From positions 1 to 40,183 of the forward strand of contig JAGLDC010000041.1 in the NCBI GenBank assembly GCA_023145965.1: a stretch of DNA of 40,183 nucleotides, written 5' to 3'. This DNA comes from a bacterium (GTDB lineage: Bacteria; UBP14; UBA6098). The translations under genes were made by a program, and so were the position numbers. Shown piece by piece: positions 1 through 40,183 of the stretch. Every line of letters starts with the position of its first letter. Positions within the stretch are counted from its first letter, which is position 1. Below the pieces are notes generated by a model, which worked only from the letters and a program-made list of their open reading frames with translations, made no database searches and was not told the DNA's origin.

Positions 1-76
1 CGGCTGGCGCGATATTTTCGTCCGACATAATGTGACAAATATTCCAAATCGGACGTAGAAAATAGCGTGCCAGCCG
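1..76. repeat. Long imperfect inverted repeat (REP/MITE-like)
   Basis: The outer 8 bases at 1-8 (cggctggc) are the exact reverse complement of 69-76. The arms continue inward with small gaps to tccga at 21-25 pairing with tcgga at 49-53, so roughly 25-28 bases on each side can pair around an AT-rich loop of about 23 bases. No gene is visible here. It could be one end of a larger repeated element cut by the window edge. Confidence 0.6.
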
Positions 77-92
77 GCGAGGAATGCCTGCA

Positions 93-184
93 GATGTTGT
101 GCTCAACCGACTTCGTCGGATTCGCTTCGGGTCGGCAATGCCGACGGATGTTGTGCTCAACGTGCTTCGCACGATTCGCTTCGG
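93..184. repeat. Two 38-bp direct repeats, each with a covarying hairpin
   Basis: Two 38-base copies lie at 93-130 and 147-184. They are identical apart from the arms of an internal hairpin. In copy 1 the arms are CCGAC (107-111) and GTCGG (115-119); in copy 2 they are CGTGC (161-165) and GCACG (169-173). Both have loop TTC. The changes are compensatory, so pairing is kept while sequence varies. Between the copies GTCGGC (131-136) pairs with GCCGAC (140-145). The stretch 185-316 shows nothing recognisable; a short open frame across 67-270 is judged non-coding because it coincides with the repeats. Confidence 0.65.
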
Positions 185-316
185 ATAATGAAAATTTTGC
201 AATGGAAGAGGGCGGCTTGAAGGCCACCCGTTTAACCCCCCAACCCCTCTCAACTAGACATTTCGTATAAACACGATAAAACTTTCAAGGCTATTTTGAT
301 TAATTGAAAATTTCTC

Positions 317-344
317 TTGCGCTACTTGCAAACATCCTTATATT
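317..344 (+). promoter_or_regulatory. Possible sigma70-type promoter for the cyclodeaminase gene
   Basis: TTGCGC (317-322) and TATATT (339-344) are separated by 16 bases. Transcription would begin near 351, about 40 bases before the chosen ATG at 391. The -35 match is mediocre, so this is tentative. Confidence 0.35.
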
Positions 345-390
345 TTGCGACTTCGTAAAGAATGAAAAATGCGATTCGAGGAGGATTAAA

Positions 391-1017
391 ATGCTTGTCG
401 ATCATGATATTAATTGTTTTCTTGATGAACTCGCTAGCCAATCGCCGGCTCCGGGTGGCGGGAGTGTTGCAGCGATGTCTGGTGCACTTGGAACAGCCCT
501 AATTTCGATGGTTTGTAGATTAACCATTGGTAAAAAAGGTTATGAAAATGTCGAGGAAAACATAGCGGATATTCTTAGCGAGGCAGAACAGGTTCGCGAG
601 GAGTTTATCAAACTCATCGATCTCGATGCCGAGGCTTTCTCGGGCATAATGAAGGCATATAAATTCCCAAAAGAAACAGACGAGGAAAAAAAGATAAGAA
701 CCGAGGCCATTCAAGCCGCCACACTAAAAGCAACTCAGATTCCCATGCGTATAATCGAGCTTTCAGTGAAGATGCTATCACTTGCTCATGAAGCAGGCGA
801 AAGCGGAAATAAAAATGTAGTTTCTGATATTGGTGTTGCGGGCGCAATGCTTAACGCTGCTGTCGATGCTGCATGGTATAATGTAGAAATTAACCTATCT
901 AGCATTAAAGATAAGCAATTTTTCGAGGAGATAAGCGAACGAGGCGAAATCCTTTTAGATGAAGCTGAAGAACTCTATGAAAGCGTCATGGAGATTGCTG
1001 ATTTAAGGATAGGATAA
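391..1017 (+). CDS. FTCD_C/FchA-family folate cyclodeaminase or cyclohydrolase
   Basis: A 208-aa protein of the formiminotransferase-cyclodeaminase C-terminal family, which includes FchA-type methenyltetrahydrofolate cyclohydrolases. These are cytosolic, mostly helical enzymes acting on one-carbon units carried by folate. The family signature is near the N-terminus, where SPAPGGGSVAAMSGALG is the folate-binding Gly-rich loop. A helical body follows, with a central EAGESGNKNVVSDIGVA segment typical of the family. The frame is open from a TTG at 304, but I chose ATG 391 because GAGGAGG (378-384) is well spaced before it and the upstream residues do not look like the family. The PHP gene follows 45 bases later. 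Whether it is a cyclodeaminase or cyclohydrolase cannot be decided without neighbouring folate genes. Confidence 0.85.
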   Translation: MLVDHDINCFLDELASQSPAPGGGSVAAMSGALGTALISMVCRLTIGKKGYENVEENIADILSEAEQVREEFIKLIDLDAEAFSGIMKAYKFPKETDEEKKIRTEAIQAATLKATQIPMRIIELSVKMLSLAHEAGESGNKNVVSDIGVAGAMLNAAVDAAWYNVEINLSSIKDKQFFEEISERGEILLDEAEELYESVMEIADLRIG

Positions 1018-1062
1018 CTGAAATAATTCGATAACAGAGAGCTTGTTAGCACTCTTTTCATT

Positions 1063-1893
1063 ATGAAATACTGCGATTTACATATACATAGTAATGCCTC
1101 TGATGGAACATTTACACCAGAAGAAATCGTTGAACGAGCTTGGAATTACGGTCTCAGTGGGATTGCTATTTCTGATCACGACACAGTAGCCGCCATTGAT
1201 AAAACTCGCTCGTTATGTCTCAAAAAGGGCATCGAGTTCATTCCAGCCATCGAGATTTCTTCTTCCGCACTCGATGGGAGAATGCATATTCTTGGCTATT
1301 ATATAGACAATAAAAACCAAGCTCTCCTTGATCTCACAAATAGAATGGCCGATTCCCGTTATCACAGAATTGAGACGATGTGTCAGAAACTCAATGAAGG
1401 TGGAATCCGTTGCGATTTTAATGAAGTTCTGCGTATTGCTGCGGGTGCTTCCATCGGAAGACCTCACCTTGCGGAACATATGGTCAATAAGGGCATTGTA
1501 AAAAACGTTTATGAAGCCTTTAGATATTATCTTGCTGAAGGTGGAAAAGCATATTTGCCAAAGCTTTCACCCTCACCGGAGGAAGCTATTAACATCATTC
1601 ACAATGCCGGAGGTCTTGCTATTGCTGCTCATCCCGGTGTTACCGGCGGGATGATAAAAAAACTGCCGGAATTAGTAAGTATGGGAATAAATGGATTCGA
1701 GGCATATTATCCAGGTCATAACCATCAAATAACCTCGACTATTCTCAATTTGGCTCGATCAAATGATCTTGTTGTCTCAGGTGGGTCGGACTGTCATGGC
1801 TATAGGAGAGGGACTCCTCTAATGGGAATCTTCAAGGTAAATTACCGAGTCTTTTCGCTTCTGAAGGATAGATATTTGAAACAAAGAGCATAA
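1063..1893 (+). CDS. PHP-domain phosphoesterase (TrpH/RNase AM-like)
   Basis: A 276-aa PHP-domain protein. Metal-binding motifs occur in the expected order: DLHIHSNASDG near residues 5-14, SDHDT at 37-41, EIS around 64, AAHPG near 190 and GGSDCHG near 240. This arrangement matches the YciV/TrpH subgroup, which includes 3',5'-nucleoside bisphosphate phosphatases and 5'-3' exoribonucleases with a trinuclear metal site. It lacks polymerase or other fused domains and is the usual length for the subgroup (about 270-290 aa). No convincing Shine-Dalgarno sequence precedes the ATG. It may be co-transcribed with the cyclodeaminase gene 45 bases upstream, though no shared function is evident. Confidence 0.88.
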   Translation: MKYCDLHIHSNASDGTFTPEEIVERAWNYGLSGIAISDHDTVAAIDKTRSLCLKKGIEFIPAIEISSSALDGRMHILGYYIDNKNQALLDLTNRMADSRYHRIETMCQKLNEGGIRCDFNEVLRIAAGASIGRPHLAEHMVNKGIVKNVYEAFRYYLAEGGKAYLPKLSPSPEEAINIIHNAGGLAIAAHPGVTGGMIKKLPELVSMGINGFEAYYPGHNHQITSTILNLARSNDLVVSGGSDCHGYRRGTPLMGIFKVNYRVFSLLKDRYLKQRA

Positions 1894-2072
1894 ACACTTT
1901 GAAATTCACATTATCCTTTTAATCGACACGGTAGTCTTAGCCAATAATAGCGCTTCTTTGGACAAATATATTATTCCTTAAAAAGGTCTCTGCTTTCAAG
2001 AACCACCACGAGACGCCTTAAACTGAAGTAATTCGGCAAACAAAAAACACATATATACATTAGCATTTTATA

Positions 2073-2245
2073 GGCACTACCGCGCAATTTGCAGTTTCGG
2101 CAAATTGCCTGCCAGTGCATTCTTCCTGTGATATTAACTTTATTTTTTGACAAAGGAAGAACTCTATTTTTTCTTCGTGAAAAGGGGCTTTTTTTATTCC
2201 TTGACAAATCTATTATGATTAAATAGCATATTGATTCAATATGCT
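2073..2245. promoter_or_regulatory. Intergenic stem-loops before the aminotransferase
   Basis: The 392-base gap 1894-2285 has no convincing gene. It holds two inverted repeats. GCAATTTGC (2084-2092) pairs with GCAAATTGC (2100-2108), extended by GCACT (2074-2078) with AGTGC (2114-2118). A second, AGCATATTGA (2225-2234), pairs with TCAATATGCT (2236-2245), giving a near-perfect 21-base palindrome that overlaps the predicted -10 element and could be a regulator site. A 78-codon minus-strand frame over 1971-2207 is low-complexity at both ends and I do not call it. Confidence 0.4.
2201..2229 (+). promoter_or_regulatory. Predicted promoter of the serine-biosynthesis pair
   Basis: A perfect -35 TTGACA (2201-2206), 17 bases, then TAGCAT (2224-2229). 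The start would be near 2236, leaving a leader of about 50 bases before ATG 2286, which is preceded by GGAGGG (2278-2283). The AGCATATTGA palindrome sits across the -10 region. Confidence 0.55.
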
Positions 2246-2285
2246 TTGTTTCTTTGAATAATTAACGTCTAAAAATGGAGGGATT

Positions 2286-3377
2286 ATGTCCCACAAAAAG
2301 CTTTTCATTCCAGGACCGACGGAAGTTTTACCCGACATCCTCGAAGCGATGTCGATGCCGATGATCGGCCATCGGAGTAAGGACTATTCGAACCTTCAAG
2401 GCGAAACTACCAAGCGGGTTCAGAAGTGCCTTTATACCAAAAACCAGATTATCGTATCGACAAGTAGCTCGACAGGCCTTATGGAGGCCGCAGTTCTCAA
2501 TTTTTGCCGAAAGGGCAAGAAGATTCTTGCGCTTGAGTGCGGCGCATTTTCCGACCGCTGGGCAACGATTGCGCGGGCGAACGGCAAGGAGGTTATCGAC
2601 CTCAAGGTCGATTGGGGAATGGGAATCCACCCGGAGATGGTGGACGAAGTCCTCGCCAAGCGCGCCGACGAGATTGATCTCGTTATGCTCGTTATGAACG
2701 AGACCTCGACCGGCCTCATGAATCCCGCGAAAGAGATTCAAGCCGTGGTGAATAAATACCGCGACGCCGGGGTTCTGATGGCAATCGACGCGGTGAGCGC
2801 GATGATGGCCGTTCCGATCAAAACCGACGAATGGGGAATCGATTACGTCCTCGCCGGTGTGCAGAAAGCCTGGAGCCTCCCGCCGGGATTGGCTATCGCC
2901 GCTATCAGCGAGAGAGCCATCGAGCGCGCGAAAGAGGTCGAGAATCGCGGTTACTATTTCGACCTACTCGAGTATATCAAAAAGAACGAGAAGGACCAGA
3001 CGCCATCGACACCGGCGATCAGCCTCGTTAATGCGCTTAATGTAATGTGCAAAAGAATCCTCGACGAAGAGGGCCTCGACAATCGCTGGGCGCGCCACGA
3101 ACGTCAGGCGAAGATGGTTCGCGACTGGGCGTTATCGCACGGTTTCGAGATGTTCCCTGAAGAGGGATTCTACTCGGTAAGCCTGAGCTGTATCAAAAAT
3201 ACAAAGGGCATCTCCGTGGCCGACCTCAACAAAGAACTCGGCAAACGCGGAAAGATGATCTCCAACGGATACGGCAAACTCAAGGAATCCGCGTTCAGGA
3301 TCGCGCACATGGGCGACATCTACGAAAAGGACATTGCCGAACTTCTCGCGGACATCGACGACATTCTCGGATTCTAA
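2286..3377 (+). CDS. Class V PLP aminotransferase, probable phosphoserine or serine-pyruvate type
   Basis: A 363-aa fold-type I PLP enzyme of the alanine-glyoxylate/serine-pyruvate aminotransferase family. The N-terminal FIPGPTEV motif, the STSSSTGLME phosphate-binding segment (58-67), the AIDAVSA aspartate (D168) and the Schiff-base lysine in AGVQKAW (K194) are all present. The gene lies directly before a SerA-like dehydrogenase, as in Thermotoga, where a class V enzyme of this kind is paired with serA. I therefore infer transamination of 3-phosphohydroxypyruvate to phosphoserine. A glyoxylate or pyruvate role remains possible. Codon use is rich in G/C at third positions, unlike the flanking genes. 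RBS GGAGGG lies 3-8 bases before ATG. Confidence 0.85.
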   Translation: MSHKKLFIPGPTEVLPDILEAMSMPMIGHRSKDYSNLQGETTKRVQKCLYTKNQIIVSTSSSTGLMEAAVLNFCRKGKKILALECGAFSDRWATIARANGKEVIDLKVDWGMGIHPEMVDEVLAKRADEIDLVMLVMNETSTGLMNPAKEIQAVVNKYRDAGVLMAIDAVSAMMAVPIKTDEWGIDYVLAGVQKAWSLPPGLAIAAISERAIERAKEVENRGYYFDLLEYIKKNEKDQTPSTPAISLVNALNVMCKRILDEEGLDNRWARHERQAKMVRDWALSHGFEMFPEEGFYSVSLSCIKNTKGISVADLNKELGKRGKMISNGYGKLKESAFRIAHMGDIYEKDIAELLADIDDILGF

Positions 3378-3418
3378 TCGGGCAATCTCGTTTCGCTCGA
3401 TAAGTTATAAACACAATG

Positions 3419-3455
3419 GGAGAATGCCGTCGTGGTGCGCCGGATTCTCCTTTTT
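3419..3455 (+). terminator. Rho-independent terminator or attenuator between aminotransferase and serA
   Basis: GGAGAAT (3419-3425) pairs with ATTCTCC (3444-3450), extended inside by CCG/CGG with one bulge, and is followed by TTTTT (3451-3455). Only 17 bases separate it from the serA start, which leaves no room for an ordinary promoter. It is therefore more likely to reduce read-through into serA than to end the operon completely. Confidence 0.65.
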
Positions 3456-3472
3456 AAATTTAAGGAGCTAAC

Positions 3473-4375
3473 ATGGCTAAAATAATGATTTGCGACAAAA
3501 TGGATCAGGGCGCTATCGATGAAATCAAAAAGCGCTGGGGTGCCGATGTCATAATCGGTCAATCGGTCGAGGACCTCACGAAGAATATCGAGCCTTACGA
3601 AGCGGTTGTTATTCGCAGTGCGACAAAGGTTCGCACGCCCTCGATCGACGCCGGCAAGAACCTCCGCGTAGTTATCCGAGGCGGTGTCGGGATCGACAAT
3701 ATCGACCACGAATATGCGCGCGGCAAGGGCGTCGATGTTCGCAACACGCCGAACGCGTCAAGCGACGGAGTCTCCGAGATCGCGCTCGCGCACATGTTCT
3801 CGCTCGCGAGAAATCTACATAAATCAAATGTGACGATGCGTAAAGGCGAGTGGCTGAAAAAGCAATATAAGGGAATCGAACTTGCCGGCAAAACCCTCGG
3901 AATTATCGGGATAGGCCGCATCGGCCAGTCGCTTGCGAAAAAAGCAAATGCACTCGGCATGACAGTAATTGCATTCGATAAATTTGTCGAAAAATCACCG
4001 CTCGATTTCGTCGAAATGAAAAAATGCATCGATTGCCTTTTAGCGTCTTCAGATTTCGTCAGTTTGCATATCCCGAAGTCGGGCGATGGGTATGTTATCG
4101 GCGCGCCCGAACTTGCGAAAATGAAGGACGGCGCATATCTAATCAACGCCGCACGCGGCGGAGTCGTCGATGAGAAGGCGCTTCTCGACGCGCTTAATTC
4201 CGGCAAGATCGCCGGTGCGGGCGTCGATGTTTGGGAGAAAGAACCGACCGACAACGTCGATCCTCCAAAACACGAAAACGTCTGCTGCACACCGCATCTC
4301 GGAGCCTCCAGCGCGGAATCGCAGAAGCGCGTCGGCACGGAAGTAATCTCCGTTCTCGCGGAATATTTCAACTAA
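3473..4375 (+). CDS. serA: D-3-phosphoglycerate dehydrogenase (short, ACT-less form)
   Basis: A 300-aa D-isomer-specific 2-hydroxyacid dehydrogenase catalysing the first step of serine synthesis, oxidation of 3-phosphoglycerate with NAD. The Rossmann motif GKTLGIIGIGRIGQSLA lies near residues 138-154. The catalytic set is recognisable: an Arg in INAARGGVVDE, a Glu in VDVWEKEP and a His in CCTPHLGASS. It lacks the C-terminal ACT regulatory domain of the long E. coli-type enzyme, so feedback control by serine through that domain is not expected. The RBS AAGGAG lies just before ATG, directly behind a terminator-like hairpin. The pairing with the preceding aminotransferase supports a serine role over other 2-hydroxyacids. 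Like its neighbour it is strikingly GC-rich (38 of 60 bases at 3721-3780). Confidence 0.88.
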   Translation: MAKIMICDKMDQGAIDEIKKRWGADVIIGQSVEDLTKNIEPYEAVVIRSATKVRTPSIDAGKNLRVVIRGGVGIDNIDHEYARGKGVDVRNTPNASSDGVSEIALAHMFSLARNLHKSNVTMRKGEWLKKQYKGIELAGKTLGIIGIGRIGQSLAKKANALGMTVIAFDKFVEKSPLDFVEMKKCIDCLLASSDFVSLHIPKSGDGYVIGAPELAKMKDGAYLINAARGGVVDEKALLDALNSGKIAGAGVDVWEKEPTDNVDPPKHENVCCTPHLGASSAESQKRVGTEVISVLAEYFN

Positions 4376-4397
4376 ATTCGTTCACACGGATTAGTGT

Positions 4398-4427
4398 AAA
4401 GGGATGGCATTTGTCATCCCTTTTTTT
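4398..4427 (+). terminator. Rho-independent terminator after serA
   Basis: AAAGGGATG (4398-4406) pairs with CATCCCTTT (4415-4423), followed by a run of T to 4427. It lies 23 bases after the serA stop and ends the serine pair. A short plus-strand frame starting inside it (4404-4670) is not called as a gene. Confidence 0.85.
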
Positions 4428-4620
4428 ATCCTCCACCCCCGCGCCAGCGAACCACAACAGCACTCGATAGGAGATATTACTGAGCGGAAAATGGAAAATT
4501 TTCATGTATTCGGTAAAACTGTCCTTGACAAGCCGCATTACTTGCCCTTTATTTCCTTTATGATGCTCGATTATAACAACGAAGCATACGCCGCGCGCAC
4601 GAAACCCAAACCAAACCGTA

Positions 4621-4640
4621 GGTCGAGGCGTGCCTCGACC
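4621..4640. repeat. Perfect short hairpin in gap before the TAC operon
   Basis: GGTCGAGGC (4621-4629) pairs with GCCTCGACC (4632-4640) with a 2-base spacer. There is no T-run on either strand, so it is not a canonical terminator. The rest of 4428-4772 shows only a weak TTGACA (4525-4530) with a poor -10 and no supported gene. Confidence 0.5.
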
Positions 4641-4772
4641 GCCGCTCCCTCGAACGCGCCAAACGCATAACAAAAGCCAGCGAACAGAAATTGAGGCTGG
4701 GGATATGAAACCGAATATTGAAAGAAATTCCAATCCGGCGCAGAGTTTAGAACAGAAAAAATCAAAATTAGC

Positions 4773-4801
4773 TTGTATATTTGATATCAAAGTAGTATCA
4801 T
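4773..4801 (+). promoter_or_regulatory. Promoter with operator-like palindrome for the TAC operon
   Basis: TTGTAT (4773-4778), a 17-base spacer and TATCAT (4796-4801) make a good sigma70-type promoter. A perfect 12-base palindrome TTTGATATCAAA (4780-4791) fills the spacer, where a ribbon-helix-helix protein could block polymerase. The second gene of this operon encodes such a domain, so autorepression is a reasonable inference. The predicted start is near 4808, almost at the first codon. Confidence 0.6.
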
Positions 4802-4809
4802 ATGACTGA

Positions 4810-5238
4810 GTGGGCAAGATGAATCTATTAATAGAAGAATTTAATAACATACTTAAAGCGTGTCCAAATTTTAGGAAACTTATACAGGATTGCCCGTATG
4901 AGATAATAGATTTAGCTCGTTTCCTCATTGATATTATAGATAGCGGCAGGCATGATGATTGCTTCGATCTAAATCCACTAATTGAGTTTATGGAGTATTT
5001 TTTTTCAGCGGTTTATAAACCAGGAAAACAAGGAAGCAAGGTTTCTATCTCGATTCCAAACAAAAAAGGAAATCTAACTGTTCATAGATGTCATAGTGCG
5101 AAATTGGAAACGAAAGTATACCAGATAAGCAAATATACGGGAAATTTCAGAATTAGATTTCAACAAATGATGGGATTCGATTTCGAGCAGTTTTTAAGAA
5201 TAGTTTTTGATGAATTAGAGAAAAGAAAAGGAGTATGA
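4810..5238 (+). CDS. Unrecognised 142-aa protein, candidate toxin of a HicB/SecB-like module
   Basis: I do not recognise this family. The N-terminal half (about 1-70) is predicted helical with alternating hydrophobics (EFNNILKACPNFRKLI, IIDLARFLIDIID). The middle (75-118) is more beta-like and basic (SKVSISIPNKKGNLTVHR, GNFRIRFQQM), and the C-terminus is a charged helix. It has no signal peptide or membrane segment and bears no resemblance to the short HicA dsRNA-binding-like fold. It lies one base before a HicB-like gene and heads an operon that ends in a SecB-like chaperone, the position a toxin often takes. The start may be GTG 4810 or ATG 4819; either is within about 10 bases of the predicted transcription start. 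The toxin role rests on context only. Confidence 0.7.
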   Translation: MGKMNLLIEEFNNILKACPNFRKLIQDCPYEIIDLARFLIDIIDSGRHDDCFDLNPLIEFMEYFFSAVYKPGKQGSKVSISIPNKKGNLTVHRCHSAKLETKVYQISKYTGNFRIRFQQMMGFDFEQFLRIVFDELEKRKGV

Positions 5239-5239
5239 A

Positions 5240-5791
5240 GTGTCGAAAATGATAACTCAGGAAGATCTGGATAGAACTGAGCGTATGCATAGGGAAGAGG
5301 TTGAAGAATACATGGGCTATGACTATCCGATAACGATTATGCAATACGAGGATTATTGGATGGCTACGATAGAAGAACTCCCCGGTTGCGACGGTTACGG
5401 CGATTCCCCGGATGAAGCGGTCGCGGATCTGAATGCCGACAAAAAGGACTGGTTCTTGATGTCCTTTATGAAAGGGCACAAACCTCCTAAACCCAAAAAG
5501 CAACAGGAAATAGTCAGACTCTTAGTCCGTATGGACGTAAGTTTGCATCTCAAATTGTCTGAGAAAGCCGTTCAACAGAACAGAAGCCTGAACTCGTTTA
5601 TCAACAATAGTCTTTGGAATTGCATAAATAATACTAATCGGGAATATAAGCTGAGAATGGAAGAACCGACAATACAAACGGTTATTGGAAAGAAGTATAC
5701 AGGTCGTAATATTTTTACTTTACCCGAATGCCATGAAAACAAAGGATTAGAGGAATATGGACAAAAAATCGCAGCAGCAGGTGGATATTAA
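5240..5791 (+). CDS. HicB-like antitoxin with RHH domain and C-terminal extension
   Basis: A 183-aa protein. Residues 28-86 form a HicB-type partial RNase H fold (YPITIMQYEDYWMATIEELP, then GCDGYGDSPDEAVADL). Residues 93-130 are a ribbon-helix-helix DNA-binding domain (RLLVRMDVSLHLKLSEKA, then NRSLNSFINNSLW). A tail of about 50 residues (131-183) follows that most HicB antitoxins lack. In characterised SecB-linked toxin-antitoxin systems the antitoxin carries a C-terminal chaperone-addiction segment, and this tail is in the right place for one. The start GTG 5240 is chosen because AAAAGGAG ends at 5233; ATG 5249 is the alternative. Its 3' end overlaps the SecB-like gene by 35 bases, which suggests coupled translation. 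Confidence 0.82.
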   Translation: MSKMITQEDLDRTERMHREEVEEYMGYDYPITIMQYEDYWMATIEELPGCDGYGDSPDEAVADLNADKKDWFLMSFMKGHKPPKPKKQQEIVRLLVRMDVSLHLKLSEKAVQQNRSLNSFINNSLWNCINNTNREYKLRMEEPTIQTVIGKKYTGRNIFTLPECHENKGLEEYGQKIAAAGGY

Positions 5792-6251
5792 AGAAGCAAC
5801 CGATAAGGTTTCACCGGAAGAATACCAGAAATTTATCAATCAACTTAAACTCGAAACAATTTTCTTATCGAGTATTAAGTTTAACAAAGTCGCAGATGCA
5901 CATCTTAGAGACCTTAGAGGTGCGACGATTGACCTTCCTAAACCTCAAGGTAGTTTTATTAATTCAAAAGATCCGCAAAGGGCGTTTGCGACTCTGACTT
6001 ACAATGCGACTATTGTCGATTCCGACGAAGAACTTTTAGAAGCCGAAATAGCTTATACAGCCGAATTCAGCTACGAGACTACCCAGTTCGATATATATAA
6101 TTTTACGCTATTCTTCGAATTCAGTTTGCTAAACATTTTACATCCTTATTTCAGAAGGACATTGGACCAGTTAATATCTGAATCCTATATGGGACATTTC
6201 ATAATGCCGCTTTTAAAAACGGTTTTTGAAAAATCAGAGGATAACGACTAA
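5757..6251 (+). CDS. SecB-like chaperone (TAC-type)
   Basis: A 164-aa protein resembling SecB. The diagnostic part is the C-terminal half: beta strands with ELLEAEIAYTAEFSYET (91-107) and then LLNILHPYFRRTLDQLISES (124-143) with a following PLLKTVFE. These align by eye with the SecB helix containing L-x-PY-x-R and its 'LPPxNF' region, although the last motif is degenerate. SecB normally holds preproteins unfolded for export. Solitary SecB-like proteins downstream of toxin-antitoxin pairs instead protect the antitoxin. Overlap with the HicB-like gene and lack of other export genes favour the latter. The N-terminal 20 residues are charged and poorly conserved. SD-like AGAGGA lies very close to ATG. 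Confidence 0.75.
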   Translation: MDKKSQQQVDIKEATDKVSPEEYQKFINQLKLETIFLSSIKFNKVADAHLRDLRGATIDLPKPQGSFINSKDPQRAFATLTYNATIVDSDEELLEAEIAYTAEFSYETTQFDIYNFTLFFEFSLLNILHPYFRRTLDQLISESYMGHFIMPLLKTVFEKSEDND

Positions 6252-6293
6252 TACAAAATACAGTCGTCAAATCCTGCGTGGCGGAGCTTCAGT

Positions 6294-6415
6294 TGCGCGG
6301 GAGGTTCGTTCTTTGTAGATAGATTTAATTTATGTTATCCCGCGCATCCACCCACTGCGGCGTGGCATTTGAAAAATCCCCCTGTCATTCATGCTTCAGA
6401 GTGAATGACAGGGGG
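6294..6415. repeat. Intergenic inverted repeats between TAC operon and phage cassette
   Basis: The convergent gap 6252-6542 holds two clear stems. TGCGCGGGA (6294-6302) pairs with TCCCGCGCA (6338-6346). A strong 14-base stem at 6378-6391 pairs exactly with 6402-6415 across a 10-base loop. The second stem lacks a T-run on either strand but could act as a bidirectional RNA 3' end between converging operons. The remainder to 6542 is AT-rich with no gene. Confidence 0.55.
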
Positions 6416-6542
6416 CAAAGGATTACAGATCTGTTTTACATTATATATTTTGAATTAAGCATGATTTGAAATCCACCGTTTTCTTCCTTCAAATATATAC
6501 TTATAAATAAACGAGATTTATAAGTAATTTTCCATAGATAAT

Positions 6543-7049
6543 TTATTTGGCTACCGCCATAATGTCTTGCATACATTTTCCATGGAACTTTACTATGCGC
6601 TCAACATAAAACGAGGTCTCGCGGGGAAGCCTGTCCTTTATTTCAGCGAAGGTCGAAGCACCGATCTCGGTCAATAATTTTTTTGCACGCGTGGGGCCGC
6701 AGTTGTAGCTTGCGAACGATAGAAGCAATCTTTCATGGAGATCGGGTATCTGCGAGAGACGATCCCAGCAGAAACGATCATACCAAACACCAGCCTCGAT
6801 GTTAGATTTTGGATCGAAGATATCTTCAGATAAGTGGTGAAGGTAGAGTTTTATATCTCGCCATGTGGCTGGCATGAGTTGCATCAGCCCGCATGCTCCA
6901 ACGCGCGAGACCGCGCGGACATCGAGGCCGCTTTCCGCAATCGATTGAGCAACAAACCATAAGTAGAAACTATCGTTTGCTTCGCATTCTTGAGGCCAAT
7001 AATTAATTGCCGATTCTCGAAAGAAATTATTAAACTTATTTTTTTGCAT
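6543..7049 (-). CDS. Lytic transglycosylase (SLT domain), phage lysis or entry enzyme
   Basis: A 168-aa protein consisting almost entirely of a goose-lysozyme-like SLT domain that cleaves peptidoglycan. The catalytic glutamate is E39 in AQSIAESGLDVRAVS, followed by the family GLMQLMPATW motif (54-63) and a C-terminal SFASYNCGP motif. No signal peptide or SAR segment is visible, so release would need the small membrane proteins encoded just upstream, or delivery within a particle. Start ATG 7049 is preferred over a TTG at 7082 because TAGGAA precedes it. It is the last gene of the cassette and is separated from the rest by about 230 bases carrying a repeat, so it could have its own expression. 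Confidence 0.85.
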   Translation of the reverse strand: MQKNKFNNFFRESAINYWPQECEANDSFYLWFVAQSIAESGLDVRAVSRVGACGLMQLMPATWRDIKLYLHHLSEDIFDPKSNIEAGVWYDRFCWDRLSQIPDLHERLLLSFASYNCGPTRAKKLLTEIGASTFAEIKDRLPRETSFYVERIVKFHGKCMQDIMAVAK

Positions 7050-7180
7050 TTCGGTTCCTATCGAATAACTAAATTGGATCAAATTAAGTTGCCTAATTGA
7101 GGATTTATGGGTTATAGGTTCTTACGGGAGATTTTGTATAAACCTTGATTACTGAGGTGGATTTGACACTCAGCGATTCT

Positions 7181-7251
7181 GTTATTTCGAGCGTAGCCAG
7201 GAATCTCTTATAATCAATGTGGGAGATTCTTGGCTACACTTTTTGAAATGA
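7181..7251. repeat. REP-like imperfect inverted repeat inside the lysis region
   Basis: GTAGCCAGGAATCTC (7193-7207) pairs with GAGATTCTTGGCTAC (7223-7237) with one G:T pair. The arms extend outward, GTTATTTCGA (7181-7190) against TTGAAATGAC (about 7242-7251). This has the look of a dispersed palindromic repeat found in intergenic spaces of environmental genomes. The remaining bases of the 7050-7283 gap show no gene. Confidence 0.6.
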
Positions 7252-7283
7252 CACTTTATGTCTAGGCGAGACACGGTTCGCTT

Positions 7284-7619
7284 CTACCTCGCCACTCCAG
7301 CTAGATTTTTCTGCATTATCTGGCTGGCGATCTCACGGTGTGCGAGAGATTTTGCATCGTCGGCATCGGGAAGGCCGCAGGCAGAGATTAGCCGATCTAC
7401 CGCTTCGTCTATCCACTCGCTCCAGTGAGCTGCAGGTGCGACAAGAAGCATCTCATCGGTGATTCGATCTGCTATCAGAGCAATCTCCTTGGCTCGGATA
7501 ATCCGCGTGGAGTTGCGATTGATCCAGGGCTTGAGGTATTTCCCGGCGAGAAAACCTATTGCAATGAACAATAAAGGGACTATCGCCTTAATGAGGATGG
7601 TTATAAGTATTTGTTCCAT
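7284..7619 (-). CDS. Small phage membrane protein, holin-like candidate
   Basis: A 111-aa protein with one N-terminal transmembrane segment (about residues 4-30, ILITILIKAIVPLLFIAIGF) followed by a short basic stretch and a soluble helical domain rich in Ala, Asp and Arg. The topology, cytoplasmic or periplasmic helical tail, and position directly upstream of a transglycosylase fit a holin or lysis-accessory protein, but I recognise no family. The start ATG is preceded by GGAGAT. It follows the 72-aa membrane protein gene by 8 bases. Confidence 0.65.
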   Translation of the reverse strand: MEQILITILIKAIVPLLFIAIGFLAGKYLKPWINRNSTRIIRAKEIALIADRITDEMLLVAPAAHWSEWIDEAVDRLISACGLPDADDAKSLAHREIASQIMQKNLAGVAR

Positions 7620-7627
7620 TTTATCTC

Positions 7628-7846
7628 CTATTTTTTTAGATTAATGTTGTTCTCAAGAATCAAATCTACTTTTGCCTCGATGCGTCCAACGGCCTCGGTT
7701 TGAGTTAAAATAATGTCGTCCATTCGGTTAATCCGGTTCGAAAGCTCGGCATAGGTTATGCCCCAGACTATTCCTATCAGGGCGATGATCACCGAGAGAC
7801 CGATTGGTGCAAGTCTCCAAAATATATTACGGTATTCGTCGGACAT
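7628..7846 (-). CDS. Short TM plus coiled-coil protein, XhlA/holin-like
   Basis: A 72-aa protein with a transmembrane segment (about 10-28, LAPIGLSVIIALIGIVWGI) and then a predicted coiled coil (residues 30-68, with SNRINRMDDIILTQTEAVGR). This order resembles haemolysin XhlA-type or spanin-like phage lysis proteins, though those often have the coiled coil first. The frame is open further upstream to 7897, but ATG 7846 is preceded by an ideal GGGGG-type RBS and avoids overlap with the previous gene. Membrane location is likely; the exact role is inferred. Confidence 0.65.
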   Translation of the reverse strand: MSDEYRNIFWRLAPIGLSVIIALIGIVWGITYAELSNRINRMDDIILTQTEAVGRIEAKVDLILENNINLKK

Positions 7847-7854
7847 GGTTCCCC

Positions 7855-8616
7855 CTAACGGGTAACATCCCAGCGAACGATGAAGCGGTTTCTCCATATG
7901 GTTATAACATCTCCTTCAGGGAAAGTTAATTGAATATCAGCAGCATAGCTTTTCGGAATAAGTGTCGTCTGCTCTTGACTTAGTTCGAGTCGTGCGTGCC
8001 CGCTAGTGCCTTCAACAATATCGAGAGTATCTACTATCACTGCAATAGAATCACTCTCGCGGGTGCGGGCAGTGAAAACAGCTTCGGCGTCGGTTATATC
8101 CACTGTATCTCCGCTTGCCCCCAGGATATAGATATCGACAGTCTTATTGTCTCCTCTATATGCAATTATTTGCCTCGAAGTTCCACCTGAGAAAGTAACT
8201 GCAAATTCATCTTCATCCATTGTTAGAAGGAAGGGAAGGATTGCCTTCGACTCCCATGAGGCTGTGCCGTGGGCGAGGGCAAGTGTTTCTGCAATCATAG
8301 ACCTAAATAAATTTGGATTAGCTGCAATAGGTATAGTAAATGCCGTGGTATCAACCAGAGAATCCTCCCAAAAGCCTGCCACGATTGCGGTTGCAAAGAT
8401 GATTGAATCGGGAAAAGCAAATGCGTAAGTTGCCGATCTTCCGATAGTATCCATAGATGTCCATCCCAAAAGAGTATCTCCTGAGGCTAATACTGCACAG
8501 AAAGCTGAATCCGCATATGCGCTTTGACCATCGGTGCCTACAAGATCGACAGTTATTGGATAAATGAAGCAAAGCGCTGCCGTTGTGATTATCAGTAAGG
8601 TTGCTAAATATTTCAT
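7855..8616 (-). CDS. Secreted phage-cassette protein with BppU-N-like C-terminal domain
   Basis: A 253-aa protein that starts with a Sec signal peptide (MKYLATLLIITTAALCFIYP, probable cleavage near residue 35). The C-terminal 100 residues contain a beta-rich domain with GDTVDITDAEAVFTART early and YAADIQLTFPEGDVITIWR near the end. These resemble the N-terminal domain of phage baseplate upper proteins (BppU_N/DUF2479-like), where a final 'dG...T...g.f.v..DvTr' motif is common; here it ends RFIVRWDVTR. A signal peptide on a particle component is unexpected. ATG 8616 is chosen for its GGAAGGAG RBS and overlaps the previous gene's stop by 4 bases. Confidence 0.7.
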   Translation of the reverse strand: MKYLATLLIITTAALCFIYPITVDLVGTDGQSAYADSAFCAVLASGDTLLGWTSMDTIGRSATYAFAFPDSIIFATAIVAGFWEDSLVDTTAFTIPIAANPNLFRSMIAETLALAHGTASWESKAILPFLLTMDEDEFAVTFSGGTSRQIIAYRGDNKTVDIYILGASGDTVDITDAEAVFTARTRESDSIAVIVDTLDIVEGTSGHARLELSQEQTTLIPKSYAADIQLTFPEGDVITIWRNRFIVRWDVTR

Positions 8617-9878
8617 CGTAATCTCCTTCCGGGAGCAATAATCCCCCATTTTAAAGCGACATGTGAAGCACCCGATTCCGGCCATGAGACTTCTGTATTG
8701 TATGGACTTCGCCAACCTATAACAGGAATTCCAGATTCGCTTCGGAACCACTTTCCTCGATTGTCCCATAGGGGAGCCGTTAGGCCGTAGGCTGTATTTA
8801 TACCGATCAACCTCGCACTATCTGCCTGAGCGACTTTGAGCGAATCTAACTCCGGATCGAATGACCAATAGTTTATTGGCATTCCAAGGTTGGTGGTTTC
8901 TGTTTCGCAATTAAATAGGATAAGGCCATCAGTTTGAATGAAATCGCAAGAATTGATAGCCTTCCCTGCATTTGAAATTATACAGTTTAGTAATTTTACT
9001 GCACCTCTATTGCCGCTCATGTTGATTGGATTCTCGACTGAATCGAAGGTGCAATTTGTAAATTGCACAAAAGGATTATTAGTCGAATAATAACTTGTGG
9101 TGATACCGAGTTGCGAACCAGTAAAAAGGCACTTATTGAACACATAGGACTGAGAAGGATACCGATATGCTAAAACAGCAATTGAATCGACGTAAAACGC
9201 ATCCTCATCGAAGAAACCCGCTATACCGCTATAACCACAGATACCGCCATAACCATAATACTCATTCTGAGAAGATATAAAAATGCCTGCTTCGAGTCCC
9301 TTAATGCAATAGTCGGTTTCTGCGGTCAAAATGGTATTAGAAACCCGTGCAAAGCTTGCGTTTAGATAAAGACAGAATTTTCCTGAATTTAGATAGCAAT
9401 CCTCGATAAGAAGCTGTGATGTTATGGCATATATTCCAACATCGAACGTTGAAAGCGAACAAGACTGAAACTTCGCGCTTCCCTTATCGCCCAGCGTAAT
9501 ACAATTCGCGGGGCTATTTATAATTTTGCCGTCGATTATGGTAACGAAGGCCTCGCCAATATTACCGCAATAGCTTCCGATTTGAATACAATTTCTTGTC
9601 GAATCCCCATCGATTGTCCACTTTGTGCTGTCAGGCCAAGCGAAAAGGAAGCATCCTTCGTGAATATTATTTGATAGACTGAATGTTTCGTTGAAAACTC
9701 CACAAGCAAAAGCGGTATCGTTTCCGCTCATTGCAACTGTAGCAGCGCCAAGTGTCGCGAAAGCTGAATCTGGGGAATTCCCTGGCCACGCGTCGTTGCC
9801 GAGAGATGAATGAATCCAGTATTGCCCTGGAATCAGTGCTGTAACCAGCAAAAAGAGAGCAAGGATTATTTTACCCAT
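8613..9878 (-). CDS. Secreted right-handed beta-helix protein
   Basis: A 421-aa protein with a Sec signal peptide (MGKIILALFLLVTALIPG) followed by a DUF1565-like opening (HSSLGNDAWPGNSPDSAFAT) that is typical of surface beta-helix proteins. Residues about 90-330 contain many pectate-lyase-type rungs, with repeated short patterns such as FTNCTFDS, IEDCYLNS and LLNCIIS. The family includes polysaccharide lyases, adhesins and phage tailspikes, so carbohydrate binding or cleavage is plausible, but I see no clear catalytic set. It lies within the phage cassette and overlaps both neighbours (13 and 4 bases), so it is translated as part of it. RBS GGAGAGG precedes the ATG. Confidence 0.78.
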   Translation of the reverse strand: MGKIILALFLLVTALIPGQYWIHSSLGNDAWPGNSPDSAFATLGAATVAMSGNDTAFACGVFNETFSLSNNIHEGCFLFAWPDSTKWTIDGDSTRNCIQIGSYCGNIGEAFVTIIDGKIINSPANCITLGDKGSAKFQSCSLSTFDVGIYAITSQLLIEDCYLNSGKFCLYLNASFARVSNTILTAETDYCIKGLEAGIFISSQNEYYGYGGICGYSGIAGFFDEDAFYVDSIAVLAYRYPSQSYVFNKCLFTGSQLGITTSYYSTNNPFVQFTNCTFDSVENPINMSGNRGAVKLLNCIISNAGKAINSCDFIQTDGLILFNCETETTNLGMPINYWSFDPELDSLKVAQADSARLIGINTAYGLTAPLWDNRGKWFRSESGIPVIGWRSPYNTEVSWPESGASHVALKWGIIAPGRRLR

Positions 9879-10174
9879 TTAAACCACCTCTCCAATTCAG
9901 AACAAAACGCAAAAAACCTTCGCGTTGAATCCGGCGGCACACAATAGCCAATTTCTTGTAGAAGTATTGTATCGCTTTCAGCAAGGTAGATTATTCCCGC
10001 AGATCTGATTAAACCATTTGCGGAAGTATCTTCCTCGATAACAACAGTCGAATCTACAACCGATATACCTGTCGAGTCGGGAGCGATAAGTGTATGTGCA
10101 GAATCGGCTGACACTTCAACCCAAGCTGCAAATCCTGCAAGCGAGATTAGCATCATTATTTCTAGGAATTTCAT
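9866..10174 (-). CDS. Small secreted phage-cassette protein of unknown function
   Basis: A 102-aa protein beginning with a probable signal peptide (MKFLEIMMLISLAGFAAWVE, cleavage near 24). The mature part is acidic and rich in Ser, Thr, Asp and Val (for example DSTGISVVDSTVVIEEDTS), which suggests an extended or beta structure, and ends in an aromatic/basic helix (FCSELERWFKWVK). I recognise no family. It overlaps the beta-helix gene by 13 bases and lies 8 bases after the 153-aa gene, so it is tightly tied to the operon. AGGAG precedes the ATG. Confidence 0.65.
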   Translation of the reverse strand: MKFLEIMMLISLAGFAAWVEVSADSAHTLIAPDSTGISVVDSTVVIEEDTSANGLIRSAGIIYLAESDTILLQEIGYCVPPDSTRRFFAFCSELERWFKWVK

Positions 10175-10182
10175 ACTATCTC

Positions 10183-10644
10183 CTAACTAGCATCGGTTGT
10201 GATGTTGAATGCTATGTAAAAACCCTCTACAGGGCGTTCGATTCCAAGCCACGAAGCCAAGTAAGCGCCATCGGGCAAGGTTTCAACCTCGGCCGATTCA
10301 GTAAAACCGGGGAAAAGGTCGCCGAATTCAATATTCGAAAGTTCGAAATTATCGAATTCTTCTTTGAATTTTTCAACCACGGCTAATTTGATTTCTGCGA
10401 GGTTCTCTTGCGGATTGCGTCCTCTAAAGAGAATTACAGTTAAACCCTCACAAAAATTCTCTTGCAAGCCCAATTCCGCTGAAACAAGGCCAGTCATCGC
10501 GATTGGGTATTCGCCTGCGGCTATTTCTCTGATCCGCTTGAATCCGCGAACGGAATTCCGAAGCAATAGCTTATGTTCTTCCTGAAGTTTGGCAAACGAT
10601 GCGACAATTGAGTCGATCGCGCTATCGAAAGTCGTTTTTCCCAT
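10183..10644 (-). CDS. Phage head-completion or tail-terminator-like protein
   Basis: A 153-aa soluble protein with alpha/beta character. Residues 1-45 are helical, with LQEEHKLLLRNSVRGFKRIR, and 45-153 contain strands (GLTVILFRGRN, FYIAFNIT) that fit a minor tail or neck completion fold. The family is not certain. Position two genes after the major capsid protein is that of a completion/tail-terminator protein in many phages. RBS AGAGGA precedes ATG. If the cassette truly lacks a tail, this protein would close the portal vertex instead. Confidence 0.6.
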   Translation of the reverse strand: MGKTTFDSAIDSIVASFAKLQEEHKLLLRNSVRGFKRIREIAAGEYPIAMTGLVSAELGLQENFCEGLTVILFRGRNPQENLAEIKLAVVEKFKEEFDNFELSNIEFGDLFPGFTESAEVETLPDGAYLASWLGIERPVEGFYIAFNITTDAS

Positions 10645-10676
10645 GCTTTTCCTCTTTTCTTAATTGCTTTTATTAA

Positions 10677-11048
10677 TCATCTAATTAACACAACGCCCGA
10701 TTTCTCCAAACCCTCGAATTCTATAGCAGGTAATGCGGTTTGGATAGCACTCTCGAATTTATTTGAATACTGGGTTGCCTTAAGTGCATATATACCTCCG
10801 CCGGTCGAATTAGCATTGAAAACAAGGTGTAGATTAAGGAAAATCGCCGGTTCTCGGAGAACTTCCGGGTTTTTAATTAAAGATAGTATCTCACCATCAT
10901 ACAGTTCGTTATAGGCCTTGCGTATTCGAGAAGCAAGGATACCTTTCACTGCTGTTCGGTTATCGATTCTATCAAGAGATTCGAGCGATTCCGATTCGAA
11001 ATCGTATAGATCGTTGATGTCAAATAATACATTTGTTTCCCAATTCAT
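10677..11048 (-). CDS. Phage head-tail connector-like protein
   Basis: A 123-aa acidic, helical protein directly after the capsid gene. Its features, an N-terminal acidic segment, a central helix (VKGILASRIRKAYNELYDG), AIFLNLHLVFNAN, and a hydrophobic C-terminus, are similar in size and order to gp6/gp15-type connector proteins, but no motif is decisive. RBS AGGAGACATC precedes ATG 11048. It probably binds the portal in the assembled head. Confidence 0.55.
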   Translation of the reverse strand: MNWETNVLFDINDLYDFESESLESLDRIDNRTAVKGILASRIRKAYNELYDGEILSLIKNPEVLREPAIFLNLHLVFNANSTGGGIYALKATQYSNKFESAIQTALPAIEFEGLEKSGVVLIR

Positions 11049-11106
11049 GATGTCTCCTGATTTGTTATGGCCATCGATCGATTTTTTGCGTCTCTGGAGG
11101 GTAATT

Positions 11107-11148
11107 TTTCGGGGGGCATGAAATGCAATCTTTCCTCGCCCCCCGAAA
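11107..11148. repeat. G6/C6 hairpin downstream of the capsid gene
   Basis: TTTCGGGGGGC (11107-11117) pairs exactly with GCCCCCCGAAA (11138-11148) over a 20-base loop. No T-run follows in either direction. It lies in the 223-base gap between the capsid and connector genes, which otherwise shows no gene, and may stabilise or process the capsid mRNA. Confidence 0.6.
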
Positions 11149-11271
11149 TCATCGGTGTGCTAGATTTAGATTTTTTATAAATATTGTCTCTATTTCCAGC
11201 TCACCGTTAGGCTGTGAATTTATAACAGCTCTCAGCGCCCATGAAGAGCGCATTTAATCGAAGTGAATACA

Positions 11272-12405
11272 CTAACTCGTTGCAAGGTTCTTTATGAGGC
11301 CGTGTGCATAAAGAGCATTGTGAACCTCTAGTGTGTATTCGCCTATTATTCTTCTTGCGATGTAGTCCGCAGCCTCAGAAGGGGTTGCGGGAAGATCACT
11401 AAAGGCGCGGTCACGCATGGGAACAAGAGCAAGTTTTGTTGAATCTAGAAGTGCAATCTTATCTTGAGGGAAAGCGGTATCTATGATGATACGCTCCACC
11501 ATACCAAGCGGAAGATCGCCAACAAATTCATAAACAGCTCCACCTGTGCGCTCATCTGACCAGGTTGTCCTAACAGTAGGTGTCGAACCCGAGGCAGTGT
11601 TGAAAGCCGAGATAGCGCGTGCCTGAAAGGTATTGCAGACCAGTATATTAGGTCTTCCACCATCGGCAGCGATCTTTTCAATGAGATCGTTGAGATCGTC
11701 TGCGCTAATGGCTCCAGCCTCGGCATCGATTACATTTCCATCAGCTTTATCGAGGAAATAGAGTAATCCACCCATGGTTCTCGGAATCGAAGCGTCGGAT
11801 GTATTAACGTATCTCCTGCCATAGATAACTGCCGCATTCATCTCGATCTGTAGCAATTCTAGGTGATGTTTAATGTGAAAGTCCACAAGGTCCTCTATAG
11901 CAAGGTGTTCAGAAGCTACAGCAGATTTAGAGACCTTAGCCGTGCGGTCGAAAATCTGTGAATAGTTAAATTCTGAAGATGGTTCGGTAACCGCGTCATA
12001 GCCAGGATCGCTTCCTTCTGAACGCGGCCGCGAGATGACCCTAACTACCGTATCGTCATCCATACCAACAGCGCTGGTTCCACCGTATGCTCGGGATACG
12101 GTGAGAGTCGCGCCATCAATAGATGTTACACGGATGATCTCATCGTAATTGTCGAAAGCGAGAATATCTCCAGCAGCAAACTTCGAGCCGGTATCGACAT
12201 CGATCTCAGTGTCGGTTGAGAGAATTGCGCCATCCAAGACATCGATGGTCGGTTCGATAACATCCTCGAGCCATTCGTGTTTGTAGTTTTTGCTTTTCCC
12301 TCGAATCGGAATTATCGAGAGTAAGTTGTGTTGTCCTTTAGATAGAATCTCGAAAGTTTCACCTAAGTCGCGTTTAAGATTCGAGAAATCGTAAGATGTT
12401 TCCAT
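11272..12405 (-). CDS. Major capsid protein, SU10-like HK97 fold
   Basis: A 377-aa protein resembling the SU10_MCP family, an HK97-fold shell protein. Recognisable points are an N-terminal LKRDLGETFEILSK helix region, a beta-rich insert with GSKFAAGDILAFDN and VTVSRAYGG-like strands (about 70-120), TAKVSKSAVASEHLA (about 160), the spine helix with IEMNAAVIYGRRYVN, and the RTMGGLLYFLDK segment. It has no obvious N-terminal delta domain, consistent with the separate scaffold gene upstream. ATG 12405 is preferred over 12456 because AAAGGA precedes it. The gene is bracketed by G-rich hairpins at 11107-11148 and 12461-12491. Confidence 0.82.
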   Translation of the reverse strand: METSYDFSNLKRDLGETFEILSKGQHNLLSIIPIRGKSKNYKHEWLEDVIEPTIDVLDGAILSTDTEIDVDTGSKFAAGDILAFDNYDEIIRVTSIDGATLTVSRAYGGTSAVGMDDDTVVRVISRPRSEGSDPGYDAVTEPSSEFNYSQIFDRTAKVSKSAVASEHLAIEDLVDFHIKHHLELLQIEMNAAVIYGRRYVNTSDASIPRTMGGLLYFLDKADGNVIDAEAGAISADDLNDLIEKIAADGGRPNILVCNTFQARAISAFNTASGSTPTVRTTWSDERTGGAVYEFVGDLPLGMVERIIIDTAFPQDKIALLDSTKLALVPMRDRAFSDLPATPSEAADYIARRIIGEYTLEVHNALYAHGLIKNLATS

Positions 12406-12460
12406 TGTGTTTCCTTTCTTTTTGTTGGTTTTTAATTCATCATCGTTAAGCTTCATTCTC

Positions 12461-12491
12461 GGGGGGCGTCAGAATTTTCGTGACGCCTCCC
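12461..12491. repeat. G6 hairpin upstream of the capsid gene
   Basis: GGGGGGCGTCA (12461-12471) pairs with TGACGCCTCCC (12481-12491) with one G:T pair and a 9-base loop. The 16 bases GGGGGCGTCAGAATTT (12462-12477) recur exactly at 27342-27357, at the edge of the large branched element there. It separates scaffold and capsid cistrons. Confidence 0.65.
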
Positions 12492-12503
12492 TTAGCTTTC
12501 ACA

Positions 12504-12992
12504 TTAGCGTAAGGCTTTCAGCATGCTTAATGTATCACCAGCGGCCCTAGCAAGAGTCAATTCATCGCCCTTTGAGCGCGAGAATCCTGCATTATCGACC
12601 CTTGGTGGTGGTAACATTTCTTGGAACAGCTCAGGAAAACCATCCTTAAGCTGTGATATTACATCGATCGCAATCTTCGATGGATCTTCATCGGATTCGT
12701 CGAATTGAGCTATCTTAAAAGCAGCATCTAGTCTTTCGGGGCGAATATTCGCCCGCATTGCCTCGATACAGAAATTATCTCGAAGGCGTAGGTTTTCGAG
12801 TTCGGCGATCTTCGTCGATAGGTTTTCTTGTTCGGATTCCATCTTGGTTGTTTCTTCGAGTTTTTCTCTATATTCCCTTGCTTCTGCGTTAGCTTTTCGT
12901 TTAGCTATGATGAGTTTTTTTATGTCTTCAGGGTTAGCCTGCAATTGCTCGACAAGCGCATCATCATTGATTGTGTTGGTATTATCGTTCAT
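12504..12992 (-). CDS. Phage scaffolding protein
   Basis: A 162-aa, highly charged, helical protein with a long predicted coiled coil (about residues 25-75, AKRKANAEAREYREKLEETT and onward) and a disordered-to-helical C-terminus ending in TLSMLKALR. This resembles minor structural GP20/scaffold proteins, which guide capsid assembly and then leave. Position between portal and major capsid genes is the standard one. The start is preceded by AGAGGT, and its upstream neighbour, portal, ends 4 bases away. Confidence 0.8.
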   Translation of the reverse strand: MNDNTNTINDDALVEQLQANPEDIKKLIIAKRKANAEAREYREKLEETTKMESEQENLSTKIAELENLRLRDNFCIEAMRANIRPERLDAAFKIAQFDESDEDPSKIAIDVISQLKDGFPELFQEMLPPPRVDNAGFSRSKGDELTLARAAGDTLSMLKALR

Positions 12993-12996
12993 AGTT

Positions 12997-14403
12997 TTAC
13001 CTCTTTGCTAAGGATTTGGTTTCATTGTGGTTTTCCAACCAGAAGGCGTTATCTCGGTATTTTGCCTCGGCCTCTTCTCGTGTCATCTGGAAACGTATCA
13101 TCATGTAATCGATCGGTGTGGCCATGCCATTTTCTATAAGGAATTTCCATTCGGCGGTTTCATCTTCGGTGGACTGAGGAAGCCTGACCTCGTGAACTGT
13201 CACCGAGAGGCCGGTCTGTGGTCGAAAAAGAATTCCCTTAAAGGGGTGAGCATTAGGAAGAGAATTTGCATGTGTATTCCAAACCTTCTTAATCACCCTG
13301 AAAAGCAACTCTTCAGAATCCTCGTAAAATGGCACCGCATTTTGCCTATCCTCGAAAAGCGCGAGGTTTTCCATTACCAATGCAAAACCGCTCTTTTGGC
13401 TTCCGCTTATGGAATAATTCGCCGAACTTATGTGATACGTATTTGAAAGCCGCATAATCGCCTCGCGTATTGCTCCGAGACACTCTGTTATTGCGGGATT
13501 CGGTGAGACGAATTTGAAATCCGGTGCCCCTCCGCCAACATGGCTTAGAGGAATTGATATTGGTTTTCCGGGCGCAACTACTATTTTTTCCTTGCCGTCA
13601 TAACCTATAAGCACTGGCACACTGAATGACTGCATTTTGATAAGATGATTCAACTGAACGAGCTTAAGGTTGATAGCATCCTGCACAATTGTCAAATCCT
13701 CGCCGGCATCGACAAAATAACTCGAGAGCGGCAGGGTCTCTGCGAAACGCACGAAGGGTAATTCCCCGTAAGGATTGACGTTATCAGGATTCTCCTGTAT
13801 GCGGAGGATAACACCATCAGCGGTGAAGCGGCGATAACTCGAGCTGTCCCAATAATGATAGACGAGTGCGTCCGGCGCGAGTGTCTCTGTGCGCGGGCGG
13901 CTATATATAATCGCCTCTGCCTCGGTTGGGTCTTCGGGATCTTGAATAACATCTATTTGATCCGGCGTGAGGACATCGAGACGAATACACTTATTGCGAA
14001 AAGAGGGTTTTACCAAAACAGTCCGACAAAGTTTCACCATGCGATGAACTGTTTTTATCGTTGCGTCGTAATTTGAGTTAGACATAAGCCAATCCCATAA
14101 GGCTTTTTCTTCAGGTAAAACATCGCCTTCGGTGCTTACAAGCATCCGTGAAGCACCGCTTCTATATACCAGAGCGGTTCCATCGACTATTGTTTTGATC
14201 ACATTAACAAATTCTGGTTCGAGAGCTAACATAGAAGCATCACTATATTTTTCCTTGAGAAGCTCTAGCAAATAGGGTATCTGACGGTCGTTATAGTAGT
14301 CTATCCGTTTGGCCATCTCGCTTTTAAAGCTCCTGCGGACTGCTAGTTTTGCCGAGAGAAGGATTCTCTCTACCCATTCTTCGGCACGCGATTTTGGAAA
14401 CAT
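12997..14403 (-). CDS. Phage portal protein (SPP1 gp6-like)
   Basis: A 468-aa portal-family protein. Recognisable are the N-terminal AKRIDYYNDRQIPYLLELL segment, the PEFVNVIKTIVDGTALVYRS strand/helix, the clip-to-wing region VLTPDQIDVIQDPEDP, NPYGELPFVRFAE (near 225), the long stem helix with DLTIVQDAINLKLVQLNHLI, and a C-terminal EDETAEWKFLIENGMATPID helix region. It forms the dodecameric ring through which DNA is packaged and contacts the terminase. Length is normal for the family. AAAGGAGAACC gives a very strong RBS. Confidence 0.88.
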   Translation of the reverse strand: MFPKSRAEEWVERILLSAKLAVRRSFKSEMAKRIDYYNDRQIPYLLELLKEKYSDASMLALEPEFVNVIKTIVDGTALVYRSGASRMLVSTEGDVLPEEKALWDWLMSNSNYDATIKTVHRMVKLCRTVLVKPSFRNKCIRLDVLTPDQIDVIQDPEDPTEAEAIIYSRPRTETLAPDALVYHYWDSSSYRRFTADGVILRIQENPDNVNPYGELPFVRFAETLPLSSYFVDAGEDLTIVQDAINLKLVQLNHLIKMQSFSVPVLIGYDGKEKIVVAPGKPISIPLSHVGGGAPDFKFVSPNPAITECLGAIREAIMRLSNTYHISSANYSISGSQKSGFALVMENLALFEDRQNAVPFYEDSEELLFRVIKKVWNTHANSLPNAHPFKGILFRPQTGLSVTVHEVRLPQSTEDETAEWKFLIENGMATPIDYMMIRFQMTREEAEAKYRDNAFWLENHNETKSLAKR

Positions 14404-14552
14404 GGTTCTCCTTTCGTTCGATTTATCGATTTTCTAATATTCTATAAAAACAAAGGATCAACCGTTGGTTGACCCTCATTGTTGATTCCAAATTTTATGG
14501 AAAAATGTTAGGCGAATATCGGGGTGGAACAGCCCCCCCTTTTCAATATTTT

Positions 14553-16049
14553 TTACCCAAACCTCCATTCTGCAGTTTTAAGAGGCGTGACGAAATCTAT
14601 CATGTAACGAAGGGCATCCATTGTGTGATCGTGAACGTTGTCTTTAAGGGGAAGCTCTCCGATTGGCTTGCCATTTTTATCCATAGGGTAAGTATAACTC
14701 TGGAAATCGTCGATAAGGCGCTTGCAACGTGGGTCGATTTCCAGATCGACCTGTCCACTTGCCGAAAGTAACTTTGCGCGCACCGCGTTAACCCCTTGAA
14801 GTATCGGAGAACGGACGACAGCCGTCCTGGTAATGCCCATACCGGTTATCGAAGAAAGCGAAGATTCCCCTCCGGCCTCTTGCCTCGATTGAAGACCTTC
14901 AGCACCTGAGATTATCCTCTCTACTCGCGAATACGGCACTCTCGCTTGGAAACTTCGCCCAGGAAGCGGTACCGCATCGCCAATAATTGCTGCAGCAATA
15001 CTTTCCAATCTAAGATGCTGTTCGACAAGCTCATCGAAGATCACCCACCTACCCTTTGGCGATAATTGTGCCCATATTACAGCCGATGGGTGAGTCCAGC
15101 CAAAGTCTATACCAATGAACACAGGCCAATCATTCTTTATTTGCCAATGTTTTCCGAGGATATTTATCTGCGGAGAAAAATCTTCGTAAACACAAAAACC
15201 ATCGTCCTCGAAACTAGCCTCGAACTGTTGGCGAAAATAACGCGAGTCCATCTGTCTTCGAGCACGTTCTATCTCAACATTATTTATTAATGGATTCTCG
15301 CTCGTTTTTGCTGTAAAAAATTCCGCATCAGCATCCCCAGCCCAACTTTGGACAAGATTCCAAACCCAGTTTTTTCCGCGTGGTGTTGTTGATAAAAATC
15401 CCGGCCCGCCTGTCGATATTGTTCTTGCGACAAGAACCTCCCACACCCTTTTAGGAAGCTGTGCCGCCTCATCCAGGTGGAACCAATCGAGAGTGAGGCC
15501 CATAAGCCGATCAGGGTTATCTGCGCTGCGAAAAAGTATCTTACTTCCGTTGTCGAGCAACATATCTCCAATAGAGGCGTTCCACTTTGCAATTCTGCCT
15601 TCGGCGAGTTCGGCATACTGCGGAACGAGGACATCGCGAGCCATACCTGTCGTCGGTGCCACTGCAGCTCCGGTTGTTGGAAGTAGCAGCGCTCTTTTAA
15701 GGCCTTTCAGCGCACCACTGAAAGTTTTGCCGCTGCGCACACCTCCTATAAAGGCAGTGAATCGAGCCTTCGACTCGACAAATTTCTCTTGACATGGGAA
15801 AAGTTTGGGCGATATTACACATTTATGTGCATTATTTACAAATTCAGGTATCTCACCTATTTTTTTGAGAAGATCGGTGGCATCTTTTAATTCTTTAACT
15901 TTAAAATCGGGATTAGCGATTATTTTATCTATTCTTTCAATCACTGCGTTTTCTGGGTTTATGTGGTTTTGCTCTGTTGTGGGCACTTCGTTTTTTAAGG
16001 TAAATTTAAGAGCAGAACTATTTTTCTTAGGTTTTATTTTTTCGGACAT
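14553..16049 (-). CDS. Phage terminase large subunit
   Basis: A 498-aa packaging motor and nuclease. Walker A is GGVRSGKT (about residue 102-109), Walker B with the catalytic Glu is LDWFHLDEAAQ, and the coupling motif is FLSTTPRGKNW. The RNase H-like nuclease is marked by FIGIDFGWTHPSAVIW and the late HDHTMDALRYMID acidic motif. About 80 residues before the ATPase (with KVKELKDATDLLKK) are an extra helical N-terminus. No separate small terminase is present upstream, where the next gene is divergent hypF. AAAGGAATAT precedes the ATG. The portal start is 149 bases downstream. Confidence 0.93.
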   Translation of the reverse strand: MSEKIKPKKNSSALKFTLKNEVPTTEQNHINPENAVIERIDKIIANPDFKVKELKDATDLLKKIGEIPEFVNNAHKCVISPKLFPCQEKFVESKARFTAFIGGVRSGKTFSGALKGLKRALLLPTTGAAVAPTTGMARDVLVPQYAELAEGRIAKWNASIGDMLLDNGSKILFRSADNPDRLMGLTLDWFHLDEAAQLPKRVWEVLVARTISTGGPGFLSTTPRGKNWVWNLVQSWAGDADAEFFTAKTSENPLINNVEIERARRQMDSRYFRQQFEASFEDDGFCVYEDFSPQINILGKHWQIKNDWPVFIGIDFGWTHPSAVIWAQLSPKGRWVIFDELVEQHLRLESIAAAIIGDAVPLPGRSFQARVPYSRVERIISGAEGLQSRQEAGGESSLSSITGMGITRTAVVRSPILQGVNAVRAKLLSASGQVDLEIDPRCKRLIDDFQSYTYPMDKNGKPIGELPLKDNVHDHTMDALRYMIDFVTPLKTAEWRFG

Positions 16050-16299
16050 ATATTCCTTTGCGTATATTTATATTTCGCTTTGCCGTGTAATTATATTCGT
16101 GTTTCCATTTTTTCAAGAGGTTTTTTTGAGTTTCAATGTAAATTTTATTCCTCTTACCGGCCGGGCATATTCTTTGTTATTTTTTCAATTAGAAATTCCG
16201 GTTACATGGGATTCTCTCGGGATTTCTCTGATATTCACTTCCAAAACTGGAGTGTTGCAATCCTTCTTTCCTTGTTAGGGATTTTATGCCTAATAAGCA

Positions 16300-16328
16300 T
16301 TGCTTTTGGCTTTCGCTGTCGATATTAT
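16300..16328 (+). promoter_or_regulatory. Predicted promoter of hypF, giving a leaderless mRNA
   Basis: TTGCTT (16300-16305), 17 bases, TATTAT (16323-16328). Transcription would begin at or next to ATG 16335, and no Shine-Dalgarno sequence is present. The remaining divergent gap 16050-16299 is AT-rich with no supported gene, although the hypF frame happens to stay open back to 16080. Confidence 0.5.
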
Positions 16329-16334
16329 GCAAAC

Positions 16335-18599
16335 ATGAAAGCGGCACAGCTGAAAATTTGTGGCATAGTTCAGGGAGTGGGTTTTAGGCCGGCGGTTTAT
16401 AGATATGCGGTTGCGCTCAATTTAAAGGGTTTTGTTCGTAACGACAGCCAAGGTGTTTTTATACATGCCGAAGGCAAGCGATTGGGTGAGTTCATTCTTG
16501 GAATTGAGAAGAATCTCCCGCCAAGTGCACAAATAAATGATTTTCAAGTTCTACCGGTCAAGCCGATCGGCTATAGAGGATTTGAGATTATTTCTAGCGA
16601 AAACATGGGTGGTATTCCTACTGCTATAACCCCGGATCTAGCCACCTGCTCTGATTGTGCGCGAGAGCTGTTCGACCCACAAGACCGGCGCTATCTTTAT
16701 CCATTCATCAATTGCACTAATTGCGGACCTCGATATAGTATCGTCCAGAGAATACCATACGACAGGCCAAACACGACAATGTCCATATTTCATATGTGCG
16801 AAGATTGTAGTGCTGAATATAAGAATCCTATCGATCGTCGCTTTCACGCCCAGCCCGATGCTTGCGCTACATGCGGACCGCAATATACACTTCTCGATAG
16901 CGATGGTAAAATGATTGAGTCGAAAGACCCAATAGCTTTTGCGGCAAAAGCTATCGAAAGCGGCAGTATAATCGCAGTAAAAGGTATCGGCGGTTTCCAT
17001 CTTATGGCGAATGCCTTCGACAAATCGGTAGTAGCAAAGCTTCGTTTACGTAAAAACCGCCCAAATAAACCATTTGCTATTATGGCACGCGATTTAGACG
17101 CTGTTGGGCTTCAATGCAATATATCTGAGGACGAGGCTGAAGAGTTAAAGTCTCCTCGTGCACCGATTGTGTTATTAAAAAAAAAGATAGACTGCACCTT
17201 GCCGGAATCCATTGCGCCCGATCTCGACAGAATAGGCATATTCTTGCCCTACGCACCGGTTCATTATCTTCTTTTTAATTCTATGTCTATCGACGCGATA
17301 ATCGCCACCAGTGGCAATCGCCGTGATGAGCCGATTATATGCGACAACAACGAGGCAGTTTCCAACCTCGATAATATTGCCGACATGTTTCTGGTTCACA
17401 ATAGAGATATCGTAGGACGCTCCGATGATTCTCTCGGTTTCGTTTTCAAGGGGGATTATATTGTTATTCGAAGAAGCAGAGGCTATGTGCCGAAAGCCAT
17501 CAAACTTCCTGTTGAAGGTCCTTCGGTCCTCGCTGTCGGCGCAGACCTTAAAGGCACTTTTTGTTTAACTCGCGGAAATGAGGCTTTTCTATCACCATAT
17601 CTGGGTGATTTGCAGGGCGCGAAATCCAGTGAATATTTCGATGAAGTCCTAGCTCGCTACCTCGAATGGCTCGATATCCAACCCGAGGTCATCATCAGCG
17701 ATCTTCACCCCGATTATGTTTCAACTATCAAAGGCGAAAAACTTGCGCGTCAATTGAGCTTACCCTTCCTTCAAATACAGCATCATTATGCACACATCCT
17801 GTCGGCTATTGCAGAGCACCAACTGGCTGATAGGCCGATTCTGGGGATTGCGCTCGATGGCTACGGTTATGGTGCGGACGGCACTATCTGGGGGGGCGAA
17901 TTTCTCATTTCTGATTACAACGATTTTTCTCGTGTTTGTCATATAACATGTGTCCCACAACCTGGAGGCGACCGCGCTGCTGTCGATGTTCGTCGAATGG
18001 CACTTTCATGGCTGCAAAAAGCCTTCGGAGATTGTGCTCTCGATTATACAGACCAACTATTTAAACCAAAAATCGAAAACGGCTCGACCATTCTCGAATT
18101 AATCCGTCAAAACAGACCACCACTTACCTCAAGTGCTGGTCGCCTTTTCGATTCCATATCCGCTATTTCTGGTGTTTGTAGCTATAATTCATTCGAGGGC
18201 GAGTGCCCTCAAAAACTGATGGCCGCCTTCGACTCATCAATCGATGGAGCTTACGAATTCGGTTTCGATGGTAAGTCAATAGACCCCTCGACTGCTGTAA
18301 TCTCAGCGACAAAAGACGCGATAAAGAATGAATCTCCTTCGCTAATATCAACGCGTTTCCATCGAGGATTTGCTAACGCTCTGGTTTTGGCATCGATAAC
18401 TATTTGTCGCGAGCATTCCATTAAAAAAGTTATCTTAACCGGAGGAGTTTTCCAGAATATTGTGCTTTTAGGATTAGTAGCTGAAGGCCTTCGAGAAAAT
18501 GGACTCGAACCTCACTGGAACAAGCAAATCCCACCCGGAGATGCCGGATTGGCAATTGGCCAAGCGCTTTATGGTCTTAAAAAGTTAAGCATTGATTAA
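16335..18599 (+). CDS. hypF: Carbamoyltransferase HypF, [NiFe]-hydrogenase maturation
   Basis: A 754-aa protein that makes the cyanide ligands of the hydrogenase iron with HypE. Domains in order: acylphosphatase (1-90, with GIVQGVGFRPAVYR), two zinc fingers (C105/C108/C127/C130 and C155/C158/C177/C180), a YrdC-like carbamoyl-adenylate domain (about 195-380, with AVKGIGGFHLM and RKNRPNKPFAIMARD), and a Kae1-like carbamoyltransferase domain (with IQHHYAHILS and GIALDGYGYGADG). Start ATG 16335 matches the normal start of the family. No other hyp or hydrogenase genes are in the window. Its stop overlaps the convergent gene by 4 bases. Confidence 0.93.
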   Translation: MKAAQLKICGIVQGVGFRPAVYRYAVALNLKGFVRNDSQGVFIHAEGKRLGEFILGIEKNLPPSAQINDFQVLPVKPIGYRGFEIISSENMGGIPTAITPDLATCSDCARELFDPQDRRYLYPFINCTNCGPRYSIVQRIPYDRPNTTMSIFHMCEDCSAEYKNPIDRRFHAQPDACATCGPQYTLLDSDGKMIESKDPIAFAAKAIESGSIIAVKGIGGFHLMANAFDKSVVAKLRLRKNRPNKPFAIMARDLDAVGLQCNISEDEAEELKSPRAPIVLLKKKIDCTLPESIAPDLDRIGIFLPYAPVHYLLFNSMSIDAIIATSGNRRDEPIICDNNEAVSNLDNIADMFLVHNRDIVGRSDDSLGFVFKGDYIVIRRSRGYVPKAIKLPVEGPSVLAVGADLKGTFCLTRGNEAFLSPYLGDLQGAKSSEYFDEVLARYLEWLDIQPEVIISDLHPDYVSTIKGEKLARQLSLPFLQIQHHYAHILSAIAEHQLADRPILGIALDGYGYGADGTIWGGEFLISDYNDFSRVCHITCVPQPGGDRAAVDVRRMALSWLQKAFGDCALDYTDQLFKPKIENGSTILELIRQNRPPLTSSAGRLFDSISAISGVCSYNSFEGECPQKLMAAFDSSIDGAYEFGFDGKSIDPSTAVISATKDAIKNESPSLISTRFHRGFANALVLASITICREHSIKKVILTGGVFQNIVLLGLVAEGLRENGLEPHWNKQIPPGDAGLAIGQALYGLKKLSID

Positions 18600-19471
18600 T
18601 CCTCCGGCCAGACCAGATTGAGAAGTGACACTCTCGATGGCGTGCCAAAAATTGAAAGCAAAGCGTTTTTACCATCGGAAGACCAAGCAATATCTAGTAT
18701 TAAGCTGCAGTTTTTCGGCTTAATTCGAAGTGAATCGCCATTGTCGATAATAATCAGCTCGTTAGCATCGATAATAAAATCGAGATCGGAGTCGGGAATT
18801 ATCCCGATCATAAAATTCCCATCGGTCAAGTCTAATTCCATCGGTGAATCTTTTTGGAAAATCGCTTGATAGCATGGACCCGTGGTATCACTCGGCGGTG
18901 CGCCAATAGGAAATCTTGTGCCAAAAGGCAAAGGTCTCTCCGTTTGAATCGCCATGGAATCAAAAGTCTGGTAGAACCTTACCGGCGTTTTCTCAGAACG
19001 AAAGCATAGTGCAAACCAAAGAGTATCTGTCTCGCAATCCCATGAAACGAGACCTGGAATAGTCCCCGATGGCAAGTTCACCTGTTCACTCTTACCCCTT
19101 TCGGGACAAAGCTCTATCCCTAAATTATCCCAGAATAAAGTATCTAAAACCAAAATCGAGCAAAGAACATAATTCACGGAATCGACAGTGCCGCAGGCTA
19201 TATCCCTAACCCCAGCAGGGATAATCGTCCGTTTGAATAGTCTATTCCACTCGACGAGACGCGCCAGATGTCGATTATTCGGTGGAATCTCTATCCACAC
19301 TGCGGTGGATTCGCCAGGATACCATTGAAGCCTGTTTGCCCAACCCAATCCTAGGTCAGATATATCTCGAATAAGATATCCTGCAGGCAGGTGGGCAGAT
19401 ACGTGAAACGGAGCAATTAATATTCCGAGAATTAATATCGATAAAAAATTGTTCTTTATTGTTAAAACCAT
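18596..19471 (-). CDS. Secreted protein of unknown function, possibly beta-propeller-like
   Basis: A 291-aa protein with a signal peptide (ILILGILIAPFHVSA, cleavage near 26). The rest is beta-rich with spaced W/D motifs such as SWDCETDTLWFAL and LDIAWSSDGKNALLSI, which suggest WD40/TolB-like blades, but too few are clear to assign a family. There are six or so cysteines, perhaps disulfide-bonded outside the cytoplasm. It overlaps the upstream YdjM-like gene by 10 bases and should be translated with it. No sorting domain or lipobox is seen. Confidence 0.7.
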   Translation of the reverse strand: MVLTIKNNFLSILILGILIAPFHVSAHLPAGYLIRDISDLGLGWANRLQWYPGESTAVWIEIPPNNRHLARLVEWNRLFKRTIIPAGVRDIACGTVDSVNYVLCSILVLDTLFWDNLGIELCPERGKSEQVNLPSGTIPGLVSWDCETDTLWFALCFRSEKTPVRFYQTFDSMAIQTERPLPFGTRFPIGAPPSDTTGPCYQAIFQKDSPMELDLTDGNFMIGIIPDSDLDFIIDANELIIIDNGDSLRIKPKNCSLILDIAWSSDGKNALLSIFGTPSRVSLLNLVWPED

Positions 19472-20397
19472 CTCGGCTCACCTGAAATACGGCCTTCTTT
19501 TAGCGGAAAATATAATACTAATCCCCCTGCTTGTCCAATATTTCCTGAATATCTCAAATCCGAAAGCAGAAGCACATCGTCGCGCCTTTTTATCACAGGC
19601 AAACGCGAACGCTCGACATAGGTCCTTGAGAGTTCGAAAGAGATTATATCATCGAAAAAATCATCACCCTCATCAAGAAGATCATATACACCTTGAAATT
19701 CGATTTCTCTAGAAAAAGCTGATGCCGCAAAACTCTTGGCCGAATCCCCCTCGACAGTAACAACCCGATAAAGCGTAGGATTAAACCAAAAAACTAATTT
19801 CTCTGTATTAACATAAGAGTAAACCTGCTCCGGTTGACCAAAACTCTTAATCACTTTATTCTTAGAAGCTATTTTGGAGTGTATTCTTAAAGCTGAATAG
19901 GCGGATAACGCAATCAAAAAGAAGATTATAACTCTCCTCCGAGTCCTTGGTTTAAATGTAATAACCAAAACCACAACAAACATGAGGACTATTAGTATAG
20001 GATCGACAATAGGAAATAGATTGGCCGAAAATGGCGTTTTCGAAAACGGCCATAGCAGCTGTGTGCCATAGCTCGTTATCCAGTCCATGGTATCGTGAAC
20101 AAACACCATCAAAGAAAACCAAAACCACAGTTTTAAAAAAGGAAGCTGCTTTTTCGAGAAAAAATAAGCCAATAGAGCCGCAATAATCCCAAAAAATGGT
20201 ATAAAGATAATCGAGTGGGTGAAACCGCGATGGTATTTCAAGTATGTTTCCGCACCACCTAACATCAGCGCAATATCTATATCCGGGGCATTCGCAGCAA
20301 ACAGACTCACAACAAAAAAAACCTTGTTTCTTGAAAGGGTATTCTGAGTGGAGTCTCGGATTACAATCCCGGATAATGTATGAGCGATGTTATCCAT
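19462..20397 (-). CDS. YdjM-like membrane-bound metal-dependent hydrolase (DUF457)
   Basis: A 311-aa inner-membrane protein of the LexA-binding, YdjM/DUF457 family. The N-terminal half carries the conserved metal-binding pattern MDNIAHTLSG, NAPDID, YHRGFTHS and FVHDTMDWIT, with four or so transmembrane segments up to about residue 170. The C-terminal half is a soluble, beta-rich extension. The family is predicted to be metal-dependent hydrolases, but the substrate is unknown. A TATGAT lies 8 bases upstream of the ATG on the minus strand, so it may be weakly led or leaderless. Confidence 0.85.
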   Translation of the reverse strand: MDNIAHTLSGIVIRDSTQNTLSRNKVFFVVSLFAANAPDIDIALMLGGAETYLKYHRGFTHSIIFIPFFGIIAALLAYFFSKKQLPFLKLWFWFSLMVFVHDTMDWITSYGTQLLWPFSKTPFSANLFPIVDPILIVLMFVVVLVITFKPRTRRRVIIFFLIALSAYSALRIHSKIASKNKVIKSFGQPEQVYSYVNTEKLVFWFNPTLYRVVTVEGDSAKSFAASAFSREIEFQGVYDLLDEGDDFFDDIISFELSRTYVERSRLPVIKRRDDVLLLSDLRYSGNIGQAGGLVLYFPLKEGRISGEPRWF

Positions 20398-20735
20398 ATT
20401 GAGTTATCATATGCAATAATTGGGCCTAAATAAAGGGCAATGTTATTCCAAAAAACTCGAGTTCTAATATAAATAGTGCCCAATACCGTTTTAAGTTAAA
20501 ATTGATATGTTAAAAATAAGTAACTGTCAAATCCATTACTTGCATATCAAGCGCAAGTTTACCTAAAAAATAAAACGAATAATTCAAAGTTTGAAAAGGC
20601 TGTATGATTTCTTCATACAAACAAATATAAATTATTATGTTAGCTTTTGGATAATACAAACACATGAAATATGGTTTTACATATAAGTGAGAAATTCCAT
20701 ATGTGTTTACAGCTAGGTAGCTATTAAATTATATA

Positions 20736-20763
20736 TTGACATATCGAGAAACAGAGATATATT
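20736..20763 (+). promoter_or_regulatory. rpmH promoter
   Basis: TTGACA (20736-20741), 16 bases, TATATT (20758-20763). The leader is about 30 bases with AAAGGA (20791-20796) before ATG 20803. The divergent gap 20398-20735 is AT-rich and holds short inverted repeats (TGTATGA 20601-20607 with TCATACA 20613-20619; ATTGGGC 20419-20425 with GCCCAAT 20478-20484). I see no cluster of DnaA boxes and no gene. Confidence 0.7.
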
Positions 20764-20802
20764 TTCGAATTCATATATATAGATAATCCGAAAGGAATTG
20801 AT

Positions 20803-20964
20803 ATGCGCATAACGAAAAAGAGTGTTAAAAAACGTCTGAGAAAACACGGATTCAGGTCCAGAATGGCATCGCACAACGGTCGAGATATTCTTTCAAGAAG
20901 ACGCAAAAAGGGCCGCCATAGGCTTTGCGTCGAAGTTACTACCAAGGGCGAGAAAAAACAATAA
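20803..20964 (+). CDS. rpmH: Ribosomal protein bL34
   Basis: A very basic 53-aa protein translated directly from the sequence. It carries the L34 signature [20 protein letters not shown] followed by [13 protein letters not shown]. It has a C-terminal tail about 8 residues longer than the E. coli protein, and the usual first residues are replaced by MRITKKS. L34 lies in the large ribosomal subunit near the 23S rRNA core. It begins the classic rpmH-rnpA-yidD-yidC-mnmE cluster. Its RBS AAAGGA is well placed. Confidence 0.93.
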
Positions 20965-20966
20965 AA

Positions 20967-21299
20967 GTGGCCTTGCCACTCAAATTTCGACTTAAAGGCC
21001 GCAGAGCCTTTGATGAGTTTCGTGGCAATGCGCTTGTTTATTTTCAAAGAAATATTGTTTTAAAAGTCGTCGATTGTAAAGATAACATGGCTTTTGGTTT
21101 TGTAATTCCAAAACGCGTGGGCAAAGCTGTTAAAAGAAATAGAATCCGCCGGGTTTTAAGCGAGTGGATCAGAATCAACATTGGTATGTTCCCCTCAAAT
21201 AAGCATTATCTTATTATAATACGACATGGCAAAAGAAGTTCAAAAAAAATAATCAAAGAGATTTGTGAGCTTGCCAAGAGAGTTACCGATGCCGGTTAA
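20967..21299 (+). CDS. rnpA: RNase P protein component
   Basis: A 110-aa basic protein that binds the RNase P RNA and helps process tRNA 5' ends. The RNR motif is present as [14 protein letters not shown], with [16 protein letters not shown] before it. I chose GTG 20967, 2 bases after the rpmH stop, since the residues from there ([15 protein letters not shown]) match the normal N-terminus. The frame is open to a TTG at 20925 within rpmH, so an overlapping start cannot be excluded. The 3' end overlaps yidD by 11 bases. Confidence 0.88.
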
Positions 21300-21537
21300 G
21301 ATTACCCAAATAATCAAATGGCCGTTTCTCGGCCTTATTAAGATATACCAGATGTCTATAGGGCGGGTTATACCTAACTCCTGCAGGTTTTATCCAAGCT
21401 GCAGTCAATATGCCTATGAAGCCATAGAAAGCCACGGCATCTTTAAAGGCGCTTGGCTATCCCTTAGGCGATTGAGTCGTTGTCATCCTTTCAATATCGG
21501 CGGATTCGATCCGGTTCCGCCCGTTCGGGGGAAATAA
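21289..21537 (+). CDS. yidD: Membrane protein insertion efficiency factor YidD
   Basis: An 82-aa protein of the YidD (DUF37) family, with amphipathic N-terminal helix [19 protein letters not shown] and the hallmark [20 protein letters not shown] cysteine motif (about 31-50), and a late [13 protein letters not shown]. It is thought to help YidC-dependent membrane protein insertion. ATG 21289 is chosen over ORF extension to 21265, matching the family. Its stop overlaps the yidC start by one base (TAATG). Confidence 0.92.
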
Positions 21538-23261
21538 TGGACAAAAGAACTATAATTGGAATAATAGTAATAGCGGCAATTTTAATACTCATGCCCTATT
21601 ACACTAAGCTTGTAGGAAATAAATCCGAAACCCAACTTGAATCCGATTCTCTCGCTACTGCGGAAACTGATATCACCCGCTCAAACGAAAATGCAATTAT
21701 CCATTCGGAAGGTCTCACAGAAACCGAGATTTCCCCTAGCGGAGATACAACTCTTGCTGAACACAGTCTTGGTGCAGAGAAAGACAATACGTTTTATCCC
21801 GATACAATTCCTGAGAAAATAATATTTGTCCAGACAAAGTATTATAATTGCGAAATCACCTCTAGAGGTGGTGATTTCATTTCATTTTTGAGCAGAGAAT
21901 ATCCCGATGTCTCTGGCGAACCGATGAATTTCTGCCACAGCGAGATCGAAGGCCCAACCTTCGAGATAATCGGTTTCAGGGGCAAAGAATCAATTACGTC
22001 CGCAAGCCTTAGTTTTGTATCCGATATCGATTCATTGATACTAACGGAAATTGAAAACGAGGGCGCAATTACTCTCGTTGCATCACTTCCCGAAGGAGGG
22101 ATTCTCCAGAGAAGATATCATTTCCGATATGATGATTATTCATTCGACCACACCGTGTTATATGCTGGAGACAGCACCTTAGCACCACTCGACGAAACCA
22201 TCCTTTGGTGGCGCAAGGGCCTAGAGCCTTCGGACCCTGCAGTTAAAACCAATGTCTCGACAAGCTATCGCGCTGGTTATATGATGGGAAACGATTACAC
22301 TAGCGAGAAGTTCGGGAAAAGCGATATTCCACGCTTTTCCTATGATGGTTCTACAAAATTTGTAGCTACTCTAAACAAGTATTTCGCGGTCGTCATAGCC
22401 CCACAAGAAGGAGAAGCCGCTGGTGTTCGCTGCGATGGGGTTTGGTATTCATCCGATAAATTTGATGGTGCAGATAGACAAATCCCCGTTATTGGGGTTG
22501 GACTTAGCATGTTCGGCAGTGATGTCCCATATACCAGACATGATTTAATATATATCGGTCCTCGTGATCTGAAAACACTGCGACAATATGGCAGAGATTT
22601 TGAGAAAACCGTGGACCTCGGTTGGTCATGGCTCGCGCCTATCACTAAGTTCTTCATTTGGATATTTGATTTATTATTCGTGTTCCTTCGGAATTATGGC
22701 ATAGTTATTATTGTGTTCAGTATTCTCATTAAATTTGCACTTTATCCATTATCACGCAAACAAATGGAAAGTATGAAGAAAATGAAGGATCTCGAACCAA
22801 AAATGTCCGAACTTAGGGAAAAGTATTCTACCGACGTCAAGAAACTCAACGAAGAAACGATGAAACTATACCAAAAAGAGAAAATAAATCCTCTTGGCGG
22901 ATGCCTTCCCCTCTTACCACAAATGCCAATTTTCTTTGCTCTTTTTGCCATGCTGAGAAATTCGTTTGCACTTCGTGGAGCACCATTTGCCCTTTGGATA
23001 CAGGACCTTTCTGCAAAAGACCCTTATTATGTTCTGCCAATTCTAATGGCTGGTACAATGTTCCTTCAGCAAAAAATGACTGTAAAAGACCCTAAACAGA
23101 AGGCTATGGTTTATATGATGCCGCTTCTGTTCCTGTTCATGTTTAGAAACATGCCTTCGGGATTGGTTCTGTATTGGCTCTGTTTCAATGTTTTCTCACT
23201 TGCTCAAACCCTGTGGGTGGAGTATAAATCCAATCGTAAAAACGCTTTAATCAAAGCATAA
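21537..23261 (+). CDS. yidC: Membrane protein insertase YidC
   Basis: A 574-aa insertase. There is an N-terminal transmembrane segment (RTIIGIIVIAAILILMPYY), a low-complexity linker rich in Ser/Thr/Glu (about 25-85), a large periplasmic beta-supersandwich domain typical of Gram-negative YidC (about 90-360), and the conserved five-helix core (about 365-560) with NYGIVIIVFSILIKFALYPL, the C1 coiled coil (KQMESMKKMKDLEPKMSELR) and GGCLPLLPQMPIFFALF. The periplasmic domain itself supports a diderm cell. RBS GGGGG lies 7 bases before ATG, overlapping the yidD stop. Confidence 0.95.
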   Translation: MDKRTIIGIIVIAAILILMPYYTKLVGNKSETQLESDSLATAETDITRSNENAIIHSEGLTETEISPSGDTTLAEHSLGAEKDNTFYPDTIPEKIIFVQTKYYNCEITSRGGDFISFLSREYPDVSGEPMNFCHSEIEGPTFEIIGFRGKESITSASLSFVSDIDSLILTEIENEGAITLVASLPEGGILQRRYHFRYDDYSFDHTVLYAGDSTLAPLDETILWWRKGLEPSDPAVKTNVSTSYRAGYMMGNDYTSEKFGKSDIPRFSYDGSTKFVATLNKYFAVVIAPQEGEAAGVRCDGVWYSSDKFDGADRQIPVIGVGLSMFGSDVPYTRHDLIYIGPRDLKTLRQYGRDFEKTVDLGWSWLAPITKFFIWIFDLLFVFLRNYGIVIIVFSILIKFALYPLSRKQMESMKKMKDLEPKMSELREKYSTDVKKLNEETMKLYQKEKINPLGGCLPLLPQMPIFFALFAMLRNSFALRGAPFALWIQDLSAKDPYYVLPILMAGTMFLQQKMTVKDPKQKAMVYMMPLLFLFMFRNMPSGLVLYWLCFNVFSLAQTLWVEYKSNRKNALIKA

Positions 23262-23262
23262 A

Positions 23263-24612
23263 ATGGCCATTGGACATGGTATTCTTAGCCTTCCTCGAGA
23301 CGATACTATCGTTGCAATCTCGACACCACCCGGGCGCGGTGCCCTTGGAATAATCAGATTATCTGGAAAAGATGCAATTAATATCGCTGGGACCGTTTGT
23401 AAAATAGATATTACACCAACGCAAGGCGGTTCAGCGAAGGCTTGTAGTGTTGAGTTTGGCGATGGGATTATTGACACTGCGGTAATTACTGTATGGCGAG
23501 CACCCAGGTCCTTCTCCGGCGAAAATATGGTCGAGTTTACGATTCACGGAAGCCCTTTCCTTTTATGTGCGCTACAAAAAAGGTTAATCGAATTTGGAGC
23601 AAGGCCCTCTGCGCCTGGAGAATTCACCCTCAGAGCTTTATTAAACGGCAAACTCAGCCTTGCTTCAGCAGGCGCAATCGATGCAATAATAAACGCGACT
23701 GGGCGAGCTGCAGCAATGGCGGCATCGAAAACTCTTTCCGGTGAGCTAACAAAAAAAATAGAGTCGATTCTTGTTATACTTGAAAATATCGAGTTGAAAA
23801 CAGCAGCTCAAACCGAATTCCCAGAAAATATCGACGAACTTTCTCCCCTCAAAATCGTCGAACTTCTCGATCAAGCACTACTTAATATTCAAAAACTTAT
23901 CGAGATTCTGGAATTCGGGGAAAAAGTCACGAGAGAATCCGTGATCGTTATCGCCGGGCCACCAAATGTAGGGAAATCTACACTCACCAATGCACTTCTT
24001 GGCACAGAACGAAGTATTGTTCACCACAAACCGGGAACCACAAGAGACCTTGTCGAAGATAAATGCCATTTCGGTGACATCGAGGCTATTCTGGTAGATA
24101 CCGCCGGCCTGAGAGAAACCGAAGATGAAGTAGAACTTATCGGAGTGAATCGTTCATGTAATCGTCTTTCGACAGCCGATCTCGTAGTCTTTGTTCTGGA
24201 CGGTAGCTCTCATGATAATACATCCGAAGTGGTTCTTCTTGAGAAAATATATAAACTCAATCATATTATTGTTCTCAATAAACACGATCTAGGCGATAAA
24301 AGAGAGTTCCCTCATGCGATCCGCACAAGCGCGCTTACCGGAGATGGGATAGATAAACTCAGAGAGAAAATCAAGAATAGACTGGCTCCTTCTAATACTG
24401 AAGCCCTTTGGGCCGGAGCATGGCAAATTGATGGCTTGGACAAAACGAGGGAAAATATAGAACACTCTATCGAGGCATGTCATATGGGTCTTCTCGATGC
24501 TGCTTTGGAAGAAATTTCCTCGGCTATCGAATTTCTTCGCGAAATCTCAGGCCAAACTGAAAACCGCAGCATAATTGAAAAAGTGCTCGAAGGATTCTGC
24601 CTCGGTAAATAG
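23263..24612 (+). CDS. mnmE: tRNA modification GTPase MnmE
   Basis: A 449-aa GTPase that, with MnmG, modifies wobble U34 in tRNAs. The N-terminal folate-binding domain starts DDTIVAISTPPGRGALGIIR. The G domain has G1 GPPNVGKST (232-240), G2 GTTRD (258-262), G3 DTAGLRE (279-285) and G4 NKHD (339-342). It ends in FCLGK, the conserved C-terminal cysteine motif (CIGK in most). It starts 1 base after yidC. The partner mnmG is not in the window. Confidence 0.95.
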   Translation: MAIGHGILSLPRDDTIVAISTPPGRGALGIIRLSGKDAINIAGTVCKIDITPTQGGSAKACSVEFGDGIIDTAVITVWRAPRSFSGENMVEFTIHGSPFLLCALQKRLIEFGARPSAPGEFTLRALLNGKLSLASAGAIDAIINATGRAAAMAASKTLSGELTKKIESILVILENIELKTAAQTEFPENIDELSPLKIVELLDQALLNIQKLIEILEFGEKVTRESVIVIAGPPNVGKSTLTNALLGTERSIVHHKPGTTRDLVEDKCHFGDIEAILVDTAGLRETEDEVELIGVNRSCNRLSTADLVVFVLDGSSHDNTSEVVLLEKIYKLNHIIVLNKHDLGDKREFPHAIRTSALTGDGIDKLREKIKNRLAPSNTEALWAGAWQIDGLDKTRENIEHSIEACHMGLLDAALEEISSAIEFLREISGQTENRSIIEKVLEGFCLGK

Positions 24613-24690
24613 GATTGCGCTTTAGCCACTTTTCTGAGGATGTCCAAAAAAGTTGCTCAATATTGAAATTCATAAAATTTACAAATTAGC

Positions 24691-24719
24691 TTGCTATTGA
24701 TCTTTTCTCATCTTATTAC
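24691..24719 (+). promoter_or_regulatory. Predicted promoter of the 867-aa secreted protein gene
   Basis: TTGCTA (24691-24696), 17 bases, TATTAC (24714-24719); alternatively TTGATC (24697-24702) with TTATAT (24720-24725). Both place the start within a few bases of ATG 24729 or ATG 24735, with no Shine-Dalgarno sequence. Confidence 0.4.
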
Positions 24720-24728
24720 TTATATGTT

Positions 24729-27332
24729 ATGAAAATGAAATTTTTTTACATCTCCCTGCTTGTTGGCGCAATTATCGCCTCACCTATAAGAATAGCCAGA
24801 GACACTCACGCCTGGGCTTCTGGAACGAACAACGCCCGGACTATCGTTTCAGATTCAGTAGGAAGACTATTTGTAGTTTACTCGGGGCTTTCTGGTTCCT
24901 ATTATCAAATCTATATAGCCATGAGTTCAGACGCTGGTGCTTCATGGAATCCGACCTGGGCTACTTTATCATCGTCTGCATCTAATAATCTCTCGCCCTC
25001 GATAGCTATAGATTCAGATGATACACTCCATATTGTGTGGCGAGGCGAGGTTGTTAGCGGTTCTGACGCTGATTTACTATATTCGAAATATCCTTCGCCG
25101 GTAATAACAACAATATGCACTCATACTGGTTATCCGGGCGCAAATTGTCCCTCGATAGCCGTCGATTCGTTGGATAATCTCCATGTTGTCTGGACAGGAT
25201 GCCCCTCCGCTTGGACAGTGCGTTATGCTTACTGCGATCGCGCAACAGGCGCATGGGGATCGAGTGAACCCATAGGAACAAGGACACCTTCGCGCTGGCC
25301 ATCGATCGAGGTTGATGCCGAAAATCGACCCCATGTAGTTTATCGCAATCAATATAGCGGACATTACCATTGTGCGCACCGCTATAAAGACAGCGGTGCG
25401 TGGATAGGCTTCAATGGAGCATCACATGATACTCTCGATCAGCTTCCAGCCTCAGTTGAATATACTTCAATTTTTATTGATACTCTCGATAATATACATG
25501 CAATCTGGGAATGGATGACCGCTTTTGCAAGTAACCCGGATTCAGTGAGATATAGAAAATACGATCATCTCTCGGGTAATTGGCTCCCGACATTTACTCC
25601 TTACGGCAATTCTGCTACGGATGCACATACATCGTTCAACGGCGATGTAGTCACAGATGATGAAGGAAACCTATTCATACTTTATCACGACAACGATAGC
25701 ATATTTTGTGCTGTCTCCAGTGATCTTGGAACAACATTCCCTATTGATACACTGTTACAAAATGATCTCCATGCGCGGTATCCTAACGCTCGCGGAAGTC
25801 TATGGCCGAATTTCAACAGACCATCGGGTGGATGTATAGATTATATTTGGACCTGGAATGACCCCGACAGTGCAACCATATCTCTTATGTTCGACAGGAT
25901 GTGCATCGAAGCTGAAGATATAGAAACAACTGAAGTTTGCGCAGAATTTATCGAGCCGCTGGATAGCGCATGGTCATCTTGTTCAGATCAGACTATTGTT
26001 ATGAACATCGGTTGTTGTTTCTCAGATGAAACATTGAAGGTATTCTCAGACACAACAACCGTCGAATACTATGATTCGATATCAATGAACTGGATTTCAA
26101 CTATAGCGCCCGATCCTGACGATTGGGGAACATATTGGATTCACCTAGATAGCTCAGAATGGGTATGGAGCTGCTATCCCGCTTCGAGTAGTCATGGCGA
26201 CTGGTTTCGTTCGATAATTGACTTTGATTGTCCTGATATAGATACAGCCTTTATCAGGATACAATGTGATAATAAGGCTTATATCTATGCCAATGGCACC
26301 TATGTTGACACAACCCACGGCAATCCGGGGGGAGGGTCAGCAGGTTGGCGAACGCTCTACGAGTTTGACCTTACCCCATATTTCCACGGTGGAGAAGATA
26401 CTGTTTCGATAATTGGTTATAATTCCGGTGGTTATGCTGGAATGATGTTCGAAATCGGCATTATCTGCGCCTCATCTTGCTGTGGAGGAATCGATACTTC
26501 TTCTATTGATTTTACTGTTAACGGCGAACATTATTCGATTTTCGATCCCGAGCTTAGCTGGGATGGCGATTCAACACTGACATTCACCCCCATTGCACCG
26601 GATACTTTAGAGGACGGTGATACTGTTGTTGCATGTTTGTTAACAGTCGAGGACACCTGCACAGGAGCTTTAGACTCCTCTATTTGCAGAACATTCTTTG
26701 TAGATTTAACAGCACCTTTTATCTATGATATTTTGCCAATCCCGGGATCTATTGTTGACGATTTTTCGCCCAACATCGAGTTTTATCTTGTGGATTCACT
26801 CTCTGGTCTCGATACATCGAGTGTTGTTTTCACAGTCGAAGGCGTTTCAGAAATTCCTACCCTCTCCGGCTTATCTCCTTGGAGCTATATATGGACTCCT
26901 GACAGTGCCTTCAATCGTAACGATACAGTGGATATCTGCGTCGTAGCAACGGATTCGACGGATTATTGCCCAGATAATATACTCGATACATGTTGGTCTT
27001 TCATAGTCCGACCTTGCAGTCCTATGGATATTAGCGTGGAATGCCCGCTTCCTTGTTTTGCTTTCTCCTCCTGTAGCACTGGAGCCGTCGTGTTTAGTGT
27101 GTCCGATAGCACTGACGCCGGAATAGACACCTCGAGAGTGTATGTCAGTGTGATCCGCGTGATCCATAGCACTTACGACACAACATATATCTCCTCTCCT
27201 TCTCCATTCATTATTTTCGATTTTACTGCAGATACAACAATTACTGTTTGGGGAAACTGGTCGGATGGTGACAGCGTTTTTATTCAACTTGACAGTCTCT
27301 ATAATCTCGATGGCTGTTTAACTGTGCCTTAA
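24729..27332 (+). CDS. Large secreted protein with BNR/sialidase-like N-terminal repeats
   Basis: An 867-aa exported protein (signal peptide FFYISLLVGAIIA). Residues about 20-390 contain sialidase-like Asp-box elements (SSDAGASWNP) and repeated 'PSIAIDSDDTLHIVWRG / PSIAVDSLDNLHVVWTG / PSIEVDAENRPHVVYRN' patterns forming a predicted beta-propeller. Residues about 400-590 resemble a jelly-roll or PA14-type domain with many Cys, and 590-867 appear to be Ig-like. No sorting domain is visible at the C-terminus, which ends abruptly 9 bases before a palindromic element. Likely cell-surface or secreted; no catalytic residues can be assigned. Confidence 0.8.
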   Translation: MKMKFFYISLLVGAIIASPIRIARDTHAWASGTNNARTIVSDSVGRLFVVYSGLSGSYYQIYIAMSSDAGASWNPTWATLSSSASNNLSPSIAIDSDDTLHIVWRGEVVSGSDADLLYSKYPSPVITTICTHTGYPGANCPSIAVDSLDNLHVVWTGCPSAWTVRYAYCDRATGAWGSSEPIGTRTPSRWPSIEVDAENRPHVVYRNQYSGHYHCAHRYKDSGAWIGFNGASHDTLDQLPASVEYTSIFIDTLDNIHAIWEWMTAFASNPDSVRYRKYDHLSGNWLPTFTPYGNSATDAHTSFNGDVVTDDEGNLFILYHDNDSIFCAVSSDLGTTFPIDTLLQNDLHARYPNARGSLWPNFNRPSGGCIDYIWTWNDPDSATISLMFDRMCIEAEDIETTEVCAEFIEPLDSAWSSCSDQTIVMNIGCCFSDETLKVFSDTTTVEYYDSISMNWISTIAPDPDDWGTYWIHLDSSEWVWSCYPASSSHGDWFRSIIDFDCPDIDTAFIRIQCDNKAYIYANGTYVDTTHGNPGGGSAGWRTLYEFDLTPYFHGGEDTVSIIGYNSGGYAGMMFEIGIICASSCCGGIDTSSIDFTVNGEHYSIFDPELSWDGDSTLTFTPIAPDTLEDGDTVVACLLTVEDTCTGALDSSICRTFFVDLTAPFIYDILPIPGSIVDDFSPNIEFYLVDSLSGLDTSSVVFTVEGVSEIPTLSGLSPWSYIWTPDSAFNRNDTVDICVVATDSTDYCPDNILDTCWSFIVRPCSPMDISVECPLPCFAFSSCSTGAVVFSVSDSTDAGIDTSRVYVSVIRVIHSTYDTTYISSPSPFIIFDFTADTTITVWGNWSDGDSVFIQLDSLYNLDGCLTVP

Positions 27333-27341
27333 TCGGCCCAA

Positions 27342-27494
27342 GGGGGCGTCAGAATTTATTTACCTAGAGGAAAACGCGTTTTCCTCTAGGTAAATAAATT
27401 AGCTGAATGCCGAAGCTTTATATTTATTTCACCTTCTACCATCGACCGGCATTCGGCCTACGTTGCACCCACTGGTGCAACGACCGACGCCCCC
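27342..27494. repeat. Branched palindromic element with a perfect 48-bp palindrome
   Basis: Outer arms GGGGGCGTC (27342-27350) and GACGCCCCC (27486-27494) pair exactly. Between them are three further stems. The first is a perfect 48-base palindrome with no loop (27353-27400, centre ACGCGT at 27374-27379). The second is GCTGAATGCCG (27402-27412) with CGGCATTCGGC (27447-27457), with one T:G pair. The third is CGTTGCACC (27461-27469) with GGTGCAACG (27474-27482). Together they could fold as a four-way structure in single-stranded DNA or RNA. No gene is in this gap (27333-27610). The first 16 bases recur at 12462-12477. Confidence 0.8.
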
Positions 27495-27610
27495 GTTTAA
27501 CTCAAAGCTAGATTCTACTGTTTACAGACACTCGCGATTTTGCTCGAAAACGCCTCTTTTATAGATATATTGAATTGATTGCCCTTTATTATTCTTTAGA
27601 AAATGTTAGC

Positions 27611-29281
27611 ATGATTATCCTATTATCTGTTTTAATTGCTTTTTTAGCACAACCGCTTGCAGCACAAGCAGTTACTGATCTTTGGAATATTGATTCTATC
27701 GTAGATTATTCATGGATGGATGTCGAAACTCTTTGGACTGCCGATACTAGCATCATTAATTCACTTGGATCTGAAATAATTCCCTTGAAGGTAGGCGAGA
27801 TAATGTTTTCATCCTTCGGGGCCGATAGCGGTGAACTCAGGATTCAGGGCTTTTTTGCCTACCCATCATCCGGCACGAACCTCACTGGATTGGTAATAAA
27901 TCACGGCATGATAATGGATGGCGAATTATCCATGGCGGAAACCTTCGCTGCGGGACTAAACAGCTTTACTTTGGCAATAAGCGCTCCGGGCCATGGGACA
28001 TCCACAGGCGGAAGTGCATATAACTTCGAGAATCTTATTTGGTCTTATCCAAATCCTCGTAATAACCACTTCTACCAATTCGCCTACGCAACGATGCGTG
28101 CGATAAACTACATGGATAGCCTTACAATCGTTAATTCAGATTGGCTCGGAGTTATCGGATTCTCCGGTGGTGCCGATGCCGCAATAATCGCAAGCGGGAT
28201 TGATGACCGCATTGCCATATGTATTCCCATTATCCCACAAACAAATTTCGCTTGTGGAGCTGCAGATTCTGGTTGGATAATAGACGTTTTTGCGGAAACT
28301 GGCATTTCTCCCGACGACTCAAATGTCGTCTATCTCGAAAACTTTATATCACCTATAAATTACTTCGACTATATCGATGGCTTTACTGTAATGATAACCG
28401 CGTCCCAGGATGAATTCGAGCCGTTGAACTGCGTTGCGTATAGCTTTCCTCTTCTCGATAGCTCGCGCTCACGCCTAGAGATTGTCCCAAATTTCGACCA
28501 TCATTGCTATTTCACAACCTATGCTCTCACTGGCGATTACGATAGTTTCGATAACACGACAACCTTCTATAGCAAAATATTAGGTATATCAAATTCAGTT
28601 ATAGATCTTCTAAAGCTCGGTTCACCGGTGCCGCGTATGCCTTCAGTAGAGGCTTTTGAGCTTGAAGACAGCGTTGAATTTGTTGCAGATGTTCCCGTGG
28701 AATATTGGGCTTCCAATGATGTCAAACTCTGGTTCAGTGTGGATTCAGCTTGGACTTTCGATTTTGTCCAAATGGAAAACGAAATGCCCGACCTCGGCGA
28801 ATATAGCGTCATGCTACCACGAACACGAGCTAATTCATTGGAAAATATTATATACTATGTCGAAAGCCGTTGCACTCCGATATTCTGGCTGTCATCCCTT
28901 CCGCATGTGCCGGATGACATGGTTTTCAATCTCAGACCATTCCCAAGACTCTTTTTTGGCCTCGATATAAAGGAAACCAAAATAACAAAACCAGATAATA
29001 TCTACCTTCACACTTATCCAAATCCGTTCAATTCCTCGGTGAAAATTTCAATAGAAACTCAAGATTTTGCGCCTCTACAAATCGAGATATTCGACCTAAT
29101 CGGCCAAAAGATCGAAGTCCTGTATCCTTATGCCACTTCACTTCAAAAGAAAGAATATCCCGGAGGAGCGAATGAGATAATCTGGACACCAAACGAACAT
29201 GTTAAATCCGGAATCTATCTTATTCGGATTTACCTAGATAGCGGCGAAACCGCATTGAAGCGGATAGTATATCTTAAATAA
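27611..29281 (+). CDS. Secreted alpha/beta-hydrolase with T9SS-type C-terminal sorting domain
   Basis: A 556-aa exported enzyme. The signal peptide is IILLSVLIAFLAQPLAAQA. An alpha/beta-hydrolase domain follows (about 65-340) with a nucleophile elbow GFSGGAD (S185), acid D267 in TASQDEF and His 297/298 in FDHHCY, giving a complete Ser-Asp-His triad similar to acetyl-xylan-esterase or dienelactone-type hydrolases. The C-terminus is a 'YPNPFNSSVKISI' sorting domain (about 468-556) ending in GIYLIRIYLDSGETALKRIV, as used for type IX-like secretion or surface attachment. The substrate is unknown. ATG 27611 is chosen because the signal peptide begins there; a TTG at 27575 is in frame. Confidence 0.88.
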   Translation: MIILLSVLIAFLAQPLAAQAVTDLWNIDSIVDYSWMDVETLWTADTSIINSLGSEIIPLKVGEIMFSSFGADSGELRIQGFFAYPSSGTNLTGLVINHGMIMDGELSMAETFAAGLNSFTLAISAPGHGTSTGGSAYNFENLIWSYPNPRNNHFYQFAYATMRAINYMDSLTIVNSDWLGVIGFSGGADAAIIASGIDDRIAICIPIIPQTNFACGAADSGWIIDVFAETGISPDDSNVVYLENFISPINYFDYIDGFTVMITASQDEFEPLNCVAYSFPLLDSSRSRLEIVPNFDHHCYFTTYALTGDYDSFDNTTTFYSKILGISNSVIDLLKLGSPVPRMPSVEAFELEDSVEFVADVPVEYWASNDVKLWFSVDSAWTFDFVQMENEMPDLGEYSVMLPRTRANSLENIIYYVESRCTPIFWLSSLPHVPDDMVFNLRPFPRLFFGLDIKETKITKPDNIYLHTYPNPFNSSVKISIETQDFAPLQIEIFDLIGQKIEVLYPYATSLQKKEYPGGANEIIWTPNEHVKSGIYLIRIYLDSGETALKRIVYLK

Positions 29282-29459
29282 GCATTTATATCATATCCTA
29301 TACCTATAAATCCTTCAGCTCAATTGCCTGATATAAAACACAGGGAGGTTATAATAACCCTCAAGTGACGATTTATTACAATTGAACTCTCTGGATTGAA
29401 TATCTAGTGAAACCATATGATGCAGTGTTTTAAAAGGAAAAACCTCCTAACAAACTACC

Positions 29460-29487
29460 TTGTAATTAAAACAATGTTATATATATT
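29460..29487 (+). promoter_or_regulatory. Predicted promoter of the radical SAM gene, leaderless
   Basis: TTGTAA (29460-29465), 16 bases, TATATT (29482-29487). The transcription start would be within a base or two of ATG 29495. No Shine-Dalgarno sequence is seen. The 213-base gap before 29495 otherwise shows only a short palindrome GGTTAT (29347-29352) / ATAACC (29354-29359). Confidence 0.45.
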
Positions 29488-29494
29488 TGAGTAG

Positions 29495-30628
29495 ATGAGG
29501 ATTCGAACCAGATACATACTATCCATTATACTACTTATCACAATTATCAGCGGCTCGGTTCTGGATTTTCTCGGCTTAGATAGAAAGATCACAGCGGAAA
29601 AGGTCAAGAAATGGGGTCTTTCTATGCATCCTGCAATGTGGCAAAAACAATTATCAAACGGTGCAGTGCAATGCGAGCTGTGCCCTTTTAAATGCATTAT
29701 AGATGAGGGCGACCGGGGAATTTGTGGCGTTCGTGCTGTAGTGAACGATACGCTTCGAGCACTTACCTACTCTCGCCCAGCCTCGATAAATCTCGATCCT
29801 ATTGAAAAAAAACCACTTTTCCATTTTACCCCAACTGCGAAAGCGCTTTCTATAGCTACCGTGGGATGTAACCTAAGCTGTAGTTTCTGCCAAAACTGGA
29901 GCCTATCTCAAGCTTTGCCAGAAAACACAAAAACAAAAGTAGTTACCCCTAAAGAGGTTGTATCCATTGCTATACAATCAGAAGCGACTACAATAGCCTA
30001 TACCTACTCCGAACCGACTGTATTTTATGAATATATGTTCGATACCGCTAAACTCGCTCATGAGAATGGTATAGCAAACTTATTGGTTACATGCGGGTTC
30101 ATCGAAAAAGAACCTTTGCTCGAGTTATGTAGTTACCTCGATGCAGCGAATGTCGATCTCAAGAGCTGGTCGGATGAATTCTATCGAGATTATCTGAAAG
30201 CTATGAAAGCTCCCGTTTTAAGAACATTGAAGATACTGGTCGAACAGGGTGTATGGGTGGAGATCACTAATCTCATTATTCCTGATGCAAACGATAACCC
30301 TGAGAATATACGCCAAATGTGCCGTTGGATAGCTGACTCCCTTGGAACCGGAATCCCCCTTCATTTTTCTCGTTTTCACCCTAATTATAAACTCACCGAC
30401 AGACCATCGACCCCGGGAGCAACTCTCGAAATGGCATATGAGATTGCAAAACAAGAGGGAATTAAATTCGTTTACGTCGGAAATATTCGCGGAACGGAGC
30501 ATGAAGACACATATTGTCCCAACTGCAATGCAAAACTTATCGATAGAACTGGATATTTTATCGAAAGCAATTATATCGATAATGGGAAATGTGCGTTTTG
30601 CGGAACCAAAATCGAAGGCGTATGGTGA
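29495..30628 (+). CDS. amrS: AmmeMemoRadiSam-type radical SAM protein, membrane-anchored
   Basis: A 377-aa radical SAM protein of the AmrS (pyruvate-formate-lyase-activating-like) group. The cluster motif is CNLSCSFC (C125, C129, C132). An N-terminal cysteine set (C60, C63, C67, C77 in CELCPFKC and GICGVR) and a C-terminal pair of CxxC motifs (YCPNCNAK and CAFCGTK) probably bind metal. SAM-binding GNIRG and TYSEP motifs are as in the family. A transmembrane segment (YILSIILLITIISGSVLDFL) at the N-terminus suggests anchoring to the membrane. The partner AMMECR1 and Memo genes are not in the window, so the reaction is unknown. Confidence 0.85.
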   Translation: MRIRTRYILSIILLITIISGSVLDFLGLDRKITAEKVKKWGLSMHPAMWQKQLSNGAVQCELCPFKCIIDEGDRGICGVRAVVNDTLRALTYSRPASINLDPIEKKPLFHFTPTAKALSIATVGCNLSCSFCQNWSLSQALPENTKTKVVTPKEVVSIAIQSEATTIAYTYSEPTVFYEYMFDTAKLAHENGIANLLVTCGFIEKEPLLELCSYLDAANVDLKSWSDEFYRDYLKAMKAPVLRTLKILVEQGVWVEITNLIIPDANDNPENIRQMCRWIADSLGTGIPLHFSRFHPNYKLTDRPSTPGATLEMAYEIAKQEGIKFVYVGNIRGTEHEDTYCPNCNAKLIDRTGYFIESNYIDNGKCAFCGTKIEGVW

Positions 30629-30671
30629 TAAGACCTACCGCTACTTTCACCTTTTTTCAATTCTAAATTAA

Positions 30672-30699
30672 TTGACTTTTTAAACATTAAGAATATAAT
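30672..30699 (+). promoter_or_regulatory. Strong sigma70-like promoter for the small envelope gene pair
   Basis: TTGACT (30672-30677), 16 bases, perfect TATAAT (30694-30699). The start would be near 30706, leaving 20-29 bases before the first gene. Confidence 0.7.
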
Positions 30700-30734
30700 A
30701 TAATAATTAAAAGAATTTATATGGAATGATTACT

Positions 30735-31010
30735 ATGAAATATTTTTTCATTACAATACTTGCCTTCTTTCCGACAATGGTTTTCGCCTCCGAAAACGGC
30801 GAATCGGACGGAGGTATTATAAGATTTCTTCCATATGCCGCCGCTGTTATAATCTATCTCATAAGCTCAAAACTTAAGCCCAAAAAAATAAATGACAAAA
30901 ACATTCTATCAATGCCTAAGACTACCAATAAAAGGGAGATTGGTCCCCAAGACACTCAAATAAATTATAGCGGTTATGAAAAAAAATATAAACCGATAGA
31001 ACCTAAATGA
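30735..31010 (+). CDS. Small exported or membrane protein of unknown function
   Basis: A 91-aa protein with a signal peptide-like start (YFFITILAFFPTMVFASENG), a second hydrophobic segment (FLPYAAAVIIYLISSKL) and a basic, soluble tail ending KYKPIEPK. I recognise no family. ATG 30735 places the signal peptide correctly; ATG 30726 is an alternative adding three residues. The stop overlaps the lipoprotein start by 4 bases (ATGA), so the two are translationally coupled. Confidence 0.6.
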   Translation: MKYFFITILAFFPTMVFASENGESDGGIIRFLPYAAAVIIYLISSKLKPKKINDKNILSMPKTTNKREIGPQDTQINYSGYEKKYKPIEPK

Positions 31011-31504
31011 ACCTTTTTAAAAAAATAACTTTTCTATCTATATTTCTTATAGTTCTTTTAAACCTCGGTTGCGGAACCAACCCTCAAATTAGGCCTGGCG
31101 ATGTACACCTCGAAATTGAAGGAAACGAACCGAATATTTATATAGTCCCTCCCGAGGAACCAGAAGGTAACGAAAGAGTAACTATAACTGAACACCATGA
31201 AACCCACGACGGTTTATGGCGAAGCTACAACGAACATATTGAATACGATAATATTACCATATATCGCGAAATTGAAGACATCTCGTATTACAGTTATTGG
31301 CGTTACGGTCTTGTCAAATCCTATGAAGAGAAGCGCAGCTTTGAACCTTCGGGAATTTGTAAAAATATCGAAGTGAATGGTTGTCTATATAATCACGGCC
31401 GCAAATTAATAAATTATGAAGCTATCGTGAATGGTATCCCATATTATTTTGCAGGCGAATTTAACCCGGATAGCGCCGATTATAGCGACATACCTGCAAA
31501 CTAA
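31007..31504 (+). CDS. Putative lipoprotein of unknown function
   Basis: A 165-aa protein with a clear lipobox (FLIVLLNLGC, Cys22) so it is probably lipidated and held in the outer or inner membrane. The mature part is rich in Tyr, Glu and His (TEHHETHDGLWRSYNEH, YREIEDISYYSYWRYG) and contains two Cys (SGICKNIEVNGCLYN). No domain is recognised. Coupled to the preceding small membrane gene by a 4-base overlap. Confidence 0.7.
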   Translation: MNLFKKITFLSIFLIVLLNLGCGTNPQIRPGDVHLEIEGNEPNIYIVPPEEPEGNERVTITEHHETHDGLWRSYNEHIEYDNITIYREIEDISYYSYWRYGLVKSYEEKRSFEPSGICKNIEVNGCLYNHGRKLINYEAIVNGIPYYFAGEFNPDSADYSDIPAN

Positions 31505-31772
31505 ATTTTTATCACCTTACATTTTACCTCTTGACAAGCCACCTTCAGGTGAATACTTTTTTGCCGGTTTTGGTTTGGAAATCAGGTTTTACGTTGCCTC
31601 CCTTGCAAAGACATAAAAGAGGCGTTGTTATAGTTTTATCGAAAGAAGTTCATTATAAAACGCTGTTTATTTGCAAAAACTCAAAACAAAACCATATGTT
31701 TATTATTCAATTGATATGAAAAAAAGCGCAGAAACGGAAACAAAGAATAGATTTAACATATTTTAGAATTTA

Positions 31773-31858
31773 GGAGAGGTGCCGGAGCGGTTTAACGGGG
31801 CGGTCTTGAAAACCGTTGTCCCTTTCAGGGACCCCGGGTTCGAATCCCGGCCTCTCCG
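31773..31858 (+). tRNA. tRNA-Ser (TGA)
   Basis: An 86-base class II tRNA. Acceptor GGAGAGG (31773-31779) pairs with CCTCTCC (31851-31857), with discriminator G 31858. The anticodon loop CTTGAAA (31805-31811) places TGA at 31807-31809. A long variable arm (about 31817-31832) and the TTCGAAT T-loop fit Ser. No CCA is encoded. The 268-base gap before it (31505-31772) shows no supported gene. Confidence 0.95.
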
Positions 31859-31904
31859 AGCTTTAATGAAGCCCGATTCAAAAACGAATTAAGCTTTAAA
31901 GCTC
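31858..31904 (+). repeat. Stem-loop after tRNA-Ser
   Basis: GAGCTTTAA (31858-31866) pairs with TTAAAGCTC (31896-31904), with an inner GATTC/GAATT pairing. There is no T-run directly after, so it is a possible 3' processing or termination structure rather than a canonical terminator. Confidence 0.45.
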
Positions 31905-31992
31905 AGAATTAAGTATTTAAACTGTTTTTTGCCTGATAATCTAGGCGCAATATATTATTTTTTTGAAACTAAGCCAAATATATCCTGAAAAC

Positions 31993-32037
31993 ATACCCTT
32001 TATAGGGTATTGACATAACATCCAAATTTCATATTTT
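31993..32037 (+). promoter_or_regulatory. tsaD promoter with overlapping inverted repeat, leaderless
   Basis: TTGACA (32010-32015), 16 bases, TATTTT (32032-32037). ATG 32044 is 6 bases after the -10, so the transcript likely begins at the start codon. An inverted repeat ATACCCT (31993-31999) / AGGGTAT (32004-32010) abuts the -35 and could be a regulator site. Confidence 0.55.
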
Positions 32038-32043
32038 CTTAAT

Positions 32044-33042
32044 ATGTTAATCATGGGAATCGAAACATCTTGCGACGATAGCTCAGTCGGCATAATGTCA
32101 GACGGGGCTTTGCTTTCCAGTTATGTTTACACTCAAAAAGTCCATCAAAAATGGGGTGGTGTTATTCCCGAACTTGCGAGCCGTGATCATATTCGCACTA
32201 TACTCTCAGCTATAGATACAGCCCTCAAACAGGCATCTATCGGCCTTAAAGACCTTGATTGCATAGCCTCTTGCGCCGGCCCAGGATTACTAGGTTCCCT
32301 TCTTGTGGGTCTCTGCACAGGCAAATCTATAGCCCGCGTTTTAGGAATTCCCTTTGTAGGAGTCCATCACCTCGAAGGCCATTTCTTTGCAAGCCTAATG
32401 GGAAGCGATATCAAACCTCCATTACTAGCACTGATAATTAGCGGTGGCCACACTCATATGTATTTCGTGCCCGAACTAGGTGTGTATAAACTCCTCGGTA
32501 AAACGCGTGACGATGCCGCCGGCGAAGCTTTCGATAAAGGTGCCAAAGCCATGGGCTTACCTTATCCAGGAGGCCCTGCGATAGAAAAAGCAGCAATAGG
32601 TGGAAATCCAGATGCAATAAATCTGCCCCGTGCTATGCAGATTACCGGCGAATTAGATATGTCATTTAGCGGATTAAAAACAGCACTGATTAATAAATTA
32701 AGCAGTAATCCAAAAAATAAAATAAACCTAGCAGATTTTGCCGCAAGCTACCAAGAGGCAATCGTCGATTCGCTTATATGGAAAATAAATGAGGCCGCAT
32801 CAAGTTTCGATTTTGGCGGAAAGATAGTAGCTGTTGGTGGAGTGGCCGCAAATTCGCGGTTCCGTCAAAAGCTCATAGATATGTGCAACAGACGCGGTTG
32901 GCTCTACTCCATACCCGATAAGCAATTCTGCACCGATAACGGCGCTATGATTGCCGCAGCAGGTGAATTCCGCTATAAAAGAGGAAACGTGGCCGAATGG
33001 GATATCACAGCTGTAAGTCGTTGGGCGCTTGAAGACTTGTAA
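32044..33042 (+). CDS. tsaD: tRNA threonylcarbamoyladenosine synthase subunit TsaD
   Basis: A 332-aa Kae1/YgjD-family protein that transfers the threonylcarbamoyl group onto A37 of ANN-decoding tRNAs. Conserved elements are GIETSCDDSSVGI (5-17), the metal-binding HLEGH (109-113), SGGHTHM, DDAAGEAFDKGAKAMGLPYPGGP, FSGLKTAL and AVGGVAANSRFR. ATG 32044 is the likely leaderless start; ATG 32053 (MGIETS) is the alternative. It follows tRNA-Ser by 185 bases. No partner (tsaB, tsaC, tsaE) is in the window. Confidence 0.95.
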   Translation: MLIMGIETSCDDSSVGIMSDGALLSSYVYTQKVHQKWGGVIPELASRDHIRTILSAIDTALKQASIGLKDLDCIASCAGPGLLGSLLVGLCTGKSIARVLGIPFVGVHHLEGHFFASLMGSDIKPPLLALIISGGHTHMYFVPELGVYKLLGKTRDDAAGEAFDKGAKAMGLPYPGGPAIEKAAIGGNPDAINLPRAMQITGELDMSFSGLKTALINKLSSNPKNKINLADFAASYQEAIVDSLIWKINEAASSFDFGGKIVAVGGVAANSRFRQKLIDMCNRRGWLYSIPDKQFCTDNGAMIAAAGEFRYKRGNVAEWDITAVSRWALEDL

Positions 33043-33066
33043 TCCTCTAGCAAGAAAGAAGTTAAT

Positions 33067-33976
33067 ATGTTAGACAGAACAATCAAAGCCATCAAAGAAG
33101 CAGACCCTAAAAGCTTATATGATTGTATAGTATCATATTGTGTCGCAACAGGTTGCGAACTTCCTAAAAATGTCGAAACAAGAATTATGCTTACACTCAA
33201 ACTCGCAGAAGAAGGCGTGTCCGCCGATGCCGATATCTCAATATTAGAAATACAGGAAATATCGGACTTCGTTGAACGCGCTCAAAAACTTCGTGAAAAA
33301 CAACAACGTCTTATCGCATTGAAAAAATTTATCAAAATTTATCAATGAAACAATCGGTAGTATTGAAGTTGGCGATCTGGCTTTTAAAGGAAAGCAACTT
33401 CTTTCTTACTTCAATCCCGACCGCCTACTCGTCAGTTCGATATCTCCAGAAACCCTCGACAAACAATGCTCAGATTTTCTCGACGATTTTAGAATAGAAT
33501 ATGTCAACTACCACAATACCTGGCACAGCAAACGAAATGAGATTGGCGATAGATACGAGCAAATGAGTCAAAAAGTCGATATGTTAAAAAAACTAAACAC
33601 CATCCGAAAATTAGGCCCAGCTGTTGGCGGTGAATTAATCATTGAATTATCTAAATATCCTGTCAAAATTCCGCCGTGTAGCATTCTTAAAATAACCGAC
33701 TTGGGATTTGCAACCGAATGCCCATTCTGCAATCTTCAATATAAAAGCGGTATAGACTGGAATCACTTCGTCAAACTCGAAAAAAAACTAGATGAAACTT
33801 GCAGAAAAAAACTACGCCTTATATCCAATAAAGTCGCAGCTATAGCCGTCAAACAAAATATCAGCGATCCTATCCGTGCCTTTATCGATGCCGTCGCTAT
33901 TAGCGATCTCGATAAACTCTACAATGTCTTCGATGAGGACGTGCTCCTGGCCCTAAAAAAAATCCTAACTAAATAA
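33067..33976 (+). pseudogene. Gene of about 302 codons split by a frameshift in an A6 run
   Basis: Two open frames join into one protein. The first (33067 onward) reads MLDRTIKAIKEADPKSLYDC and stops at 33346-33348. The second frame is open without any start codon from 33323 to 33976, and carries straight on in sense. Dropping one A from the A6 run 33322-33327 joins them (RLIALKNLSKFINETIGSIE). A helical, charged protein results, with a CPFC motif (TECPFCNLQYKSG) near residue 220. This is loosely reminiscent of the C-terminal ends of large DUF6079-type ATPases, a weak resemblance only. It may be a real frameshift, an assembly error or programmed +1 shifting. SD AAGAAAG precedes the ATG. Confidence 0.65.
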
Positions 33977-34115
33977 TAAACTCCAGCTTGAAATTAATCA
34001 CCGATTAAAACTATCGATGTTCTACTTTCTAAGCAATCTAACGCAATCCAATTTAACTATCGCCCTAATCGGGAAAAAATTAAACGAAAATGGCTGGCGC
34101 GGGGAAAAGCGTTGT

Positions 34116-34146
34116 CATTAAATTTGCCCCAATCGCAAATTTAATG
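34116..34146. repeat. Perfect 12-bp inverted repeat in convergent gap
   Basis: CATTAAATTTGC (34116-34127) pairs exactly with GCAAATTTAATG (34135-34146) over a 7-base loop. It lies in the 314-base gap between the broken gene and the EF-G paralogue, in which I see no gene. No T-run follows on either strand. Confidence 0.5.
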
Positions 34147-34238
34147 GCAAAATGGTGGTGTGGTGAAAGTTTTTGCATCCAAAACTAATGTAACATAATT
34201 CCTCATCGGATCTTGCAAAAACCGTGACAGCCTTTTTC

Positions 34239-34269
34239 AAAAAAAGGACGGATCAAAGACCCGTCCTTT
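34239..34269 (-). terminator. Rho-independent terminator of the EF-G paralogue
   Basis: On the minus strand AAAGGACGG pairs with CCGTCCTTT and is followed by a run of seven T (plus-strand A-run 34239-34245). On the plus strand the arms are GGACGG (34246-34251) and CCGTCC (34261-34266). It starts about 20 bases after the stop. Confidence 0.85.
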
Positions 34270-34290
34270 AAAACAACATTTGATTTAATT

Positions 34291-36387
34291 TTATTCTTCT
34301 TCTTTAGCCTGCTTTGATTCCTCGATAACCTTCTGAGCAGTTTCATAAGGAACCTCAGCATAATGACTGAATTCGCGAGTGAAATAGCCTCTACCCTGAG
34401 TAAGACTCCTTAAAATAGTAGAGTATTTATATAATTCTGCCTGCGGAACTTGAGATTTAACCTTGGTGAAGCTTCCAATCGGCTCCATACCACTGATCTT
34501 TCCCCTTCTGGAAGAAATATCTCCCATTACATCACCAGTGAACTCCTCGGGAACAATTATCTCAACATCATCGATCGGCTCGAGAAGATAAGGATCTGCC
34601 TTGTCAAAAGCCGCCTTTACGCCGAGGTGCGCGGCTATCTTGAATGCCATTTCCGACGAGTCAACCGAGTGGTAACTGCCATCATAAAGGGCTACACGCA
34701 TATCGACTACCTTAAAACCGGCAACAACACCGTCTTTCATAATCTCTCCAACACCCTTATCAACAGCAGGAATAAACTTTCCGGGGACAACTCCACCGCT
34801 GATCTCATTCGTAAATTCATATCCCTCGCCGCGCGGAAGCGGTTCGAGACGTAACCAAACATCCCCAAACTGACCTCGACCACCGGTTTGTTTCTTATGG
34901 CGACCCTGAGCTTCTGAAGTTTTACGGATAGTCTCACGATACTTTATCTTAGGCTTGCCAAGCTCTACATCCACACCAAATTGCTCCTTAAGTTTACCAA
35001 CTATCATATTGAGCTGAAGCTCTCCCTGTCCATGCAGAAGTGTCTGTTTAAGCTCAGAATCAACCTCGTAACTAAACGTCGTGTCCTCTTCGGCAAGGCG
35101 CGCAAGACCGGTGGCAATCTTCTCCTCTTCGCCTTTCTGCTTGGCTTTAACTGCAACATCGATAACAGGCTTTGGAAAATCGATGGGAGGGAATATAATA
35201 GGTTTACTCTTCTCGCATAGCGTATCACCTATTCCAGTTCCCTTGAGTTTAACTGTAATGCCAATATCTCCGGCTTCTAGAGTTTTAACCTCCATACGCT
35301 CTTTACCCCGAGCAACATAGATAGTTCCAACCCGCTCACTAATGCCCCGAATAGGATTATAAAGTTCACTCCCATTCTCGACTGTCCCAGAATATACGCG
35401 AAAATAAGTGAGTTTTCCAACATGCTCTTCGGAGAAGACCTTATAAACAAGGGCACTTGTATGACCATTGGAATCAATCTCGATAGCCTCAGAATAATCC
35501 TCGTCACCGACAGCCTTTTTAGCCATGACTTTACCGGCAACCTTGGGATTTGGAACCAAATTAATTATAGCGTTAAATACAAGGTCTGTCCCAATATTCT
35601 GAGAAGCACTAATAGGAATAACCGGATAGAGCTTACCTGCGGCAACTGCCTTGTTAAGACCGTTAATAAGTTCTTCCTCAGAAAGTTCGCCGGTTTCAAA
35701 ATATTTCTCTAAGAGTTTATCGTCCGACTCGGCGACAGCCTCCATAAGCTGCATACGAAATTCGTCTATTTGGTCCTCGAGATTGGTCGGTATATCTATC
35801 TCTTTACCTAACCCTTTGCCACCCCGCTCATATGAATAAGCCTTATGAGCAAGAAGATCTATCACTCCGTTAAAAGAGTCAGAAGAACCTATAGGTATGG
35901 CAATAGGCGCTACCTCGTTTCCGAAAGCGTCTTGGAGTTCTTTAAGAGCCTTCGAATAATCAGCGTTTTCTCTATCCATACGATTAACAAGGAAAATAGC
36001 CGGTTTGCCATTGATATGATCCCATGCCTTCTGAGTACCAACCTCGACCGCGCTTTGTGCGGAAACTAAAATAACTCCTGCATCGGTTACACTAACCCCG
36101 CTGATAACCTCGCCGATAAAATCCGAATAACCCGGGGTATCGAGAATATTAATTTTAGTGCCTTCAGATTCGGCAATCAAAAGAGAAAGCTGAACCGAAC
36201 TTTTTCTGTCTATTTCGGCAGAATGGTAATCACTTGCAGTGTTCCCATCATCGACAGAGCCCATGCGTGTTAAAGCTCCACTTGAATAAAGCATAGCCTC
36301 TGCGAGAGTCGTTTTACCCACACCACCATGAGATAAAAGGACTATATTACGAATGTTTTCTGTCCCGTATTCTTTTACCGCTGCCAC
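34291..36387 (-). CDS. Elongation factor G-like GTPase (EF-G2-type paralogue)
   Basis: A 698-aa translational GTPase with five EF-G domains. G1 is SHGGVGKTT (19-27), G3 is DTPGYSDF (83-90) and G4 is NRMD (135-138; N-K-x-D in canonical EF-G). The switch region KSSVQLSLL differs from canonical EF-G (RGITI), as in the EF-G2/TM1651-like group. Domain IV keeps GGRGQFGDVWLRLEPLPRG and VVPGKFIPAVDKGV, and domain V has PMEPIGSF-like RRGKISGMEPIG. Function in these paralogues is poorly defined. GTG start is preceded by a very strong GGAAGGAG. It stands alone between a promoter and a terminator, so it is monocistronic. Confidence 0.9.
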   Translation of the reverse strand: MAAVKEYGTENIRNIVLLSHGGVGKTTLAEAMLYSSGALTRMGSVDDGNTASDYHSAEIDRKSSVQLSLLIAESEGTKINILDTPGYSDFIGEVISGVSVTDAGVILVSAQSAVEVGTQKAWDHINGKPAIFLVNRMDRENADYSKALKELQDAFGNEVAPIAIPIGSSDSFNGVIDLLAHKAYSYERGGKGLGKEIDIPTNLEDQIDEFRMQLMEAVAESDDKLLEKYFETGELSEEELINGLNKAVAAGKLYPVIPISASQNIGTDLVFNAIINLVPNPKVAGKVMAKKAVGDEDYSEAIEIDSNGHTSALVYKVFSEEHVGKLTYFRVYSGTVENGSELYNPIRGISERVGTIYVARGKERMEVKTLEAGDIGITVKLKGTGIGDTLCEKSKPIIFPPIDFPKPVIDVAVKAKQKGEEEKIATGLARLAEEDTTFSYEVDSELKQTLLHGQGELQLNMIVGKLKEQFGVDVELGKPKIKYRETIRKTSEAQGRHKKQTGGRGQFGDVWLRLEPLPRGEGYEFTNEISGGVVPGKFIPAVDKGVGEIMKDGVVAGFKVVDMRVALYDGSYHSVDSSEMAFKIAAHLGVKAAFDKADPYLLEPIDDVEIIVPEEFTGDVMGDISSRRGKISGMEPIGSFTKVKSQVPQAELYKYSTILRSLTQGRGYFTREFSHYAEVPYETAQKVIEESKQAKEEE

Positions 36388-36434
36388 GGGAACTCCTTCC
36401 TTTATAAGTTCGATTCTTTATAAAATGAACCGAG

Positions 36435-36463
36435 AAAATATTTAAAAAGAACGCACTTGTCAA
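36435..36463 (-). promoter_or_regulatory. Promoter of the EF-G paralogue
   Basis: Read on the minus strand: TTGACA (36463-36458), 17 bases, TATTTT (36440-36435). Transcription should begin near 36428, giving a leader of about 40 bases with a strong RBS. Confidence 0.7.
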
Positions 36464-36527
36464 TGTTAATCGATAATGAAGGGATTTTTTATTGGCCATT
36501 ATCTTATTTTTAATAATATACATTCAT

Positions 36528-36818
36528 TCATTTTTTACACAAAGGAATAACAAGTTCAGCTACGCTTTTGGCTATAGAATCCAAAGGATAATAACAAACC
36601 TTGACTCCGTCGCGTTCGCTTACTAAAATACCTCGGTCGGTCATAACTCTAAGATGCTGGGATACAGTCGATTGAGGAAGATTGAGTTTGGTCGCGAGTT
36701 CTTTAACGAAACAACCTTCGTGAATAAGACAGGCAAGTATTCTCAATCTATCGGGGTGGCCTAAAACCCTTAAAATGCCCGCTATACGATCTAACTTATC
36801 TCTGGATACATCTATCAT
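36528..36818 (-). CDS. ArsR-family winged-helix regulator
   Basis: A 96-aa DNA-binding repressor of the ArsR/SmtB type. The winged helix-turn-helix is clear: GHPDRLRILACLIHEGC (20-36), FVKELATKLNLPQSTVSQHLRVM (37-59) and the wing GILVSERDGVKVCYYPLD (63-80). Cysteines at about 29, 36 and 74 could sense metal or redox, but the classical ELCVCDL motif is absent, so the signal is unknown. It overlaps the carboxypeptidase stop by 4 bases (ATGA), so it is co-translated with it. Confidence 0.88.
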   Translation of the reverse strand: MIDVSRDKLDRIAGILRVLGHPDRLRILACLIHEGCFVKELATKLNLPQSTVSQHLRVMTDRGILVSERDGVKVCYYPLDSIAKSVAELVIPLCKK

Positions 36819-39172
36819 TTGACCAACAATAACTTGCGGGTTACAAAAATATTTCCATGAGTGAAGCGCGCAAGATAAACCCCTGTGGGAAGCTCATTCT
36901 TCATCCGGTCTCTACCATCCCAGATAATGTCGCATCCCTCAAATTCACGGACGATCCTTCCATCTAAGTCAAATATCTCGATCTTAGGCAAAAAAATCGA
37001 GTCCTTAGAATGGAAAAATATCCTGCATGCCGAATTGAAGGGATTGGGATAAATGTCAATATTTACATTATCAGGAATTCTGTAAGCGCCTGCAGCCAAA
37101 CCCGGATCGAGATAATAAATGAATTTAATGTCATCGACATACCAACCAGAAGCGCTAACATATGGATCACTTCCAATAACCAGTTTTATCAATATGGTTG
37201 AACCGGCGTAAGGTTCAATATCGAAAGTTTCTGTGCGCCACCCAACACTGCTTCCAGTGAAAACGCTATCGCCATCCAAATAAGGATTATGATCGTAGGC
37301 AACCCCATCATATCCTTCGACTGAACTTAAAATGCTCCACGACAAACCACCATCGTCGGAGATCATAACCGTTGCACCATCATAGATATCACCACCACTC
37401 GGAGCCTCAAAGCTATACCAGTGCTTTAAAGAAAATCTAGGTTTATACGAGCTGCTCGGTATAGCTACATCGGGCAAAAGGAGTTCAGAAAGCGTATTGT
37501 TTGTGTAATCATCTGCTATCTTAGTTGCCCAAAGAAAATCACCCGAAAAAGCAGCCTCAGGACCTGAAGTCGGCGCGCCCCACTGCCAGTCCCCTGTTGC
37601 AGCTAAACTCCCTGCGCCCGCCTCGAAATCCCATTCCGAAATAATCATGGGAGTTCCGCAAGCAAAAGAGGTCGAGTCATAAGTCGAGTATCCGCTCGTA
37701 TCGCAAATCTCAAACTTGATCTTCACATAATCACCGGGTAAAATACGCGTTTCATCTATTTCTATAACAAAGCCAACTGTATCGTAGCCTTGCGAAGCGA
37801 TAGCCCCAACAAAGACTGAATCGTCGATCATGTCGAGTCCGGAAGTTGCGGAAAAAGCCTTGATGTAGGCTGTGCTTGGATCGAATCCGAGGTTCTCGAT
37901 TTCCACGAGTATCCTCGACCTTTCACCCGGGTCAGCATAGCCGCTGGAATCACCATAGAGGGGATCTACCCAAGCCTGCACCATAAAAGGCGCACTTCCG
38001 GCAATTTGACAACAAACTTTACACGAAAGCATATTTTCCGAAACAAGTTGATCTTTGCGCGAAAGCGCAGGCCAAAAACCGTCTCCATCACCCCCAACCT
38101 CGGGTGTGCAACAGAATATCCACGAATGCCCGGTTGTGTCGCCATAAAGCCAATCGTCTGTATCGCCATTAGAAACATAGATAGTAGAAGCGCTGGGACC
38201 ATAAATATACCCATTACCACGGGCATATCGATAACCAACGCGCAGGAACCAATCATTATGAATAGGGAGATCATAGGTCCAGCCGAAAGGAAAAAGATAA
38301 TAATTACTATAGCTGTGAAAACTCATCGAGGAACGGAACTCGCGGGAATCCACAAAATCCATTATGGCTTGAGTTTCTAGCTCGCTGCCAGCAAAGGAAC
38401 CACGATAAGTTTCATCGCTAGGATCGCTGGAACTACCAAAATCGTCATAACCCCACATATATGTAAAATTCCTATTAAGATCGACACCCCATGTGCCATC
38501 GCCATTATCGCGCCTGTTCTTTCGCCACATCCCTCCACCAGTGGGATTAGTCTCCTGATTGTAAAAATAACCATCGGGATTAAGGAGAGGAATTATCCAT
38601 ATCTCACGCTTTTCGACCATATGAAGTGCAATTTTACTCGAGGTCATCGAATCTAAAAGCCACTGAGCAAAGCTTAAAACTACCTCGGGCGCAATAACCT
38701 CTCTGGCGTGAATCCCGCCTGCAATAAGAACCTCCGGTTCGTCCTCGTCTGTCTCGACATTATCGGATACCTTGACACAAACTATTTTATGCCCATCGCA
38801 ACCAACACCGATAGATTCAGGTTCTGAAACATAAGCTGGGTATCTGTCATGTAGCGAATCCAGCGCCGCTAATATCATCTCGTAAGTGCGCCAACCGCCC
38901 ATGTCGAGCCTTTCGTCCAGACGAGAAGCATAGAACTCGCTCATATCGGGAATAATTACTTCGAATGGAACAACACGAGCACGAAGCAAAGCAAGCCCGC
39001 TTTCAGGAATTGCATAGTCCGCCCACACGCCGGGACGAGAGGAGATAACCTCAGCCGGCACTTTATCCTCATAGCCCCAAGGAACCCTTATTTGGCAGTA
39101 AATGTCCGGCGTGTTAGCTAATGCGATAAAGCTTAGAAGTAAAAAGGCGAAAATCGTGATTTTCTTAAACAT
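36815..39172 (-). CDS. Secreted M14 zinc carboxypeptidase with C-terminal sorting domain
   Basis: A 785-aa exported metallopeptidase. After a signal peptide (ITIFAFLLLSFIALA) and a short N-terminal segment, the M14 domain spans about 90-400. Zinc ligands are H155 and E158 (GGIHARE) and H286 (SFHSYSNY), substrate-binding is in VDLNRNF (230-236), and the catalytic Glu is E358 (TPEVGGDGDG). Residues about 410-500 look Ig-like, about 520-680 contain a MAM or galactose-binding-like beta domain, and the final 90 are a YPNPFNSACRIFF-type sorting domain ending GVYLARFTHGN. A surface or extracellular carboxypeptidase of unknown specificity. RBS GGAGA precedes ATG. Confidence 0.93.
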   Translation of the reverse strand: MFKKITIFAFLLLSFIALANTPDIYCQIRVPWGYEDKVPAEVISSRPGVWADYAIPESGLALLRARVVPFEVIIPDMSEFYASRLDERLDMGGWRTYEMILAALDSLHDRYPAYVSEPESIGVGCDGHKIVCVKVSDNVETDEDEPEVLIAGGIHAREVIAPEVVLSFAQWLLDSMTSSKIALHMVEKREIWIIPLLNPDGYFYNQETNPTGGGMWRKNRRDNGDGTWGVDLNRNFTYMWGYDDFGSSSDPSDETYRGSFAGSELETQAIMDFVDSREFRSSMSFHSYSNYYLFPFGWTYDLPIHNDWFLRVGYRYARGNGYIYGPSASTIYVSNGDTDDWLYGDTTGHSWIFCCTPEVGGDGDGFWPALSRKDQLVSENMLSCKVCCQIAGSAPFMVQAWVDPLYGDSSGYADPGERSRILVEIENLGFDPSTAYIKAFSATSGLDMIDDSVFVGAIASQGYDTVGFVIEIDETRILPGDYVKIKFEICDTSGYSTYDSTSFACGTPMIISEWDFEAGAGSLAATGDWQWGAPTSGPEAAFSGDFLWATKIADDYTNNTLSELLLPDVAIPSSSYKPRFSLKHWYSFEAPSGGDIYDGATVMISDDGGLSWSILSSVEGYDGVAYDHNPYLDGDSVFTGSSVGWRTETFDIEPYAGSTILIKLVIGSDPYVSASGWYVDDIKFIYYLDPGLAAGAYRIPDNVNIDIYPNPFNSACRIFFHSKDSIFLPKIEIFDLDGRIVREFEGCDIIWDGRDRMKNELPTGVYLARFTHGNIFVTRKLLLVK

Positions 39173-39193
39173 AATGTCTCCTGATTATTTACT

Positions 39194-40183
39194 TTATAAG
39201 GCGAATTCGAGAACCTCATCCATATTATCGACAGGAATAAATTCCATTTGCTTTGCTATCTCTTTTGGAAGCTCTTCGAGGTCTTTCTCGTTCTGACGTG
39301 GAATTATTATTCTGACTATTCCAGCACGGTGTGCTCCGAGAACCTTCTCCTTTAAACCTCCAATGGGTAATACTTCGCCACGAAGCGTAATCTCACCCGT
39401 CATGGCGGTTTTTGGGCGTATAGATCGATTCATAAAAAGCGAAGCAAGGCAGGTTGCCATTGCTATACCAGCCGAAGGACCATCCTTTGGAATAGCTCCC
39501 GCAGGCACATGAAGATGTGTATCAAACTGCTTAAAGTCATTCTCTATCTTCAACGAATCGGCCTGTGAGCGAACCCAACTAAGCGCCGTTTGCGCCGATT
39601 CCTTCATAACATCGCCTAAATGACCGGTAAGAATAAGAGCACCATTGCCTGACATCGCCGTGGACTCTATAACAAGAACCTCACCACCAACGGGCGTCCA
39701 GGCTAGACCTAAAGCCATGCCGGGTAGCACCTTTTTTGGAAGGACCGTATCGGCGAACTTGTCCGGCCCAAGGTATTCTCGCAATCTATTCTCAGTAATG
39801 ACGGCACGCTTTCGCTCACCACCGACGATTTCCTTCACAACCTTACGGCAGATACCCGCGATGGTGCGCTCGAGGTTGCGCACTCCTGCCTCGCGTGTGT
39901 AGTTCTCGATAATATCTATTAGAGCCTGATCAGTAAAAACAATCTGATTGCGACTGAGGCCGTGGCCCTCTATTTGCCTAGGCATAAGAAATTGAGTAGC
40001 AATATGGAGCTTTTCATTATTTGTATAACCCGGAAGGCGTATCATCTCCATCCTGTCCAGAAGCACTCGCGGTATAGGATCGATATAGTTTGCTGTCGCG
40101 ATAAACATAACCTTTGATAGATCGAACGGGACCTCTAAATAGTTATCTACGAATGAAAAATTCTGCTCGGGATCGAGCACCTC
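39194..40183 (-). CDS. lon: ATP-dependent Lon protease, C-terminal part (cut by window edge)
   Basis: The last 329 codons of lon; the N-terminal domain and most of the AAA+ module lie beyond position 40183. Visible are the sensor region (FIATANYIDPIPRVLLDRME), the alpha-helical lid (REAGVRNLERTIAGICRK) and the Ser-Lys protease domain, with S236 (PKDGPSAG) and K277 (LPIGGLKEK) of the fragment. Lon degrades misfolded and regulatory proteins, including antitoxins in other bacteria. It ends 21 bases before the carboxypeptidase gene, so lon, carboxypeptidase and ArsR may form one transcript. Confidence 0.95.
   Translation of the reverse strand, partial: EVLDPEQNFSFVDNYLEVPFDLSKVMFIATANYIDPIPRVLLDRMEMIRLPGYTNNEKLHIATQFLMPRQIEGHGLSRNQIVFTDQALIDIIENYTREAGVRNLERTIAGICRKVVKEIVGGERKRAVITENRLREYLGPDKFADTVLPKKVLPGMALGLAWTPVGGEVLVIESTAMSGNGALILTGHLGDVMKESAQTALSWVRSQADSLKIENDFKQFDTHLHVPAGAIPKDGPSAGIAMATCLASLFMNRSIRPKTAMTGEITLRGEVLPIGGLKEKVLGAHRAGIVRIIIPRQNEKDLEELPKEIAKQMEFIPVDNMDEVLEFAL

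Follow-up and report, generated by a model that had tools for sequence, protein, structure and literature searches.

We conclude that the three-gene operon at positions 4819 to 6251 of the window (the whole stretch of 40,183 nucleotides that was analyzed) is probably a HicAB-SecB-type toxin-antitoxin-chaperone (TAC) system in which the first gene encodes a highly derived HicA-like toxin. The initial annotation had put the operon forward as a candidate new TAC; the TAC arrangement is well supported by the comparisons described below, and it is less probable that gene 1 represents a new class of toxin.

The three genes form a conserved unit behind one promoter

ORF calling in the window returned three tightly packed ORFs on the + strand, the second and third overlapping by 35 bases, with one promoter ahead of them. 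These ORFs, together with the conservation of the promoter in related loci, bear out the tight spacing, shared promoter and overlap originally described. Gene 1, the probable toxin gene (4819 to 5238, + strand), could start at GTG 4810, giving 142 aa, or at ATG 4819, giving 139 aa; the latter appears to be the better choice and agrees with the ATG starts in its relatives. It is followed by an ORF spanning 5240/5249 to 5791, in which the HicB antitoxin gene is placed at 5249 to 5791 (+ strand), and by the gene for a SecB-like TAC chaperone at 5757 to 6251 (+ strand).

A check for co-occurrence found gene 1 conserved with the other two genes in two further genomes of the phylum, G013 (locus L009) and G009 (locus L011), where the gene order is the same and hicB and secB overlap as well. 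Across the three loci, identity is 35–46% for gene 1, 52–79% for gene 2 and 39–78% for gene 3. The chaperone is present in 5 and gene 1 in 3 of the 17 genomes of the phylum, and convincing scores for gene 1 were confined to 3 of 386 genomes, always inside the trio operon; other matches of its profile among the 386 (E = 1e-4 to 0.04) were attributed to chance, as they mostly involved part of the profile or long open frames and had no accompanying operon. The neighborhoods of the trio are unrelated: it lies after serA and beside phage genes in the window and after fusA in G013, and in G009 it is flanked by a gene for a secreted protein on one side and a sigma54-type regulator on the other. The module is missing from the congeners G015 and G016, which carry other genes downstream of serA. 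The trio is thus a conserved unit found at different genome sites. Searches for gene 1 in phages, plasmids and viral contigs, and for the chaperone in plasmids and viral contigs, gave no convincing match, and an Rfam scan returned a single sub-threshold match on the other strand.

A phage-like block adjoins the TAC in the window (6543 to 16049, − strand) and includes genes for an endolysin (6543 to 7082), a major head protein, a scaffold, a portal and a terminase large subunit. No integrase was recognized among its listed ORFs, and a hypF-like gene follows it. The block may represent either a prophage that has become defective or an element of the gene-transfer type.

The promoter (4773 to 4801, + strand) consists of a −35-like TTGTAT at 4773–4778, whose first base is the coordinate at which the initial annotation began the feature, and, after 17 nt, a −10-like TATCAT at 4796–4801. 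Its end lies 8 nt from GTG 4810 and 17 nt from ATG 4819. The same layout is found at the equivalent place in L009 and L011 (TTGNNN-16-TATCAT) and in L047 (TTGACA-17-TATCAT), and in the three trio operons the TTGNNN-16/17-TATCAT element ends 12–19 nt ahead of the ATG. A general sigma-70 scan did not list the promoter at 4773 to 4801. Several other HicA TACs have a similar layout, and in L046, L075 and L076 just 3 nt separate the −10 element from the start codon; given this spacing, the toxin mRNAs might have almost no leader.

Inside the promoter is a putative operator, TGATATCA-AAG-TAGTATCATA (4782 to 4802, + strand), made up of two TRRTATCA boxes at 11-bp spacing. The pattern TRRTATCA-N3-TRRTATCAT is common to the three trio operons (at 1843 in L009 and 4846 in L011), and a near copy, TGATATCA-N4-TGTTATCA, precedes the true hicA-hicB-secB operon in L047. 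We found no further operator copy in ~290 kb of loci, and in 10 whole genomes the three trio promoters, one per genome, are the sole sites of the 20-base pattern; both promoter and operator are absent from seven relatives without the trio. Taken singly, the repeat in the window is not significant, so that the case for an operator is made by its conservation and uniqueness and not by the significance of the repeat within the window. The operator is likely bound by the ribbon-helix-helix domain of HicB.

Gene 1 is probably a diverged HicA

The initial annotation held that no HicA-like gene is present and that an unrelated protein takes its position, which is probably wrong. The product of gene 1 appears to comprise an N-terminal helical extension, a HicA-like stretch of ~90 aa toward the C-terminus and a C-terminal segment, so that about half of the protein (the N-terminal ~50 aa and the C-terminal ~25 aa) falls outside any HicA domain. 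In searches of 24,736 Pfam families, the window protein had no significant family match, and neither it nor its L009 relative matched HicA on its own. The top family for the G009 homologue (L011), the most diverged member of the three-member gene 1 family, was HicA_toxin, with an E-value of 0.0024 for the full length and 0.0012 for the C-terminal part. A consensus of the family likewise gave HicA_toxin as its top Pfam match (E = 0.0025; none among nine shuffled or reversed controls), although the consensus shares residues with the G009 homologue and does not constitute an independent test. The only PHROG match of the L011 protein was a toxin family that is also matched by true TAC HicA proteins. 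Since a HicB partner leads one to expect HicA beforehand, we gave the Pfam result more weight than its nominal E-value.

Other comparisons were less favorable. The best gene 1 member reached 19.4 bits against a PF07927 cut-off of 27, and the window member had no match. When the three-sequence gene 1 profile was aligned to HicA with hhalign, p was about 0.02–0.03 (shuffles, 4–6%; global mode, 1.5%), barely above shuffles, and against the TAC HicA group p was 0.27; the TAC HicA group itself aligned to canonical HicA with Prob 95.8%. When HicA sequences from within the phylum were used to build an HMM, gene 1 scored no better than shuffles. HicA has a dsRBD-like alpha-beta3-alpha fold; an AlphaFold model of gene 1 from a two-sequence alignment was poor (pLDDT 47) and gave no useful fold match. 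The remaining matches appear to be chance: the proteasome and SRP-receptor matches of gene 1 in phmmer searches of the PDB, the PCNA and dystrophin matches of the family profile, and a DUF1091 match of the window protein (E = 0.09).

The catalytic histidine of HicA sits in beta-2 (PMC7180214). In the aligned register, gene 1 has GS-K in place of the HicA GSH, followed by a beta-3 T[VI]H-x-x-H and a helix, and a lysine replaces the histidine in all three members (QGSKV, TRKII and GSKII). Since the catalytic histidine is absent and the score is below the cut-off, gene 1 lacks defining features of HicA, and we therefore do not class it as a HicA member; it is probably a HicA descendant in the HicA position.

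Our chaperone searches also provided operons for comparison. True hicA-hicB-secB operons with the same order and the same HicB architecture are found in other phyla (L046, L047, L050, L075, L076 and L077), where HicA keeps GSH or KSH, and one occurs within the phylum (L004), its HicA having SSH. Several of these HicA proteins are as weak in Pfam as gene 1 (L047, E = 0.018; L050 and L004, no match), which is why TAC-linked HicA would seem to be a diverged group in general. HicA is abundant in the phylum as a whole, with at least one match above the Pfam cut-off in 15 of 17 genomes and 8–10 matches in several.

We weighed these results against the proposal that the operon is a TAC with a new toxin family unrelated to HicA, working with HicB and a SecB-like chaperone. 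Such a toxin would account for the window protein having no significant family match, for the weak profile-profile comparison with HicA, for the missing catalytic histidine and for the half of the protein that lies outside a HicA domain, but it would leave to coincidence that the top Pfam family of both the G009 homologue and the consensus is the very one predicted by the HicB partner, that PHROG agrees, and that position, order and operator are the same as for hicA in L047. We consider this proposal unlikely. Descent of gene 1 from HicA, with extensions gained at both ends, is supported without being proven, and we regard it as quite likely.

The toxin body differs from the rest of the operon in its divergence

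Comparison of the window with L009 revealed a step in DNA identity inside gene 1. From the upstream region to ~5170 the two sequences are about 50% identical (40–68%), and from ~5170 to ~6200 about 85% (mostly 70–95%), identity stepping up to ~85–90% at ~5170. The last 22 codons of gene 1 (5171 to 5238, + strand; GFDFEQFLR..FDELE.RKGV) lie past this boundary and go with the conserved hicB-secB block. The step suggests a recombination event that replaced the toxin body and left the last 22 codons, the antitoxin and the chaperone in place. Rapid divergence of the toxin body is a possible alternative to exchange, the boundary being drawn from two sequences.

We can also envisage, tentatively, that HicB and the SecB-like chaperone restrain either a non-HicA toxin or a HicA with a moved active site, which has lost the beta-2 histidine and acquired an HxxH at the end of beta-3. 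In this view, recombination would exchange the body of the toxin, and the C-terminal segment, the antitoxin and the chaperone would be conserved.

Synonymous difference between the window and L009 is 0.77 for gene 1, 0.40 for hicB and 0.58 for secB, and synonymous change exceeds non-synonymous change in all three genes. Gene 1 diverges faster than its hicB and secB-like partners. This faster divergence and the replacement of histidine by lysine in all three members could be taken to mean that gene 1 is a HicA that has decayed or been repurposed and is not toxic, and that the operon now serves as an antitoxin-chaperone regulator. A comparable case could be L078 (G387), where no HicA-like ORF was found immediately ahead of a HicB-SecB pair, possibly an antitoxin-chaperone pair without a toxin. 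However, gene 1 has kept an open frame under purifying selection in three lineages (pS of 0.70–0.77 versus pN of 0.35–0.46), T[VI]H-x-x-H and FR-x-RF are retained across the family, and promoter and gene order are co-inherited with it, all of which makes a non-toxic gene 1 improbable.

The antitoxin has a long tail and the chaperone is SecB-like

The product of gene 2 was correctly described at the outset as an antitoxin with a HicB fold, a ribbon-helix-helix domain and a long tail. Its gene is placed after the toxin gene, it scores 25.6 bits with PF05534, above the cut-off of 21, its PHROG matches are to HicB/Arc families, and in tblastn it matches the annotated HicB of Thermus plasmids over residues 15–122 (E = 1e-8). 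An N-terminal HicB fold is followed by the ribbon-helix-helix at residues ~81–121 and the tail at residues ~124–180; the conserved HicB match stops at about residue 122 of 180, leaving a C-terminal tail of ~57 residues. Tails of 35–75 aa are present on every HicB of the compared operons. Since TAC antitoxin tails carry a chaperone-addiction sequence (PMC5105189), the tail of the window HicB is a candidate chaperone-addiction region. In CmdA and other TAC antitoxins, the C-terminus tends to be LAA (PMC11618068). The C-terminal residue is A, S or T in 9 of 11 HicB proteins of these operons, two of the nine ending in AA. The L004 and L011 proteins terminate in SAA and the window HicB in IAAAGGY, which is no exact fit to LAA.

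The SecB-like nature of the third gene product also held up when examined by HMM and structure. A profile of five family members searched against the PDB had as its top match Rv1957 (5mtw_C), the TAC chaperone of M. tuberculosis (E = 0.0012), and with a low-confidence AlphaFold model, again from a two-sequence alignment, Foldseek ranked Rv1957 at the top, and its 19 best matches consisted entirely of SecB and Rv1957 structures. Four of the five family members have weak Pfam SecB matches; the window protein scores 13.9 bits with PF02556, below the cut-off of 26. Other TAC chaperones are likewise missed by PF02556 (PMC4257090). The Pfam SecB model found no stand-alone SecB in the phylum, which is weak evidence because that model barely detects this branch of chaperones; outside Proteobacteria, genomes with TAC chaperones usually have no separate SecB (PMC4257090). 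That the genes are chance neighbors, gene 3 not being SecB-like or the trio being no unit, would suit the sub-threshold Pfam SecB match of the window protein (E = 0.051) and is extremely improbable given Rv1957 and SecB in both the PDB profile and fold searches and the occurrence of trio and operator at three loci.

SecB-like genes were also observed in other settings. They lie behind HigB/RelE-like and HTH genes in L052, L053, L055 and L059, which are putative HigBA-type TACs, and the SecB profile found a further HigBA-like-SecB operon (L080). In three genomes (L048, L049 and L051), a SecB-like gene directly follows a UvrD/Rep-type helicase-like gene, with no adjoining toxin or antitoxin.

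Proposed mechanism and comparison with known systems

We propose that the product of gene 1, presumably an RNase or RNA binder, would block translation and that the N-terminal domain of HicB would neutralize it, while the ribbon-helix-helix domain would bind the TGATATCA-type operator within the promoter and so repress the operon. Owing to its long C-terminal tail, HicB would depend on the SecB-like protein, which is made alongside it from the overlapping gene. If stress, a block in export or a phage protein titrated the chaperone away, HicB would be expected to misfold or be degraded, freeing the toxin.

With this operon, the range of HicAB-SecB TACs comes to include a small uncultured phylum. 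The antitoxin-chaperone pair of the operon has been retained as the toxin diverged or was exchanged, in keeping with chaperone addiction as a portable module. If the gene 1 toxin works without the canonical histidine, it offers a useful test of what HicA catalysis requires; if gene 1 is not a HicA, HicB antitoxins can pair with other toxins.

Because HicAB-SecB TACs are already known and tested, the operon in the window is not a new kind of system. In that of Methylomonas methanica MC09 (Mmet-TAC), SecB dependence was demonstrated and the addiction sequence lies in the HicB C-terminus (PMC5105189). The two share a tailed HicB, a SecB-like chaperone and a toxin gene in the HicA position, but the window toxin is barely recognizable as HicA, has no beta-2 catalytic histidine and carries N- and C-terminal extensions, and the window chaperone is far from Pfam SecB. 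The loss of the catalytic histidine and the apparently sharp mosaic boundary inside the toxin gene are what seem unusual about the window TAC. With the M. tuberculosis TAC (HigB1-HigA1-Rv1957), the operon shares its operon logic, an antitoxin tail and a chaperone whose nearest solved relative is Rv1957, whereas its toxin and antitoxin are HicAB-like and those of M. tuberculosis are HigBA. Gene order and HicB domain layout resemble those of hicAB class 4, in which HicB has a C-terminal ribbon-helix-helix (PMC10865869); the class 4 toxin is much closer to canonical HicA, and the class has no chaperone, the main text of that paper being silent on SecB and chaperones. In the anti-phage CmdTAC system (PMC11618068), a SecB-like chaperone similarly guards a labile antitoxin, although its toxin, CmdT, is an ADP-ribosyltransferase that acts on mRNA and its antitoxin, CmdA, does not belong to HicB.

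What the first reader, a model, noticed from the sequence alone, without database searches (positions are those of the whole stretch)
27342..27494. Four-stem branched element with GGGGGCGTC...GACGCCCCC outer arms
The palindrome is one of three hairpins enclosed by exact outer arms, giving a cruciform-like layout in single-stranded form. It resembles a non-autonomous palindromic mobile element or a structured ncRNA.
Basis: partly seen in the sequence, partly recalled or inferred. Interest (0 to 1): 0.65.

Follow-up and report, generated by a model that had tools for sequence, protein, structure and literature searches.

The report
Dispersed DNA repeat forming four-way junction
This is one copy of a previously unlisted family of about 150-base DNA repeats, scattered between genes in a few related uncultured bacteria, whose strands can fold into a four-armed cross; the arms change sequence but almost always change together, so the cross itself is being preserved at the DNA level.

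Summary
At 27342-27494 exact 9-bp outer arms enclose three hairpins (fold z = -11). It is not unique. A covariance model finds about 25-28 copies in this genome, about 40 and 21 in two congeners (one is UBP14_UBA6098), 6 in a third genome of the family, and none in another family member or in the other families of the class. Inner stems covary strongly: 79 double-changed cells against 30±4 in shuffles. In one congener 898 of 903 inner pairs are Watson-Crick over 21 copies, while unpaired bases are only 58% identical.

The pairing looks DNA-level rather than RNA: G·T 31 against A·C 27 mismatches, whereas tRNAs of a congener have 19 against 0. There is no Rfam match.

Copies are intergenic and hug gene 3' ends. 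They form species-specific subfamilies, with both empty and occupied orthologous sites and internal-deletion forms, but no target duplications. Best reading: a non-autonomous, REP/MITE-like dispersed palindromic element, new in architecture. The mobiliser is unknown; a low-copy Y1 transposase is a weak candidate. Species-uniform stems beside near-random loops remain unexplained.

The parts
27342..27350 (+). 5' outer arm GGGGGCGTC; core GGCGTC is conserved across the family
   Evidence: exact complement of 27486-27494; arm nearly invariant in 11 copies
27353..27400 (+). H1: perfect 24-bp palindrome with GGAAAAC..GTTTTCC tip
   Evidence: in the 11-copy alignment 13 of the 20 pairs of this helix carry double changes
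27402..27457 (+). H2: 11-bp stem (27402-27412/27447-27457) with a 34-nt loop of nearly fixed length and highly variable sequence
   Evidence: 12 of 13 stem pairs carry double changes
27461..27482 (+). H3: 9-bp hairpin CGTTGCACC-CACT-GGTGCAACG
   Evidence: 6 of 8 pairs carry double changes
27486..27494 (+). 3' outer arm GACGCCCCC
12461..12491 (+). mini copy: outer arms joined by a short loop; it contains GGGGGCGTCAGAATTT, identical to the 5' end of the full window copy; probably an internal deletion
   Evidence: covariance model 18.8 bits; full copies sit at the orthologous place in G002
11098..11241 (+). decayed copy downstream of the capsid-like gene
   Evidence: covariance model 36 bits; sequence

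Best explanation
A copy of a family-specific, non-coding, dispersed DNA repeat (about 130-170 bp) that folds at the DNA level, as an extruded cruciform or as single strand, into an almost fully paired four-way junction. It most likely spreads as a non-autonomous REP/MITE-like element: the conserved GGCGTC outer arm and species-specific stem sequences would be what a trans-acting enzyme recognises. Only copies that still fold are propagated or kept, and arm-to-arm template switching probably helps keep the arms complementary. Copies persist mainly just after stop codons, where they harm least or have been co-opted. Shown: the fold, multiplicity, covariation, lack of an RNA-type G.U signature, gene-end location, empty and filled orthologous sites. 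Inferred: active mobility, the recognising protein, arm correction.
For: About 25-28 copies in own genome; about 40, 21 and 6 in G002, G001 and G003, none in G004 or the other families of the class. Covariation far above shuffles and slid controls. G001: 898/903 inner pairs Watson-Crick, paired identity 91% against 58% unpaired. Zero unpaired junction bases in 11/12 G001 and 18/31 G002 copies. G.T 31 against A.C 27, p=0.69; well-formed copies 7 against 5 over 1441 WC pairs; tRNA control 19 against 0. Species-specific stem subfamilies. Orthologous sites empty in G002 for several G000 copies (L032, L043, L049) and filled for L041 and L046. Deletion derivatives.
Against: No target-site duplication. 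No autonomous element bounded by the same arms seen among the GGGGGCGTC sites of the genome, and no transposase among the most frequent families of 121 flanking proteins. The Y1 transposase also occurs in genomes without the repeat and is not flanked by it. Some sites look anciently shared (capsid gene flanks). In G001 the stems are uniform while the loops are near-random, which simple recent transposition does not explain.
Confidence: 0.6

Rival explanations
1. A host-maintained chromosomal DNA site: the extruded or single-stranded form mimics a Holliday junction and is bound by a recombination, nucleoid or topology protein; copies are kept by selection at gene ends.
For: Near-perfect four-way junction without unpaired bases; in 21 G001 copies only 5 of 903 inner pairs are not Watson-Crick; some orthologous sites occupied in two species; 3'-end location.
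Against: Orthologous sites often empty; copy number and stem sequences differ sharply between congeners; absent from G004 and sister families; decayed copies exist in the window genome.
Confidence: 0.2
2. A structured ncRNA or mRNA 3'-end structure (stabiliser, attenuator) acting as RNA.
For: Strong covariation; position often 4-50 bp after stop codons, including within a capsid operon.
Against: G.T and A.C mismatches equally frequent, unlike tRNAs of a congener; model often scores well on both strands; mixed orientation relative to adjacent genes and many divergent intergenic sites; no Rfam match.
Confidence: 0.12
3. Old neutral palindromes kept perfect only by replication template switching between arms, with no mobility and no selection.
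For: Predicts paired double changes without G.U intermediates and no strand bias, as seen.
Against: Does not explain a shared four-part layout, the conserved outer arm, species-wide stem identity or loops evolving much faster than stems.
Confidence: 0.06

Closest known systems
REP/BIME sequences and TnpA_REP (RAYT) transposases
   Same: Dispersed intergenic palindromes; the folded single strand is the substrate of a Y1 (HUH) transposase (PMC8266576). A low-copy Y1_Tnp gene of about 133 aa is present in the genomes that carry the repeat.
   Different: REPs are 20-50 nt hairpins with a GTAG foot. This is a 130-170 nt four-way junction, no GTAG foot was seen in the copies read, it is not next to the Y1 gene, and the Y1 gene also occurs where the repeat does not.
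MITEs
   Same: Short, non-coding, dispersed, with terminal inverted repeats and internal deletion forms.
   Different: No target duplication, no parent transposon with these ends found; the inner sequence is three covarying hairpins.
Integron attC sites
   Same: Folding conserved more than sequence; uniform within a species, different between species (general knowledge).
   Different: No integron integrase above the curated cut-off; copies dispersed, not in cassette arrays; different layout.
Double-hairpin elements of fungal mitochondria (from memory)
   Same: Small mobile palindromic DNA elements with compensatory stem changes.
   Different: Two hairpins, mitochondrial; recalled only, no paper on them was found or read here.

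Membership tests
REP/BIME | 20-50 nt palindrome preceded by conserved tetranucleotide (GTAG) | tested here: not met
   element is 130-170 nt with four stems; hairpins abut directly and the foot reads GGCGTCG.., not GTAG (definition from PMC8266576)
REP/BIME | associated Y1 transposase (TnpA_REP) flanked by its repeats | tested here: not met
   Y1_Tnp present in low copy in G000-G004, but no copy of the element in about 1.5 kb either side, and the gene also occurs in genomes without the element
REP/BIME | dispersed in intergenic regions | tested here: met
MITE | terminal inverted repeats | tested here: met
   GGGGGCGTC arms; complementarity extends about 8 bp outward of the core
MITE | target-site duplication | tested here: not met
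   no clear excess of flanking direct repeats in 55 copies
MITE | autonomous transposon sharing the ends | tested here: inconclusive
   none seen among the 28 GGGGGCGTC sites of the own genome; assembly is fragmented (139 contigs)
Integron attC | integron integrase in genome | tested here: not met
   TIGR02249 only below cut-off, as in all control genomes
Structured ncRNA | covarying stems | tested here: met
Structured ncRNA | excess of G.U over A.C on the functional strand | tested here: not met
   31 against 27; tRNA control 19 against 0
Structured ncRNA | expression | not testable with these tools
   no transcriptome available
Intrinsic terminator | GC-rich hairpin followed by T run | tested here: not met
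   no consistent T run after either arm in the 55 copies listed

The most novel reading that the evidence does not exclude
A DNA element that works by presenting a Holliday-junction-like four-way junction, with loops re-diversified each time a copy is made or converted, spread and homogenised within each species by a dedicated and still unknown recombination system.
Probability: 0.2. Interest if true: 0.85.

Novelty: new variant of a known kind. Interest (0 to 1): 0.62.

Why it matters
Folding DNA elements kept by structure rather than sequence are known mainly as REPs and attC sites. A family in which the kept structure is a closed four-way junction, with species-specific stems and near-random loops, gives a clean natural case for asking how DNA-level structure is selected, copied and homogenised, and which enzymes act on junction-forming DNA in uncultured bacteria.

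Tried and rejected
(1) H2 loop as a guide matching its own insertion site: rejected. Loop against own flanks is no better than against other copies' flanks; mean z is between -0.03 and 0.14, and own-flank-best rows were 1-4 of 65 against 4 expected. An apparent match in one copy (L057) was the lead and did not generalise.
(2) H2 loops captured from elsewhere in the genome: rejected for G002. Longest matches averaged 12.9 nt against 12.4 for shuffles and 13.4 for flank segments.
(3) Target duplications: none.
(4) Integron: no integrase above cut-off.
(5) Orientation bias against GC skew: none (p=0.58, 28 copies).
(6) Wider taxonomic spread: pattern hits in Vannielia, Clostridium, Spirosoma and others, and in two viral contigs, do not match the model as whole elements.
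(7) Gene-function theme of neighbours: none obvious (only the 25 most frequent families were shown).
(8) L032/L095 first looked like orthologous copies, but they lie on opposite sides of the same gene; the L032 site is empty in G002.
(9) A first G.T/A.C count over all possible helices was contaminated by chance helices and was replaced.

Full report
WHAT IS THERE. The outer arms 27342-27350 and 27486-27494 are exact and enclose three hairpins: H1 (a perfect 24-bp palindrome, 27353-27400), H2 (11 bp, 34-nt loop) and H3 (9 bp). The fold is far more stable than shuffles (z = -11.1). The element begins 9 bp after the stop codon of the 867-aa ORF (24729-27332) and lies before the next co-directional ORF. 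Rfam has no match above a family's gathering score.

A FAMILY. A DNA search of the own genome gave partial matches in two other contigs, which carry the same four stems. The pattern GGGGCGTC..GNATTT occurs 11 times, against 0 for the reversed control. A covariance model (R1, 11 copies) finds about 25-28 distinct copies in the own genome. The sensitive search finds about 40 in G002, 21 in G001, 6 in G003, none in G004 (80% complete, 480 contigs) and none in 12 genomes of three other families of the class. A further 44 genomes of the domain gave none with stricter filters. So the window is from a close relative in candidate phylum UBP14. Pattern hits elsewhere do not match the model as whole elements.

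COVARIATION. On 11 copies, 79 cells are double-changed against 30±4.3 in shuffles and 13-27 in slid versions; the covariation score is 0.356 against 0.145 shuffled. H1, H2 and H3 carry all of it; the outer arm is nearly invariant in this genome. In G002 the outer part of the arm also varies with compensation. In G001, 21 copies in unrelated flanks have 898 of 903 inner pairs Watson-Crick. Of the five exceptions, four are the same G.T pair in one subgroup. Paired columns are 91% identical, unpaired 58%, the 3-nt H1 loop 41% and the H3 loop 40%. The junction itself has no unpaired bases in 11/12 G001 and 18/31 G002 copies.

DNA OR RNA. If one strand were selected as RNA, G.U should be tolerated and A.C not. 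Over 2467 Watson-Crick stem pairs the elements show 31 G.T and 27 A.C (p=0.69). Among 42 well-formed copies (at most one mismatch) the counts are 7 and 5 over 1441 pairs. In 19 tRNAs of G002 the same count is 19 and 0 (Fisher p=7e-5); note that the tRNA finder itself favours G.U. Orientation relative to adjacent genes is mixed. I conclude that pairing is preserved at the DNA level, or without strand preference. Arm-to-arm template switching would give the same symmetry and may contribute.

LOCATION AND MOVEMENT. Copies are intergenic; the larger overlapping ORFs in the GC-rich genomes are likely spurious, though two G003 copies lie in long open frames. In co-directional gene pairs the element is nearer the upstream stop than the downstream start in roughly 31 of 37 cases (my tally; crude ORF calls). 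In G002, whose genome I read to about 60%, conserved gene pairs surrounding G000 copies show empty sites (for example L032, L043, L049) and filled sites (L041/L103, L046/L087). Two full G002 copies flank a capsid gene at the places where the window has a mini copy (12461-12491) and a decayed copy (11098-11241). Stem sequences are characteristic of each species. No target duplication was found. No element with the same ends and a transposase was seen. A Y1 transposase gene of about 133 aa is present in low copy in all five genomes of the family, including one without the repeat, and is not flanked by copies. It is a candidate mobiliser only.

WHAT REMAINS ODD. Within G001 the stems are nearly identical between copies while loops approach randomness, yet between species the stems are entirely different. 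Slow neutral decay, or ordinary recent transposition, would each predict loops and stems to behave alike. Loop guides and loop capture were tested and rejected. Strong constraint on each copy, short-tract conversion restricted to the conserved blocks between loops, or loop change during copying could each explain it. None is shown.

VERDICT. A real, new, lineage-restricted family of dispersed junction-forming DNA repeats. It works most like a REP/MITE-type non-autonomous palindromic element but fails defining tests of both, so it is not filed as a member of either.

Noticed in passing
window 11272-16049 (- strand): Prophage- or gene-transfer-agent-like structural cluster (terminase-, portal-, scaffold- and capsid-like ORFs by reading; not run against a family library), at least partly conserved in G002, where full copies of the repeat flank the capsid gene.
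   Followed up: partly
L211, L209, L212, L213, L210: Low-copy Y1_Tnp gene of about 133 aa in every genome of the family examined; the HUH motif and a putative catalytic Tyr look intact by eye.
   Followed up: partly
L103 1501-1653, L107 1501-1666, L088 1501-1679: Some G002 copies carry a second loop of about 31 nt, in H1 as well as H2.
   Followed up: no
L052 and L055 (G003): Two G003 copies are longer (171 and 220 bp), lie in long open frames and carry large loops in two hairpins.
   Followed up: no
L111, L045, L049: Decayed copies occur in the window genome, whereas the 21 G001 copies all have intact stems; tempo differs between species.
   Followed up: no
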